Source of the DNA: a virus
Virus record (IMG/VR): IMGVR_UViG_3300046694_000356
Location: 1 to 47,552 of that record
DNA: 47,552 nt
Direction: 5' to 3' (one strand)
This document shows positions 1 to 47,552 of the stretch, one piece after another. Each line of letters starts with the position of its first letter. The stretch's first letter is position 1. The translations under genes were made by a program, and so were the position numbers. The notes beneath the pieces were generated by a model that was not told the origin of the DNA, did no database searches, and saw nothing but the letters and a program-made list of their open reading frames with translations.

Positions 1-83
1 GTGTCAAAGCCCCCCTCAACCTCGCAGGAGCCCGAGGTCACCCTGTGGGAGAGGCTTCAAGCCTCGATTCCTGCAAACGTGGG

Positions 84-161
84 TTAGTGAGCCGCCTCAA
101 CACAGTTGCGCCCGCCCTTCTTCGCCCGGTACAACGCGCTCTCCGCCAAGCCATAGGCCAC
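84..161 (-). pseudogene. C-terminal remnant of a GGDEF (diguanylate cyclase) protein
   Basis: Read on the minus strand, this short stretch gives [17 protein letters not shown] followed by a stop at 84-86. That is the usual tail of a GGDEF domain (the 'ADxALYRAKxxGRNRV' motif). Only about 25 codons are recognisable and nothing upstream continues the domain, so it is a decayed fragment and not a gene. It lies in chromosomal DNA outside the prophage, next to two other gene remnants. Confidence 0.55.
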
Positions 162-184
162 TGCGAAACCGCTACCCACAGCAC

Positions 185-294
185 AGGCACCGTGACCTTT
201 GAGCCCGGCGCCCGCACCGCCTGGCACACCCACCCGCTGGGGCAAATGCTGATCGTCACGTCCGGGGTGGGCTATGTGCAGCAGGAAGGTGGGC
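185..294 (+). pseudogene. Cupin-domain gene remnant
   Basis: The frame containing [18 protein letters not shown] and then [16 protein letters not shown] matches the metal-binding first motif of small cupin proteins (G-x5-H-x-H). The downstream half of the cupin (IRPGDVVW..., second His motif) is missing, and the sequence runs straight into a LysR tail in another frame. An open frame spans 45-380, but it fuses unrelated remnants and is not a gene. It lies on the chromosomal side of attL. Confidence 0.5.
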
Positions 295-297
295 CAC

Positions 298-402
298 GCC
301 TGGTGCCAGCCGTTTCCTGGCTACCATCTGTACTACCCGAACCGGCGGGAGCAATCCTCGGCACTGGGGGTAATCATTGATGCGTTGCGGCGTGAACCGT
401 GA
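298..402 (+). pseudogene. C-terminal remnant of a LysR-type regulator
   Basis: This frame ends [20 protein letters not shown] and then [10 protein letters not shown]-stop. The pattern 'GYHLYYPxRRxxSxALxxxIDxLR' is the typical end of the LysR substrate-binding domain. Only 34 codons remain and no helix-turn-helix is present, so it is a fragment. With the GGDEF and cupin remnants it shows that the DNA upstream of dusA has been eroded or shuffled before or apart from phage integration. Confidence 0.6.
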
Positions 403-535
403 AGTGCGCGGACTTTGAACGGGGCAACGTTGCGGAACTCGTGCTGAAAAAAGGGCAGCCCTCCCCTATCGGCATCAGAATCAGCGCCGCCCCTGTTCCT
501 GATAAACTCCCCGCCCTTCACGCCCCGCCCCTCAG

Positions 536-652
536 ATGCCGACTATGACCGCCCCACTCGCCCTACCCACCGCCTCCGAGCCCGCCCGCCGCTTCAGCGT
601 TGCGCCGATGATGGATCGGGCATACTCTTCCAGGAAAACCAGCATTAGCTGA
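536..652 (+). pseudogene. dusA: Original 5' end of dusA, cut off by prophage integration
   Basis: From ATG 536 (or ATG 545 in the same frame) the reading frame encodes a short Ala/Pro-rich leader and then [10 protein letters not shown], the conserved start of DusA. After Asp the frame enters phage DNA and stops at 650-652. The same [10 protein letters not shown] resumes at the far right of the window followed by the true DusA sequence WTDHHCRFF. This is therefore the native promoter and first ~27 codons of dusA, separated from the gene body by the prophage. The 38-codon product should be non-functional. Confidence 0.85.
585..616 (+). repeat. attL core (32-bp direct repeat with attR)
   Basis: The core is cccgccgcttcagcgt, then one variable base, then gcgccgatgatggat. 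It recurs at 46986-47017 with a single mismatch (T at 601, G at 47002, synonymous GTT/GTG Val). It covers the [10 protein letters not shown] codons of dusA. A tyrosine recombinase sits directly beside the other copy. dusA is a known integration hot spot for phages and islands. The exact strand-exchange point within the 32 bp cannot be seen. Confidence 0.88.
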
Positions 653-678
653 CGATCAGCGTCAATCTAGAAACCCTC

Positions 679-694
679 GTACCAAATTTGTACC
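679..694. promoter_or_regulatory. Candidate integrase arm-type site, left end
   Basis: The sequence gtaccaaatttgtacc, about 60 bp inside attL, is a near-perfect palindrome. Its half-site TTTGGTAC also occurs near attR (46841-46848), and a related palindrome lies at 46862-46877. Shared short repeats on both sides of the core are expected for integrase or excisionase arm binding, but this assignment is inference only. Confidence 0.35.
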
Positions 695-773
695 ATCCCC
701 TTGGGTTTTGCCGACGCTGATCTTCCCGGGCTCAACATGAGGTCTCGATTCCTTTTACCAATTCCAGATAAAT

Positions 774-809
774 AAAGGCCTGTAGAGCGTATGGCTCACA
801 GGCCTTTTT
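774..809. terminator. Hairpin terminator inside the left prophage end
   Basis: The arms aaaggcctgt (774-783) and acaggccttt (798-807) form a 10-bp stem with a 14-base loop, followed by a T run. In reverse it also has T-rich sequence after the stem, so it could work in both directions. It isolates the prophage cargo genes from transcription entering through the truncated dusA. No convincing gene lies between 653 and 1033; a C11 tract occurs at 839-849. Confidence 0.7.
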
Positions 810-1033
810 ATTTGGGGACGGTTCATGCCTTTCCACTGCCCCCCCCCCCTGAAACGGCACGATTGAAGCACCCACCTGAGTTGCAAAACGAACAACACTC
901 CGGCAAATTCACGCTTGACCAGTTGGGCGCTGCCACCTTCCGAACTGGTTCAGCAATAGGAAACAGGCAGCACAGTCTGAACTTTCCCGCCAACTGCTTC
1001 ATGAGACTGGGAAACAGCTAGGGAGGGTTGTCC

Positions 1034-1186
1034 ATGGGCAATTTCGAACAAGCTGGTTCAGCAGCTTTACATAAACGCCTCACGGCGTTCGGTGGCGTGG
1101 TGGGAGTGCTCTGCACTGCTGGCCTTGCACCAGTACCCGCTGTTGTACTGGCTCTTTGCGTCGCTGTCGTACTAACGATGATGTAA
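1034..1186 (+). CDS. Small hydrophobic protein (50 aa)
   Basis: ATG 1034 follows a strong ribosome binding site (gggagg, 1021-1026) at good spacing. The product starts with a polar N-terminus of about 18 residues (MGNFEQAGSAALHKRLTA) and continues with about 30 hydrophobic residues rich in Val, Ala, Leu and Gly, so it is probably a single- or hairpin-spanning inner membrane peptide. No family is recognised. It lies just upstream of the 329-aa unknown gene on the same strand, with a weak hairpin in between, and may be expressed from the lysogen. The strong SD is the main support. Confidence 0.5.
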   Translation: MGNFEQAGSAALHKRLTAFGGVVGVLCTAGLAPVPAVVLALCVAVVLTMM

Positions 1187-1193
1187 GGCTAGG

Positions 1194-1223
1194 GTGGTCT
1201 CACTAGCGGGTGTGACCACTCGA
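1194..1223 (+). other. Imperfect hairpin between two cargo genes
   Basis: gtggtctcac and gtgtgaccac face each other around a short loop. The stem is imperfect and no T run follows, so it is a weak terminator or processing element at best. Confidence 0.25.
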
Positions 1224-1274
1224 ACCTAATTTCTCTTATGAATTCACAGCTACTGACAATTTATTAGGGGAATG

Positions 1275-2264
1275 ATGACTGATTTCATTAGCCAGTCACC
1301 TGCTGCTTTGGAGTGGACGCGAACCACCATCGAACGGTATTCGACCGGAATATTTGGAACGCTCAAGTCCGCAGTCATCTGGTCAGATTCGACGAATGAA
1401 GACGGCGCACTAATAGTGCCCATTGATGTTCGCGATTTAGTTGGCTCGATTAACACTAACCCTTACATCATTCTTCACGAACACGATCCGGGTAAACCTA
1501 AGGGACAAGTGGTGCAGTGCGCGAGCTTCGAGACCGCGGAGGGGAGAACATTTATTGCGGCTATCCTAGGCTTCTTCGCTGGTGGAGATGTACTTAAGTT
1601 TCACCAACTGGACTTACTTAACGGAGAAATAATCACATCGCCCGAAACGCTTTTGCCCATGCCCGCCGATGCTCGAATTCAGATTTCGACCGATCCGCGG
1701 GAGGTTGATAGCGCTTGGCTGGACAGTGTCACCGGCGATGCTCCAATAAGGATCGTGCGTACCAATCTTTCGCACAACGCGGCTGAGTCCTTTCAAGAAT
1801 TCATAACTCTGGGTATACCGCTTGCCCTGCTGGTCTGGAATCCGTTCGTTACCTCCATTGCAACAGAGGCTGGAAAGGACACTTATCTGGCAGTGCAGAA
1901 GTGGTTAAGAGGACTGCTCTCGCGTCTAGCTGAACGCCGTGCGCCTGTACTCCAGATACGTACACACAAGGCTGGCTGCCAGGTTGCTTTCTTGATTCGC
2001 GGCAAGGACATTAATCGCCATTACGCAGCGCAAGAGGCACTGCCCTCAGCGGCTGCGCAGGCGTCGAAGCTGGTAGATAAGCTGAGTGCGCGCGGCTTGC
2101 CTGGGCGAGAGCTGATTTACGAGTTTGATGCAGCGACACTTAGGTGGTACCCCTCGTACGCTGTGCTTCAAGATGGCCGGATCGTCACTGACAGTACAGA
2201 GTTGATCGCAATCGAGCATCTACCTAAGGGGCTCAGCCTAGGCCTTGCAGATAAGCGCGAATAA
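1275..2264 (+). CDS. Unknown protein, 329 aa, prophage cargo
   Basis: The frame is long and has a start supported by agggg (1266-1270). ATG 1275 is preferred over ATG 1272, which sits too close to the SD. I recognise no family. Visible features: a mixed alpha/beta N-terminal half; a hydrophobic stretch near residues 178-200 (ITLGIPLALLVWNPFVTSIA) that could be one membrane-associated helix; then a basic segment (WLRGLLSRLAERRAP); and a C-terminal part with FDAATLRWYPSYAVLQDGR. It stands alone on the + strand in the accessory block near attL, a place where phages carry lysogenic-conversion genes. Function is not assigned. Confidence 0.75.
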   Translation: MTDFISQSPAALEWTRTTIERYSTGIFGTLKSAVIWSDSTNEDGALIVPIDVRDLVGSINTNPYIILHEHDPGKPKGQVVQCASFETAEGRTFIAAILGFFAGGDVLKFHQLDLLNGEIITSPETLLPMPADARIQISTDPREVDSAWLDSVTGDAPIRIVRTNLSHNAAESFQEFITLGIPLALLVWNPFVTSIATEAGKDTYLAVQKWLRGLLSRLAERRAPVLQIRTHKAGCQVAFLIRGKDINRHYAAQEALPSAAAQASKLVDKLSARGLPGRELIYEFDAATLRWYPSYAVLQDGRIVTDSTELIAIEHLPKGLSLGLADKRE

Positions 2265-2534
2265 GCATTAACCACTGCGTAAGAAGGCGCTTACACACAC
2301 CGATTGTGCGCGGGTATTGAAATCAGCTCCCCACTCACCTAGTGCTGCTTGACTCTTGCGCTATACCCCTAGTCGTTGCAATCTTCCCGCTAGGCATGGA
2401 TTAGCATAGATGGGGCGATAGAATTTTCCCAATTTTGCCCCTCTCCGGCTTACCAAAAATTCCGCCACGGCAATCTATCAGAGACATTCTGCCGGTGAGC
2501 TCCAGAAAATCAGCAGTCCTTACAAGGCCCCGCC
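2265..2534. other. Non-coding gap upstream of the defence-like block
   Basis: About 270 bp with no credible gene. The frames read through it on the minus strand lack start signals and family resemblance. It should hold the promoter of the following + strand genes, but no clear -35/-10 pair could be fixed by eye. Confidence 0.4.
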
Positions 2535-3065
2535 ATGCCCGGAAGCCAGCTTGAACTGAAACGAGCCTTGTACGAACGGCTATATATCGCTGCCCAAGAC
2601 TTTGAAATGGCTCGCCAATACGCGGCGTTTCTGACCAGAAAGGGCTGGCACTCCGCACCGTATGAGCGAAGAGGCACCGTATACATGCAACAGTCGGCAT
2701 TCACTACCGCATTGGTGGTTAGCTATGCACGGCCGTTCACTAAGAGCTTCGGATGGCCACCGCTTCCAAATGAAATTGCAAGGTATGAGGAACCAGACCT
2801 GGAGATGCATGAATATCTTCTTGGATTGCGACACGAGGTTTACGCGCACTCTGACAGCTCACGCCACAGAGTAAGGCCTTTCCGAATAGGAAATGAATCG
2901 CTCACAGACCTCGTAGGAACACCCTTTCTCAGACTTTCGAAATTTGAATGCGAAATGGTCATATCTATGGTCACTTCCAAAATAAAAATGATCCATCCTC
3001 TGCTTACTCAACTTCGACAAGAGCTAGCAGAAACAGAACTCAATCACGCTCTTACTGGACAATAA
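2535..3065 (+). CDS. Small protein with R-x5-H motif, possible HEPN-like
   Basis: A 176-aa protein starting at ATG 2535 behind aagg. It is mostly helical in appearance (long charged stretches at the N-terminus and again at the C-terminus). Its central segment reads LGLRHEVYAHSDSS. An Arg followed after five residues by His in this setting resembles the catalytic R-x4-6-H of HEPN ribonucleases and of related 'xxLRNxxYAHSD' proteins. It ends 44 bp before the DUF262 gene, on the same strand. By position it may be part of the same defence-like unit, but that is inference. No Pfam family is recognised with confidence. Confidence 0.7.
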   Translation: MPGSQLELKRALYERLYIAAQDFEMARQYAAFLTRKGWHSAPYERRGTVYMQQSAFTTALVVSYARPFTKSFGWPPLPNEIARYEEPDLEMHEYLLGLRHEVYAHSDSSRHRVRPFRIGNESLTDLVGTPFLRLSKFECEMVISMVTSKIKMIHPLLTQLRQELAETELNHALTGQ

Positions 3066-3109
3066 AATTTTCTTATATTTTGTATCCAGCAATTAAAACG
3101 GAGATAGAA

Positions 3110-4267
3110 ATGCCCGGACATTTATCACTCGATGCAGAAAAGCCTGCACTGGGCTTCGAGGACGACATACCAGATGACACTCCTTACGAATCCGTAAAGG
3201 AGCGAAAGGTTCTAATCCAACCTTACGATTACGCAGTTAGAACACTAATGGACATGATCGTTGAAGGAGACTTAAAACTAGATCCCGACTATCAAAGAAA
3301 TTATCGATGGGACGATGAAAAAGCGTCACGCTTCATTGAATCAATTGCACTAAACATTCCTGTACCTGTCCTCTACTTCGCGGAAGAGCCCGACGGTTCA
3401 TTCAGCGTCATCGACGGCCAACAGCGCCTCACCTCTCTCTTCCGATACATAAAATTCGAGGAAGCCAAACATTTATTTCCAAACATAGATATCACAGAGC
3501 TAACAATAACAAAACTCAAGCTGCGGCCTGACCTTAACGAAAAAAAATTCCTATCTCTGGAAAGAGAAGACCGATCTCTAATTTCCAAGCGCCCCATCCG
3601 CTGCATCGTAGTGCTTAATGAATCCGACGCAACATTAAAGTTTGAGGTTTTTGAGCGCCTCAACACCGGCAGCTCTCAGCTCACCGAACAGGAGGTTCGT
3701 AACTGCATATACAACGGAAGCTTCAGCAAACTTATTAAAGAGCTGTCAAAAAACGATAAATATCTTCAACTCATATCACTGCCCAATACTGCCAAGAAAA
3801 ACATGACCGATGCAGAGCTAGTTCTCCGTTTCTTTGCATATAAAGAGCTCGACGACGACACTCAGTACCCAGACAACTACACCGAATACCTCAATACGTT
3901 CATGGAACACTATCGCTGGATTAGCCCTTCTCTTGCAGACCACTTCAGGACACTATTCAACAGCACCGTCGACATTCTTTACGACGCCCTCGGCCCTAAC
4001 GTCGCATTTCGAAAGCCATCTAACCTCGATCAGCCAGAAAGCTCAGGCTTTGCGACTAACTTGATTAACGGCTCGATATTCGAGTCGCAGATGGTGGCCG
4101 TTGCTAGACTATTGGAGAGCCGGCGCGAGTTACCCTCAGACCTGCGCACTCGCCTACTCTCTGGGTTTCTAGATTCTGGCTACAGAAGCAGTGTATTTCA
4201 GGGCACCGCCCAGAAATCCAAGGCTTTACGGAGAAACAAAATCCTAAGCGAGATAGTTGCTAGGTAA
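3110..4267 (+). CDS. DUF262 (ParB-like/GmrSD N-terminal) protein
   Basis: The start ATG 3110 has ggag (3100-3103) in front. The longer open frame upstream overlaps the previous gene and is not used. The 385-aa product has the DUF262 hallmarks: LDPDYQRNYRWDDEKASRF, then FSVIDGQQRLTSLFRYI (DGQQR near residue 101), and a later FERLNTGSSQLTEQEVRN. DUF262 is the NTP-dependent ParB-like module found in GmrSD type IV restriction proteins. Here the usual C-terminal DUF1524 HNH nuclease is absent, and the nuclease role is probably taken by the next gene, a HEPN protein. The two overlap or lie within 11 bp, so they are co-translated. Likely an anti-phage or anti-plasmid cassette carried by the prophage. 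Confidence 0.85.
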   Translation: MPGHLSLDAEKPALGFEDDIPDDTPYESVKERKVLIQPYDYAVRTLMDMIVEGDLKLDPDYQRNYRWDDEKASRFIESIALNIPVPVLYFAEEPDGSFSVIDGQQRLTSLFRYIKFEEAKHLFPNIDITELTITKLKLRPDLNEKKFLSLEREDRSLISKRPIRCIVVLNESDATLKFEVFERLNTGSSQLTEQEVRNCIYNGSFSKLIKELSKNDKYLQLISLPNTAKKNMTDAELVLRFFAYKELDDDTQYPDNYTEYLNTFMEHYRWISPSLADHFRTLFNSTVDILYDALGPNVAFRKPSNLDQPESSGFATNLINGSIFESQMVAVARLLESRRELPSDLRTRLLSGFLDSGYRSSVFQGTAQKSKALRRNKILSEIVAR

Positions 4268-4277
4268 GGGAACTACC

Positions 4278-5081
4278 GTGCAGTCCACTCAAAATTTAAA
4301 AGAAAGTTTGAATGATGTGATTCTTCTTGCTTCGGGGGCTGAAACCGAAATACTTAGCCACACATCTGAGGGAAGACAGAAAGGCAACGCAATGACGAGA
4401 GCAGGCATGGTTCTGCTTTGCGGCTACTTCGAAGGTTATATACGCGATGTAATTGCAGAATTTGCAGAAATCGTCAACGACGAAAAAATCAGCATCAACA
4501 TGCTTCCAGACGAGATCCTTTTATTCGCTCTGGAAGATATCGCATCCACAAACGGAACGAACAAACTCCAAGACTCGCTAAAACTACAAACCAGCATAGT
4601 ATCTGACTCACACTTTAAAATAAACGCCAAAAAACTTTCTAAAACAGGTGGGAACCCTACGGTCGACACCATAGAAAGCATTTTCTCCAAGCTTGGCATT
4701 TCAAACATCATCGACACACTATCCATCGAAGACTTCGGAATTTCCAGCACTTACACTAGAGAATCCCAAGCCCTTGTATTACGCGCCAAAATAGAAGAAC
4801 AAATTATAGAGCATGCCCAACAGTTTAATTCGTCTTTGACAGATCATATCGTCTCGATTATCGAGGAAAAATGGGCACCAACACTCAAAAGGCGACAGAT
4901 CGGATATGTGTTTGCCATCGGAGAAATATTAAGAATTAGAAACCTCATCGCTCACGGTGAAGGGCGAGAGCCGGTAGCTCCTACAGATCTTCTAGAACAT
5001 ATTACAATCATAGAAAATCTTGTCTTTGGACTTGATAAAAATCTAAACAATCTTCTAGCCCGGATTCGTACATCGGCGTGA
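4278..5081 (+). CDS. RiboL-PSP-type HEPN protein (MAE_28990/MAE_18760 family)
   Basis: GTG 4278 is chosen because aaggga lies about 7 bp upstream; a TTG at 4257 inside the previous gene is less likely. The 267-aa protein has an N-terminal helix with AGMVLLCGYFEGYIRDVIAEF, typical of this HEPN group, and a C-terminal ILRIRNLIAHGEG (near residue 220). The latter contains the R-x4-H ribonuclease motif (RNLIAH). HEPN proteins of this type are predicted RNA-cleaving effectors in defence and toxin systems. Directly downstream of DUF262 it probably forms a two-component system, with DUF262 as sensor or regulator and HEPN as effector. It ends 18 bp before the convergent umuC stop. Confidence 0.85.
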   Translation: MQSTQNLKESLNDVILLASGAETEILSHTSEGRQKGNAMTRAGMVLLCGYFEGYIRDVIAEFAEIVNDEKISINMLPDEILLFALEDIASTNGTNKLQDSLKLQTSIVSDSHFKINAKKLSKTGGNPTVDTIESIFSKLGISNIIDTLSIEDFGISSTYTRESQALVLRAKIEEQIIEHAQQFNSSLTDHIVSIIEEKWAPTLKRRQIGYVFAIGEILRIRNLIAHGEGREPVAPTDLLEHITIIENLVFGLDKNLNNLLARIRTSA

Positions 5082-5099
5082 CCTCTTGATGACGGAAAA

Positions 5100-6374
5100 T
5101 TATTTCACGGTCCACAGTTCATTCAAGCACGTCGTGTAACTTGGGCTTTTAAGCTCACGCCGCATTCCCCAATCAGGTAAGCCCGGGACGCCGCCCGGGC
5201 GAACCGTTCCCCTCCCCCATTTCGCATTGATCCGGTCCATCACACTCATCACCCGCTCACTTGCCTCCGGCTGCACCTGGGCAAACATGTCGTCGGTAAA
5301 CTCGCCGCGCTGACGGAGGTCGATCAGCAGGATCTCGGCCTTGCTGTATTTGAAGCCCTCCCTAAACACTTCCTCCAGGCCGGCCATGGCCGCTTTGGTG
5401 ATGATCCTGGTGTCATCTGTTGGATATGGCAGCTCGCACACCACTCCCCGGGCGAACTTCGGCTCGTCAGGATTGAACATGCCCGTGCGGATGCTGACCC
5501 TCACCTTCTTGCACAGCGAACCCTGGCCTCGAAGTTTCTCGCAGGCTCTGGCGGCGTAGGTGGCCACCGCCTCTCGGATGGGCTCAATGGCCGTCAGGCG
5601 CTTGCCGAACATCCGGCTGCAGCAGATCTCCTGCTTGGGCGGCGCCACTTCCTCCAGTTCCATGCACGGTGTGCCGCGCAATTCCCTGGCAGTCTTCTCC
5701 ACCACCACGCTGAACTGTTTTCGCAACGTCCAAGGATCGGCCTGAGCCAGGTCCCAAGCGCTTTTAATGCTCATGCTGGTCAGGTGTTCAGTCATACGCC
5801 GGCCGATGCCCCAGACGTCGCTGACCTCGCACGCCTTAAGCAGCTTGTCCCGCCGCTCCGGGTCGGTGATGTCCACCACTCCGCCGGTTTGGCGCTGCCA
5901 GCGCTTCGCTGCATGATTTGCCAGTTTCGCCAGGGTCTTGGTCCCGGCGATGCCAACACCAACCGGGATACCCGTATAGCGCTGCACTTTCGACCGGATC
6001 TGGCGACCCAGGGTTTCCAGGGGAACGGTCATCCCGGTGAGGTCGCAGAAGGCTTCGTCGATACTGTAAATCTCCACTGCCGGTACCAGGCTTTCGATGA
6101 CCGTCATGACGCGCTGGCTGAGGTCGCCATAAAGGGCGTAATTGCTGGAGAACGCCACGATGCCGTTCGCCTCCAGCTTTTCCTTAATTTGGAAATATGG
6201 CTCGCCCATTTTCACAAACGGCTTGGCATCGGCACTGCGGGCGATCACACAGCCGTCGTTGTTGCTGAGCACCACAATTGGCACTCGAAGCAGGTCAGGT
6301 CGAAACACCCTTTCGCAGCTGGCGTAGAAGCTGTTGCAGTCCACCAGGGCGAAGCACGGCCTATGCTCGGGCAT
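5100..6374 (-). CDS. umuC: UmuC-like error-prone DNA polymerase V catalytic subunit
   Basis: A 424-aa Y-family polymerase, the normal length of UmuC. The N-terminus reads FALVDCNSFYASCERVFRPD (first catalytic Asp and the steric-gate region), followed by SNNDGCVIARS and, near residue 105, YSIDEAF with the second catalytic acidic pair. The little-finger part ends with the UmuC-type C-terminus. It carries out translesion synthesis when partnered with UmuD'. The start ATG 6374 overlaps the end of umuD by 14 bp, so the two are translationally coupled and expressed from the LexA-box promoter at 6818. It is a phage-borne copy; whether it is active in the host is unknown. Confidence 0.95.
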   Translation of the reverse strand: MPEHRPCFALVDCNSFYASCERVFRPDLLRVPIVVLSNNDGCVIARSADAKPFVKMGEPYFQIKEKLEANGIVAFSSNYALYGDLSQRVMTVIESLVPAVEIYSIDEAFCDLTGMTVPLETLGRQIRSKVQRYTGIPVGVGIAGTKTLAKLANHAAKRWQRQTGGVVDITDPERRDKLLKACEVSDVWGIGRRMTEHLTSMSIKSAWDLAQADPWTLRKQFSVVVEKTARELRGTPCMELEEVAPPKQEICCSRMFGKRLTAIEPIREAVATYAARACEKLRGQGSLCKKVRVSIRTGMFNPDEPKFARGVVCELPYPTDDTRIITKAAMAGLEEVFREGFKYSKAEILLIDLRQRGEFTDDMFAQVQPEASERVMSVMDRINAKWGRGTVRPGGVPGLPDWGMRRELKSPSYTTCLNELWTVK

Positions 6375-6798
6375 GGGAGTGGCTTCGGATGCTGTACAAG
6401 ACCACGCCCCAGATCACCAGCTCATCGGACTCGAACACGTACCGCGGTGCGAAAAGGGGGTTCTCTGATTGCAGGATGAACTGATCGCCCTCCTTGCCCA
6501 GCGTCTTGATCAGCGGTTCGTTGTTGAGGGCTGCGATGACGATCAGGCCGGGCTTCGGCTCGACGGAGCGATCCACCACCACCAGGTCACCATCAAATAT
6601 CCCGACGCCGGTCATGCTGTCGCCGCCGACCCTGGCGAGAAAGGTTTGGGGAAGACGCAGGCCCAGCAGCTCGTCGAGGGAAATTTCCCGCTCAATATGG
6701 TCCTGCGCCGGCGATGGGAACCCGGCCGGAACGGTGAATGAGTAGAGCGGCAGACGCCGCCCCTGAACATTTATGTGTCCAAGGTAGTCGATTGACAT
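6361..6798 (-). CDS. umuD: UmuD-like S24 self-cleaving protein
   Basis: 145 aa, the normal size. The cleavage site VPAGFPSPA is present (Ala25-Gly26), as are the catalytic Ser61 in GGDSMTG and Lys98 in EPLIKTL. After RecA-stimulated self-cleavage, UmuD' binds UmuC to make polymerase V. The gene is first in the umuDC operon, directly behind the LexA box. The N-terminal domain is short and carries no helix-turn-helix, which separates it from phage repressors of the same peptidase family. Confidence 0.95.
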   Translation of the reverse strand: MSIDYLGHINVQGRRLPLYSFTVPAGFPSPAQDHIEREISLDELLGLRLPQTFLARVGGDSMTGVGIFDGDLVVVDRSVEPKPGLIVIAALNNEPLIKTLGKEGDQFILQSENPLFAPRYVFESDELVIWGVVLYSIRSHSHARA

Positions 6799-6817
6799 AG
6801 GAAGCAGCCGAAGATAA

Positions 6818-6833
6818 CTGTGTATTTATACAG
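6818..6833. promoter_or_regulatory. LexA (SOS) box shared by umuDC and the SRAP gene
   Basis: The sequence ctgtgtatttatacag fits CTG-N10-CAG with an AT-rich palindromic centre, the LexA operator consensus of gamma-proteobacteria. It lies 20 bp upstream of umuD on the minus strand and 59 bp upstream of the SRAP start on the plus strand. One operator can therefore repress both directions until DNA damage. Confidence 0.88.
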
Positions 6834-6891
6834 TAATGCGGCGAGATCAGTCCGACAAGGTGGACTGACGAACAGCAGGCAGGAGAAGACG

Positions 6892-7620
6892 ATGTGCGGG
6901 CGCTACGCGAAAGAGCAGGACCTGGACAGATGGCGGGACGTGCTGGCGATCATGCAGCCAATAGAGGACCTAACCGACCCAGCTGCTGGCCCGAGGTACA
7001 ACATCGCCCCAACCCAGAAGGCGCCGATCATCTACGACACGGGGAATGGGCTGGCGGCCGAGGCCATACGCTGGGGATGGGCGCCGCATTGGGCGAAGGA
7101 AAGGAAGATGCCGCCGGCGATCAACGCCAGGGTGGAGACGGTGGCCACCGGTAACTTCTTCCGGGCGATCTGGAAGCACCGTGCACTTGCGCTGGCCGAT
7201 GGCTGGTTTGAATGGGTGAAGCACCCGGACGACCCGAAGATCAAGCAGCCCTACTTCATCAAGGCCAAGGACGGGGCACCCCTGTTTTTCGCCTCGATCT
7301 GCCAGGTCACCCAGGGCCTGGAGCAAGCGGAGGATGACGGCTTCACCATCATCACCGCCGCGGCAGACTCCGGCCTACTGGATATCCACGACCGTCGCCC
7401 CGTAGTGCTGCCGCCGGAACTGGCCGCCGAATGGATCGACCCCGGTACCGAGCCGGCCAGAGCGCTGGAGATCGCAGCCGACCAGGGCTTGGGTGCCGAG
7501 GCCTTCATCTGGTACCCGGTGCCAAAGGCAGTGGGCAGCCCGCGCAACCAGGGGCCGGAGCTGATCGAACGCATTGCAACGCCGTTGTTCCCCCTGCCCG
7601 ACATTGAGGCCCGTCGCTAG
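6892..7620 (+). CDS. SRAP-domain protein (YedK/HMCES family), abasic-site crosslinker
   Basis: The start ATG 6892 has aggagaag in front and puts Cys at position 2, which is essential because the initiator Met is removed and Cys2 bonds covalently to abasic sites in single-stranded DNA. The longer frame from 6820 would abolish this. Other catalytic residues are present: Asn78 in INARVET, Glu107 in WFEWVK and His166 in DIHDRRPV. Length is 242 aa, near the E. coli YedK length. It shares the LexA box at 6818 with umuDC, so it is likely damage-induced. It ends overlapping the convergent methyltransferase stop by 4 bp. It protects stalled ssDNA at abasic sites. Confidence 0.92.
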   Translation: MCGRYAKEQDLDRWRDVLAIMQPIEDLTDPAAGPRYNIAPTQKAPIIYDTGNGLAAEAIRWGWAPHWAKERKMPPAINARVETVATGNFFRAIWKHRALALADGWFEWVKHPDDPKIKQPYFIKAKDGAPLFFASICQVTQGLEQAEDDGFTIITAAADSGLLDIHDRRPVVLPPELAAEWIDPGTEPARALEIAADQGLGAEAFIWYPVPKAVGSPRNQGPELIERIATPLFPLPDIEARR

Positions 7621-8411
7621 AACAGCCCACCAAGCGCAGCCGGCTCCCAGTTCATGATCACTAACTCCCCTGACGCTTCGGGCCTGGACGAACGCTGATT
7701 GCTGTTGCTGTAGCGAATGTCCAATTGCTCGAAATGGAAGCCGGCGAAGACCCGGCGAATATCAGGGTGGTCATTGATGCTGACCATCACCTTGCCTTTA
7801 CATTGGCGCATGAAGCTCGCCATTCGCTCGTAGTTTTCAAACGGAAAGTCCACGCCGTACCCCTCAGTCTGCCAATACGGCGGGTCCATGTAATGGAATG
7901 TGTGGGGGCGGTCGTAGCGCTCTGCGCACTCCAGCCACGAGAGGTTCTCCACATAGGTGCCCGCCAAGCGCTGCCAAGCCGCAGTCAGACTCTCTTCAAT
8001 GCGCATGATGTTGAAACCGGAACCGGTTGTGGCGGTACCGAAGTTTTGCCCCGTCACTTTTCCACCAAAAGCGTTGTGCTGCAGGTAGAAGAAACGAGCA
8101 GCACGCTGGATGTCGGTGAGTGTCTCGGGGCGGGACATCTTGTGCCAGTCGAAAAGTTGCCGGCTGGTGAGTGCCCACTTGAATTGGCGAATGAATTCTT
8201 CGAGGTGGTTTTGCACAACTCGGTACAGCGACACCAGGTCACCGTTGATGTCGTTCAGTATCTCCGTCGGCGCCGGCTGGGGCCGAAGGAAGAACAACGC
8301 GGCTCCCCCGGCGAAGACTTCGACGTAGCACTCATGTGGTGGGAAAAGCGGGATAAGGCGGTCGGCCAGGCGGCGCTTGCCGCCCATCCAAGGGATGATT
8401 GGTTGGGTCAT
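7617..8411 (-). CDS. D12-class DNA N6-adenine methyltransferase (Dam-like)
   Basis: The start ATG 8411 is preceded by aaagg; a TTG two codons upstream is less likely. The 264-aa protein has the SAM-binding N-terminus PWMGGKRRLADRLIPLFPPH, then EVFAGGAALFFLRP, and the catalytic DPPY at residues 176-179. This is the order of Dam-type (alpha class) methyltransferases. No restriction nuclease partner is next to it, so it is an orphan enzyme that may hide phage DNA from host restriction or alter replication and gene control. The LexA box at 8426 lies 15 bp before the start, suggesting induction by DNA damage. The target sequence cannot be read from the protein by eye. Confidence 0.9.
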   Translation of the reverse strand: MTQPIIPWMGGKRRLADRLIPLFPPHECYVEVFAGGAALFFLRPQPAPTEILNDINGDLVSLYRVVQNHLEEFIRQFKWALTSRQLFDWHKMSRPETLTDIQRAARFFYLQHNAFGGKVTGQNFGTATTGSGFNIMRIEESLTAAWQRLAGTYVENLSWLECAERYDRPHTFHYMDPPYWQTEGYGVDFPFENYERMASFMRQCKGKVMVSINDHPDIRRVFAGFHFEQLDIRYSNSNQRSSRPEASGELVIMNWEPAALGGLF

Positions 8412-8425
8412 TTGCAAACCTTTTA

Positions 8426-8441
8426 CTGTATGAATAAACAG
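8426..8441 (-). promoter_or_regulatory. LexA (SOS) box upstream of the adenine methyltransferase
   Basis: The sequence ctgtatgaataaacag is CTG-N10-CAG with an AT-rich centre. It sits 15 bp upstream of the methyltransferase start. It is the second SOS operator in 2 kb of prophage. Confidence 0.8.
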
Positions 8442-8447
8442 TGCTAA

Positions 8448-8550
8448 TCTCGCCCCGCTTCGTGCACGGGGCGGGAGACTTGGCTGGGCTTGCAGGAATG
8501 GTCTGCGGGTCTGGATGTCGGCCAGCGGTGTTGACGCACCTTGGCCGACA
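8448..8550 (-). terminator. Two hairpins after the lysis genes
   Basis: Downstream of the spanin on the minus strand there is a perfect 9-bp inverted repeat (tgtcggcca at 8516-8524 with tggccgaca at 8542-8550). It is followed by a GC stem cgccccg/cggggcg (8451-8457 with 8467-8473). Neither has a clear T run, so intrinsic termination is uncertain. They may separate late transcription from the SOS-controlled methyltransferase gene. Confidence 0.4.
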
Positions 8551-8557
8551 GCTCCTT

Positions 8558-9070
8558 TCAGGGAGTTAGCGAGTCGTATCTTGCTTCGCAGGTTGATCCC
8601 CTAATTCGGTTGTCGTCGGCGACACCAGCATAGAATTGAACAGCCGTTCCGATCCGGCCAAGCAGCTCGGCACGCATTCTTGCTTCTGCGTCTGCTGACG
8701 CGCCGAGCTGGGAAGTGATGGTATTGCCGCACTGACGTACTCGCAGCTCCGCGATTGCGACACGCTGCTGCAACCGCTGCAGTGCATCGCTAGCGCGACC
8801 AGCATCATCTTCGGCCTGAGCCAGTTTGCTTTCTGCATCGCTGTCTATCTCCCCTGCCGCACCCAAGCGACGTTTCGTTTCATTAAGCGCGCTGAGTGCC
8901 GCCCGCCGATCACGTTCGGCAACCTCGGTTTTGAAACTGCTTAGAGAAGCTTTCGCTTCGGCTGCACTGGCCTGCGCATCGCTGACGCGCAGTTGCTGCA
9001 ACCCCAAGAACAAAAGGCCGACCACGGCCGCGAGAGCCCATTCCGGAACCAATTTCAACAAAGAACTCAT
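8558..9070 (-). CDS. Rz-like inner-membrane spanin (DUF2514 type)
   Basis: The start ATG 9070 overlaps the endolysin stop by 4 bp (ATGA). The 170-aa protein has an N-terminal signal anchor (LVPEWALAAVVGLLFLGLQQL, about residues 6-26). A long Ala/Glu/Arg-rich coiled coil follows, then a C-terminal region with RQCGNTITSQL and a late Cys. This is the layout of phage i-spanins that fuse inner and outer membranes in the last step of lysis. It is last in the late operon together with the endolysin. An alternative frame inside it may encode the lipoprotein partner. Confidence 0.8.
   Translation of the reverse strand: MSSLLKLVPEWALAAVVGLLFLGLQQLRVSDAQASAAEAKASLSSFKTEVAERDRRAALSALNETKRRLGAAGEIDSDAESKLAQAEDDAGRASDALQRLQQRVAIAELRVRQCGNTITSQLGASADAEARMRAELLGRIGTAVQFYAGVADDNRIRGSTCEARYDSLTP
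8566..8838 (-). CDS. Possible embedded Rz1 lipoprotein (o-spanin)
   Basis: Within the Rz gene, in another frame, an ORF of up to 90 aa begins MQKANWLRPKMMLVALAMHC then SGCSSVSQS. This resembles a lipoprotein signal: basic n-region, short hydrophobic core, and a Cys after Ser-Gly. Embedded Rz1 genes are common in phages. Against it: the -3 position of the lipobox is Cys, the protein is not notably proline-rich, and no clear ribosome binding site is visible. Confidence 0.22.
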   Translation of the reverse strand: MQKANWLRPKMMLVALAMHCSGCSSVSQSRSCEYVSAAIPSLPSSARQQTQKQECVPSCLAGSERLFNSMLVSPTTTELGDQPAKQDTTR

Positions 9071-9714
9071 GCCAGAACTGCCTTGGCCGATTCCCACAGC
9101 GCCTCGCGATCATCTTGACCAGTCAGGCCACCATTGATACGCCGCGTGATCGCCTCAAATTTGCCAGCGTCGGCCAGCTCGTTCAGCCCGTGCTCTTGCC
9201 AGAACCAGGCCGCCGATAGCGCGGCATACAGCGGCTGCTCTAACAACTGCGGGATCTGCTCAAGATTCATCCCGAGAGCTAGGCCGGCGGCACGGTAGTT
9301 CGCCCGACCGGTTATCTGGATCAGGCCGCGTCCGCGGTAGCGCCAACCATCCCCGGACGACTCTGGCCCGTTCCCCATTCGGCCGACATAGGCCCGATTT
9401 GCCAGTGCTTCGGGGTTGCGGACATAGCGCTGCGCATCCGCCACTTCTTCAGGATCGACGCGGGCGTTTCGGTTGGCATCGAATCCATGCCGGAAGATCT
9501 GGGCTATCCGGGTGGCATCCTTGTAGTACAAGCTCTCGCTGAGTTTCAGCAGCTGGCTACTTTCGTGGCCGACTTGGGCCAGAAATGCGGTTGCCCGAAC
9601 CGGTGAATCGATACGAAAGCGCGCCATGGCTTGGTTGAGCGCAGATACAAAAACGCCCGCAACAGGGCGGGCGTTTGGCATAATCAGTACAAGTTTCTCT
9701 GTTGTTAAATTCAT
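9067..9714 (-). CDS. Endolysin, glycoside hydrolase family 19 (chitinase-like)
   Basis: 215 aa. The GH19 signs are FLAQVGHESSQLLKLSESLYYK (with the catalytic Glu of the GHES motif), YVGRMGNGPESSGDGWRYRG, and RGLIQITGRANYRAAGLALG, then a C-terminal helix bundle. No signal peptide is seen, so it needs a holin to reach the cell wall, where it cleaves peptidoglycan. It precedes and overlaps the spanin gene. The holin-type genes lie far away at 32606-33330, so the lysis functions are split over two places in the late transcript. Confidence 0.93.
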   Translation of the reverse strand: MNLTTEKLVLIMPNARPVAGVFVSALNQAMARFRIDSPVRATAFLAQVGHESSQLLKLSESLYYKDATRIAQIFRHGFDANRNARVDPEEVADAQRYVRNPEALANRAYVGRMGNGPESSGDGWRYRGRGLIQITGRANYRAAGLALGMNLEQIPQLLEQPLYAALSAAWFWQEHGLNELADAGKFEAITRRINGGLTGQDDREALWESAKAVLA

Positions 9715-9760
9715 AGCACCACCTGCAATCGTTAATTTAATTAATTGAAAAGGAATTCAG

Positions 9761-10651
9761 ATGACACACCCCCCTTACTCTGAAGTTGAATTTGATACCG
9801 CCGACCAGTTGTGGGACGCACTAAGCCCGACACTAATGCCCGCCAACGCAGATGAATTTATATATCGGGGACAAGCGAATGCAGACTGGGGCCTAGTACC
9901 TTCCATACTAAGAGCGAGTCAGACGTTAAACGATTTCAAGAGCGGATTTGAGTCCAGTGATAACCAAGTTTTTTTAGAGCTTATTTCCCTAATTAGATTT
10001 GTAGACGCATGCGACCGATTGGGTCTTGCGATTCCGAACGACTCCAGATCGTTTAGGCGTGAACACTTAGACTCTGACAGAGCAGACAAATATTTTAAGA
10101 AACCCGAGTTATGGCCTAACGACGAGATCCTCGACCTAATGGCCATGGCTCAGCATCATGGCGTTCCTACTAGGCTTTTGGATTGGACGAGGCAGCCTTA
10201 TACAGCGGTCTACTTCGCTGCGAGTAGCGCCCTCCCAAATTATGTTTCTTGGACCAAAGAATCTCGTCTGTGCATATGGGCACTTGACAGTTCACGCTTC
10301 CCCCATTACCCGAAAGTTCGTTTACTTAAAACTGCAGGATCCGCGAGCCCACACTTAGCTGCGCAAAGCGGAGTATTTACAGTGCACCCTCATAATGGTG
10401 AAAGAGGAAAGCCCTTCACGGTAACGGACTTGTGCGATGAGTTTACGTCCCTTGAAAAAACTCCTCTTCAGAAAATATCTATACCCTGTTATGAAGCGAA
10501 TCGCTTACTTAACCTTTTAAATAGGGCAGGTATCTCGGCAGCTACAATTTATCCCTCCGCTGACGGCGCTGGGAAAGTAGTTCTGGATGAAATGGCAGCG
10601 GCTGCTGCGGTCGAGCACCACAATAAGAAAGAGATACTTGTTCGCAGTTGA
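9761..10651 (+). CDS. FRG-domain protein, prophage cargo (moron)
   Basis: 296 aa with a ribosome binding site aaagga before ATG 9761. FRG-domain signs are FIYRGQANADWGLVPSILR near the N-terminus, and then AQHHGVPTRLLDWTRQPYTA followed by VYFAASS in the middle. The family takes its name from the F-x-RG motif and its biochemical role is unresolved; it is common in mobile and defence-rich regions. The gene runs opposite to all surrounding late genes, is visibly richer in A and T, and sits exactly between the endolysin and the tail tip genes. That fits a lysogen-expressed moron with its own promoter in the 9715-9760 AT-rich gap. A role in defence is plausible but not shown. Confidence 0.85.
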   Translation: MTHPPYSEVEFDTADQLWDALSPTLMPANADEFIYRGQANADWGLVPSILRASQTLNDFKSGFESSDNQVFLELISLIRFVDACDRLGLAIPNDSRSFRREHLDSDRADKYFKKPELWPNDEILDLMAMAQHHGVPTRLLDWTRQPYTAVYFAASSALPNYVSWTKESRLCIWALDSSRFPHYPKVRLLKTAGSASPHLAAQSGVFTVHPHNGERGKPFTVTDLCDEFTSLEKTPLQKISIPCYEANRLLNLLNRAGISAATIYPSADGAGKVVLDEMAAAAAVEHHNKKEILVRS

Positions 10652-10658
10652 TTCCCAG

Positions 10659-10895
10659 CTAAACATCGACGTCGTAGTGCGGCAAATCCGGCGCGGCTCC
10701 GGTGATCTGGTTGTCAGCGATATAGGCCTTACTGTTCACCGGAACATCGGTACCACGCACGGTGATCCGATCACCGCTGCGCAGTTCCACCTCACTGATG
10801 CCCAGCGCGGCGTTGATAAATTTCACGGTGGCCACCGTGCGTACGCCACCCGGCAACAGACCGATAAATCTCCTCCATGGGTTTACCGTAGCCAT
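10659..10895 (-). CDS. Small tail-associated protein (78 aa)
   Basis: Start ATG 10895 overlaps the stop of the upstream 589-aa tail gene (TGATG), so the two are coupled. A longer frame from 10988 would run inside that gene and is rejected. The product is beta-rich (TVATVKFINAALGISEVELRSGDRITVRGTDV). No family is recognised. By position it is the last tail gene and may be a tail tip component. Confidence 0.7.
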   Translation of the reverse strand: MATVNPWRRFIGLLPGGVRTVATVKFINAALGISEVELRSGDRITVRGTDVPVNSKAYIADNQITGAAPDLPHYDVDV

Positions 10896-12664
10896 CAGAA
10901 ATGCCGCTCCAGCTTGATATTCTGTTTCACCGTGGCGGCCCCGGTACCGGCCGCGCTGATTTCCACCGCCAGGCAGAGACCATCCCAAGCGCCGCTCTCT
11001 TCCGGAACGCGGTAGATGCGCGCTGGAAGAATCAATCCAACACCGTGGTCGTCTGCATTGGGGAACAGCGGAATGGTGACGCTGACAATCTCAATGTCCC
11101 CGCCCTTGCTCAGCTCGTGCACGCCCCTGGCTTGGTTGGCTTCCTGACTGGTCAGCCAGTCGTCCACCACGTCAGCCGTGGGGTTGTCGCCGCCGGTACC
11201 GGCGCGCCGCACGAGCATCGAAACTCCATGGCTTGTGCCAGACACATAGCAGGCGTTCCAAGCGGGCTGGGGCGTCCACTCCCCGCCAAGGTCCGTCATC
11301 ATCGCCAACGGAATGATGGCCACCACGGGCGACTCAGGCGTGTTGAATTCCCAGCTTGGTACGGGGTACCGCGGCAGCACGGTCAACTGGTCCGAGTCCC
11401 GGGCAGGCTGCACTACGGCGCCGACGGTGGCGGCGATGCGAGCAATTACCTGGATCGCGGTCTGACTCTGGTAGCTGAAGGCGCCGGCCGGGAATACCCA
11501 ATCGGTAGGGCCTACAGCTTCCGCCTCCCACACCAACGTAAAACCGGTGTTGAGCAACTGTTCCTCAGCAGCCTGGCGAGCCGATATCGAAGCGCCGTTG
11601 AGGCCAGAACGCAGTGGGGCGTATGGGGCTGCCAGTAGCTGGCTGCGGGTAGCACCTGTGACGCTGTATGCCTCGGTCGGAAATTTGCGGTTCCGGGTGT
11701 AACGCTCCACCAGCACCACCCACTTCCACCCATTGATATCGACCTCAATGTCTTTCGCCCCCTCAGGGCCCGGCCGCACCAGGTCGAGTGCAGCCTGCGT
11801 AAAAATGTCAGCGCTGAAGCTCCAGCTGTATGAGTCGGCATCGAGCGAAAGCCGAATGTTTTTTGCCTCGATGGGCGTGCGCGACGGCAACACCACCAAA
11901 GTTACTGTGTTGGCGATCATGTAGGTATCCAGAATTTCAGGATCAGGAGGCGGTTCGGGAAGCGGCTTCACCGGCCCCGGGTAGTCGTCATAGTCGATGC
12001 CTGTCAGCTCGCCATCGAGCACACGCGCCCTGCCCCACGGCAGGCGCTTGAACAGGTCCAGGCGCGCTGCCGACTGCCAGGCCAGGCCGAGCCCGCCGCT
12101 GTCGACAGGTTGAATTCGATGGCTCGGAGCGGAGTACTTGAAATCGAAGAACACTAACGGCGTGGTACTGGGGAAATACGGACGCCCGGCAAAGTTGAAC
12201 CCCAGCGGTTCCACGCCGGGCACATACAAGCTGGCCTGCAGCTCACCAGCAGCATCGTGGCGGCGGCCAAACTCATCGACTCGCCGCACCGGGCTGCCAA
12301 TCACCGACTCCTTGCGCGCGGGCTTAGGGTTGTAGATCAACCTCAAGCACACATCGCGCGGCCTTATCGAGTGATTCCAGCCACTGAGCCGGTAGGCATC
12401 CTTGGCCGGAACGCTATCCCAAGGACCGATCAGGGTGTCCCCATCATTGGCCGGCGCCCTCTCCCACTTCAGCGCCCCGCAACGGTTCAACTCCAGCGAC
12501 TCACCCCAGCCGCTACCGGCGTCAATGCCGCGCGCCAGGGCTTGCTGCCAAGCTGCCTGCACTTGCAACGTCCTGCCAGCCGACGCACCCCACGGAGCAG
12601 CGCGCGGACGCGCCGACACCTGACGCGCTGGTGACCAGCCGCCTCCCACGATGATTGAAAGCAT
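10895..12664 (-). CDS. Tail tip/baseplate hub-like protein, 589 aa
   Basis: A long protein at the end of the tail module. A central segment (residues roughly 255-350: TVTLVVLPSRTPIEAKNIRL, then SWSFSADIFTQAALDLVRPG and GWKWVVLVERYTRNRKFPTE) resembles the barrel domains of baseplate hub proteins that ring the tail tube end. The N-terminal third is rich in Pro, Arg and Trp. It is coupled to the 78-aa gene downstream. The assignment as hub rests on this resemblance and on position. Confidence 0.65.
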   Translation of the reverse strand: MLSIIVGGGWSPARQVSARPRAAPWGASAGRTLQVQAAWQQALARGIDAGSGWGESLELNRCGALKWERAPANDGDTLIGPWDSVPAKDAYRLSGWNHSIRPRDVCLRLIYNPKPARKESVIGSPVRRVDEFGRRHDAAGELQASLYVPGVEPLGFNFAGRPYFPSTTPLVFFDFKYSAPSHRIQPVDSGGLGLAWQSAARLDLFKRLPWGRARVLDGELTGIDYDDYPGPVKPLPEPPPDPEILDTYMIANTVTLVVLPSRTPIEAKNIRLSLDADSYSWSFSADIFTQAALDLVRPGPEGAKDIEVDINGWKWVVLVERYTRNRKFPTEAYSVTGATRSQLLAAPYAPLRSGLNGASISARQAAEEQLLNTGFTLVWEAEAVGPTDWVFPAGAFSYQSQTAIQVIARIAATVGAVVQPARDSDQLTVLPRYPVPSWEFNTPESPVVAIIPLAMMTDLGGEWTPQPAWNACYVSGTSHGVSMLVRRAGTGGDNPTADVVDDWLTSQEANQARGVHELSKGGDIEIVSVTIPLFPNADDHGVGLILPARIYRVPEESGAWDGLCLAVEISAAGTGAATVKQNIKLERHF

Positions 12665-12676
12665 GGTTGTCTCGAC

Positions 12677-13450
12677 TCAGGTTAAATCAACAGGCAGCGG
12701 CCCGTGCGCCAGGGGCTGGTAGTAACGGCCGGCAACCGCTCGCGCGGTGCCTACCTGCCTGGGCGGATTGTCGCCTCCACCTACCCACCACTCGGGCTCA
12801 ACCGAAGGAAGCTGGCCTGCCTCGCTGATGGTGTACAACCAGCCACGAAACGGGACAGGCCGGATCACGCTACCCACCTCGACTGCAGCGTTGGGCTGGA
12901 ACGGCACGCCCCAGTTGTCGATGGCCATCACGTAGACCTGGGCACTCGCAGTCACCTTTACTTCGAGCGTGCCGTCACCAGCTGCGCCGGACTCACCCTC
13001 TCCAACCAGCCGCCAGTGACCATCAGTCGCCAGCTCGACCGCCACCAAGTGCCGGCTCGCCGGCTGGGCGTTCACCTTCACCAGCGCATCAATGACGCCA
13101 GGCGATCCCGGGTTACTGGTATCCCCCTCCGTCAGGTCAAAGCTGATGGTCAGGTCCTGATTGACGGTGATGAACTTGACACCGCCCAACTTCGGCTCGG
13201 CGCTGGTATCCATGGCCGTCGCGATCCACTCGCCGACCATCGCGTTGAGAGCGAATTTCTGAGTGACCGGTAGCCCGTCCTTGAGGAAGAACACGGCCGA
13301 AGGAATCGGGTTTGCGGGATTTTGCGCAATGCGGACAACTTTGGTTCCGCCAGTAAGCTCGCCGTCACGGGTGACCGAGCAGGTGATTAAACGGTAGGCC
13401 AATGGGACGAAGCCGGGCACAGAAAAAGTGAAAGGAGGAATGAGCGCCAT
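12677..13450 (-). CDS. Tail protein of unknown role, 257 aa
   Basis: The protein is predicted to be mainly beta strand, with many short hydrophobic/polar alternations and Gly/Pro turns (WWVGGGDNPPRQVGTARAVA near the end). It contains no signal peptide or catalytic motif that I recognise. It is in the same orientation and tightly spaced with the other tail tip genes (3 bp from the gene upstream, 12 bp to the one downstream), so a structural role in the tail tip is inferred. Confidence 0.7.
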   Translation of the reverse strand: MALIPPFTFSVPGFVPLAYRLITCSVTRDGELTGGTKVVRIAQNPANPIPSAVFFLKDGLPVTQKFALNAMVGEWIATAMDTSAEPKLGGVKFITVNQDLTISFDLTEGDTSNPGSPGVIDALVKVNAQPASRHLVAVELATDGHWRLVGEGESGAAGDGTLEVKVTASAQVYVMAIDNWGVPFQPNAAVEVGSVIRPVPFRGWLYTISEAGQLPSVEPEWWVGGGDNPPRQVGTARAVAGRYYQPLAHGPLPVDLT

Positions 13451-13453
13451 AGG

Positions 13454-14470
13454 TCACCAATACGCGGGATTGTCAGTCACCAAAAAAGCCCGCTGGTATC
13501 GGCCAGACATGACCGCAACCGCGTTACCTGGGGTGCCAACGAACGTGCCGTAATTTGCCTCACTGCGCGCTAGGCCTAGGGCGGTCATCAAAGTGTCCGC
13601 GCTGTACTCAGAAAACTGAGGGCAGATCAGTACACCTTTCAGCCAACCACAGTGCCCCTTTCCTGCTGAGATTGAGCTGTGAACCGGGGCGCGTGTGGCA
13701 GACAGATCGCTCGGATAAGCAGCCGTGACTGGCCACGTAGTAGCAGTGTTTCCATTCGCACTGGCGTAGTTAATTACCGGGACAGTCATGCCCTCTGCTA
13801 CAGAGGGTATGACTCCCGTGTTCAGATCCCGCAAACAGGTGTTCCCCTGGCCAAACGCCCAAAACTGCGAGCCGCCGTAGTTGTTTGTGTTCTGTGCCTC
13901 GGTGTAACTGTTGGAGCCGCCAGAACAGACGAATCGCGCCGGGCCGGTGAGAGGCGAGGCAATGTCTCCGAAATACAGAAACAGGTCGTTGAAACCATTA
14001 CCTCCAGTACTGAGCCTGCCTTGCATACTAAAAATGCAGGTGTTCTCGTCCGCGATCAGCGTCCAGTAATGGCTGGCAAGTCCGCTCCCAAATAGCTCGC
14101 CGGATGGAAAAATGCACTGGCGCTGCGTAACCGTACTTCCGGGATACCAAGGGCCCGAGCGCACGTTGTCACCGGCCGCGCGCCCATTCGTGCTCCCGGT
14201 AAAGGACTCCATCAGATAGATGTAAATTCCGTAGTAGCTTGTGCCTGCTGTAGGCATAAAAAAGTTGATGATTCCCGAGCCGCTTTTGTTGGTCATCGAG
14301 AACCCGGCAGAGCCTTCGTCAACCATCGACCAACCGGCCGCAGCTTTGGTCCCGTACCCATCTACCAGACAGCTGCGCAGGATCTGCCGCAGCATGTTGC
14401 TTGGTAGACCGGAAAGAGCGCCGCGAGTGGGCGCCCCACTATCCGTTGACCTGTAAATTCTCACGGTCAT
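13454..14470 (-). CDS. Tail tip or receptor-facing protein, 338 aa
   Basis: The sequence is rich in Gly, Ser, Thr, Asn, Tyr and Trp (for example IINFFMPTAGTSYYGIYIYL and YTEAQNTNNYGGSQFWAFGQ), a composition typical of exposed tail fibre or tip proteins. Its start ATG overlaps the stop of the 1191-aa tail gene at 14470. It ends with AVMSGRYQRAFLVTDNPAYW. No known family is recognised. It could take part in host recognition, but this is inference from composition and position. Confidence 0.65.
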   Translation of the reverse strand: MTVRIYRSTDSGAPTRGALSGLPSNMLRQILRSCLVDGYGTKAAAGWSMVDEGSAGFSMTNKSGSGIINFFMPTAGTSYYGIYIYLMESFTGSTNGRAAGDNVRSGPWYPGSTVTQRQCIFPSGELFGSGLASHYWTLIADENTCIFSMQGRLSTGGNGFNDLFLYFGDIASPLTGPARFVCSGGSNSYTEAQNTNNYGGSQFWAFGQGNTCLRDLNTGVIPSVAEGMTVPVINYASANGNTATTWPVTAAYPSDLSATRAPVHSSISAGKGHCGWLKGVLICPQFSEYSADTLMTALGLARSEANYGTFVGTPGNAVAVMSGRYQRAFLVTDNPAYW

Positions 14471-17400
14471 TAGTCTGCATCCCCTCGGATTTGAAGCTTG
14501 AACTGGTCGTCATCCACGGTGCCCTGGCCACTGATCACAGTACGCAGCACCCACAGAGGGCCAAGCGCGGAATCAGTGTTAAAACGCACAGCGTTGGACG
14601 CTGCCCAACCAGACCCCCACCCCTCTTTCTTGATGGTGAAATACGGCTTGCCGGTAAGCGCGTTGATGGGCGAACAGTCGCTGGTAGTGTTCCCGTTTGC
14701 GATCACACCCAAGGCCTGCTCCACCACGTTGAACGCCGTGGCACTCGTGAACACAATCGCCCACTTGCCATCAATCCCACCGGCATTGGTGATGATTGGT
14801 GGATAGGTCAGCGTGTTGTATTGCGCTGTTGTGGTGTTGCCCTGCGGCACGTCAGTCCAGTTCGGGGCACCTTGGCTCCAGGTTTGTTGGGTGAACCAGG
14901 TGTGCACCCTTACCTGCATATCGCCCCAGGTCACCGCGCTGGAAACGTAGGTATCACCCTCTGACAAATTCCAGGGCACAGGCGCGCCGATGCCCAGCAA
15001 GCCAGTGATCTGCACTTCATTGCATAGCGTCATGTGCTCCACGCGATCACGCACAATCAGCGGCAGGCTGAGGGGATTGGCGTGAGCATCCTGCAGGACC
15101 AATGGATTGGCCCAAGTGACCGTTCCCAGATCACGGTTCACGTTGTAGCTGGCGGCGATCAATGCCACGCCGTTCGCGTCGACCACATCAACTGCCGCTT
15201 GCTGTTGCCGCGCCAGCTGCAACGTTCCACCTGGTGCAGGGCTCGCCACTACGGTTTCCTTCTGGTTGTGAATCACCAGTACGTCACCTTCGCGGTAAAC
15301 CGGTACGCGCCCATCACCAGGTAGCCGCACCGGGTCTAGCCCCAGAAGCGCCGCAGACATTGGCAGTTGCGTCTGCACTACCGCGTTGTAACGCAGCAGC
15401 AACGGGATCACCGGTACGTTGCTCGTGCCGCTGGTATCAGCAGGGTCCAACGTGAACGCCAGACGCACGATGCCGGTACTGACATCGACCGTGCCGTGGA
15501 TGATGTCTGCGGAGAAATCGCCGTTGATGCTGGATACCGCCGTTACCACCTGCCCGGTGTCCGCCCGTACCACCGTGATCTGCATACTGCCGGCGCGCAA
15601 CGGCGCACCAGGTGTGCGGAAAGTCGCGCCGGTAACGCTGAAACCGACTGACGCCGTCAGACAAGCAATGATCGAAACCGCGCCCGATACGTTGCCGCTG
15701 TAGCTGGTGATGGTGGCCGTGCGATCCGCGTAGTTCACGGTGCCCGCAACTGTGCCGCCGTTGGTGTTGGTGGCAACGTCCTTGTAGAGGAAGCCAGACC
15801 GGTCGCAGTAGGTGCTGCCGTTCCAGGTGAGCAACAGCGAGCCGGGCACGATGGCTTCAGCTACGTTCGGCAGCAGCTCCACGGTGATAGGTGGCTGAGT
15901 TTGCGAGGCAGTCTTGTCGGTAGTAACTACTCCAGCACCTTGGGCGCTTGCGTTCAGCAGGCCCGCAAAACTCTCACGGGTCGGCACGTTGGTGGTGATC
16001 AGCACTGGCTCAGTGACTTTTCCGTTGAACGTCAGCTTGGCGGTGTTGCTGTAGGTGATCTCCGTGTAGTTGTAGAGCGCCGCAACCTGAAGCGTGCATG
16101 CCCCGGTGGTGTAGTTGATCGTGCCTTCACGACCACCCAGCCAACCGCCACTGCCATTGTCGTTGGCACTGTTGCTGATATCGCTCTGCCCGTCGTAAAC
16201 GGGGAGCGTGTTGCCTGCCTGAACCGCCGACCAGTTGATAGCCGGCGCCGCCTGGCGCCGGGTGGTCAACCAATCTATGCGTACACTGCCCGCCTTCAAT
16301 GGCGCTCCAGGGATCGTGAACGACGCCATGCCACTGCCGTTGCTGGTGACGTTCAGCGCATTGCCAACCGTGTTGCCGCTCTTGTAGGCATAGGCGATCC
16401 CGCTGGAAGGCGTCGCGCTAAGCACCATCACCACCTCGCCCGTGGCGTAGTAGATGGTTCCGGTACCGCCGGTGCCACTCAGCACGCCGTGGCCGTCATC
16501 GGTCAGCGTCTTCGAAGTGCCTGCGGTGTAGGTGGCCGAGAACGAGCCCGGCAAGACCCCAGCCTCCAGCGTGTAACGCACCTCCAGCTTGGGCACTATG
16601 CTCGCCCCGGTACGCTGGGTGATGGCGTTGTCAGCCGAGCTCACGTAGCTGTACACCAGCGAGCTGCCAACGTCCGGCAATGCGTTCAAGGTCAACGACA
16701 CCGAGCCGGTGGAAAAGCTGATGGTGCCAGCCCCTTCGCCCTTCATCAGGCCGTCACCGAAGTCGCGAAGTTCGTACCACTTGCCAAGCGCCATGTAGCT
16801 CACCAGCAGCGTGCCAGCGCGCGGAATGGCACCTGCCAGGCTCAGCGTGTACACGTAGCCGCGGTTGGCCAGAACGATCTCCACTTCACCGGTAATGGTG
16901 TCGCCGGTAGCGGCAGCGCCTGGCTGGTAAGTGGCCGAGGCCGAACCAGTGAAACTGGTCCCGGTGCGAGTCAGGACCAGCTCACCCGTTTGATAATCGA
17001 TGGTACCGGCGCTGATCCAGTTGCTGCCCGAGACGTAACGCAAGGCGCCTTTGCTGTCGTCGGCATAGGTGCCGCTGTTGACCACCATGCTCAAGCTGCC
17101 CGGCGTGCACCCGGTACCCAGGAACGTGCGTGATTCGCCCACCACGGCACCGGCGGCAACCGTTAAGGCCACACTACGCGCCGGACCTGCTGCCAAGTAC
17201 ATCTGGCGCTGAACACCGCCGAGCAGATCGATCAGCGCACTTTCCTTCGTGGTGCTGGGGACCAACTGGGAATAAATACTCTGCACGCGCAATGTCAGCG
17301 CGCCGCTGCTGACCGCTTCGGCCAGGGGGCTGATGCCGTAATAGCGCGCGGCATCTGCCACCTGAGTAGCCAGCACTTGCGCCTTGGCTTTGCCGTCCAG

Positions 17401-18045
17401 GGCAAGCGGAGAGGTTCCGCCCGGAGTGACCTGACCACCCGGCATCGTCACAGCGAGCGGCGCGCTCAACGACAGATCCAGCCGGCGGCGGGTGAAGTTG
17501 ATGAAGTTGCCGCTGGTATATTCGTAAGTGAAGCTTTCGAGCCGCGCATCTACACCGGTCAGCCGCACGTACTGCGAGCCGTTCACGCCATTGAGCTGAA
17601 ACACCTGCCCAATCTCGGGAATGCGCGCCTCTTCGCGCTGCACGCAGGCCAGTGCCCGCTGGCCGGCAAGTTGCGTACCCATCAATTCGAATTGCGCCGC
17701 CGAGGCCGCAGCCACGTAGCTTTCAATGGCGTCACGCGCGGCGGTGCGCTCGTCGGTCTGGCTGCCGGTGTTGAACAGGATCACTGACACGCGCGGGTCG
17801 GCGGCGTCCTTTTGGACAATGGCGTGGGAGCCAAGGAAATGGTCGGCAGTATCGGTGACCACGCCGCCATACACCTTGCGCATTTGAACGCGGCCGGTGG
17901 TGCGGTCCATCCGACTGATATCGGGAAACAGGTTGTTCACCTGGCCGTCGACAATCACGTTGCTAGTGGCGCGGCCACCACCGTCGCTCTCGTCGGTCAG
18001 GCGCTGCGAGGACAGCAACTTTACATCGGTGGTGTTAATCGCCAT
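14470..18045 (-). CDS. Large tail protein with internal beta repeats, 1191 aa
   Basis: The longest gene of the window. After an N-terminal domain of about 300 residues with helical stretches (ESYVAAASAAQFELMGTQLA), the middle carries six degenerate units. Each is built as 'P-x-(A/P)-G-S/T ... G-T-(I/V)-x-(Y/F/V)-x-T-G-x-(V/L)'. The GTIxYxTG centres fall near residues 348, 438, 528, 640, 765 and 850. The C-terminal 250 residues are unique and Trp-rich. It lies among tail tip genes after the tape measure, so it is probably a central tip or side fibre protein that extends from the tail. No catalytic motif seen. Confidence 0.75.
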   Translation of the reverse strand: MAINTTDVKLLSSQRLTDESDGGGRATSNVIVDGQVNNLFPDISRMDRTTGRVQMRKVYGGVVTDTADHFLGSHAIVQKDAADPRVSVILFNTGSQTDERTAARDAIESYVAAASAAQFELMGTQLAGQRALACVQREEARIPEIGQVFQLNGVNGSQYVRLTGVDARLESFTYEYTSGNFINFTRRRLDLSLSAPLAVTMPGGQVTPGGTSPLALDGKAKAQVLATQVADAARYYGISPLAEAVSSGALTLRVQSIYSQLVPSTTKESALIDLLGGVQRQMYLAAGPARSVALTVAAGAVVGESRTFLGTGCTPGSLSMVVNSGTYADDSKGALRYVSGSNWISAGTIDYQTGELVLTRTGTSFTGSASATYQPGAAATGDTITGEVEIVLANRGYVYTLSLAGAIPRAGTLLVSYMALGKWYELRDFGDGLMKGEGAGTISFSTGSVSLTLNALPDVGSSLVYSYVSSADNAITQRTGASIVPKLEVRYTLEAGVLPGSFSATYTAGTSKTLTDDGHGVLSGTGGTGTIYYATGEVVMVLSATPSSGIAYAYKSGNTVGNALNVTSNGSGMASFTIPGAPLKAGSVRIDWLTTRRQAAPAINWSAVQAGNTLPVYDGQSDISNSANDNGSGGWLGGREGTINYTTGACTLQVAALYNYTEITYSNTAKLTFNGKVTEPVLITTNVPTRESFAGLLNASAQGAGVVTTDKTASQTQPPITVELLPNVAEAIVPGSLLLTWNGSTYCDRSGFLYKDVATNTNGGTVAGTVNYADRTATITSYSGNVSGAVSIIACLTASVGFSVTGATFRTPGAPLRAGSMQITVVRADTGQVVTAVSSINGDFSADIIHGTVDVSTGIVRLAFTLDPADTSGTSNVPVIPLLLRYNAVVQTQLPMSAALLGLDPVRLPGDGRVPVYREGDVLVIHNQKETVVASPAPGGTLQLARQQQAAVDVVDANGVALIAASYNVNRDLGTVTWANPLVLQDAHANPLSLPLIVRDRVEHMTLCNEVQITGLLGIGAPVPWNLSEGDTYVSSAVTWGDMQVRVHTWFTQQTWSQGAPNWTDVPQGNTTTAQYNTLTYPPIITNAGGIDGKWAIVFTSATAFNVVEQALGVIANGNTTSDCSPINALTGKPYFTIKKEGWGSGWAASNAVRFNTDSALGPLWVLRTVISGQGTVDDDQFKLQIRGDAD

Positions 18046-18214
18046 TTAACTCTCCAAAAAATTTTAATGTGCTTTTCCCAGTAATTACTGGAACTTTCGA
18101 AAGCCGCGACGCCGGTTGATAATTTAATAGTTGCTTTCCATCAATCTCAATTGCAACAATAAGAAACCCTAACAAAACAGCAACACTCACAACCATAAAA
18201 CTGGGAGCTTCAAC
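18046..18214. other. AT-rich gap with the probable moron promoter
   Basis: This stretch separates the 1191-aa tail gene start (minus) from the + strand membrane protein. It is visibly AT-rich around 18105-18185, as expected for a promoter, but the exact -35/-10 boxes cannot be fixed by eye. A small unit gggag (18203-18207) is the SD of the moron. Confidence 0.4.
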
Positions 18215-18793
18215 TTGAGCAAAATACGTCTTTTATGCGCAGCCGGATTCCTTATCGCTGGCGTTGCGCTAACGATATCGAAAGTGGCAAATGGTAGTTA
18301 TTGGGACGCTGCAATAGCAGCAATGACTGGCATCGCGCTTGCGTTTTCTATACTTATACAAAAACCAATTGGTTACGATGCTGGCACGACTTTAGCCGTG
18401 CTGAGTTTTGCCGGCCTTATGAGCACCCTAATCGGACTTTCCAAGGTCACCGACCAAACCGATCTATCTAACGCTTTTATGCAACTTCGCGGACAATGCC
18501 CTAACGGGCACATGAGCGAAGTTGACAAGCTCTCCATAGAAGGAGCATTTGCGTGCAAGCTACAATCTTATACCGACCTATCGAGTGGTGCTGTGGAGGC
18601 TCTCAAAGGGATTTACCTACCTCCCGCAGTCGGCTTTGCAGACAATCTTTCCACTGCTATACAAGAAAAGCCAAAAAACCCTTGCGAGGCAGCCGTCCAA
18701 AAAGCAAGCAAACTATGCCCAGCTGCGCTTTCGACAATACTTAGTATCAAGTCAGAGCAACTTCGCAAAGTTCCAAACTCGCCTAATAGTTAG
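18215..18793 (+). CDS. Membrane protein moron, 192 aa
   Basis: TTG 18215 is the only start consistent with the SD gggag upstream. The N-terminal part has three hydrophobic segments: about residues 5-25 (LLCAAGFLIAGVALTI), 32-50 (AAIAAMTGIALAFSILI) and 58-75 (TTLAVLSFAGLMSTLIGL). A soluble part with four Cys residues follows (RGQCP, FACKL, NPCEAAV, KLCPAA), suggesting disulfides in the periplasm. It points against the late genes, is AT-richer than they are, and has its own terminator. This is the standard build of a lysogenic-conversion gene. Superinfection exclusion is one possibility, but no family is recognised. Confidence 0.75.
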   Translation: MSKIRLLCAAGFLIAGVALTISKVANGSYWDAAIAAMTGIALAFSILIQKPIGYDAGTTLAVLSFAGLMSTLIGLSKVTDQTDLSNAFMQLRGQCPNGHMSEVDKLSIEGAFACKLQSYTDLSSGAVEALKGIYLPPAVGFADNLSTAIQEKPKNPCEAAVQKASKLCPAALSTILSIKSEQLRKVPNSPNS

Positions 18794-18804
18794 CCATCAA
18801 TTCC

Positions 18805-18837
18805 AATGAACTCCCCAAACAAGTGGGGAGTTTCATT
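18805..18837. terminator. Terminator between moron and tail genes
   Basis: aatgaactcccc (18805-18816) pairs with ggggagtttcatt (18825-18837) around an 8-base loop. The stem is strong and T-rich sequence flanks it, so it can stop the + strand moron transcript and possibly attenuate the late transcript in the other direction. Confidence 0.7.
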
Positions 18838-18841
18838 GATC

Positions 18842-19261
18842 TCATTCGGTGGGAGGGGCGACCGTGATTAGCCGAAGCGTGACTTGATATAACTCGTCAT
18901 CGCTGGGATTCACCCGCCGCCAGAGAGGCTTTGCTTCCAGCGGCGCACCTTCTGTCCTATTCCAAGTGACATAGTGCGTAGTGCCGGTCGGCAGCGTGAG
19001 CAGCATCTGAATTCCGATCCGATCACGCAATGCTTCGAGTGCGCGTACTGTGGACAGGGTGAACCACGCGCCATCGTTGCTTGCTAAGGAAATAGGCCTC
19101 CCATACAACTTCTGTCCCTCGCTGATATGCAGGGCGCCACTCAATGAACGCTCTTGCTCTTGCGCCACCGGGTCCCACCCAAACTCGTCCGTCCACTCCA
19201 ACTGGTCCCCACCCAACTCCGGGTCTGGCGCCAGGTCAACGGTATGCAGTGTCATCGCCAT
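18842..19261 (-). CDS. Small tail protein after the tape measure, 139 aa
   Basis: 139 aa, directly behind the tape measure gene (adjacent stop and start at 19261/19262). Sequence features are an acidic N-terminus (TVDLAPDPELGGDQLEWTDE) and a beta-rich remainder with YVTWNRTEGAPLEAKPLWRR. It is in the position of tail proteins that lie between the tape measure and the tip (distal tail or tip-joining protein), but no family is recognised with certainty. Confidence 0.65.
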   Translation of the reverse strand: MAMTLHTVDLAPDPELGGDQLEWTDEFGWDPVAQEQERSLSGALHISEGQKLYGRPISLASNDGAWFTLSTVRALEALRDRIGIQMLLTLPTGTTHYVTWNRTEGAPLEAKPLWRRVNPSDDELYQVTLRLITVAPPTE

Positions 19262-22200
19262 TTACATTGACCTCGTCCCATAATCCTCAAGGATGCTTAG
19301 CAGCTGGGTTTCAGCCTGGGCACTCTGTACTGCGACATCTACCGAGCGACCCTTCGATTCCAGTCGGATGATCTTGGTAGGTTCAGCCGCGGCGGCTGGG
19401 GCACCACCGGAGGCGCCAGTGCTTTGCTCCACACGCTTGGCTTGCTCTGCGGCCTGGCGTTGCTGCGAGGACGCATCCTCGATCTGGCGCAAGGTGCTCA
19501 TTGCTTGATTGAGGTTGGCCAGCGACGTGGAGTCGCCCGACTTTTGTGCCTCGGCAATTTGTTGCTGCAGATCCGCACGACGACTCGCCATCTTGCTTCG
19601 CTCCAGCGCTTCGGTTTCCCCACGAAGCCCGAGCAACTCTTCCTGCAAGCTCGTCAGCGTGGTTTTACTGCCCTGCTGAAGCTGCTGCATTTTCTGGCGT
19701 GCACCTTCCAGGGCACTTTCCAGCGTGCGCATGTCGGAGTCGTTCAGCAGGCTGAGGCCGTTGCGCGCCGAAGCCGCACGGCGCTCGAAGTCGACCAAGG
19801 TGATATCGCCATTTTCGTAGCCCTCCATCAGGCTCTGCATCGAAGCCTTTTGCTTCAAGAACTGAACCTGCAGCTGCTGGCTACGAAGTGACGTTTCCAC
19901 CATCCATTCGCCAAGACCCGAGGCGCCTACCGTGGTGGCAGCGAGCTGCATTTCCTCCAGCGCTTCCGTTGCCTGGTGCAGCGATGCAGTGGTTTCCTTT
20001 AGCCCGCTGGTATCGAGGCTCATATCGACCGTGATACCCGACAACTTATCGAAGGCGGCCAAGGCGGCATCACTCATCGCCGCTAACGGCTCTCGCGCCC
20101 GGGTCATGACGCCGGTGAAAAAACCTTCCATGTCGGCCATATCAGCCTTGGCTGACTCTGTTCCGTTGCGCCGATCCTGCATGGCCTGGTCGCCCGCCTG
20201 GCGCTCACTTTCCATGCGCTCGCCAGATTCCCTGCGTAGATCCTCGCTGGTTTTGATCGCTTCCTTGTCGCTCTTGTTTTTATCGTCCTGGCTTTTACGG
20301 CCCTCATCAACCGCTGCCTTCAGCTCTTTTTGCCGAGCGCTTACCTTGAGCACCGCGTCGTTGTACTGAGTCGCGGTGATCGTTCCATCGCCATAGAGCT
20401 TTCGCAGAGCAGTGTTGATGTTGTTGATATCAACGTTCGTCTTGGCGCCGCTGATGGCCGCCTGAACAGACTTCAGATCGCTGAGCTTTTCACTGAGGTC
20501 TGACACCCCATCGGCAGCATCGCCTGCGGCAGCACCGAGCCCTTTCAACTTATCGTTGAGCAAACCGGAAGCGTTAGCGAACTCGTCCTGGCTGAGTTTT
20601 CCATCGTTGTAGGCTGCAAGGAATGCTTTGCGCAGGCCTTCCAATTGAGTCTTTGTGGTGGCGGTGTCAATCAGGCTCAACGCGTTTGCCATATCGACAA
20701 TCGCAGTTTTCCCCGACACCGCAGCTTCTACGGCAGACGCAGCAAACTGATCGTTCAGCTCCTGCACACGCCTTACGGTGGCCTCCGCTGCAGCCTGCTT
20801 TTCGCCTTCAGCCTGCTTGGCAGCATCCACCGCCTGCTGCTGGGAATCGACGGCACTTTGCCCAGCGGTATCCCAGGCGTTGGCGATGTCTTCTACGTCG
20901 CCCTGGGCCTGCTCCGAAAGTCCTTCATACAGCGCCTCCAGCGCCTTGATGCCCTCGGTTGTCTTGGCCACTAGCGCCTTACCGCCCAGCTGCTCGGGAA
21001 TGGCGGCTCCCAACTGTTTGACCGCAAGTAGAGTTTGGGCGGTGACCGCGACGGCGCTCGCAGCAACCTGGCTAAGGCCGCCGGTGATGACGTTACCCAA
21101 GGTACGAAAAGGCGCGACGAACAACTGCACCCGCTGAGACGCATCGTCGATGTTCTTGCCGAAGTTTTTCAGCCAGTTCGAGCTGTCATCAGTCAACTTA
21201 TTGAAGTCGATGTTCAGCAGCTTTTTGGCGAACTCTTCGACCCTGCCGGCACCCTCAACGAACGCATTGCTCAGCGACTTGGCCAAGGCATCCAGCCGAC
21301 CATCCTTATCCATCTGGTCGATGGTGTTGCCCACCTCAGCCAGCTTGCCCTTCACAAAATCCAGCGCACCGCTTTTGGAGATTCGGTTTAGAAAGTCGCT
21401 CCAGACGTCGCTGAGGTTGCTGGTCAACCCAGTAAGGGTCGTCATGTTCTCGGCAGCAGCACCCTTGGCGCTGGCACCAATCTCAGCGATCAAGGCCTTG
21501 ATTACATCGCGGCCGAGCTTGCCTTTGGTGGCCAGGTCCTGGAGCTGTGCAGTGTTCTTGCCAGTGACCTTTTCCAGCAGGCCCCAGACGGGTACACCCC
21601 GCTCCACGAGTTGTAGGATTTCTTCGGTCTGCAGCTTCTGTTTTGCATAAGCCTGGCCCAAGGCAGATGAGATACCCGTCAGGCGCTCCATGCCGCCACC
21701 GAGCTGCTCGTTCTTATCCACGACGGCCTGAAGGGTGCCGGTGATGGGGTCGAGGCCATACGACTTCAGCAGCGCGAACGCGTCGGTTACATCGGCCACC
21801 TCTAACGGGGTGTCCTTAGCAAACTGTTTGATCCAGGCAACGGCCTTTTCGCCGCCCCCTACCGACCCCATCAGCGACGTGAGACGCTTGCCAAGCAGCT
21901 CAAACTGGTCGCCGGTACCGAGCATCGAATAGATGCCGTCACGGATTACATTCAACCCTCTTTGAACAAGCCCAAAAGCCGCGTTCAGCGACAGGTATGC
22001 CGCAGCGTACCCAACGATCTGACGAGCACCGGAGGTCATGGCCTCACGTGCCGCCGCAACTCTGGATGTGTGCTCAGCGGCAGCACGCGCAGCCGCCGCT
22101 TGCTCTTTCCTCAACTCTCGCAACTGATCCACGTTGGCAGCGAGTGCCGCCTTGGTGTCAGTTACGGCCCTTGCCAGCCGCACCTCCTCGCTGGCCAAGG

Positions 22201-22600
22201 CCGCCGTATCAATTCCCGCAGCCTTCGCGGCCTGCTCCTGATCCTTGAGTGTGTCTTTCAGCGTGATCAGTTGGCGGCTGGTTCGAGCAGCCTCGCGCTC
22301 AGCGTCCTTAAGCGACTGCTGTAACCCCTCCGAACCGGGCGCGGCATTGAGGGCTTCGCGCAGTTCCCTGATTTGCAGATCCGCTTGTACGAGTCGCCGC
22401 TCGGTTTGATCCACCGCGCGACTGGTGTTCTTCAACGAGTTGACCAGTCCCTGGGCGTCCTTCGCACTGTCCAACGCTTGGCCGAGCCGGGTGGCTTCTT
22501 CGCCCAGTTGCTCCATCGCCTCCTCGGATTTCTTTGCCTCCGGCGACAATTCGTCTTTGCCACGCAGAATGAACTGGATCAAGCGATCCTTGATGGCCAT
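19262..22600 (-). CDS. Tape measure protein, 1112 aa
   Basis: Start ATG 22600 (MAIKDRLIQFILRGKDELSP) is chosen over the frame beginning at 22633, because that upstream part crosses a terminator hairpin. The protein has long Ala/Gln/Glu/Lys-rich coiled coils in the first 220 residues. Next come a hydrophobic patch (IVGYAAAYLSLNAAFGLV), a tape-measure N-terminal domain with GDQFELLGKRLTSLMGSVGG and VAWIKQFAKDTPLEVADVTD, and a long helical rest. It sets tail length by acting as the scaffold inside the tail tube. No separate G/GT chaperone gene is found in front of it. Confidence 0.92.
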   Translation of the reverse strand: MAIKDRLIQFILRGKDELSPEAKKSEEAMEQLGEEATRLGQALDSAKDAQGLVNSLKNTSRAVDQTERRLVQADLQIRELREALNAAPGSEGLQQSLKDAEREAARTSRQLITLKDTLKDQEQAAKAAGIDTAALASEEVRLARAVTDTKAALAANVDQLRELRKEQAAAARAAAEHTSRVAAAREAMTSGARQIVGYAAAYLSLNAAFGLVQRGLNVIRDGIYSMLGTGDQFELLGKRLTSLMGSVGGGEKAVAWIKQFAKDTPLEVADVTDAFALLKSYGLDPITGTLQAVVDKNEQLGGGMERLTGISSALGQAYAKQKLQTEEILQLVERGVPVWGLLEKVTGKNTAQLQDLATKGKLGRDVIKALIAEIGASAKGAAAENMTTLTGLTSNLSDVWSDFLNRISKSGALDFVKGKLAEVGNTIDQMDKDGRLDALAKSLSNAFVEGAGRVEEFAKKLLNIDFNKLTDDSSNWLKNFGKNIDDASQRVQLFVAPFRTLGNVITGGLSQVAASAVAVTAQTLLAVKQLGAAIPEQLGGKALVAKTTEGIKALEALYEGLSEQAQGDVEDIANAWDTAGQSAVDSQQQAVDAAKQAEGEKQAAAEATVRRVQELNDQFAASAVEAAVSGKTAIVDMANALSLIDTATTKTQLEGLRKAFLAAYNDGKLSQDEFANASGLLNDKLKGLGAAAGDAADGVSDLSEKLSDLKSVQAAISGAKTNVDINNINTALRKLYGDGTITATQYNDAVLKVSARQKELKAAVDEGRKSQDDKNKSDKEAIKTSEDLRRESGERMESERQAGDQAMQDRRNGTESAKADMADMEGFFTGVMTRAREPLAAMSDAALAAFDKLSGITVDMSLDTSGLKETTASLHQATEALEEMQLAATTVGASGLGEWMVETSLRSQQLQVQFLKQKASMQSLMEGYENGDITLVDFERRAASARNGLSLLNDSDMRTLESALEGARQKMQQLQQGSKTTLTSLQEELLGLRGETEALERSKMASRRADLQQQIAEAQKSGDSTSLANLNQAMSTLRQIEDASSQQRQAAEQAKRVEQSTGASGGAPAAAAEPTKIIRLESKGRSVDVAVQSAQAETQLLSILEDYGTRSM

Positions 22601-22619
22601 GCACTTTTCTCCGGGCAAT

Positions 22620-22643
22620 AAAAAGCCCCGCATGTGCGGGGCT
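22620..22643 (-). terminator. Terminator between tail tube and tape measure genes
   Basis: The perfect stem agccccgc/gcggggct (22624-22643) is followed, on the minus strand, by TTTTT. Placed right after the tail tube gene, it should lower transcription into the tape measure, matching the much higher need for tail tube subunits. Confidence 0.8.
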
Positions 22644-22667
22644 CTGGTTTACAGATCAGGCCGGTCG

Positions 22668-23693
22668 TTACGCCGCGACTTTCTCGGCCTGACGGATCGT
22701 GTAGTACTTCGAAAGGTCATCGCCGACGCGCGTGTAGTCTTCCAGTAGCTCGAACGTCACGCTGTAGGAAACATACTCAGCACCGCTGAGAGGAAGCTCG
22801 GCAATGACGTCGAAGCTCACGCGGTGCAAGGTGGCGTCATAAGGCAGCCCATCCTGAGCATCGTTGAGGCCAGCAAAGTGCAGGCTCTGCTCAGCGCTCG
22901 CGCCGGCCAGAATTTCGGCCACCGTGGCCTTGATGCGGGAGTAACCTACTGCGACGCCGCGCTCGCCGATGCGCGAGCCTTCGAGGAGCTGGATGCCGTA
23001 AGGGGTGACGATGTAGTCCACGCCCGCTTCCATTTCGGTCGCCGCGGCAACTGTGATGGTGAAGGCGTCGTTAGCCACGAAAGCCGTATTGCCCGCTGCG
23101 ATGGTGAAGTCGAAACCGCCAGCATTGAACGGGGCACCAACAACTCCGCTGCCAATGGCGGTCGTCGCTGGCGATGGGCCCGTTACAGTGAACGCCGTGG
23201 GGCTGGAGAACTTCGCGCTGTAAACGCCAGCGGCTACACCGCTTACAGCGACAGCGCCGATTGTGCCGTTGCCGGCATTGCCGGACACTGCCACAGAAGT
23301 TGCAGGCCCTGGGTTGGCCGACACCGTCACGTCCTTGGTGGTGTCTACCAGGTCCTTGAACACGATCATTTCACCGGCCAGGCCACCGGTCGCGTGCGTT
23401 TCACTATCGGCCACGCCGGCTTCAACGCCGCGCACCTTGGCGCGGACGATCAACGCGAGCTGTGCCGGCCCGCAGTCGTAAAGGGTAAAGCTACCAGTGA
23501 TAGCGCTGATTTGGCTTTTGGCGTTGTTGTTGCCAATGCCAGTGCGGAAGTTACGCAGGGTTTTTTTCTCGGCAGCGTGCTGAATCTTGAGCTCGGTACT
23601 GTTGCCGATTTCGAGGTGGCCACGCTTGCTTTGCCAAGGCTTGGAGCCCAAAGCGCCGAAGCCGATCAGCGAGCGATCTTGTGCATATTGCAT
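22668..23693 (-). CDS. Major tail tube protein with an inserted Ig-like domain
   Basis: 341 aa. The N- and C-terminal parts (KIQHAAEKKTLRNFRTGIGN ... YVSYSVTFELLEDYTRVGDD) fit a phage tail tube protein. In the middle (about residues 125-225) there is an extra beta domain: GNAGNGTIGAVAVSGVAAGV, then GAPFNAGGFDFTIAAGNTAF and VANDAFTITVA. A clearly related domain is found in the head decoration protein at 25559. The gene is followed by a terminator, as expected for a highly expressed structural gene. It precedes the tape measure gene. Confidence 0.82.
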   Translation of the reverse strand: MQYAQDRSLIGFGALGSKPWQSKRGHLEIGNSTELKIQHAAEKKTLRNFRTGIGNNNAKSQISAITGSFTLYDCGPAQLALIVRAKVRGVEAGVADSETHATGGLAGEMIVFKDLVDTTKDVTVSANPGPATSVAVSGNAGNGTIGAVAVSGVAAGVYSAKFSSPTAFTVTGPSPATTAIGSGVVGAPFNAGGFDFTIAAGNTAFVANDAFTITVAAATEMEAGVDYIVTPYGIQLLEGSRIGERGVAVGYSRIKATVAEILAGASAEQSLHFAGLNDAQDGLPYDATLHRVSFDVIAELPLSGAEYVSYSVTFELLEDYTRVGDDLSKYYTIRQAEKVAA

Positions 23694-23719
23694 GGGGCAA
23701 TACTCCTGAATAGGTGCCG

Positions 23720-24160
23720 CTATTTCAGCGGCTGGGTATAGGTAACTTGGAGTGGCATGACACGGGCCGCCCAGCGGCGACCCTCGCCAGGCAAGGTGGG
23801 TGTTTCTTGCTGAAAGCCAGCGGAGCCGACACCAGCAACGCCTTCAAGGCCGCACTTCGCCCCGCGGGTTGCGATCTTCACAGCGAGCCGAAGCGCGCGA
23901 AGGCCTGGTGCGTACTGGCGTTTTTTGCTGACCAGAACGATGGTCACCACCATCTGCTCTTGCAGGCTGTTGGGCATTCTCGGAGCGCCGCTTTGAACCT
24001 CGATGGTGGTGCCAGGCTGCAGGATGATGAACTCGTCCGGCCGGCTATCATCGTCGCTATCAAAGATGGCGCGCACGTCGCCCTCTTCGACATCGGCAAC
24101 ACCGGACAAGAGCATGCTCAGCGCTGAGATGATCTCGCTCTGTAAGTCTCGAATTGGCAT
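23720..24160 (-). CDS. Head-tail or tail completion protein, 146 aa
   Basis: 146 aa, between the head-tail joining gene and the tail tube gene. The first half is helical, followed by an IILQPGTTIEVQSG strand and a VVTIVLVSKKRQYAPGLRAL segment. This position is taken in lambda-like phages by tail completion proteins (gpZ/gpU-like), which close the tail before head attachment. No specific family is certain. Confidence 0.7.
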   Translation of the reverse strand: MPIRDLQSEIISALSMLLSGVADVEEGDVRAIFDSDDDSRPDEFIILQPGTTIEVQSGAPRMPNSLQEQMVVTIVLVSKKRQYAPGLRALRLAVKIATRGAKCGLEGVAGVGSAGFQQETPTLPGEGRRWAARVMPLQVTYTQPLK

Positions 24161-24161
24161 T

Positions 24162-24476
24162 TCAGGACACCACGTAAAAGGTGATCAGATGGCCGTCATC
24201 TTCGACAATGCCGTCGATGTGCCAGATCTTGCCGTCCAGGGCAAAGTTGCCCTGCAGGTCCAGCGGCTGGAGCAAACGTTTCTGCACACAGTGGGTACGC
24301 ACGCGATCAACAGCTCCGCTGATATCGCTCACGCGCTCCGCGTTGAGCTCAACGATGACCGGCACAGCTGTGGCCAGCACCACCCCCGAACGGGAGCAGT
24401 ACTGCGCCTCACCATCGCTTAGGCTTCCCATCACCATGTCATCCATGTCGCTGATGAGATCGCTGAAGCCGGCCAT
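24162..24476 (-). CDS. Head-tail joining protein (lambda gpFII-like)
   Basis: 104 aa; starts 2 bp after the capsid gene stop. Its size, acidic N-terminus (MAGFSDLISDMDDMVMGSLS) and beta-rich remainder ending WHIDGIVEDDGHLITFYVVS fit the small FII-type connector proteins that follow the major capsid gene in lambda-like phages. It would seal the head and give the docking surface for the tail. Confidence 0.65.
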   Translation of the reverse strand: MAGFSDLISDMDDMVMGSLSDGEAQYCSRSGVVLATAVPVIVELNAERVSDISGAVDRVRTHCVQKRLLQPLDLQGNFALDGKIWHIDGIVEDDGHLITFYVVS

Positions 24477-24478
24477 GG

Positions 24479-25477
24479 TTAGATGGTCAGCTCAATGACC
24501 GACAGCGGCTTGGTGCACAGGTGGAGCGGGTTGGATTGGGTTTCACCTTCAACTCCCTTGTCGAACTTCATGCGTTCCAACTTGGAGTAGTACGGCAGGC
24601 CCTCGGTGTTCACCACCTCCATGTAATCCGCCGGGGCGAACGCGCTGATAAACAGTTCTGGCACGCCTTCAGGCACGACAACTGCACCTTCATCATCAAC
24701 GAACGGCACGCCGTTCAGCTTGCCGCGATAACGCTCCCAGAGGATGCCGCCGAACTCGAATCCCTCGCGACGATCACCACGAAGAGCAGACGCGGCCTCG
24801 CTGGCCAGGTAGGTATCGCGCACCTTCGGGTGAGAGGTCAGCTTCTTCCAGAACGTCCGGCCGCAGTAAGCACGGGCACCGGTGCTGGTAACGTTGCCCA
24901 GAGCATCCTCTTGACGGTCCAGCACCTCGACACACTGAACACTTACATCGGTGTCCACATCGTCGAGCTCCATGCTGAAGGCGTCCGGACGATCAATGCC
25001 GAAGCGCTGGTAGATGTCCAGCAACTCAGTCTGACCGTCGGCGTCGATCACCAGGCCGAAGATTGCCCCGATGCGCTGGAACTCATGAGTCAGATCGAGC
25101 TGGCGCCGGCACTTTTCAATGCGAGCGGCAACCACAGCTTGAACGCTCTGCAGTTCAGTGCGACTACCAACAGCACGAATGTTCTGGATTTCATCCGCCA
25201 GGATGGTGAAGGTCTGAGGCAGGTGAACGGTGTTGAACGGGATCAGCGAGCGCTTATCCGCAATCACGATTTGGCCACCAGCGCCGCGCGCTTTGGCCTC
25301 TACCAGCTGCAGGGTCATGCCGTCCTTTTCGATTTGCACAACGGTGGAGCTGACACCGCGCTCCTCGAACAATCCAGCGGCAGCGATTTGACCAGGTACT
25401 ACGTGGTCTTGGTTAACGACGGCGAGCAAGCCTTCAACCGTGAAGGCCTCGTCTTCGAAAATGCTAATTTCAGCCAT
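24479..25477 (-). CDS. Major capsid protein (lambda gpE family)
   Basis: 332 aa, typical for the E family (lambda gpE 341 aa). Recognisable pieces: IFEDEAFTVEGLLAVVNQ at the N-terminus, RSLIPFNTVHLPQTFTILAD and EFQRIGAIFGLVIDADGQTE in the middle, and YMEVVNTEGLPYYSKLERMK followed by FDKGVEGETQSNPLHLC near the C-terminus. It forms the icosahedral shell. It follows the decoration gene, with a terminator hairpin between the two. Confidence 0.93.
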   Translation of the reverse strand: MAEISIFEDEAFTVEGLLAVVNQDHVVPGQIAAAGLFEERGVSSTVVQIEKDGMTLQLVEAKARGAGGQIVIADKRSLIPFNTVHLPQTFTILADEIQNIRAVGSRTELQSVQAVVAARIEKCRRQLDLTHEFQRIGAIFGLVIDADGQTELLDIYQRFGIDRPDAFSMELDDVDTDVSVQCVEVLDRQEDALGNVTSTGARAYCGRTFWKKLTSHPKVRDTYLASEAASALRGDRREGFEFGGILWERYRGKLNGVPFVDDEGAVVVPEGVPELFISAFAPADYMEVVNTEGLPYYSKLERMKFDKGVEGETQSNPLHLCTKPLSVIELTI

Positions 25478-25497
25478 TTAAATTACTCCTAGAAATG

Positions 25498-25520
25498 CAA
25501 AACCCCGCAATCGCGGGGCT
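25498..25520 (-). terminator. Hairpin between decoration and capsid genes
   Basis: aaccccgc (25501-25508) and gcggggct (25513-25520) form a strong stem with loop aatc. Read on the minus strand it is followed by TTTTGC. It lies 23 bp in front of the capsid start, so it must be a partial terminator, an RNA-stabilising hairpin, or be overcome by the Q-like antiterminator. Confidence 0.65.
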
Positions 25521-25558
25521 CAGGGGACGGGGATAACAGGGGTTATGCGTTGGGCCAA

Positions 25559-26194
25559 TCAGGGCCGGATGATGATGCCCTTGGCCAGCAGATCAGCGCG
25601 GCCGTTGGCATCCAGGCCGGTCAGCAGGCGTTCCACGACTTCAGCGTCGCGAGCCACGCTAACCGCGCGCACGTCGTTGAGTGTGGCGTCTACCGGCGCG
25701 TACAGGATGCCGGTGGCGGCGCGCCGGCCATCGTCGGTGCCGTCATCGTCATAGGCGGTGTGCTCGCCCAGGTTCGCCTTCACGTTCAAGGTGAAGCTGT
25801 CGCCGACCACGAAGTCGGCCGAACCATCGCTCAGCGTGAACGCAAAGCCATTGCCGTTGTACGGCTGGCCCACCATGCCTTCGCCGATGGGGTAGCTGTC
25901 TGCATTCAACAGTTCAAACTTGCCGCCGTTCGCACCTGCCTCAACGATCTTCAGCGTATAGATACCGCTAACGGCGCCGCTGGCGACGGTCACCGAACCA
26001 ATGATGCCGTTACCGGTATTGCCAGGTTTTGCGGTTGGCGTGAGCGCGTTGGCGGCAGTGATCAACGCGATCAGGGTGCCGGCGGCAAGCCGGCCCGAGC
26101 CAGCGCAAATCACTACCTCTTCGCGGCTGCGAGAGCCATTGGCCTCCGAGTGGAGGAACTCGCCGGCGTGCACGCCTTCGGTTTTAATGGTCAT
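25559..26194 (-). CDS. Head decoration protein (lambda gpD family) with an extra Ig-like domain
   Basis: 211 aa, against about 110 in lambda gpD. The N-terminus TEGVHAGEFLHSEANGSRSR and the C-terminus ARDAEVVERLLTGLDANGRA are gpD-like. Between them there is an insertion of about 100 residues: GNTGNGIIGSVTVASGAVSG, then MVGQPYNGNGFAFTLSDGSA and DFVVGDSFTLNV. A related domain is inserted in the tail tube protein. gpD trimers clamp the shell after expansion; the extra domain would be exposed on the surface. Start ATG 26194 overlaps the protease stop. Confidence 0.9.
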   Translation of the reverse strand: MTIKTEGVHAGEFLHSEANGSRSREEVVICAGSGRLAAGTLIALITAANALTPTAKPGNTGNGIIGSVTVASGAVSGIYTLKIVEAGANGGKFELLNADSYPIGEGMVGQPYNGNGFAFTLSDGSADFVVGDSFTLNVKANLGEHTAYDDDGTDDGRRAATGILYAPVDATLNDVRAVSVARDAEVVERLLTGLDANGRADLLAKGIIIRP

Positions 26195-27396
26195 GCTTGT
26201 TTTCCTCCTTTCGAGGCTTTATTGCGGCGCGTCGCATAGACATCACTCGGCACCGGGGTTGGGGTTGCAGTGTTTTGCGGCTGGTTGTCCAGCGGCGGAC
26301 GGTTGTCGATTTCGACCTGGCCGCTGGCCGTGGCTACCTTGTCCCACAGCTTCAGGCGCGCTTCGTCTGCGGTGGCGCCTGACTCGATCAGCCCCGCCGC
26401 TTCGTCAGGCAGTTTCGCCACCAGGCACACAGCGCGGATTTCTTTGGCCCTGGCAAGGGTCGCCTTCACAGCGTCAGCACTCTTGAGCCCGCTGGCCTTG
26501 ATGAGCGCCGGTAAGCAAGCCGACAACCCAGCAGCGGCGCAATCGATGGCGAGCTGCGCAGCCAGGTTTGCGGCCTCCGGGGACTGAGGCTCCGGCGCCG
26601 GATCATCTGCGGGCGCCGGATCGTCTACAGCGGGCTCAGGCTCAACGGTGGCCAGCAGCGCGCGAGCGGACTCGGGAACGTTGCGGTAACGGTTGAGGAT
26701 CTTGCCCATCGTTGCGTTGCGGGCCAGCGGCTGGGCCTCGCCGAGAATCTCGTCCACGAAACCGAAAGCCTTGGCTTCGGTTGGGGTGAGCCACGTCTCT
26801 TCGTCAATCATCCGAATGAGTTCGGCTTCGTCGACGGTCAACGGCCGATGCTGGTAGCTGGCGACGATGCCGTCCCGCGCCTTGTCCATCATGTCCGCCA
26901 TCTTGCGCAGCTCATCGCTGCCGCCGGCCATGAACGTCCAAGGGTTGTGGATCATCAGCAGGGCGTTGTCAGCCATCTCCACGCGGTGCGCGCCGCAGAC
27001 CGCAACGCTACCAGCGCTAAAACACGCGCCGTCGATGCGTGCTGTGCAGCGCTCGCCGAGGGAGCGCAGGATGTTGTGGATGGCGATACCGTCGAAGAGG
27101 TCGCCACCGATGGTGTCAAAGTGAACCAGCACCTTCACCGCACCATCATCCAGGGCTTGCAGGTCACGAATGAAGTCGCCTGACGTGACGCCCCAATAGC
27201 CTATCTCGCCGTAGATGAATACTTCGACGGTCCGTTCATCACCCTCGCCAACGGCTTGGAGGTTGTACCAGTGCTGCTCCGGCATCTCAGGCAGAGCGCC
27301 GACTTTGTTGAAAATCCGCGGTGGGTCGTCGAAGGCCAACCCAGGCGAGGCCAGGGCGATGGAAAGCGCCAACGCAAGGTGACGGTGCTTGATCAT
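26191..27396 (-). CDS. ClpP/S49-like prohead protease with C-terminal scaffold-like region
   Basis: 401 aa; start ATG 27396 overlaps the portal stop by 4 bp and has gagg upstream. The N-terminus (MIKHRHLALALSIALASPGL) looks like a signal peptide, which is odd for a capsid protease. A ClpP fold follows: VFIYGEIGYWGVTSGDFIRD, FDTIGGDLFDGIAIHN, a catalytic Ser in GACFSAGSVAVCGA, and His in ALLMIHNPW. From about residue 240 a Pro/Asp/Glu-rich linker leads to a helical C-terminal part that may be the scaffold, comparable to lambda gpC/gpNu3. It processes the prohead. Confidence 0.87.
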   Translation of the reverse strand: MIKHRHLALALSIALASPGLAFDDPPRIFNKVGALPEMPEQHWYNLQAVGEGDERTVEVFIYGEIGYWGVTSGDFIRDLQALDDGAVKVLVHFDTIGGDLFDGIAIHNILRSLGERCTARIDGACFSAGSVAVCGAHRVEMADNALLMIHNPWTFMAGGSDELRKMADMMDKARDGIVASYQHRPLTVDEAELIRMIDEETWLTPTEAKAFGFVDEILGEAQPLARNATMGKILNRYRNVPESARALLATVEPEPAVDDPAPADDPAPEPQSPEAANLAAQLAIDCAAAGLSACLPALIKASGLKSADAVKATLARAKEIRAVCLVAKLPDEAAGLIESGATADEARLKLWDKVATASGQVEIDNRPPLDNQPQNTATPTPVPSDVYATRRNKASKGGKQA

Positions 27397-28847
27397 TTGT
27401 CGTCCTCTTTGCCACCTGAGTCGATGGCAGTGTCGGTGGTGTAGTTGAGACCCAGGCGGGTGGCCCGGGCGTTGTCGTCTGCGTTTTCTTCGTCGATCTG
27501 CTCGGCGTCGTATCCAGTGCGCAGCACATGCTCGCTGCGACTGGCGAGCCCGCCGCGAATCTCCAGCAGCTTGCCCTGCACGTCCTGCACCGGATGGATG
27601 TAAGCCCAGCCGTGCGGTACCCAGCGGGTACGCAGATACTCCCGACGCCTCTCGGCGTAGTTCGGCAAGGTGATGGAGCCACTGAGCACCGCCGAGTCCA
27701 TCCAGACAGCACGCACCGGCCGGCAAAGCTGGAAGACGTAAACGGAAAACTGCAGCTGCTCTATCCGGCGCCGGAATTCGTTTAGCAGCACCCGCAGGAC
27801 GCGGTCGCTGATGTCTCCCATATCGCCGGTCAGCAGCTCGTAAGGAAGATCAACACCGACCGCCGCGGCTTGAAGTTGCTGACGCATGAAGTCGACATAG
27901 GTATTGCCCGCGTCTGGAGGATCGGAGAACTCAATCTCTTCGCCCTCAAGCAGCTCCTGCATGGTGCCGGGCTCAAGGGCGGCCATTGGCGTCCCGTCGC
28001 GATCGATCTCAAATGGACGGCCTGTCAGCGGGTCGAGAGCAGGCGGGCCTTCCGACGCGCGAGGTTTGGTGATGAATCCCGCGAAGAGGTTGCTCACCTC
28101 TTGCCGGAACAACACGGCATCGTCGTAGTTATCCAACGACTTCAGCCGCAACAGCACCGGCGCCAGCCGTGGCACGCCTCGCAACTGGCCACCTTCGAGG
28201 GGCTCGAATATGTGCAGTACTTGCTCCGCTGGAATCCGGTGCAGCTCGTTGTACGTGGCACCTGCCGCGCGGTAGTCGCCTGGGTGAGTTTTGTACATCC
28301 AGTACGCCACCCGCTTCCCGACCAGATCGAACTCAATGCCCGCCCGGACCACATTGCCGCGCCGCGTGGTGAAGTTCCGATCAAGCGGGCAAAACTCAGG
28401 AGCCAACACTTGCAACTGCAGAGGTACCGCTAGGCCATCCTCCACACGGCGCTGCCGAATGCGCACGAAACATTCACCGCTCTCCTCCACCATGCGGGCG
28501 ATTACCGACTGCTGGCCGTAGAAGTCGGTGAGGCCGTCGGCGTCGGACTCGTCCACCCAGTCTTCCCACAGCACGTTAAGGGCTGAGCGAATGGCTGCGT
28601 CCGCTATCCGCGCCCGTGGCGTGATGCCGGTACCGATCAGGCTGCTGACGCGCTTGGATATCGCGCTGAACGCGTATGGATTGTCACGGACAGCCGCACG
28701 GGACCGGCGCCGCAGAGCCGGTAACGCAGGAATTGCAACAGCGTTCAGCGCTGCCTCAGGGGCATCCCAGCCCAGCGAGCGTCGGCCTTGGCCCGCCCCT
28801 TCGTAACTGTTGCGTAAACCTTTGGAGCTTCGGGTTCTGCGTGCCAT
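27393..28847 (-). CDS. Portal protein (lambda gpB family)
   Basis: 484 aa. Characteristic segments are RSRAAVRDNPYAFSAISKRV at the N-terminus, VRAGIEFDLVGKRVAYWMYK, RIPAEQVLHIFEPLEGGQLR, and PYELLTGDMGDISDRVLRVL followed by LNEFRRRIEQLQ. It forms the dodecameric gate at one capsid vertex through which the terminase packages DNA. The gene stops with TGA overlapping the protease start and begins 1 bp from the end of the gpW-like gene. Confidence 0.93.
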   Translation of the reverse strand: MARRTRSSKGLRNSYEGAGQGRRSLGWDAPEAALNAVAIPALPALRRRSRAAVRDNPYAFSAISKRVSSLIGTGITPRARIADAAIRSALNVLWEDWVDESDADGLTDFYGQQSVIARMVEESGECFVRIRQRRVEDGLAVPLQLQVLAPEFCPLDRNFTTRRGNVVRAGIEFDLVGKRVAYWMYKTHPGDYRAAGATYNELHRIPAEQVLHIFEPLEGGQLRGVPRLAPVLLRLKSLDNYDDAVLFRQEVSNLFAGFITKPRASEGPPALDPLTGRPFEIDRDGTPMAALEPGTMQELLEGEEIEFSDPPDAGNTYVDFMRQQLQAAAVGVDLPYELLTGDMGDISDRVLRVLLNEFRRRIEQLQFSVYVFQLCRPVRAVWMDSAVLSGSITLPNYAERRREYLRTRWVPHGWAYIHPVQDVQGKLLEIRGGLASRSEHVLRTGYDAEQIDEENADDNARATRLGLNYTTDTAIDSGGKEDDK

Positions 28848-29065
28848 TACGCCCCCTTGCCGCGGCTGTAGAGCCGCGTTTGCCGAGGGCGAGTTATGGG
28901 CGCTTCTCGGGAAGCTTGGTCGGCATATTGCTGTTCGAGAATCCTCAAGCTGGCCAGCTCGGCTCGGTCGATCTGGCGATCACCTTTGCGCATGCTCTGG
29001 CCTTTCTGGAGGATCTCATCGATGGCCGCCCGGACCCCGTCCAGACGCTGCTGTGCAGTGCTCAT
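28847..29065 (-). CDS. gpW-like head-tail joining protein, 72 aa
   Basis: 72 aa, like lambda gpW (68 aa). The N-terminus STAQQRLDGVRAAIDEILQK resembles gpW, followed by DRAELASLRILEQQYADQAS and a basic tail. It is encoded between terminase and portal as in lambda, and binds below the portal in the finished head. The stop overlaps the portal start by one base. Confidence 0.85.
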   Translation of the reverse strand: MSTAQQRLDGVRAAIDEILQKGQSMRKGDRQIDRAELASLRILEQQYADQASREAPITRPRQTRLYSRGKGA

Positions 29066-29077
29066 GTTGACCTCGAT

Positions 29078-31084
29078 TTATCGACGGCTCAGATACCCGC
29101 TTCGTGTGCTACGACGGGCAGTGGGCTTGGGTTGTGTGGCGGCAGCAGGCGCTGCCGGTTGAGGCCGTACTGCGCGGGGTTGAGTGGCCACCGGCTCGTC
29201 GTCATCGTCATCGACGGCACTCACTGCCGTCACGCTTGGCTCAGCGAACAAGCTGCCCTGGCTGACGGCTGAACGTAGGCTGCTCCACTGCGGTTCGTGG
29301 TACCGATGCAGGCCGAGGAATTGCGCGGCTGCCAAGTTGTAAACCAGCAGGTCGAGAGCCTCGTTTCGCTCCGACTTCGCTTTGACCCACTCTTCACGCT
29401 TGAAGCCTTTGACGTAGCGAACAACCTTCCGCTCGGCGACGCATTGATCGAAGAAGTCGGGCGGAAGGTCTGCCGAAAAGTGAAGCGCCCCCGGTCCGGT
29501 CTCTAACGCATAGCGGTTGTAGATCCAGTCCTTTGCCGTGTCGGTACCGATCATCCAGAGCTCCGCGCCCTGCTTCTCTGTAGCACCACGCCAGGTGACA
29601 TCGACCTTGGAAGGCCGCTGGGCCAGCACAGGCCGACCGCGCTTACTGGAGCCCTTCACGGCCAGCACGTTGCGCCAACGACGAAGCCGGGTGAACTGAT
29701 AGACCTCGTCGGTGTGGTGACCACCGGAGTCGACGCATACGGCGCAGATCGACAGATCAACGCCGCTGACATGGCGGTACCGCTCTTTCAACTTTTGATC
29801 GAGCAGGGCCCAAGTGCGCTCGTCCGCCGGATCACCAGGTATCACCTGAAAATCTACCGTCCAGCGCTCCATGCCTTCGCCCCAGCCAATGACTAGAAGC
29901 TCAAGACGGTTGTGCTGCGTATCGACTGCTGCGGTGAGGATTAGCGCGCCGGCTGGGACCAAGCCAAGCCGGTGACCTTCAGCCTCCGCTCGTTGGCGCA
30001 GCTCATCAGCCTTGGTCATTTCCTCGGCGCTGTCCCAGAGCTTGGCCAGGCGCGTGTTGTAAAACACCTGCATGGAGCCCGGGTCGCCCTTCTCCTGCAG
30101 CTTCTTGGCCTCCTCGTATTCCTTGGCCATGTCGGTCCAGCTCAACCAGCCCGCCGGCGCATACAACGCGCTGAGCGTGAAGCTCACCGTCTCTCCGTCC
30201 CCCGGCGCGTGGGCCCGCCATTCACCAGCCGCCAACATTGCCGCCTTGTGGTGCTCCTCGATCAGCGCGCAGTTGGGCGTGCAGCACTGGTACTGCACCA
30301 GGCGAAAATCGGCTTCATAGTTGAGCCCTTCCCACTCAAGAACCTGCATCGTTCCGCAGTGCGGGCACGGCACGTAGAAGTGGCGCTGGTCGCCCTGAAA
30401 GAACAGATCCGCAATGCGCGAAACGCCTTTCAGAGTCGGCGAACTGGAATAGTAAAACTTGGCGCGCCGGCCGAAGGTCGAGCCGCGGGCCTCGGCTTGC
30501 TTCACAGGGTCCCCGTCGTTATCGACGTTCAGTTCCCACCGGTCGATTTCGTCGCCGTAGACATAGCGCGCAGACATCTCTGCCAAGTTGGAGGCGGAGG
30601 CGGCAGTGGCGCAGTACAGCGCGCCGCCTTCGAATTCCTTGGTGTCGATGGTGTTCTTGCCATCGCGCGAGCGGGCCTGAGCTACACGTTTTGCCAGTTC
30701 TGGAACGGCCTTGATCGTTTTGTCGATCCGGGCCGACACCCGCTTGCTCAGCTTGTCGGTGGGCAGCAGCACCAAGAAATTTGCTGGCGCCATGTGAATG
30801 CTGCCGCCGATCCAATTCAACGCCACCTGCGTTTTCATCAGCTGGGAGGCGATCATCGTGACCACCCGTTTGGCCGGGTGGATGGGCGACAAACACCGCT
30901 GCACTTCGCGTGCATAGGGCGTGCGGTCAGTGTGGTACTTACCAGGTTCAGCCGCGCCGGTGTCGGCCGGGATCATCTGGTACTCGTCGGCCCACTCATC
31001 AATCCATAACTCGGGATCGGGCATCAGCCCTCTGCGGTATGCCGCCAGGTACGCGGCGGCACCGTCGGCATACGGTTGTTCCAT
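29078..31084 (-). CDS. Terminase large subunit (lambda gpA family)
   Basis: 668 aa, near lambda gpA length. It starts 3 bp after the small subunit. N-terminal ATPase part: VTMIASQLMKTQVALNWIGG (the Walker-A-like position) and YVYGDEIDRWELNVDNDGDP (acidic Walker-B region). A C-terminal nuclease part has ALILTAAVDTQHNRLELLVI and ICAVCVDSGGHHTDEVYQFT. The last 60 residues are Pro/Thr/Arg-rich. It cuts concatemers at cos and pumps DNA into proheads. Confidence 0.94.
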   Translation of the reverse strand: MEQPYADGAAAYLAAYRRGLMPDPELWIDEWADEYQMIPADTGAAEPGKYHTDRTPYAREVQRCLSPIHPAKRVVTMIASQLMKTQVALNWIGGSIHMAPANFLVLLPTDKLSKRVSARIDKTIKAVPELAKRVAQARSRDGKNTIDTKEFEGGALYCATAASASNLAEMSARYVYGDEIDRWELNVDNDGDPVKQAEARGSTFGRRAKFYYSSSPTLKGVSRIADLFFQGDQRHFYVPCPHCGTMQVLEWEGLNYEADFRLVQYQCCTPNCALIEEHHKAAMLAAGEWRAHAPGDGETVSFTLSALYAPAGWLSWTDMAKEYEEAKKLQEKGDPGSMQVFYNTRLAKLWDSAEEMTKADELRQRAEAEGHRLGLVPAGALILTAAVDTQHNRLELLVIGWGEGMERWTVDFQVIPGDPADERTWALLDQKLKERYRHVSGVDLSICAVCVDSGGHHTDEVYQFTRLRRWRNVLAVKGSSKRGRPVLAQRPSKVDVTWRGATEKQGAELWMIGTDTAKDWIYNRYALETGPGALHFSADLPPDFFDQCVAERKVVRYVKGFKREEWVKAKSERNEALDLLVYNLAAAQFLGLHRYHEPQWSSLRSAVSQGSLFAEPSVTAVSAVDDDDDEPVATQPRAVRPQPAAPAAATQPKPTARRSTRSGYLSRR

Positions 31085-31087
31085 GGG

Positions 31088-31678
31088 TTAGCTCAGCTCT
31101 TGAGTGCCCCCCACTTCGCTCCCTTCTTTCCGCAACGCACGGTCAGCATCTTCAAGGGCTCGCCGGAAGGCTTGAGTAAGTCGGCGTTCGATTTCCCAGA
31201 CATCCGTCAGGGTGACCAGCTCGCCAGCGATCTTGGGCGGGATGCCCATCAGCAGGTCGCGCAGGACCCGTGCGGAGGTGAAGGCTGCTGTATCCACCTG
31301 CACCCGCTCCACCAGCTCGTTCCGGACCTTGCGGTGCTCGTCCTCGGCCAGCAGGGCCAGGGCAAACTCCCGCCGCGCTCGTGCTTTCTGGTAATCGGGG
31401 CCAACGGGGACCACACCAGGTGCTGGCAGTGCCGGGCTGGGCGCGGCTGACGGGGCGATGTGTGAATACACGCCCTTGTCCAAGCGCTCTTGATGGTGCC
31501 GGTCTGCGACACCCGTCTTGCTCGGGTCGGCGCTAGCGGCCAGCAGCTCGTCGCTCGCATGCGCATCGACCTTTCCGTCAGGCGTGATCACCAAGCGGTT
31601 CTGCTTTACCAGCTTGGAAACGTAGGCCCGTGACCAGCCGCGCCGATCTGCGTATTCAGCCTTGGTCATAAACGTCAT
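31088..31678 (-). CDS. Terminase small subunit (Nu1-type)
   Basis: 196 aa. It begins with a winged helix-turn-helix like lambda gpNu1: MTKAEYADRRGWSRAYVSKL then VKQNRLVITPDGKVDAHASD. A Pro/Ala linker and a helical C-terminal part for contact with the large subunit follow. ATG 31669 (MTKAEY) is an equally possible start. It recognises the cos region, which probably lies in the repeat-containing 31679-31860 stretch immediately upstream. Confidence 0.88.
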   Translation of the reverse strand: MTFMTKAEYADRRGWSRAYVSKLVKQNRLVITPDGKVDAHASDELLAASADPSKTGVADRHHQERLDKGVYSHIAPSAAPSPALPAPGVVPVGPDYQKARARREFALALLAEDEHRKVRNELVERVQVDTAAFTSARVLRDLLMGIPPKIAGELVTLTDVWEIERRLTQAFRRALEDADRALRKEGSEVGGTQELS

Positions 31679-31860
31679 TTAGGGATACCTGTTAACCGCA
31701 ATGAACCACCGGGTTAACCGGATTAACCCTTGTTAACTAACTTGCAGGGCCAGCCACTAGTGCGAGAACGGGGCTCGAATTACCCTTGACCCTTCCGCCG
31801 CCCGAGGGGCCCCCGGAGGTTGGGGCCCCGCATCGCCCGGACAAGTTCTTGACGGCGGGG
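31679..31860. other. Candidate cos / terminase-binding region
   Basis: No gene fits in these 182 bp upstream of the small terminase gene. The half near terminase holds four copies of (G/A)TTAAC at 31691, 31713, 31722 and 31732, suitable as Nu1-type binding sites. The other half (31785-31850) is extremely GC-rich with the pairing ggggccc/ggggcccc around a short middle (cgaggggcccccggaggttggggccccg split over 31803-31830), comparable to a cosN region. Position and composition fit cos; the cut site cannot be fixed. Confidence 0.5.
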
Positions 31861-32622
31861 TCACCGCTGACCTACCCGGGGCAGTTGACCAGCCAGCGCA
31901 TCAGCAATGGCCTTATCGATGTTGGCCTCGAGCATTGAGTCGTTCTCGGCGACACGCCGGACGATGTCGAAGAACTTGAAGCGGTCGCGGTACTGAGGTT
32001 GGCGAACGAAGGCGAGCACCACTGCCACCTCATCACCCCGTCGCTCGGCGATACCGATTGCCGTCTTGCCACGCTTCAGCACGAAGAACGCTTTCGCGTG
32101 CCCCTTGCGCACCGAGCGTTTGCTATCGGTAGCGCTGTGGTCCGAGCCATCACGCTTCAGCGCCTTGAGCCCGGACAGTATCTGCATCAGGTGTCCACGC
32201 TGGATGTTGCCGTATGCGTCGAGCCGCGCACCTGCACCTGGTACGACGAAACGGCCAGCAGGCAGAACGCCCGCCTCGCGCAGGTAGCTCTCGGATCGGC
32301 GCGTGATCCGCTCGCCGCCCTCGACCTGAGGCATCAAGTAATCCTCAGCGCTGAAGGGGTTCTTCCCACCTGACTCATCCTTGACCCAGATCGCCGCCTC
32401 AGGCTCAGCCGACGGTTTGGCGTAGAGAATGCGGATTGAGTTGAGAGCCCACGGCGTTGGTCGGTCGAACACATCAGGCATTGCGCTTTGCAGCGCCTGG
32501 CGGGCTTGGTTGGTTTGATGGTTTAGAGCATCTGCCAAAGCACGAGGCGCTAAACCAGCACCGAGCTTGGCCAGCGCTGCCAGCGAATCTTCCAGCCCCT
32601 CAGCGCTAATTCTTGCTTTCAT
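31861..32622 (-). CDS. Uncharacterised phage protein, possibly minor-tail-like
   Basis: ATG 32622 (MKARISAEGLEDSLAALAKL) is the likely start; the frame extends upstream to 32697 but overlaps the holin gene. The 253-aa protein has an N-terminal helical part, a middle segment ILYAKPSAEPEAAIWVKDES then FVVPGAGARLDAYGNIQRGH, and a basic C-terminal half. The composition recalls tail proteins of the gpZ kind, but the location between holin genes and cos is unusual for one, and no family is certain. Its stop lies just left of the cos candidate. Confidence 0.6.
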   Translation of the reverse strand: MKARISAEGLEDSLAALAKLGAGLAPRALADALNHQTNQARQALQSAMPDVFDRPTPWALNSIRILYAKPSAEPEAAIWVKDESGGKNPFSAEDYLMPQVEGGERITRRSESYLREAGVLPAGRFVVPGAGARLDAYGNIQRGHLMQILSGLKALKRDGSDHSATDSKRSVRKGHAKAFFVLKRGKTAIGIAERRGDEVAVVLAFVRQPQYRDRFKFFDIVRRVAENDSMLEANIDKAIADALAGQLPRVGQR

Positions 32623-32941
32623 GGTTTGCCCGCCGCCGCTCGACACGAGGCCAAGCCAGCGCCGGTTCGGCACGCAACACGCCAGCCATGTTTCCACCAG
32701 CTCGCATTACTGCCCATACGAATACCCCAAGCAAAACGACCACCGGCCAGGCCTGTTCTGGCAGAACGAGTTCGCCCTTGAGGATGTAGATAATCGTTGC
32801 ACCGGCGCTACCCATCACAATCCAAGCGAGGCAGGACATACCTCGCTTGAACCGGGCGTCACCGCGCTGATAGGTGAACAGGCGCAAGAAGATCACCGCG
32901 CACATCCAGAACAGAACCTGTGTCAGTAACGGGCTAAACAT
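32606..32941 (-). CDS. Holin-type membrane protein (three TM segments)
   Basis: 111 aa with three hydrophobic segments: LLTQVLFWMCAVIFLRLF (6-23), SCLAWIVMGSAGATIIYIL (36-54) and WPVVVLLGVFVWAVMRAG (65-82), and a basic C-terminal tail. This is the layout of class I phage holins (Phage_holin_3-like). The start overlaps the stop of the next holin-like gene (32941), so both are coupled. It should form the membrane lesions that release the endolysin. Confidence 0.75.
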   Translation of the reverse strand: MFSPLLTQVLFWMCAVIFLRLFTYQRGDARFKRGMSCLAWIVMGSAGATIIYILKGELVLPEQAWPVVVLLGVFVWAVMRAGGNMAGVLRAEPALAWPRVERRRANHESKN

Positions 32942-33330
32942 CAGCTACCCCCTTGTCCAGCCGAATCAGCTGGCGGACCTCGCCGTTTGATCGCCGCCAG
33001 GGACACCGTCACCACCAGCACCGACGCGCCGAAAGCCGCAGGCCCAGGAAAGCGGAACGGGCGCACGCCCCAGAACTCAGCCTCAACCAGGCCCGGTGCG
33101 AACATATAACCCATGACGAACGAGACGATGAAGAACAGCACTCGCTGCCAAATCGGCAGCTCATGCGTGGTTGTGAAGTAGATGAGCGCCCCGAGGAGAG
33201 CACCGGTAGCGGCCCAGACGTCTACGCCAGCCATGTAACCAGCGAAACCAGCACCGGCGGCGCCAGCAACAGCAACGCCTGCTCCCGCAACGGCAGCGCC
33301 CGCGACTGCTGTAGTCAACGGCTCACCCAT
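32941..33330 (-). CDS. Second holin-like membrane protein
   Basis: 129 aa from ATG 33330, which has ggaggg upstream; the open frame upstream to 33441 crosses a terminator and is rejected. The N-terminus is extremely Ala/Gly/Val-rich (TTAVAGAAVAGAGVAVAGAA), followed by VWAATGALLGALIYF, VLFFIVSFVMGYMFAPGL and FGASVLVVTVSLAAI. Probably a putative phage holin (Phage_holin_8-like). Two coupled membrane proteins suggest a holin and antiholin or pinholin pair. Confidence 0.7.
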   Translation of the reverse strand: MGEPLTTAVAGAAVAGAGVAVAGAAGAGFAGYMAGVDVWAATGALLGALIYFTTTHELPIWQRVLFFIVSFVMGYMFAPGLVEAEFWGVRPFRFPGPAAFGASVLVVTVSLAAIKRRGPPADSAGQGGS

Positions 33331-33364
33331 GATGATTCCCTCCAGGCGGCCATGGGCCAGAAAA

Positions 33365-33392
33365 AGAAAACCCCGCCAGGTGGCGGGGTTTG
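33365..33392 (-). terminator. Terminator before the late lysis/packaging genes
   Basis: aaccccgcca/tggcggggtt (33369-33390) is a perfect 10-bp stem with loop gg; on the minus strand it is followed by TTTTCTTTTT. It sits between the Q-like gene and the holins, the place where an antiterminator of lambda Q type is expected to act. Confidence 0.82.
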
Positions 33393-33516
33393 CAGGTGCC
33401 CGAAGTGGGGACTTCGGGGCTTGGCGGCACAGCACGTGCACCTAGTTGCTCGGTAGGCGCACCTATCGAATCGTGGTGACTTTTTACCCTTCGAATGACA
33501 AACCGAAAACCCCCCT
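33392..33516 (-). promoter_or_regulatory. Probable late promoter/antitermination leader
   Basis: A 125-bp non-coding stretch between the Q-like gene and the terminator. In lambdoid phages the late promoter pR' and the qut site sit in exactly this place. Boxes could not be assigned with certainty by eye. Confidence 0.4.
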
Positions 33517-34116
33517 TTAACGGTTATTCCTGACGGGGACTTGCCGGGGCGCACCGGCGCCAACTGGCGCCGAGTCTCCAGACGAGTGGTTTAAACCATT
33601 GCCGCAATACAGCTCTTTGACCCGCGCTGCATGCGCACGCCCCGCCAGCCGCACCGCTGATTTTCGAGTGCGATCACCGGCTTTCTTCGATTCCCGGTGC
33701 ATAGCCAGAACAAGCTCGCGCCTTAACGTCAGTTCCGCCTTCACCAGCTCATGCAACCGATGAAGAAGACGGAAGTACGCCTGCTGGCCGGCAGCGCCCA
33801 ACCCCAGTTGCAGGTCACGGACTTGCTCATCCACGGTAAGGAGAGGCACGAACACATAACGCCGCAAAGCAAGCCGAACCGCGCCAGCCCCCTCCGGCAT
33901 GCGCTCGATAGCCGCCAACGCTGCCTCCACCTCGCTGGACAGGAAGTCAGGCCCTGCGCCAGCTACCAATACGCGAGAGCCGGAGGAGCCCGTGCGAGGC
34001 GGACACCCCTTCCACTCCACCAAGGTTCCGGCCGGGCTTGCCAGGCCGCCGCCATCACCGCCACGTCGTACGCTTTCGCCCCAATGCTGCATTACCGCCT
34101 CTACCGCTTCAATCAT
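33517..34116 (-). CDS. Q-like late antiterminator
   Basis: The start ATG 34116 gives MIEAVEAVMQHWGESVRRGG, then GGLASPAGTLVEWKGCPPRT. This N-terminal pattern (HWG...GGGL-SP-GT--EWKG) is typical of Q-type proteins encoded in Pseudomonas phages between the primase and the holins. The 199-aa product continues with a helical region (LRDLQLGLGAAGQQ... type) and a basic C-terminus. It probably lets RNA polymerase read through the terminator at 33365 and through the hairpins within the late operon. Identification is by resemblance and position. Confidence 0.65.
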   Translation of the reverse strand: MIEAVEAVMQHWGESVRRGGDGGGLASPAGTLVEWKGCPPRTGSSGSRVLVAGAGPDFLSSEVEAALAAIERMPEGAGAVRLALRRYVFVPLLTVDEQVRDLQLGLGAAGQQAYFRLLHRLHELVKAELTLRRELVLAMHRESKKAGDRTRKSAVRLAGRAHAARVKELYCGNGLNHSSGDSAPVGAGAPRQVPVRNNR

Positions 34117-34464
34117 GGCCGTTCTCCCAAATCGAAACCCAACCCAACACAAAAACCATCAACCCAACACAAACCCAACACAGGAAAAACCCTTTAAGAA
34201 CAATGCCTTTAAGAATTCTGTGTAAGGTGTGTAAGGTGTGTTGGATTTTTAGAAGTTCGCGTAAGAGATTTTCCGCAACGTCAGCAGGGGCGCCTAAAAG
34301 GGATAGTGGTGAAAATATTCTCCGCACGTGCGCGCGCAGGCGCGTAAACCTTACACACCTTACACAGCTCCCCAGAGGCCCCGAATTTAAAGGCCACCAG
34401 CTGTGTAAGGTTGCCAACGAAACCCGACACAAACCCAACACACCCAACACACTTGCACCCGGAT
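34117..34464. repeat. Repeat-rich non-coding region, candidate origin of replication
   Basis: This region holds direct repeats of aaccc(a/g)acac at about 34141, 34161, 34171, 34421, 34431 and 34441. Between these flanks lies ctgtgtaaggtgtgtaaggt (34218-34237) with its perfect reverse complement at 34348-34367, and a third half copy ctgtgtaaggt at 34401. The stretch 34181-34260 is AT-rich. An open frame on the minus strand over this region is composed of repeat-encoded residues and is not a gene. Iterated repeats beside a primase-helicase gene suggest an iteron-type origin. Confidence 0.55.
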
Positions 34465-37221
34465 TCATGCCGCACCTGCCTTAACGTGGTCCCACGCATC
34501 GACGCTCCAGCCGTTGCCCCGCGCCCTTTCACGCCATTCGATGACGTGCGCGCCCAGCGCGGCCGAACTCATGGATGGTGGCAGGAATGAACCCTCGTCC
34601 CTGGGCATGAGGAACGCAGCGAAACGCCGCCGCGCATCCTGCTCATACGGGATTGCCCTCGTCTTCTCCACGCCGAGCGTCTCGATGAACAAGCTGAATT
34701 TGGTTTGGCTCATACGGTGCTCGCCGTTGCGGTGGCACCACTCCACAAACATCGCGTAAAGATCCGAGCTCAAGCACCCGCCCCACAACCCGAACCCGAG
34801 CTCACCCAAGCGCCAGAGGTTGGCGAAAGTCTGCCAAGGCGCCCTACTCAGAGCCACCAGGCGCTGGCGAGCAGGCGTTACCGGGGGTTTTGTTTGGGGG
34901 TCAAAGTCGCCCAGGTCATACGCCAATAACCAGGCGTACAACGCTTCAACGCCCCCGTTGGCGAGCTCATGTTTGATTGCCTTCTGGCGCTCCGGCGGCA
35001 GCTTGTCTTCTGGCCACATTACGAGAAATCTCCGGTCGCTTTCACTGATCGGCCAAGGCACGATTTCGTTCGAAAGGAACACGGCGTTCATGTGGCTGGC
35101 TTCTTCCCAGCCGTTGACGAACTTGCTCTCAATCCGCACGGTCCGGCCGGTGATCAGCTGCTTGATCTTCCCCACCTGGTTGTACTTCTGGTCACGCGAC
35201 ACAACCTCCTCGAACACAGCCCAGAGCTTGCCGCTCTGCCAGGCATTGAAACTTCCCTCCAGCTGCGTCTGACCAACCGTCGCTGAGTACTGCCCGTAAA
35301 GCAGTCCCATAGCCACCGAGAACAACAGGCTCTTACCTGAACCCTCGGTGGTGGAGTGCATGAGCACTGCGGTATCCATCTTCGCGCCGGTGTGCTGCAG
35401 CGGGTACGCCAACCAGCGGCACAACCATTCGTTTGCGTCATCGGCGTGGTTGCAGAGGAAGCTGATAAGCCAGATAAGACTTTCGCACTTGCGGTCATCG
35501 CGAGCGGGCTGAAGCGGCAGACCCTCGAACGTGTTGATGTACATCTCCGGGTCGTGCGTCATTCTCGGGTCAAACACGATGTGATTCATGTCCACGACTC
35601 GCCGATCTGGACTGTTCAACCACAAGCTATATGCGTCACCGAGCGCCATCTTCACTGCACCCTCAGCCACGCGCCGCTTTTTGGCGTAGTCCCAAACATC
35701 CTTGGTACCGTCGATGTACACATAGCGCGTCATCATCGGCATTGTGATATCGCCGAGTGCCTTCCCAGCCAATGCCTGGGTTCGCTCGATGTCCTTTACC
35801 CAATCCTCGCCCACGCGCTTTTTACGCTTCGGATCGGTAGTCGAATCCCACTCTTTGAACAGGTCTTTACCCACATGCGCAATGAGGGCGGCCTTCTTAA
35901 TGCGCCGCGACTGATCGATGTCCCAAGCCTGCGTTGTCCCTTCAATGAGCGCGTATCGCCTGAGCAGGCCCTGGATATGAAACCCGCCCCCCGCCCCCCC
36001 GGTACTGCTGCTGCCGGGCTCGGCCGTCTGCTCTTCGCCAGTTGGGGTGGGGGGAAGATCGCAACCGCTCGGAGCATGCGCTTGTTCCGAATCGCCCCCA
36101 GCTTCCGGAGCCGGCGCCTTCGGCCCGCTGACCCGGTTCTTGCGCTGGCTTGCGTGATCCAAGCCCAGTGACTTGGCCGCAGCCTTGATAGCCGCCGACA
36201 CGTTGCCGTTGTACTCGAGGATGCAGAACACATCGAACGGATCGTTCATGTGGCCGTTGCCCAATGGGTCGGAGCTGTGGTGCGAATACACCCGCCCCTC
36301 TTCATTCACGGTCACGCCGGGCAGCCCAGTGGTGCTACCTGAATAGAGCCACTTCTTACCCCGCCGCTTATAGCCGTGAGCATCAAGCAGGCTTTCCGCT
36401 TGGGTAGCATTGTTGAATGCATCGATAACCGAGGGATGGTCGCCAGCCTCAAGCCGGGGCGGAGAAATATTCTTGATCTTCGGTGGTGCAGCCTTCGGCG
36501 CCCACTCGCACGCCTCCAACGCCATCCGTTTGAACACATCCCAGTTGTTCCAGATGTTTACCAGGTCGCGTGGCAGATCCGGCAAGCCGTCTGCCGAAGG
36601 CGGATTGCGCCATGTGTAGGGCTTACCGGTATCAGGGTGGATCGAGGGAGGCAGCACGTCTTGCACCAGGCCACCACGAAGCTCGAATACAGTAATCGGA
36701 GCGAACTCTTTCTGGCGCGCAGTCATGACTTCGATTTGCTGGGTATCACCTTGATCGCGAGCAGCTTTCAGCGCGACATTGACCAGCTTTAACTTGCTGC
36801 CATCAGGGTCTGCTGGATTCGGCCAGGTCAACGAGTGACGACTGAATTCCAACCCCTCAGGAACGCGGAACATGATGCGAAACCGCGCAGGATTGCCCAC
36901 CAGGGTGGGGTACACCGCCGCGATATCGTCAAGGTGCAGATCCAGCACATCACGCAGCACCTGACGGCTGTACTCCACATGATCAACGTCCAACGAGCAA
37001 ACGCGGCTTGGGCCTAGTACCACCCCCATGTTGTGCTGCGGATTTTTGGCCCAAAAAGCCTCAGCCTGGCCGGCCTCACTGAAGTAGCCGCCAGGCTTGT
37101 TCCAAGCGTTGCCCTTTGGGGCTTTTTGTCCGGGTTCGATCTTGACCAGAGCCAGACCGAAGGCTTCGATGTAGCGCCGTGCCCACGCGGCCATGTTGTT
37201 CGGCGTATTGGGTTTCGTCAT
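34465..37221 (-). CDS. Primase-polymerase / SF3 helicase replication protein, 918 aa
   Basis: The N-terminal third is a bifunctional primase-polymerase: IEPGQKAPKGNAWNKPGGYF, GVVLGPSRVCSLDVDHVEYS (acidic metal-binding residues), FRIMFRVPEGLEFSRHSLTW and SIHPDTGKPYTWRNPP. A Pro/Ser/Gly-rich linker follows near residues 370-415. The C-terminal half is a superfamily 3 helicase with Walker A STTEGSGKSLLFSVA (near residue 627), the acidic B motif KLWAVFEEVVSRDQ and motif C HMNAVFLSNEIVPWPI. It would open the origin, unwind and prime phage DNA. The gene lies directly upstream of the repeat region at 34117-34464. Confidence 0.9.
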   Translation of the reverse strand: MTKPNTPNNMAAWARRYIEAFGLALVKIEPGQKAPKGNAWNKPGGYFSEAGQAEAFWAKNPQHNMGVVLGPSRVCSLDVDHVEYSRQVLRDVLDLHLDDIAAVYPTLVGNPARFRIMFRVPEGLEFSRHSLTWPNPADPDGSKLKLVNVALKAARDQGDTQQIEVMTARQKEFAPITVFELRGGLVQDVLPPSIHPDTGKPYTWRNPPSADGLPDLPRDLVNIWNNWDVFKRMALEACEWAPKAAPPKIKNISPPRLEAGDHPSVIDAFNNATQAESLLDAHGYKRRGKKWLYSGSTTGLPGVTVNEEGRVYSHHSSDPLGNGHMNDPFDVFCILEYNGNVSAAIKAAAKSLGLDHASQRKNRVSGPKAPAPEAGGDSEQAHAPSGCDLPPTPTGEEQTAEPGSSSTGGAGGGFHIQGLLRRYALIEGTTQAWDIDQSRRIKKAALIAHVGKDLFKEWDSTTDPKRKKRVGEDWVKDIERTQALAGKALGDITMPMMTRYVYIDGTKDVWDYAKKRRVAEGAVKMALGDAYSLWLNSPDRRVVDMNHIVFDPRMTHDPEMYINTFEGLPLQPARDDRKCESLIWLISFLCNHADDANEWLCRWLAYPLQHTGAKMDTAVLMHSTTEGSGKSLLFSVAMGLLYGQYSATVGQTQLEGSFNAWQSGKLWAVFEEVVSRDQKYNQVGKIKQLITGRTVRIESKFVNGWEEASHMNAVFLSNEIVPWPISESDRRFLVMWPEDKLPPERQKAIKHELANGGVEALYAWLLAYDLGDFDPQTKPPVTPARQRLVALSRAPWQTFANLWRLGELGFGLWGGCLSSDLYAMFVEWCHRNGEHRMSQTKFSLFIETLGVEKTRAIPYEQDARRRFAAFLMPRDEGSFLPPSMSSAALGAHVIEWRERARGNGWSVDAWDHVKAGAA

Positions 37222-37226
37222 GCTCC

Positions 37227-37409
37227 CTAACGCCCCTGCCGCAAATCGGCCAGGCGTCGAGTTAGCTCCATGCTGGAGCGTTGCATTGCACCGGACTCAA
37301 GTGGGTGTCGCTTTTTGCGCTCTGCTTTCAGGGCAGCGCGTAGCTTTCTGGCAGCTCGGACAAATGCCAGGGCATCGAGAATTGCCTTATCGAGAGTATG
37401 CGATTTCAT
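37227..37409 (-). CDS. Small helical protein (60 aa)
   Basis: ATG 37409 overlaps the stop of the zinc finger gene (ATGA). The 60-aa product (MKSHTLDKAILDALAFVRAA ...) is helical and strongly basic. It ends 5 bp before the primase start, so it is part of the same operon. No function is recognised. Confidence 0.6.
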   Translation of the reverse strand: MKSHTLDKAILDALAFVRAARKLRAALKAERKKRHPLESGAMQRSSMELTRRLADLRQGR

Positions 37410-37609
37410 TTCCGCACCTCGGCCCTGGCCTGGCAGTCGACGCAGTAACGGCAACCCGGTACTGCGATGCGCCGTGCTTCAGGTATTTCGACCTCGCAGC
37501 TATCGCACTCAGTAGCGCTTTCACCCCGGTATTGCACCCGGTTGGCGATAGCGGCCTGTACGCGCGCCTCCTCGGAAGCCTGAGCCAATTCGTAGATATG
37601 CTCATCCAT
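37406..37609 (-). CDS. TraR/DksA-type C4 zinc finger protein, 67 aa
   Basis: The N-terminal helix has MDEHIYELAQASEEARVQAA. The C-terminal zinc finger has CDSCEVEIPEARRIAVPG followed by CRYCVDCQ, the C4 pattern of DksA/TraR. Such phage proteins bind RNA polymerase and shift transcription without needing ppGpp. The stop overlaps the next start; its own start overlaps the CII-like gene by 8 bp. Confidence 0.88.
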   Translation of the reverse strand: MDEHIYELAQASEEARVQAAIANRVQYRGESATECDSCEVEIPEARRIAVPGCRYCVDCQARAEVRK

Positions 37610-38090
37610 CCTGGCGGCCCCCCATCGCTTGCTCGGCTCCAGCCATGATTCCCAGAACCGCGCGAATGACCTGGGAACCGTGGTGTTTCAAGAGCGCAAC
37701 TTCATGGGGCTCCCAGACGCTATCGTCCGCGCCTTCGTGCAAGCTACTGACGAACTCTCCCTCTTTGTGGAGGAGCTCGCCTACCGCCTTCAGTGCATCC
37801 CGGCTCGCCTCAACAGGAACCGGCCGATACCAGACCGCCCCTGCTGGACGAATCAATGCGTCCAGCAAGCGCGTATCTTGGGTGAAGGTAAGAATCTCTT
37901 CCAACTCGTCCGGGGTAGGCCAGCGGCGTTCCTCGTCAAGCTTGAGCTTCTTCTGCAGGGCGTCGAGATCCATGCCTAGATCGTGAGCGAGGGACGTGAT
38001 GCCCCCTTTGTAATCACGCCCAGCGCGATAAAGCGCCTGACGCAGAGAAAGAACCGGACCAGCGTCCGGAAGAAGGTCTGTGCGACTCAT
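37602..38090 (-). CDS. CII-like phage regulatory protein (CP76/YmfL type)
   Basis: ATG 38090 (MSRTDLLPDAGPVLSLRQAL) is used; frames further upstream lack a ribosome binding site. The 162-aa protein has LYRAGRDYKGGITSLAHDLG then MDLDALQKKLKLDEERRWPT, the pattern of Phage_CP76/CII proteins with an HTH, followed by a helical part. It is expressed ahead of the replication genes in the leftward early operon, where CII regulators sit, and probably influences the lysis-lysogeny choice. Confidence 0.75.
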   Translation of the reverse strand: MSRTDLLPDAGPVLSLRQALYRAGRDYKGGITSLAHDLGMDLDALQKKLKLDEERRWPTPDELEEILTFTQDTRLLDALIRPAGAVWYRPVPVEASRDALKAVGELLHKEGEFVSSLHEGADDSVWEPHEVALLKHHGSQVIRAVLGIMAGAEQAMGGRQDG

Positions 38091-38280
38091 AACCGTAAAT
38101 GACTCCTTTACGGTGTAGCCATGCCGCAGGGCAAGCCCTACTCTATGACCACGACCGATGCTGTGCTGTGTCGTCGTACGCCGAAGCAAAGATGTGAGAG
38201 TCCTTGCCAGGCACCTGCTGGCGCGGTGTGTGAGAGCTCCGCGCCGGCATCTTGTTTTCCAGCTCGTATGCTGGAGCTAC

Positions 38281-38475
38281 TCAAGCAACCTTTTTTACTA
38301 GGCCGCTCAGGCGTTCTTGGTAAAGCCGTTCGATCTGTTTGCCGCTTTTGTAGAGCACATCAGCACCGCGATGAGCCCTGCAGATGGTCGGCTGACTGAC
38401 ACCGGTCAACGCTGCAATCTCCTGCTGGCTGAGGCCTAAACCAAACAAAGCCTCAAGCATCTTTTGAATGGTCAT
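38281..38475 (-). CDS. Cro-like HTH protein, 64 aa
   Basis: The helix-turn-helix is GLSQQEIAALTGVSQPTICR (about residues 13-32). It is transcribed divergently from the CI-type repressor, the usual place of Cro. It probably binds the palindromic operators at 38489-38570 and opposes CI. The gap 38091-38280 downstream holds no convincing gene. Confidence 0.75.
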   Translation of the reverse strand: MTIQKMLEALFGLGLSQQEIAALTGVSQPTICRAHRGADVLYKSGKQIERLYQERLSGLVKKVA

Positions 38476-38488
38476 CTAAGACCCCTTT

Positions 38489-38570
38489 AATTCACCGATG
38501 AATTGCTTTCGATGATACGCACATGAATTTATCAGAGCAATACAATCCTGAATTATTCATCTGCGAATAA
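38489..38570. promoter_or_regulatory. CI/Cro operator region
   Basis: Between the divergent cro-like and cI genes lie the palindrome aattcaccgatgaatt (38489-38504), the palindrome ttattcatctgcgaataa (38553-38570), and a further half-site atgaattt at 38523. The shared half-site is TTCA/TGAA-like. These are probable operators. The second lies just before the cI start, so it should control cI itself. Confidence 0.55.
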
Positions 38571-38583
38571 GGAATCAAAGCGC

Positions 38584-39258
38584 ATGGCGATTTCAGGGCA
38601 GCTGATAGGTCAGCTGCTGACGACCAAGTTGGCCGAGAAGGGCTGGTCGGAAGGCGAGCTCGGACGCCGTTCTGGTGTTTCCCAACCGACAGTTCACCGG
38701 ATACTTCACGGTGACTCTAACAATCCACGAATCGACAATGTGATGAACATCGCCAAAGCCCTAGGCTTGGACGGTGCCGCTTTACTCAGCGGAAAACTCG
38801 CTACGGATTATGACGAGAATGTCATTGCAGGCCCCGCCATTGTTGGCCGGGTACCTCGGTTGTCTTGGGTGCAGGCAGGCGCCCTAAGTGAGGCTATTGA
38901 TTTGTTTGAACCGGGCTACGCGGAGGAATGGCTGGATTGTCCGTTCCCGCACAGTAAGAAAGCTTATTGCCTTGAAGTGCGCGGGACCAGCATGTTCCCT
39001 GACTACCGACCAGGTGAGTTGATCGTTGTTGAGCCTATGCTCGAAGCGATGCACGACGATGACGTGGTTTGTCGAACCCCGGATGGTCTAGCGACGTTCA
39101 AGCGCCTTCAGGTCACCGAGGACGGCACCTTTCTCTTGGCCCTTAATCCCGACTTCCCGAATCGGATCATTACTGTCCCAGAGGACACCGAGATCTGCGG
39201 GGTCGTTACCGGCTCTTGGATGAAAAGAAGGCATCGCGCCCACAACTTTAATTCATAG
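38584..39258 (+). CDS. CI-type repressor (HTH and S24 peptidase)
   Basis: 224 aa. N-terminal HTH: LAEKGWSEGELGRRSGVSQP then TVHRILHGDSNNPRIDNV. C-terminal peptidase: cleavage site WVQAG (Ala98-Gly99), catalytic Ser136 in GTSMFPDY and Lys173 in LATFKRLQ. RecA-stimulated self-cleavage after DNA damage would induce the prophage. The gene begins 14 bp after the proximal operator palindrome. Confidence 0.93.
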   Translation: MAISGQLIGQLLTTKLAEKGWSEGELGRRSGVSQPTVHRILHGDSNNPRIDNVMNIAKALGLDGAALLSGKLATDYDENVIAGPAIVGRVPRLSWVQAGALSEAIDLFEPGYAEEWLDCPFPHSKKAYCLEVRGTSMFPDYRPGELIVVEPMLEAMHDDDVVCRTPDGLATFKRLQVTEDGTFLLALNPDFPNRIITVPEDTEICGVVTGSWMKRRHRAHNFNS

Positions 39259-39330
39259 ATGTATTGATCCGATCTATTCACCGCTGTATTGTTTGCTGCG
39301 CACCCACTCTCTCACCCTGGGGTTTTCGCA

Positions 39331-39591
39331 ATGCAAACGACACAGCACTCACGCTGCCCGGTGCTTTTGCACCCGGCATGCACTACAAGCCCTGCCGCCG
39401 TACGCGCCGTTCAGGAGGCTACTGGCCAACTGATTGTGATTAATGGCGGTAAGGTTCGGCTCAGCCAACCGCGCACCAATCATTGGTTCGTCTCTGGTCG
39501 GACTGAGCTTTTCTCCGATGACATCAACAGCCGCCGTCTCGCAGCCCTCGCTGCACGCAACTCCGACCCATTCGGAGGTGACGCAGCATGA
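39331..39591 (+). CDS. Unknown early protein, 86 aa
   Basis: ATG 39331 (MQTTQHSRCPVLLHPACTTS) is used; an in-frame ATG 42 bp upstream lies in the promoter region. Its stop overlaps the next start (ATGA). It is the first gene of the + strand early operon. Sequence contains IVINGGKVRLSQPRTNHWFV; no family recognised. Confidence 0.6.
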   Translation: MQTTQHSRCPVLLHPACTTSPAAVRAVQEATGQLIVINGGKVRLSQPRTNHWFVSGRTELFSDDINSRRLAALAARNSDPFGGDAA

Positions 39592-39914
39592 ATCCCGTTA
39601 TCGAAAAACTCGTCCTGCAGATCGCATACATTTGTCTGCACATCACCGCGCAAGGCAAATGGCACGCGCATTTCGGTATTAGCGCCCATTGCCGAACCCT
39701 GAACGTGTACGTGTGGCCGTCCACTCGCAATTACGTGGACGGCGAGTCTGGAACTCCGGCATTGAGCCGATTTATCAGTTACCAGGCCAAGCCACGAGCC
39801 GCAGAAAACGCCGCCGCCCCTGTGTCAGAGCTGGCATATGAGCCAGCGTTACAGTCGCTTCTCTCAGACCTCGAACCCTTCCTGACTCCAGTTGCTGAGG
39901 TGGCCTGCGCATGA
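39588..39914 (+). CDS. Unknown early protein, 108 aa
   Basis: The start follows ggaggtgacgcagc and overlaps the previous stop. The protein has KWHAHFGISAHCRTLNVYVW and WPSTRNYVDGESGTPALSRF. No known motif. Its stop overlaps the dNMP kinase start by 4 bp. Confidence 0.65.
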   Translation: MNPVIEKLVLQIAYICLHITAQGKWHAHFGISAHCRTLNVYVWPSTRNYVDGESGTPALSRFISYQAKPRAAENAAAPVSELAYEPALQSLLSDLEPFLTPVAEVACA

Positions 39915-40480
39915 GCCAGATCCTTATCGGCCTCGCAGGGCGCGCCCGCGTTGGCAAAGACACCGTCGCCAGCTATCTGGCAGCACACCTCATCCTCATC
40001 AGCTACGCCTTTGCCGATCCCCTTAAGCAGGCACTGGCGGGGCTATTCAGCCTCACCACCGCGCAGCTGGAAGGCGCTGAGAAAGAGCTTCCTCTGGAGT
40101 GGCTTGGCAAGTCGCCGCGCGAGCTGATGCAGTTGCTCGGTACCGAGTGGGGTCGCGACTTGGTGCACCCTCAGCTTTGGCTGCTGCTGGCGGAGCAAAA
40201 CCTTCAGGCACTGGCGGAGCTGAATCAGGACATGCAGGGCGTGGTGATTCGCGATGTGCGCTTCGACAACGAAGCGGCGTGGGTGCGCAGCAAAGGCGGT
40301 GTGATTGTTCACATCACCCGCCCGGATGCATCCGACGTCGCACACCACATCAGCGAGAGCGGAGTTACTCCCTGGCCCGGCGATCACCTGGTGGTCAACG
40401 ACGGACCGCTCGAACAGCTGTACGACGATCTGGAAGGCCTCATCCAGGCGTTGCAAAGTAAAAGCCGCCACGCTGCCTGA
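39911..40480 (+). CDS. Deoxynucleoside monophosphate kinase-like P-loop protein
   Basis: 189 aa. Walker A GLAGRARVGKDTVAS near residues 7-21, a following FADPLKQALAGLF helix, and IRDVRFDNEAAWVRSKGG in the C-terminal part are typical of the phage dNMP kinase family (T4 gp1-like). It would phosphorylate dNMPs, recycling nucleotides for phage DNA synthesis. Confidence 0.85.
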   Translation: MSQILIGLAGRARVGKDTVASYLAAHLILISYAFADPLKQALAGLFSLTTAQLEGAEKELPLEWLGKSPRELMQLLGTEWGRDLVHPQLWLLLAEQNLQALAELNQDMQGVVIRDVRFDNEAAWVRSKGGVIVHITRPDASDVAHHISESGVTPWPGDHLVVNDGPLEQLYDDLEGLIQALQSKSRHAA

Positions 40481-40491
40481 GGGTCGCCACT

Positions 40492-40776
40492 ATGAATCGC
40501 ACCATTCGCGAAGCAGCCCAGGTGCTGGGAATTTCGGAAGCGAGCCTGCGTGAACACTTGCGCAGCCGCAACGCCATCAACCGGGACGGCACGCTAGCGG
40601 CCAAACACATAGGCGGCGGCAAGCTGTTTATGGACCCTCGCGTCACCACCCCTAAAAAGTTCGGACGCCCCAAGCACTACGCCGTGCTGATGGTCACCGA
40701 GCAAGGAATTGACTGGCTCGCCACTCAGTTGGGCGTTGCCATCACCAACGTACCAAGCAAGGACAGCGCAGCATGA
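40492..40776 (+). CDS. KilAC-like phage antirepressor domain protein, 94 aa
   Basis: The N-terminal part is an HTH (IREAAQVLGISEASLREHLR), followed by KHIGGGKLFMDPR and GRPKHYAVLMVTEQGIDWLA. This matches the C-terminal DNA-binding domain of phage antirepressors (KilAC/ANT). It starts 11 bp after the kinase. It may counteract a repressor or be a small regulator. Confidence 0.7.
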   Translation: MNRTIREAAQVLGISEASLREHLRSRNAINRDGTLAAKHIGGGKLFMDPRVTTPKKFGRPKHYAVLMVTEQGIDWLATQLGVAITNVPSKDSAA

Positions 40777-41045
40777 AAACCATCGTGGACAAATCGCAGG
40801 CCCTGCCGGCCCAACCAGCCGACCTCATCGTGCTCTTCGTTGCACTTTTGGCAATCGCTCCAGCTGGGTGCCTTCCGCACGTGACGCTCACAACCGACCC
40901 CGAACGCCCCTATGGCGCCGTTATGGCCAATGAAGCGAACTGCATCGCGGCAAGCGCCACCTGCCACAGCGTCGACGGACTGGTCGAGCTGATCGCGCAC
41001 AGGCTCAGCCAGCAAGAGGTGGGGCGCGGGGTAGGAGCCGCATGA
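40773..41045 (+). CDS. Unknown early protein, 90 aa
   Basis: The start overlaps the previous stop (GCAGCATGA). One hydrophobic segment, LIVLFVALLAIAPAGCLPHV, could be a membrane helix, and the Cys after AG looks loosely like a lipobox. No family recognised. The stop overlaps the PrtN-like start. Confidence 0.6.
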   Translation: MKTIVDKSQALPAQPADLIVLFVALLAIAPAGCLPHVTLTTDPERPYGAVMANEANCIAASATCHSVDGLVELIAHRLSQQEVGRGVGAA

Positions 41046-41278
41046 CAACGCTTGAACTCCTTCAACAACGCTGGAAGGCAAACAGTCTGCCGCTGGAGCA
41101 GGTGCGCGAGCACTACTTCCCAGGCCTGAAAACCGAGAAACGTTTGCGGGCACTGATCCGATCCGGCGGCGTGAACCTGGCCACCTTCAAACCCTACGAG
41201 TCGCGCCTCGCCCCATGGCATGTGCGCCTGGATGACTTGGCCGCATATCTGGACACCCGCGCAGCAACCGCCGCCTGA
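41042..41278 (+). CDS. PrtN-like/excisionase-like small HTH protein, 78 aa
   Basis: The protein has LPLEQVREHYFPGLKTEKRL and SRLAPWHVRLDDLAAYLDTR. This matches the pattern of the pyocin activator PrtN family ('LPLEQV...YFPGL ... V-L-DLA-YLD'). PrtN-like proteins in phages are small DNA-binding regulators. A second, closer PrtN relative lies at 45407. Confidence 0.7.
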   Translation: MTTLELLQQRWKANSLPLEQVREHYFPGLKTEKRLRALIRSGGVNLATFKPYESRLAPWHVRLDDLAAYLDTRAATAA

Positions 41279-41416
41279 GGCACCAGGCATAGCAGGGAGG
41301 ACTGACAATGAAATAGATGCAGCGCACTACCGCACCATCACCACACCCACTAGCAACACCCCGGCGCCGGACTCTCACATTTTTACCCGGCGTCGGGCTT
41401 TACAAGGACACAGCAC
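41279..41416. other. Non-coding gap in the early operon
   Basis: 138 bp containing two related GC-rich elements (ccccggcgccgga at about 41359 and cccggcgtcgggctt at about 41388). The second forms a short stem with a small T run. It may be a weak terminator or promoter leader; no gene seen. Confidence 0.4.
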
Positions 41417-41902
41417 ATGAACCCAATAGCTATCGCTGCAATCGCTGTCGCAGCCAACATAATCGCCCTGCTCGCGCTCGCCGCCTGGGCGCTCTTCAAG
41501 GCAGAAAAAGCCCGCACTACCGGCTACGACGAGGGGTACGAAGACGCCTCCAGAATTGGTCACGACTTGGGGGTAAGCTTGGAGTTGCGCCTAGACGCCG
41601 CACAGATCCGTATCAAGGAACTGCTGGAGGAGCAGGAGTCAATCACACAGGAGGCAGACCGCCGCATCGCTCTTTACGCTGGGCACAGCTTTGTCTCTGA
41701 GGACATTAAGCTGTTGCTCACCGCAGCAACCCAGCTGAAAACTGCTGCCCGCACCTACGCCGCTTTCCCTAATGCCAAACTCGCCGCGCCATCGCGACAA
41801 GCTCAGGCGACAGTCGATCAGTTGTCCATGCTCATCGCGCGCATTCAGCAACTGATGGAAAGCGGCCAGGCATTTGGCTCGATGCTGGAGGCCCGCCCAT
41901 GA
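41417..41902 (+). CDS. Membrane-anchored coiled-coil protein, 161 aa
   Basis: An N-terminal transmembrane helix (AIAAIAVAANIIALLALAAW, residues 5-25) is followed by a long charged, heptad-like region (EDASRIGHDLGVSLELRLDA and on). This suggests an inner-membrane protein with its coil in the cytoplasm. No family recognised. It overlaps the HD gene by 4 bp. Confidence 0.7.
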   Translation: MNPIAIAAIAVAANIIALLALAAWALFKAEKARTTGYDEGYEDASRIGHDLGVSLELRLDAAQIRIKELLEEQESITQEADRRIALYAGHSFVSEDIKLLLTAATQLKTAARTYAAFPNAKLAAPSRQAQATVDQLSMLIARIQQLMESGQAFGSMLEARP

Positions 41903-42444
41903 CTTGGATTCTCACCCGCCTCGGCAAACGTTTCGATCTGTTGAGCCCTTCTGCGTCCATGGTTGAGCCCGCCGATATCGCGCACGCGCTGAGCATGCTG
42001 TGCCGATTCAATGGGCACTCCCGCGCGTTCTACAGCGTGGCACAACACAGTTACCTAGTTGCCGATCTGGTGCCCGCGCAATACCAGCTAGAAGCCCTGC
42101 TACATGACGCGGCAGAGGCATACGTTGGCGACTTGGTGAGCCCGCTCAAGCAGCTACTGCCTGAGTACCGACAGATCGAGCATCACGTCTGGCACGCCAT
42201 CTGCGCTCGCTTCCAGATCAATCCGGTATTGCCCCCCTGCGTTCACGACGCCGACCTGGTGGCGCTGGCCACCGAGCGTCGTGACCTCATGCCCGCCCAC
42301 GGCGAGCCCTGGCACAGCCTGATTGGCACGGCCCCTGCCCAAGCGCGAATCAAGCCCTGGACCCAGCCAGAAGCGGCGCAGTTCTATTTCGACCGCCTGA
42401 TGTCCCTGCTGGCAACAACACACCGCGCGAGGGCCGCAGCATGA
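41899..42444 (+). CDS. HD-domain phosphohydrolase (YfbR-like 5'-nucleotidase family)
   Basis: 181 aa. HD motif residues: CRFNGHSRAFYSVAQHSYLV (His), ALLHDAAEAYVGDLVSPLKQ (His-Asp), and a later VHDADLVALATERR (Asp). This is the YfbR type, which removes phosphate from dNMPs. With the dNMP kinase in the same operon it points to control of nucleotide pools. Confidence 0.85.
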   Translation: MTWILTRLGKRFDLLSPSASMVEPADIAHALSMLCRFNGHSRAFYSVAQHSYLVADLVPAQYQLEALLHDAAEAYVGDLVSPLKQLLPEYRQIEHHVWHAICARFQINPVLPPCVHDADLVALATERRDLMPAHGEPWHSLIGTAPAQARIKPWTQPEAAQFYFDRLMSLLATTHRARAAA

Positions 42445-42446
42445 AC

Positions 42447-43070
42447 TCAATCTTTATCCAGCAAATCGAAGTAGTTCAGAAGAGTGTGCTCCTGCTCCCT
42501 CAAAATGGTAATTCGCGCCCGATACTGGCGGAGGATTTCTTCATAGTTTGGGCTCTGATACCCGGATCCATGGGGCGCCTGTTCGGCATAGTGTGCGGCG
42601 CTCTTAATTACCAAAACGAACGTCACCATCTCATTTCCGAAAGCAACAAGGTCAAGGTCTATGCAGCTGCGAGAAACCCGGGCGAGGCCTTCAATAATAT
42701 TTTGTTTTTGATAGCTCACAGCAATGAGGCGCACATTCGTCAGACTGAATGCTGCTGCTTCAAAATGAGCCATCAAGTCTTGGGTCAACGAACGGACGGC
42801 ATCGACACTGTCGATGCGTCGCTTTCGTTCATCCTGATCGGCACGCTGAATCTCATGTCGCTTTTGCCAAGCTGGCACCGCTATGGCAACAGCCACAGCC
42901 AACACTCCACCCAAGGCCTGAGCCCAACCTGCGGTATCCGCAGGAAGCCAGCCACGCTTGACCCAATATGCAACCGAGCCGACCAGCAACCACAGCACAG
43001 CACCGAATGCGATCAGCCAGAACAGAAGCATGGTCGCCCACTCGGCCAAACTATTCTTCAAGCCCCTCAT
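42447..43070 (-). CDS. Membrane protein on the opposite strand within the early operon, 207 aa
   Basis: ATG 43070 (MRGLKNSLAEWATMLLFWLI) is chosen because ggag lies about 9 bp upstream; the frame open to 43133 has no SD. Two transmembrane segments are clear (TMLLFWLIAFGAVLWLLVGS and WAQALGGVLAVAVAIAVP). A charged cytoplasmic part with coiled-coil character follows (AWQKRHEIQRADQDERKRRI). It runs opposite to its neighbours. The next minus gene (43301) has a similar layout. The two may form one cassette. No family recognised. Confidence 0.75.
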   Translation of the reverse strand: MRGLKNSLAEWATMLLFWLIAFGAVLWLLVGSVAYWVKRGWLPADTAGWAQALGGVLAVAVAIAVPAWQKRHEIQRADQDERKRRIDSVDAVRSLTQDLMAHFEAAAFSLTNVRLIAVSYQKQNIIEGLARVSRSCIDLDLVAFGNEMVTFVLVIKSAAHYAEQAPHGSGYQSPNYEEILRQYRARITILREQEHTLLNYFDLLDKD

Positions 43071-43229
43071 GAACACAGGCTCCAAGCCATTCAAAATGCT
43101 GCCAGCTTGCCCGCGCCTACTTCGTTCGTCCATGGCGGTGCCGCATGAAGAAGATTGATCGCTTATTTGCTCTTGATGCTCCAGCTCGAGCGATAGCTGA
43201 ATCCCCCTCGAAAAGCGTGCACGTGGCGC

Positions 43230-43253
43230 AAAAGGCGAACCTATCGCTTCGCC
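43230..43253 (-). terminator. Terminator for the 43301 membrane gene
   Basis: Read on the minus strand, ggcgaa and ttcgcc pair around an 8-base loop and are followed by TTTT. It lies about 50 bp after the stop of the 43301 gene, supporting that this minus-strand frame is a real gene. Confidence 0.6.
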
Positions 43254-43300
43254 TCAAGAAACGCCCGCACGCGGAGCTTGTTATGGCGTATTGGCGCCTT

Positions 43301-43894
43301 TTAGCGGTCATCCACTGTAAGCCGCTGAGCGATGTTTTTAACGATATCCCTGTTGAAAGTGATCTTGATACCTATGGAGTTAAGTTCTGCTCCCTTAGCC
43401 CCAGCAAGATAGCTGCGGGCCGAGTCCACACAACTCCGCAAGTTATGATCCAGCTGAATAAAACTCTTGAGTGTCGATTCATCGGGCAGGTCAATCATGC
43501 GAATTGCCTGCGCCCGCTGCCACTCACGCTCGACATTATCTATAGCCCCGATAAACCTAACTCTCTGTATCCCTGCTTCTCCTGCACTAGCCAGTTTATG
43601 GATTTCATCTATCCACATCGAACCGCGCCGCGCGATCTCACCAACCGCCGTAATGACAACCCTCTCTTTTTGCCTCGAAGCTTCTGCCAGTCTGCGCTCC
43701 TGCAATCCCGCGATACGAATAGCAACTCCAACAGCTGCCACAGAACCGATTGCCTGCACCCAAGCTGGGGCACTCTCGCTACTCCATGGCACCACCAAAA
43801 CCAGCACTACGGCAGGCACAATAAAGTAAGGGCTGAGGAGGAATCGCAAAAGGCCAGCGACCGTGATCCGTATGTGAAACTCCTTGTCGAGCAT
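43301..43894 (-). CDS. Second opposite-strand membrane protein, 197 aa
   Basis: ATG 43894 (MLDKEFHIRITVAGLLRFLL) has ggagg 5 bp upstream, better than the start at 43948. Segments YFIVPAVVLVLVVPW and WVQAIGSVAAVGVAIRIAG span the membrane. The second resembles the WAQALGGVLAVAVAIA segment of the 42447 gene, so they are probably distant paralogues. A charged helical C-terminal part follows. It has its own terminator at 43230. No family recognised. Confidence 0.75.
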   Translation of the reverse strand: MLDKEFHIRITVAGLLRFLLSPYFIVPAVVLVLVVPWSSESAPAWVQAIGSVAAVGVAIRIAGLQERRLAEASRQKERVVITAVGEIARRGSMWIDEIHKLASAGEAGIQRVRFIGAIDNVEREWQRAQAIRMIDLPDESTLKSFIQLDHNLRSCVDSARSYLAGAKGAELNSIGIKITFNRDIVKNIAQRLTVDDR

Positions 43895-43965
43895 GCACGC
43901 CTCCAGGCAACAGTTAACGATGCGAGCTTGCCGCCCCCCTGCCACCATGTCCAGCGGAGGGCAGC

Positions 43966-44955
43966 ATGACGACTACCAACATCGTCAGCGTCTCAGGGGG
44001 AAAAGACTCAACCGCCACCCTGCTGGTGGCCATCGCCCGTGAAACGCCCAACCTGCAGGCCGTGTTCGCCGACACCGGCAACGAACACCAGCAGACCTAC
44101 GAATACCTCGACTATATCGAGCAGGCGACAGGCGTCGGCATCACGCGTGTACGAGCCGACTTCACTAGGCAGATCGCCGGGAAGCGAACTTTCATCGCGA
44201 CCAAATGGCGCGAGCAGGGGATTGATGAGGCGGTAGTTCTGGCCGCGCTGGATGTGCTCCAGCCCACTGGTAACCCCTTCCTGGACCTGTGCATCTGGAA
44301 GGGTCGCTTTCCAAGCCGAAAAGCCCAGTTCTGTACCATGGAGCTGAAGCGTGACCCGATGCTGGAACAGGTTGTAATGCCGCTGCTGGGCCAGGGCGAC
44401 ATGATCTTGAGCTGGCAAGGCGTTCGACGTGACGAGTCGTTGAACCGCCGGTACCTGCCCGAGTGCGACGAGGTAGGCGGCGGCCTGTTCAATTATCGCC
44501 CCATCCTCAAATGGGATATCCCGGCCGTTTTCGAGGCCCACCGGTACATGGGCATCAAGCCCAACCCCCTCTATTCCCAGGGCATGGGGCGTGTTGGCTG
44601 CATGCCCTGCATCAACTGCCGGAAGGATGAGCTGCGAGAAATCGCCTTACGCTTCCCCGAGGTGATCGACCGCATCGACCGTTGGGAACGTCTTGTGCAG
44701 CAGGCCAGCAAGCGCGGCGCCGCGACGTTCTTCGCAGGCTCCAACGCCGTTTCGGTACGCGGGCCCATTGCGGAGATGAGCGCCCTGCAGGTGATGGAGA
44801 TTGCCAGTATTCGCCAGGCCGTAGAGTGGTCGAAAACCGCGCGCGGCGGCATCCAATATGACCTGATGATTGCGACTGACGCGACGACATGCAGCAGCTC
44901 CTATGGATTGTGCGACAGCGATTCGTCACACCTATCCCCGCGGGAGGCAGCATGA
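43966..44955 (+). CDS. PP-loop ATPase of the PAPS reductase/DndC-like family
   Basis: 329 aa. The PP-loop SVSGGKDSTATLLVAI is near residues 7-22. It is followed by FADTGNEHQQTYEYLDYI and a Cys-containing GMGRVGCMPCINCRKDELRE that could bind an iron-sulfur cluster or zinc. Phage proteins of this group adenylate and modify substrates in sulfur or DNA/RNA modification; the substrate here is unknown. The start has ggagg and overlaps the preceding short + frame. It is coupled to the 44952 gene. Confidence 0.85.
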   Translation: MTTTNIVSVSGGKDSTATLLVAIARETPNLQAVFADTGNEHQQTYEYLDYIEQATGVGITRVRADFTRQIAGKRTFIATKWREQGIDEAVVLAALDVLQPTGNPFLDLCIWKGRFPSRKAQFCTMELKRDPMLEQVVMPLLGQGDMILSWQGVRRDESLNRRYLPECDEVGGGLFNYRPILKWDIPAVFEAHRYMGIKPNPLYSQGMGRVGCMPCINCRKDELREIALRFPEVIDRIDRWERLVQQASKRGAATFFAGSNAVSVRGPIAEMSALQVMEIASIRQAVEWSKTARGGIQYDLMIATDATTCSSSYGLCDSDSSHLSPREAA

Positions 44956-45410
44956 GCACGCGCAAGCCTCACAACATACGCACAAGACTGGAACGCAACT
45001 GCCGCGCACTTGTGCGCACCAACCACGCAGCCGTGATCAATATCGACCCAGACGGCGGGCAGCACCTGGTTAACTGGAAAACAGGCCAGGTAATTCGGTC
45101 TCACCTCATGGTTGATGCAGTGTGCGACTTCTCGCATTCCTGGTGCATCTACATCAGCGCCCTATGTATCGATCAACTAGGCCAGCGCTACATCAAGAGC
45201 ATTGAGGTTGCCTCTCAAGGCGTCTACTTGGCCAGCCATCTCACCGAAGTAATCGAGTCCTACTATCGCGAACACCTTGACGGCTGCAACCCGAACCATC
45301 TGGTTGCTTCAGCTTGGATCGCAATTCCAAACAGCGTAACCCTGGAGCCAACCCAGGCTGATTACATCTACGACGCACTCGGCGCCTGGCCGGCGAAGGT
45401 GGCAGCATGA
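44952..45410 (+). CDS. Unknown early protein, 152 aa
   Basis: ATG 44952 overlaps the PP-loop stop and has gggagg upstream; longer frames beginning at 44889 or 44870 are inside the previous gene. Sequence contains HAAVINIDPDGGQHLVNWKT and YIYDALGAWPAKVAA. It is in the early operon and overlaps the PrtN-like gene. No family recognised. Confidence 0.65.
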   Translation: MSTRKPHNIRTRLERNCRALVRTNHAAVINIDPDGGQHLVNWKTGQVIRSHLMVDAVCDFSHSWCIYISALCIDQLGQRYIKSIEVASQGVYLASHLTEVIESYYREHLDGCNPNHLVASAWIAIPNSVTLEPTQADYIYDALGAWPAKVAA

Positions 45411-45688
45411 ACACGATGTTTTTACTCATGGCGCAGTACAACGGGACCGTCATCATTCCGCTGGACCGAGTTTGCGCGGACTACTTCAGCCACCTAACGC
45501 CGGAGAAGTTTCAGCAGAAGGTGCTGGCGGGCGCTATCGACTTGCCGATTGTGCGAATGGAGGGTAGTCAGAAGTCCGCCCGAGGCGTGGCTCTGACCGA
45601 CTTGGCAGCTTACCTAGACGACCAACACCGCCGCGCCACGCTGGAGCATGACAAGCTGCACGGCCGGGCCTTCAAACGCGCCAGTTGA
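45407..45688 (+). CDS. Pyocin activator PrtN-family protein
   Basis: 93 aa. MNTMFLLMAQYNGTVIIPLD, then RVCADYFSHLTPEKFQQKVL and SQKSARGVALTDLAAYLDDQ, match PrtN-family proteins closely. In P. aeruginosa PrtN activates pyocin genes after damage. In prophages the relatives are small regulators lying beside the integrase and may act as excision or early activators. Here it ends 12 bp from the convergent integrase stop, with a G10 tract between them. Confidence 0.88.
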   Translation: MNTMFLLMAQYNGTVIIPLDRVCADYFSHLTPEKFQQKVLAGAIDLPIVRMEGSQKSARGVALTDLAAYLDDQHRRATLEHDKLHGRAFKRAS

Positions 45689-45700
45689 GGGGGGGGGGCA

Positions 45701-46837
45701 CTACGCCTTCCCTTTCCTCTCCGCTCGCGCGCCGAGCTCTACCGGCGCCGCAATGATCCGCTCCAACCACGTCCACCCTGCATAGGGGTCCCCTCTTCCT
45801 CGAAGGTGCGTATAGCGCCGCAGCGAATTCCAATCTCGGTGGCCAGAGACGCTGGCCACGCGGGGTATATCCCACTCCATTTCGAAAAGCCGACTGACTC
45901 CATCGTGGCGCAAATCATGGAAGTGGAGATCCTCGATCTCAAGGAACTTGCAGGCCTTTCGCCAAGCTGTACCGATAGAGTCGCCGTTGTACGGAAAGAT
46001 CTCAGGGCATACCCGCGGCATAGACTCGATTATTCGCATAGCCTCGACAGGCAGGTGACACCAAACGTCATTACCGATCTTCTGCCCGGGGTTCTTCATA
46101 TCGCGTACCAAAACCCGCTGGCCCGCTACATCGAGATCGGCCCAGCGAATTCGGGTTATCTCTTCCTGCCGGCGGGTAGAGAAAATGGCGAAGGCGGAAA
46201 CCTTACCCATGTGGATTGCCGTTGGCTTCCACCGCATCATTTCAAAGAAATGAGCCAGCAGCCTGTCCAGTTCCTCGCCCTCTGGTCGTCGGTCGCGCTC
46301 GTTGCTTTTGCTCACCGCCCCCAGTTTGCGGAGAACCTTGCGCGCGTCAGAGATAGCGTGGGGATCGATCTCATACCCCCACGCGGGCCGGGCTACTGAG
46401 AGCACCGCTCCCAAGTGTGCCAGGTCATTGCCAATGGTTTGCGACTGAACCCCTCCGCCCTCTGGCGACATTCGCCATTGACCGAACTCCACCAGTTTCT
46501 GACTACTGAGATCGGTATCCGCAACCTGGCCAAGCCATGTTGCTGCAATGGCCTTAAGGCATTGGCGCTTGGTTTTCCCCAGCGGCCGGATGCGTTCGTA
46601 CTCATCCAGGTAACGATCAATGATGTCGGTGAGCAACTCACCCTTACGGTTAGCTCTCGCAATGGCACCCGGCTCGGACAGCTCAGCCTCTCGCCTGCCG
46701 GCCCAGGCCTTAGCGGTCTGCTGCCGGTCGAATGTTTGGCTTTCCTGATAGACTTGCTCGCCATCGCGCATGATCCGAATCTGCGCTGTATAGCCGAAGG
46801 TCCCGTCCTTGCGTTTCCGTTTCCTGATCGTTGCCAT
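45701..46837 (-). CDS. int: Tyrosine site-specific integrase
   Basis: ATG 46837 (MATIRKRKRKDGTFGYTAQI) is the probable start; the frame runs on to 46849. The 378-aa protein has the N-terminal arm-binding domain, a core-binding region, and a catalytic domain with Arg in FSTRRQEEITRIRWADLD (near residue 222), His-x-x-Arg in LHFHDLRHDGVSRLFE, His in VSGHRDWNSLRRYTHL, and the nucleophile Tyr in the last motif. It is next to attR and should catalyse integration into dusA. Confidence 0.95.
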   Translation of the reverse strand: MATIRKRKRKDGTFGYTAQIRIMRDGEQVYQESQTFDRQQTAKAWAGRREAELSEPGAIARANRKGELLTDIIDRYLDEYERIRPLGKTKRQCLKAIAATWLGQVADTDLSSQKLVEFGQWRMSPEGGGVQSQTIGNDLAHLGAVLSVARPAWGYEIDPHAISDARKVLRKLGAVSKSNERDRRPEGEELDRLLAHFFEMMRWKPTAIHMGKVSAFAIFSTRRQEEITRIRWADLDVAGQRVLVRDMKNPGQKIGNDVWCHLPVEAMRIIESMPRVCPEIFPYNGDSIGTAWRKACKFLEIEDLHFHDLRHDGVSRLFEMEWDIPRVASVSGHRDWNSLRRYTHLRGRGDPYAGWTWLERIIAAPVELGARAERKGKA

Positions 46838-46933
46838 GATTTGGTACATGAGTCACTGGGGTTGGTACGATGTACCAGAGACACGACGAAAACAAGCGAA
46901 AACGGCAGAAAACGGCAGTAGATAGAAAGCTTA
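46838..46933. promoter_or_regulatory. int/dusA divergent control region with candidate arm sites
   Basis: It contains ttggtacatg (46841-46850) and ttggtacgatgtaccaga (46862-46879), related to the palindrome at 679-694 near attL, and direct repeats of aaaacggcag (46900-46919). It must hold the integrase promoter leftward and the replacement promoter for dusA rightward. Confidence 0.45.
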
Positions 46934-47552
46934 ATGATGCCCCTAGAATCAGCCTCAAACCCAGTAAACACTAGCCCTGAGCCTTCCCGCCGCTTCAGCG
47001 TGGCGCCGATGATGGATTGGACTGACCACCATTGCCGGTTCTTCCTGCGCCTGCTTTCGAAAAACGCCCTGCTCTACACCGAAATGGTCACCACCGGCGC
47101 GCTGCTGCGTGGCGATAACCCGCAGCGTTTCCTTCAGCACGACGTGGCTGAATACCCGTTGGCGTTGCAGTTGGGCGGCAGCGTGCCGGCTGAGTTAGCG
47201 GCGTGCGCGCGGATGGCGCAGGAAGCGGGTTATCAGGAGGTGAGTCTGAATGTGGGCTGCCCCAGTGATCGGGTGCAGAACAATATGATTGGCGCTTGCC
47301 TGATGGGCCATCCCGCCTTGGTGGCTGATTGCGTGAAGGCGATGCGGGATGCGGTGTCGATTCCGGTGACGGTGAAGCACCGGATCGGGATTGATGGGCG
47401 CGATAGTTATGCAGAGTTGGTGGACTTTGTTGGCCAGGTGAAAGAAGCCGGTTGCCGCAGTTTTACCGTGCATGCGCGCATTGCGATTCTGGCGGGGTTG
47501 TCGCCGAAGGAAAATCGCGAGATTCCGCCGCTGCGTTATGACGTAGCCGCGC
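46934..47552 (+). CDS. dusA: tRNA-dihydrouridine synthase A with phage-supplied 5' end (partial, runs off the window)
   Basis: ATG 46934 (or 46937) begins a leader of about 18 phage-encoded residues ([18 protein letters not shown]), then [20 protein letters not shown], the real DusA start. The FMN/tRNA-binding parts and the catalytic Cys in [20 protein letters not shown] are present, as well as [20 protein letters not shown]. The enzyme reduces uridines in the D-loop of tRNA. The frame stays open to the window end. The host gene thus likely stays functional after integration, under a new promoter. Confidence 0.92.
46986..47017 (+). repeat. attR core (32-bp direct repeat with attL)
   Basis: Same core as 585-616 with one mismatch at 47002. 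It lies within the dusA coding frame, 52 bp after the new start. Confidence 0.88.

Follow-up and report, generated by a model that had tools for sequence, protein, structure and literature searches.

Among the described systems closest to the locus reported here is com-mom of phage Mu, in which a late phage DNA-modification gene is gated at the RNA level. In Escherichia coli, LexA, SymR, and Lon keep the toxin gene symE tightly repressed until the SOS response (PMC1891008). LexA motifs are also known ahead of other phage genes, including dinI-like genes and umuDC of temperate phages, with the operator lying a few nucleotides upstream (PMC7556043). Neighborhoods in which umuDC is associated with SRAP have already been described (PMC3765255), and prophage methylase genes of Acinetobacter rise after mitomycin C, within prophage induction (PMC3978071). 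The gene of interest here, encoding a prophage adenine DNA methyltransferase (MTase), can be likened to mom for the RNA element in front of it, and to symE for its LexA box and a leader hairpin whose apical loop is the same. It differs from Mu com-mom by the addition of a LexA operator; from the dinI-like and umuDC cases in that the target is a DNA methyltransferase; and from symE/SymR in that the product is an MTase rather than the SymE toxin, and in that the leader comprises three hairpins and a long-range helix. Our reading, to which we assign a probability of roughly 0.6, is that this orphan MTase would be kept silent in the lysogen by stacked LexA and leader controls.

The window, i.e., the whole 47.5-kb virus record that was analyzed (IMGVR_UViG_3300046694_000356; 47,552 nt), represents a temperate Pseudomonas-type phage with an integrase, a CI-like S24 repressor, and a terminase gene identified by profile annotation (Table 1). 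The MTase is the last gene of the leftward lysis operon, after Rz (spanin); SRAP is convergent with the MTase and divergent from umuDC. These gene assignments are firm. Membership in Pol V (UmuDC) is indicated by curated UmuC and UmuD models, both above cut-off; UmuC has IMS, IMS_C, and DUF4113 domains (PF00817, PF11799, PF13438), and the UmuD translation retains the A-G cleavage site (VPAG), the GDSM serine, and the lysine. The SRAP protein begins MCGRY, with the catalytic Cys2, and contains the N, E, and H motifs. For SRAP, the start at 6820 (GTG) given by the mechanical open reading frame is unlikely since it falls within LexA operator 1, and the ATG at 6892 is preferred.

Table 1. Features of the window, with strand and supporting detail.
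Feature	Position	Strand	Detail
umuC, Pol V catalytic subunit	5100..6374	-	NF002955, 530 bits (cut-off 431)
umuD	6361..6798	-	NF007621, 121.3 bits (cut-off 110)
LexA operator 1 (candidate)	6818..6833		CTGTGTATTTATACAG; 26.1 bits, top site of window
SRAP/YedK-HMCES family	6892..7620	+	PF02586, 180 bits
D12-class N6-adenine DNA methyltransferase, orphan	7617..8411	-	PF02086, 86.5 bits (cut-off 22)
MTase RNA leader, whole element	8412..8558	-	Covariance model R1 match 8558-8406, 142 bits, the window being one of the 69 training rows
Long-range helix, 3' strand	8413..8420	-	GGUUUGCA; covers end of Shine-Dalgarno-like AAAAGG just before ATG
LexA operator 2 (candidate)	8426..8441		CTGTATGAATAAACAG; 22.0 bits, second-best site of window
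Hairpin 3	8446..8480	-	AGUCUC...GAGAUU
Long-range helix, 5' strand	8487..8494	-	UGCAAGCC; just after hairpin 2, pairs with 8413-8420
Hairpin 2	8492..8506	-	GCAG-N7-CUGC
Hairpin 1	8516..8550	-	Long variable stem, conserved apical loop UG-CGUCAA-CA
Rz (spanin)	8558-9070	-	Leftward lysis operon
Endolysin	9067-9714	-	Leftward lysis operon
CI-like S24 repressor	38584-39258	+	
Integrase	45701-46849	-	

The first-pass annotation had placed one CTG-N10-CAG site between the divergent umuDC and SRAP genes and another ahead of a Dam-like gene. Both sites are where it put them, the first inside the 93 nt that separate the start of umuD from that of SRAP, and the second ending 14 nt before the ATG of the MTase. 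The bare pattern is common in the GC-rich window (32 occurrences vs. 18.8 expected), and counting it was therefore dropped as evidence; for the same reason, a LexA matrix was built from host genes only. This matrix (20 nt) covers LexA sites of the CTG-N10-CAG type, and was trained solely on lexA and recA promoters, taken from 30 Pseudomonas host genomes in which relatives of the MTase occur; in these genomes, lexA has two boxes and recA one, invariably at the expected position. The hosts encode the usual LexA, and nearly all encode a second, more distant copy. Motif scoring, which had been suggested as a check, gave these two sites the highest scores of the window (Table 1), within or above the range of the training sites (19.8-25.8 bits), with the third-best site at 12.5 bits; in 300 simulated windows, no site reached the score threshold of either operator. 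A search of the window with a fixed half-site LexA consensus pattern gave no match, and no sigma-70-type promoter was found in the window around either box. The matrix scores support a genuine operator of the LexA type both at umuDC/SRAP and at the MTase.

The two strong operators lie 1.6 kb apart, and had been taken to make Pol V, SRAP, and the MTase one functional team within a single SOS mini-regulon. Consistent with that proposal, the umuD gene is preceded by a box at each of the 36 loci that carry it, among 117 loci for which 4.5 kb or more of downstream sequence was available. However, the full set (MTase box plus umuDC/SRAP) is present at only 29 of the 117, as against 92 with an MTase box; umuD and SRAP occur together at 32. 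The control of the MTase is thus a module of its own, and a three-member team is a decidedly improbable explanation: the pair of LexA-type operators stands, but not the single functional unit. The umuDC-SRAP part is ordinary in gene content.

The MTase box is a recurrent feature of related phages. Among 137 distinct upstream regions, drawn from 160 close relatives, the window, and two phages, 106 have a box-like palindrome in the same position, 13-19 nt ahead of the ATG; in a wider set, the box is at the same place in 96 of the 123 distinct leaders of the Pseudomonas clade to which the window belongs. SOS control of an adenine methyltransferase had been described as not a usual finding; by these counts the LexA box at the MTase is no oddity of one phage. 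No precedent for LexA with a phage adenine methyltransferase was found in the open-licence literature. In a tree built on 133 MTases, boxed rows occupy all early branches of the supported window clade (29 rows, 100/98), and the tree puts the origin of the predicted box at the base of this clade; later losses are found where the leader has been replaced (L086-like and L021-like loci). A separate boxed clade (L285, L286, L288, and L290; 100/99) has a different leader, to which the RNA-leader covariance model (see below) gave no match; the box is TACTGTATATCCGTACAGTA in L288 and L290, with a near-identical copy in L285 and L286. The starred branches of the tree require at least five changes of box label. 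Given the boxed window clade and the independent boxed clade, we infer at least two gains of LexA control in this MTase family.

RNAalifold pairs the CUG of the palindrome with the CAG, as it might if the palindrome were an RNA hairpin or a hitchhiking sequence rather than a LexA operator. This explanation is very improbable, given that the palindrome is missing from most other clades that have the RNA element, was gained separately in a clade in which the model detects no such element, and matches host LexA sites at 22 bits. Moreover, variants such as CTGG...ACAG track recA boxes and break the hairpin; at locus L019, the box is CTGGCTATCCATACAG, resembling CTGGCTACTTATACAG of host recA. Judged by their letters, the box variants obey the rules of LexA sites and not those of RNA pairing. 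The leader and MTase also occur without a LexA box (L086 and similar loci, e.g., L089, L092, L013, L024, and L093); in L086, they lie directly behind a portal gene, so that the cassette of leader and MTase moves from one phage position to another.

The MTase matches phrog_56 at 329 bits and contains motifs I (FAGG) and IV (DPPY; DPPYW). It shares the D12 fold and the FxGG and DPPY motifs with Dam, DpnM, and T4 Dam, but differs from them as an orphan, prophage-encoded enzyme that scores below the cut-off of the curated Dam model (TIGR00571; 104.7 bits vs. 114.85) and, in alignment with DpnM, lacks the GATC-contact segment (R..FNVP.G; FNVPYGRYK-type of DpnM/Dam). GATC specificity is therefore unlikely, and the earlier description as "Dam-like" is true of the fold only. 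Non-specific adenine MTases of prophages were reportedly described by Drozdz in 2012; for the enzyme of the window, non-specific activity is only a possibility. Tblastn matches for which the Acidovorax Aval enzyme was the best-matching query were set aside, being fragments or having wrong starts.

The 147 nt that separate the Rz stop from the MTase ATG contain no conserved reading frame that could be found, and form three hairpins together with a long-range helix to the ribosome-binding region (Table 1), a structure that is far better kept among relatives than is the sequence. The window leader has a folding z of -5.7 against 200 shuffles, and its minimum-energy fold includes the long-range helix. 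In the window clade alone, 12 of the 14 pairs of hairpin 1 show compensatory changes. The A2 alignment, which is model-based, fitted to the structure, and so leans toward it, has two-sided changes in all 34 pairs and a covariation of 0.499 vs. 0.153 after shuffling; in this alignment, 99% of hairpin 2 cells are paired and all four of its pairs change on both sides. Because hairpin 3 reads AGGCUC...GAGCCU in most relatives, the form found in the window is compensatory. The covariance model R1, constructed from 69 leaders of the clade, gave 71 matches in 96 divergent loci, of which 70 are on the MTase-sense strand, immediately upstream of the MTase or of a com gene that precedes it. Covariation of the leader extends across phages of several proteobacterial genera. 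R1 matches were identified in 39 of the 99 Pseudomonas genomes sampled, and in 29 of 30 loci from R1-positive Pseudomonas genomes the MTase is the next gene. No family of Rfam 15 matched the leader at the gathering threshold. The leader is very probably a functional RNA, and this uncatalogued structured RNA is a more important find than the mini-regulon. As a second layer of control, it had been missed by the first-pass annotation.

The long-range helix is conserved in pairing while its letters change: UGCAAGCC/GGUUUGCA in the window; UGCAAGCC/GGCUUGCA in Meadow; GUGAGCC/GGCUUAC and GUGAGCC/GGCUCAC in loci grouped with the Klebsiella KP12 enzyme; CGUGUCC/GGACACG (S1-type); and GUGGG/CCCAC (Halomonas). 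In an alignment-free swap test, in which the helix segments were exchanged among 43 divergent leaders, the mean duplex energy was -10.5 for native and -8.1 for swapped combinations (z -7.3), and none of 20000 permutations was as good as the native set. Wobble changes in this helix are of the G-U rather than the A-C kind (26 vs. 2), indicating that it acts in the sense RNA. The leader probably holds down translation of the MTase by means of the long-range helix. A point against this reading is that computed accessibility of the Shine-Dalgarno sequence, 0.46 with the leader, is equally 0.46 with a shuffled leader, and only moderately higher (0.57-0.58) in shortened transcripts; the calculation thus does not set the leader apart from shuffled sequence. 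These values would also be compatible with an alternative whereby the hairpins only mark off a mobile MTase cassette from the lysis genes, as a boundary or terminator devoid of translational control. The element does sit behind unrelated genes (spanin in the window, the portal gene in L086). But no intrinsic terminator was found in the sense direction of the leader, the helix to the ribosome-binding region covaries over deep divergence, and the element is also present upstream of com in com-MTase operons, so that a mere boundary function is improbable.

Hairpin 1 shows another pattern. Its wobble changes are predominantly A-C (75 vs. 32 G-U), i.e., wobble on the antisense strand, and its antisense side is followed by a T-rich tail (mean of 4.05 vs. 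1.23 T in 9 positions), suggesting that the element may in part act through the opposite strand; on the + strand, hairpin 1 looks like an intrinsic terminator for an antisense RNA. The leader could accordingly be, in the main, the site of a SymR-like antisense RNA that begins close to the MTase start, on the opposite strand, stops at hairpin 1, and keeps the MTase from being translated until outrun by SOS transcription. In two independent leaders, the antisense strand gives full-length, sub-threshold matches to the Rfam symR family (RF01809). The same apical loop (UG-CGCCAA-CA) is present, together with a LexA box, at the symE leader/symR terminator of E. coli; symE is under LexA and SymR control (PMC1891008). 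In addition, 43 of 59 distant leaders have the motif ANNNTA (TANNNT in antisense) past hairpin 3, vs. six expected. Conversely, the best symR score is 29.8, far under the gathering threshold of 61, and is confined to two relatives, with no symR match to the window leader; R1 has no match at symE/symR of E. coli; the long-range helix changes by G-U and not A-C, which argues for action on the sense strand; and neither a convincing -35 element in the leaders nor marked synonymous-site constraint at the MTase start, such as an overlapping antisense promoter would impose, was found. An antisense promoter is thus weakly supported, and an antisense RNA as the principal function of the leader is unlikely, albeit the strongest of the alternatives considered; that an antisense RNA ends at hairpin 1 is slightly more likely, a serious possibility though still below even odds. 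A SymR-like antisense RNA and a leader that holds down translation may coexist. The terminator loop of E. coli symR (L558:2336-2412) is the exact reverse complement of one phage hairpin-1 loop.

In the proposed mechanism of stacked controls, host LexA would occupy the box upstream of the MTase start codon in the lysogen; repression of the MTase by LexA in this state is very likely. Read-through mRNA from the lysis genes would carry the three-hairpin leader, in which the strand after hairpin 2 would pair with the ribosome-binding region, such that translation is held down. Cleavage of LexA during SOS would make transcription into the MTase possible, simultaneously with prophage induction. A putative mRNA with its 5' end at the LexA box or close to it would be without the upstream strand of the helix and hence might escape the hold, a step that we advance tentatively and rate at a little under even odds. 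The lysozyme gene e of phage T4 follows a comparable logic. By analogy with symE/SymR, hairpin 1 might also terminate an antisense RNA of the other strand. The MTase would then methylate replicating phage DNA shortly before packaging, so that this DNA is protected when the next host restricts it, and the lysogen would be spared unwanted methylation; marking of phage DNA against restriction is the purpose we somewhat favor.

Two Pseudomonas aeruginosa phages, UMP151 and phipami28, carry this leader ahead of com, which is followed in turn by a member of the same MTase family, and in the B3 phage, which has com, there is a leader match ahead of com. Com (PF10122) is present in relatives, but had no match in the window, and R1 had no match in the com-mom region of Mu; at most, control of the MTase works like that of com-mom. 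At the remaining one of the 30 loci from R1-positive Pseudomonas genomes (L555:1501-3059), the same leader is followed by com and then by an ABC-ATPase/GNAT gene in place of the MTase. It is about an even chance that an undescribed leader-RNA family, perhaps with a SymR-like antisense RNA, is a common control of DNA-modification operons (MTase, com-MTase, and com-ATPase/GNAT) in temperate phages of proteobacteria, with LexA control added to the MTase in Pseudomonas and, separately, in a second lineage, giving SOS-gated modification of the phage genome. Because both controls recur in many related phages, damage-triggered marking of DNA looks like a real and widespread phage strategy. Modification of phage DNA would then be directly linked to the response of the bacterium to damage, one and the same signal both releasing the phage and turning on its DNA-marking enzyme. 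The leader adds an uncatalogued cis-regulatory RNA before DNA-modification genes in phages of several proteobacterial genera and in approximately 40% of the Pseudomonas genomes sampled, and the old question of how DNA-modifying enzymes are silenced in the lysogen is now testable beyond phage Mu.

Several other genes of the window have possible roles in defense or nucleotide metabolism. Beside umuC, a GmrSD_N/DUF262 protein (2948-4267, + strand; PADLOC NsnA, 255 bits; PD-T4-2_A, 154 bits) is followed by a HEPN protein (4257-5081, + strand), and the pair is probable anti-phage defense cargo. An FRG-domain protein (9761-10651, + strand), a PADLOC candidate (PDC-S15), is encoded between the lysis and tail genes, on the opposite strand. 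A PAPS-reductase-like protein (43966-44955, + strand), similar to SspD/BrxP/DndC, possibly has another DNA-modification or nucleotide-pool function; genes for a dNMP kinase (39911-40480) and a dNMP phosphatase (41899-42444) are located nearby.
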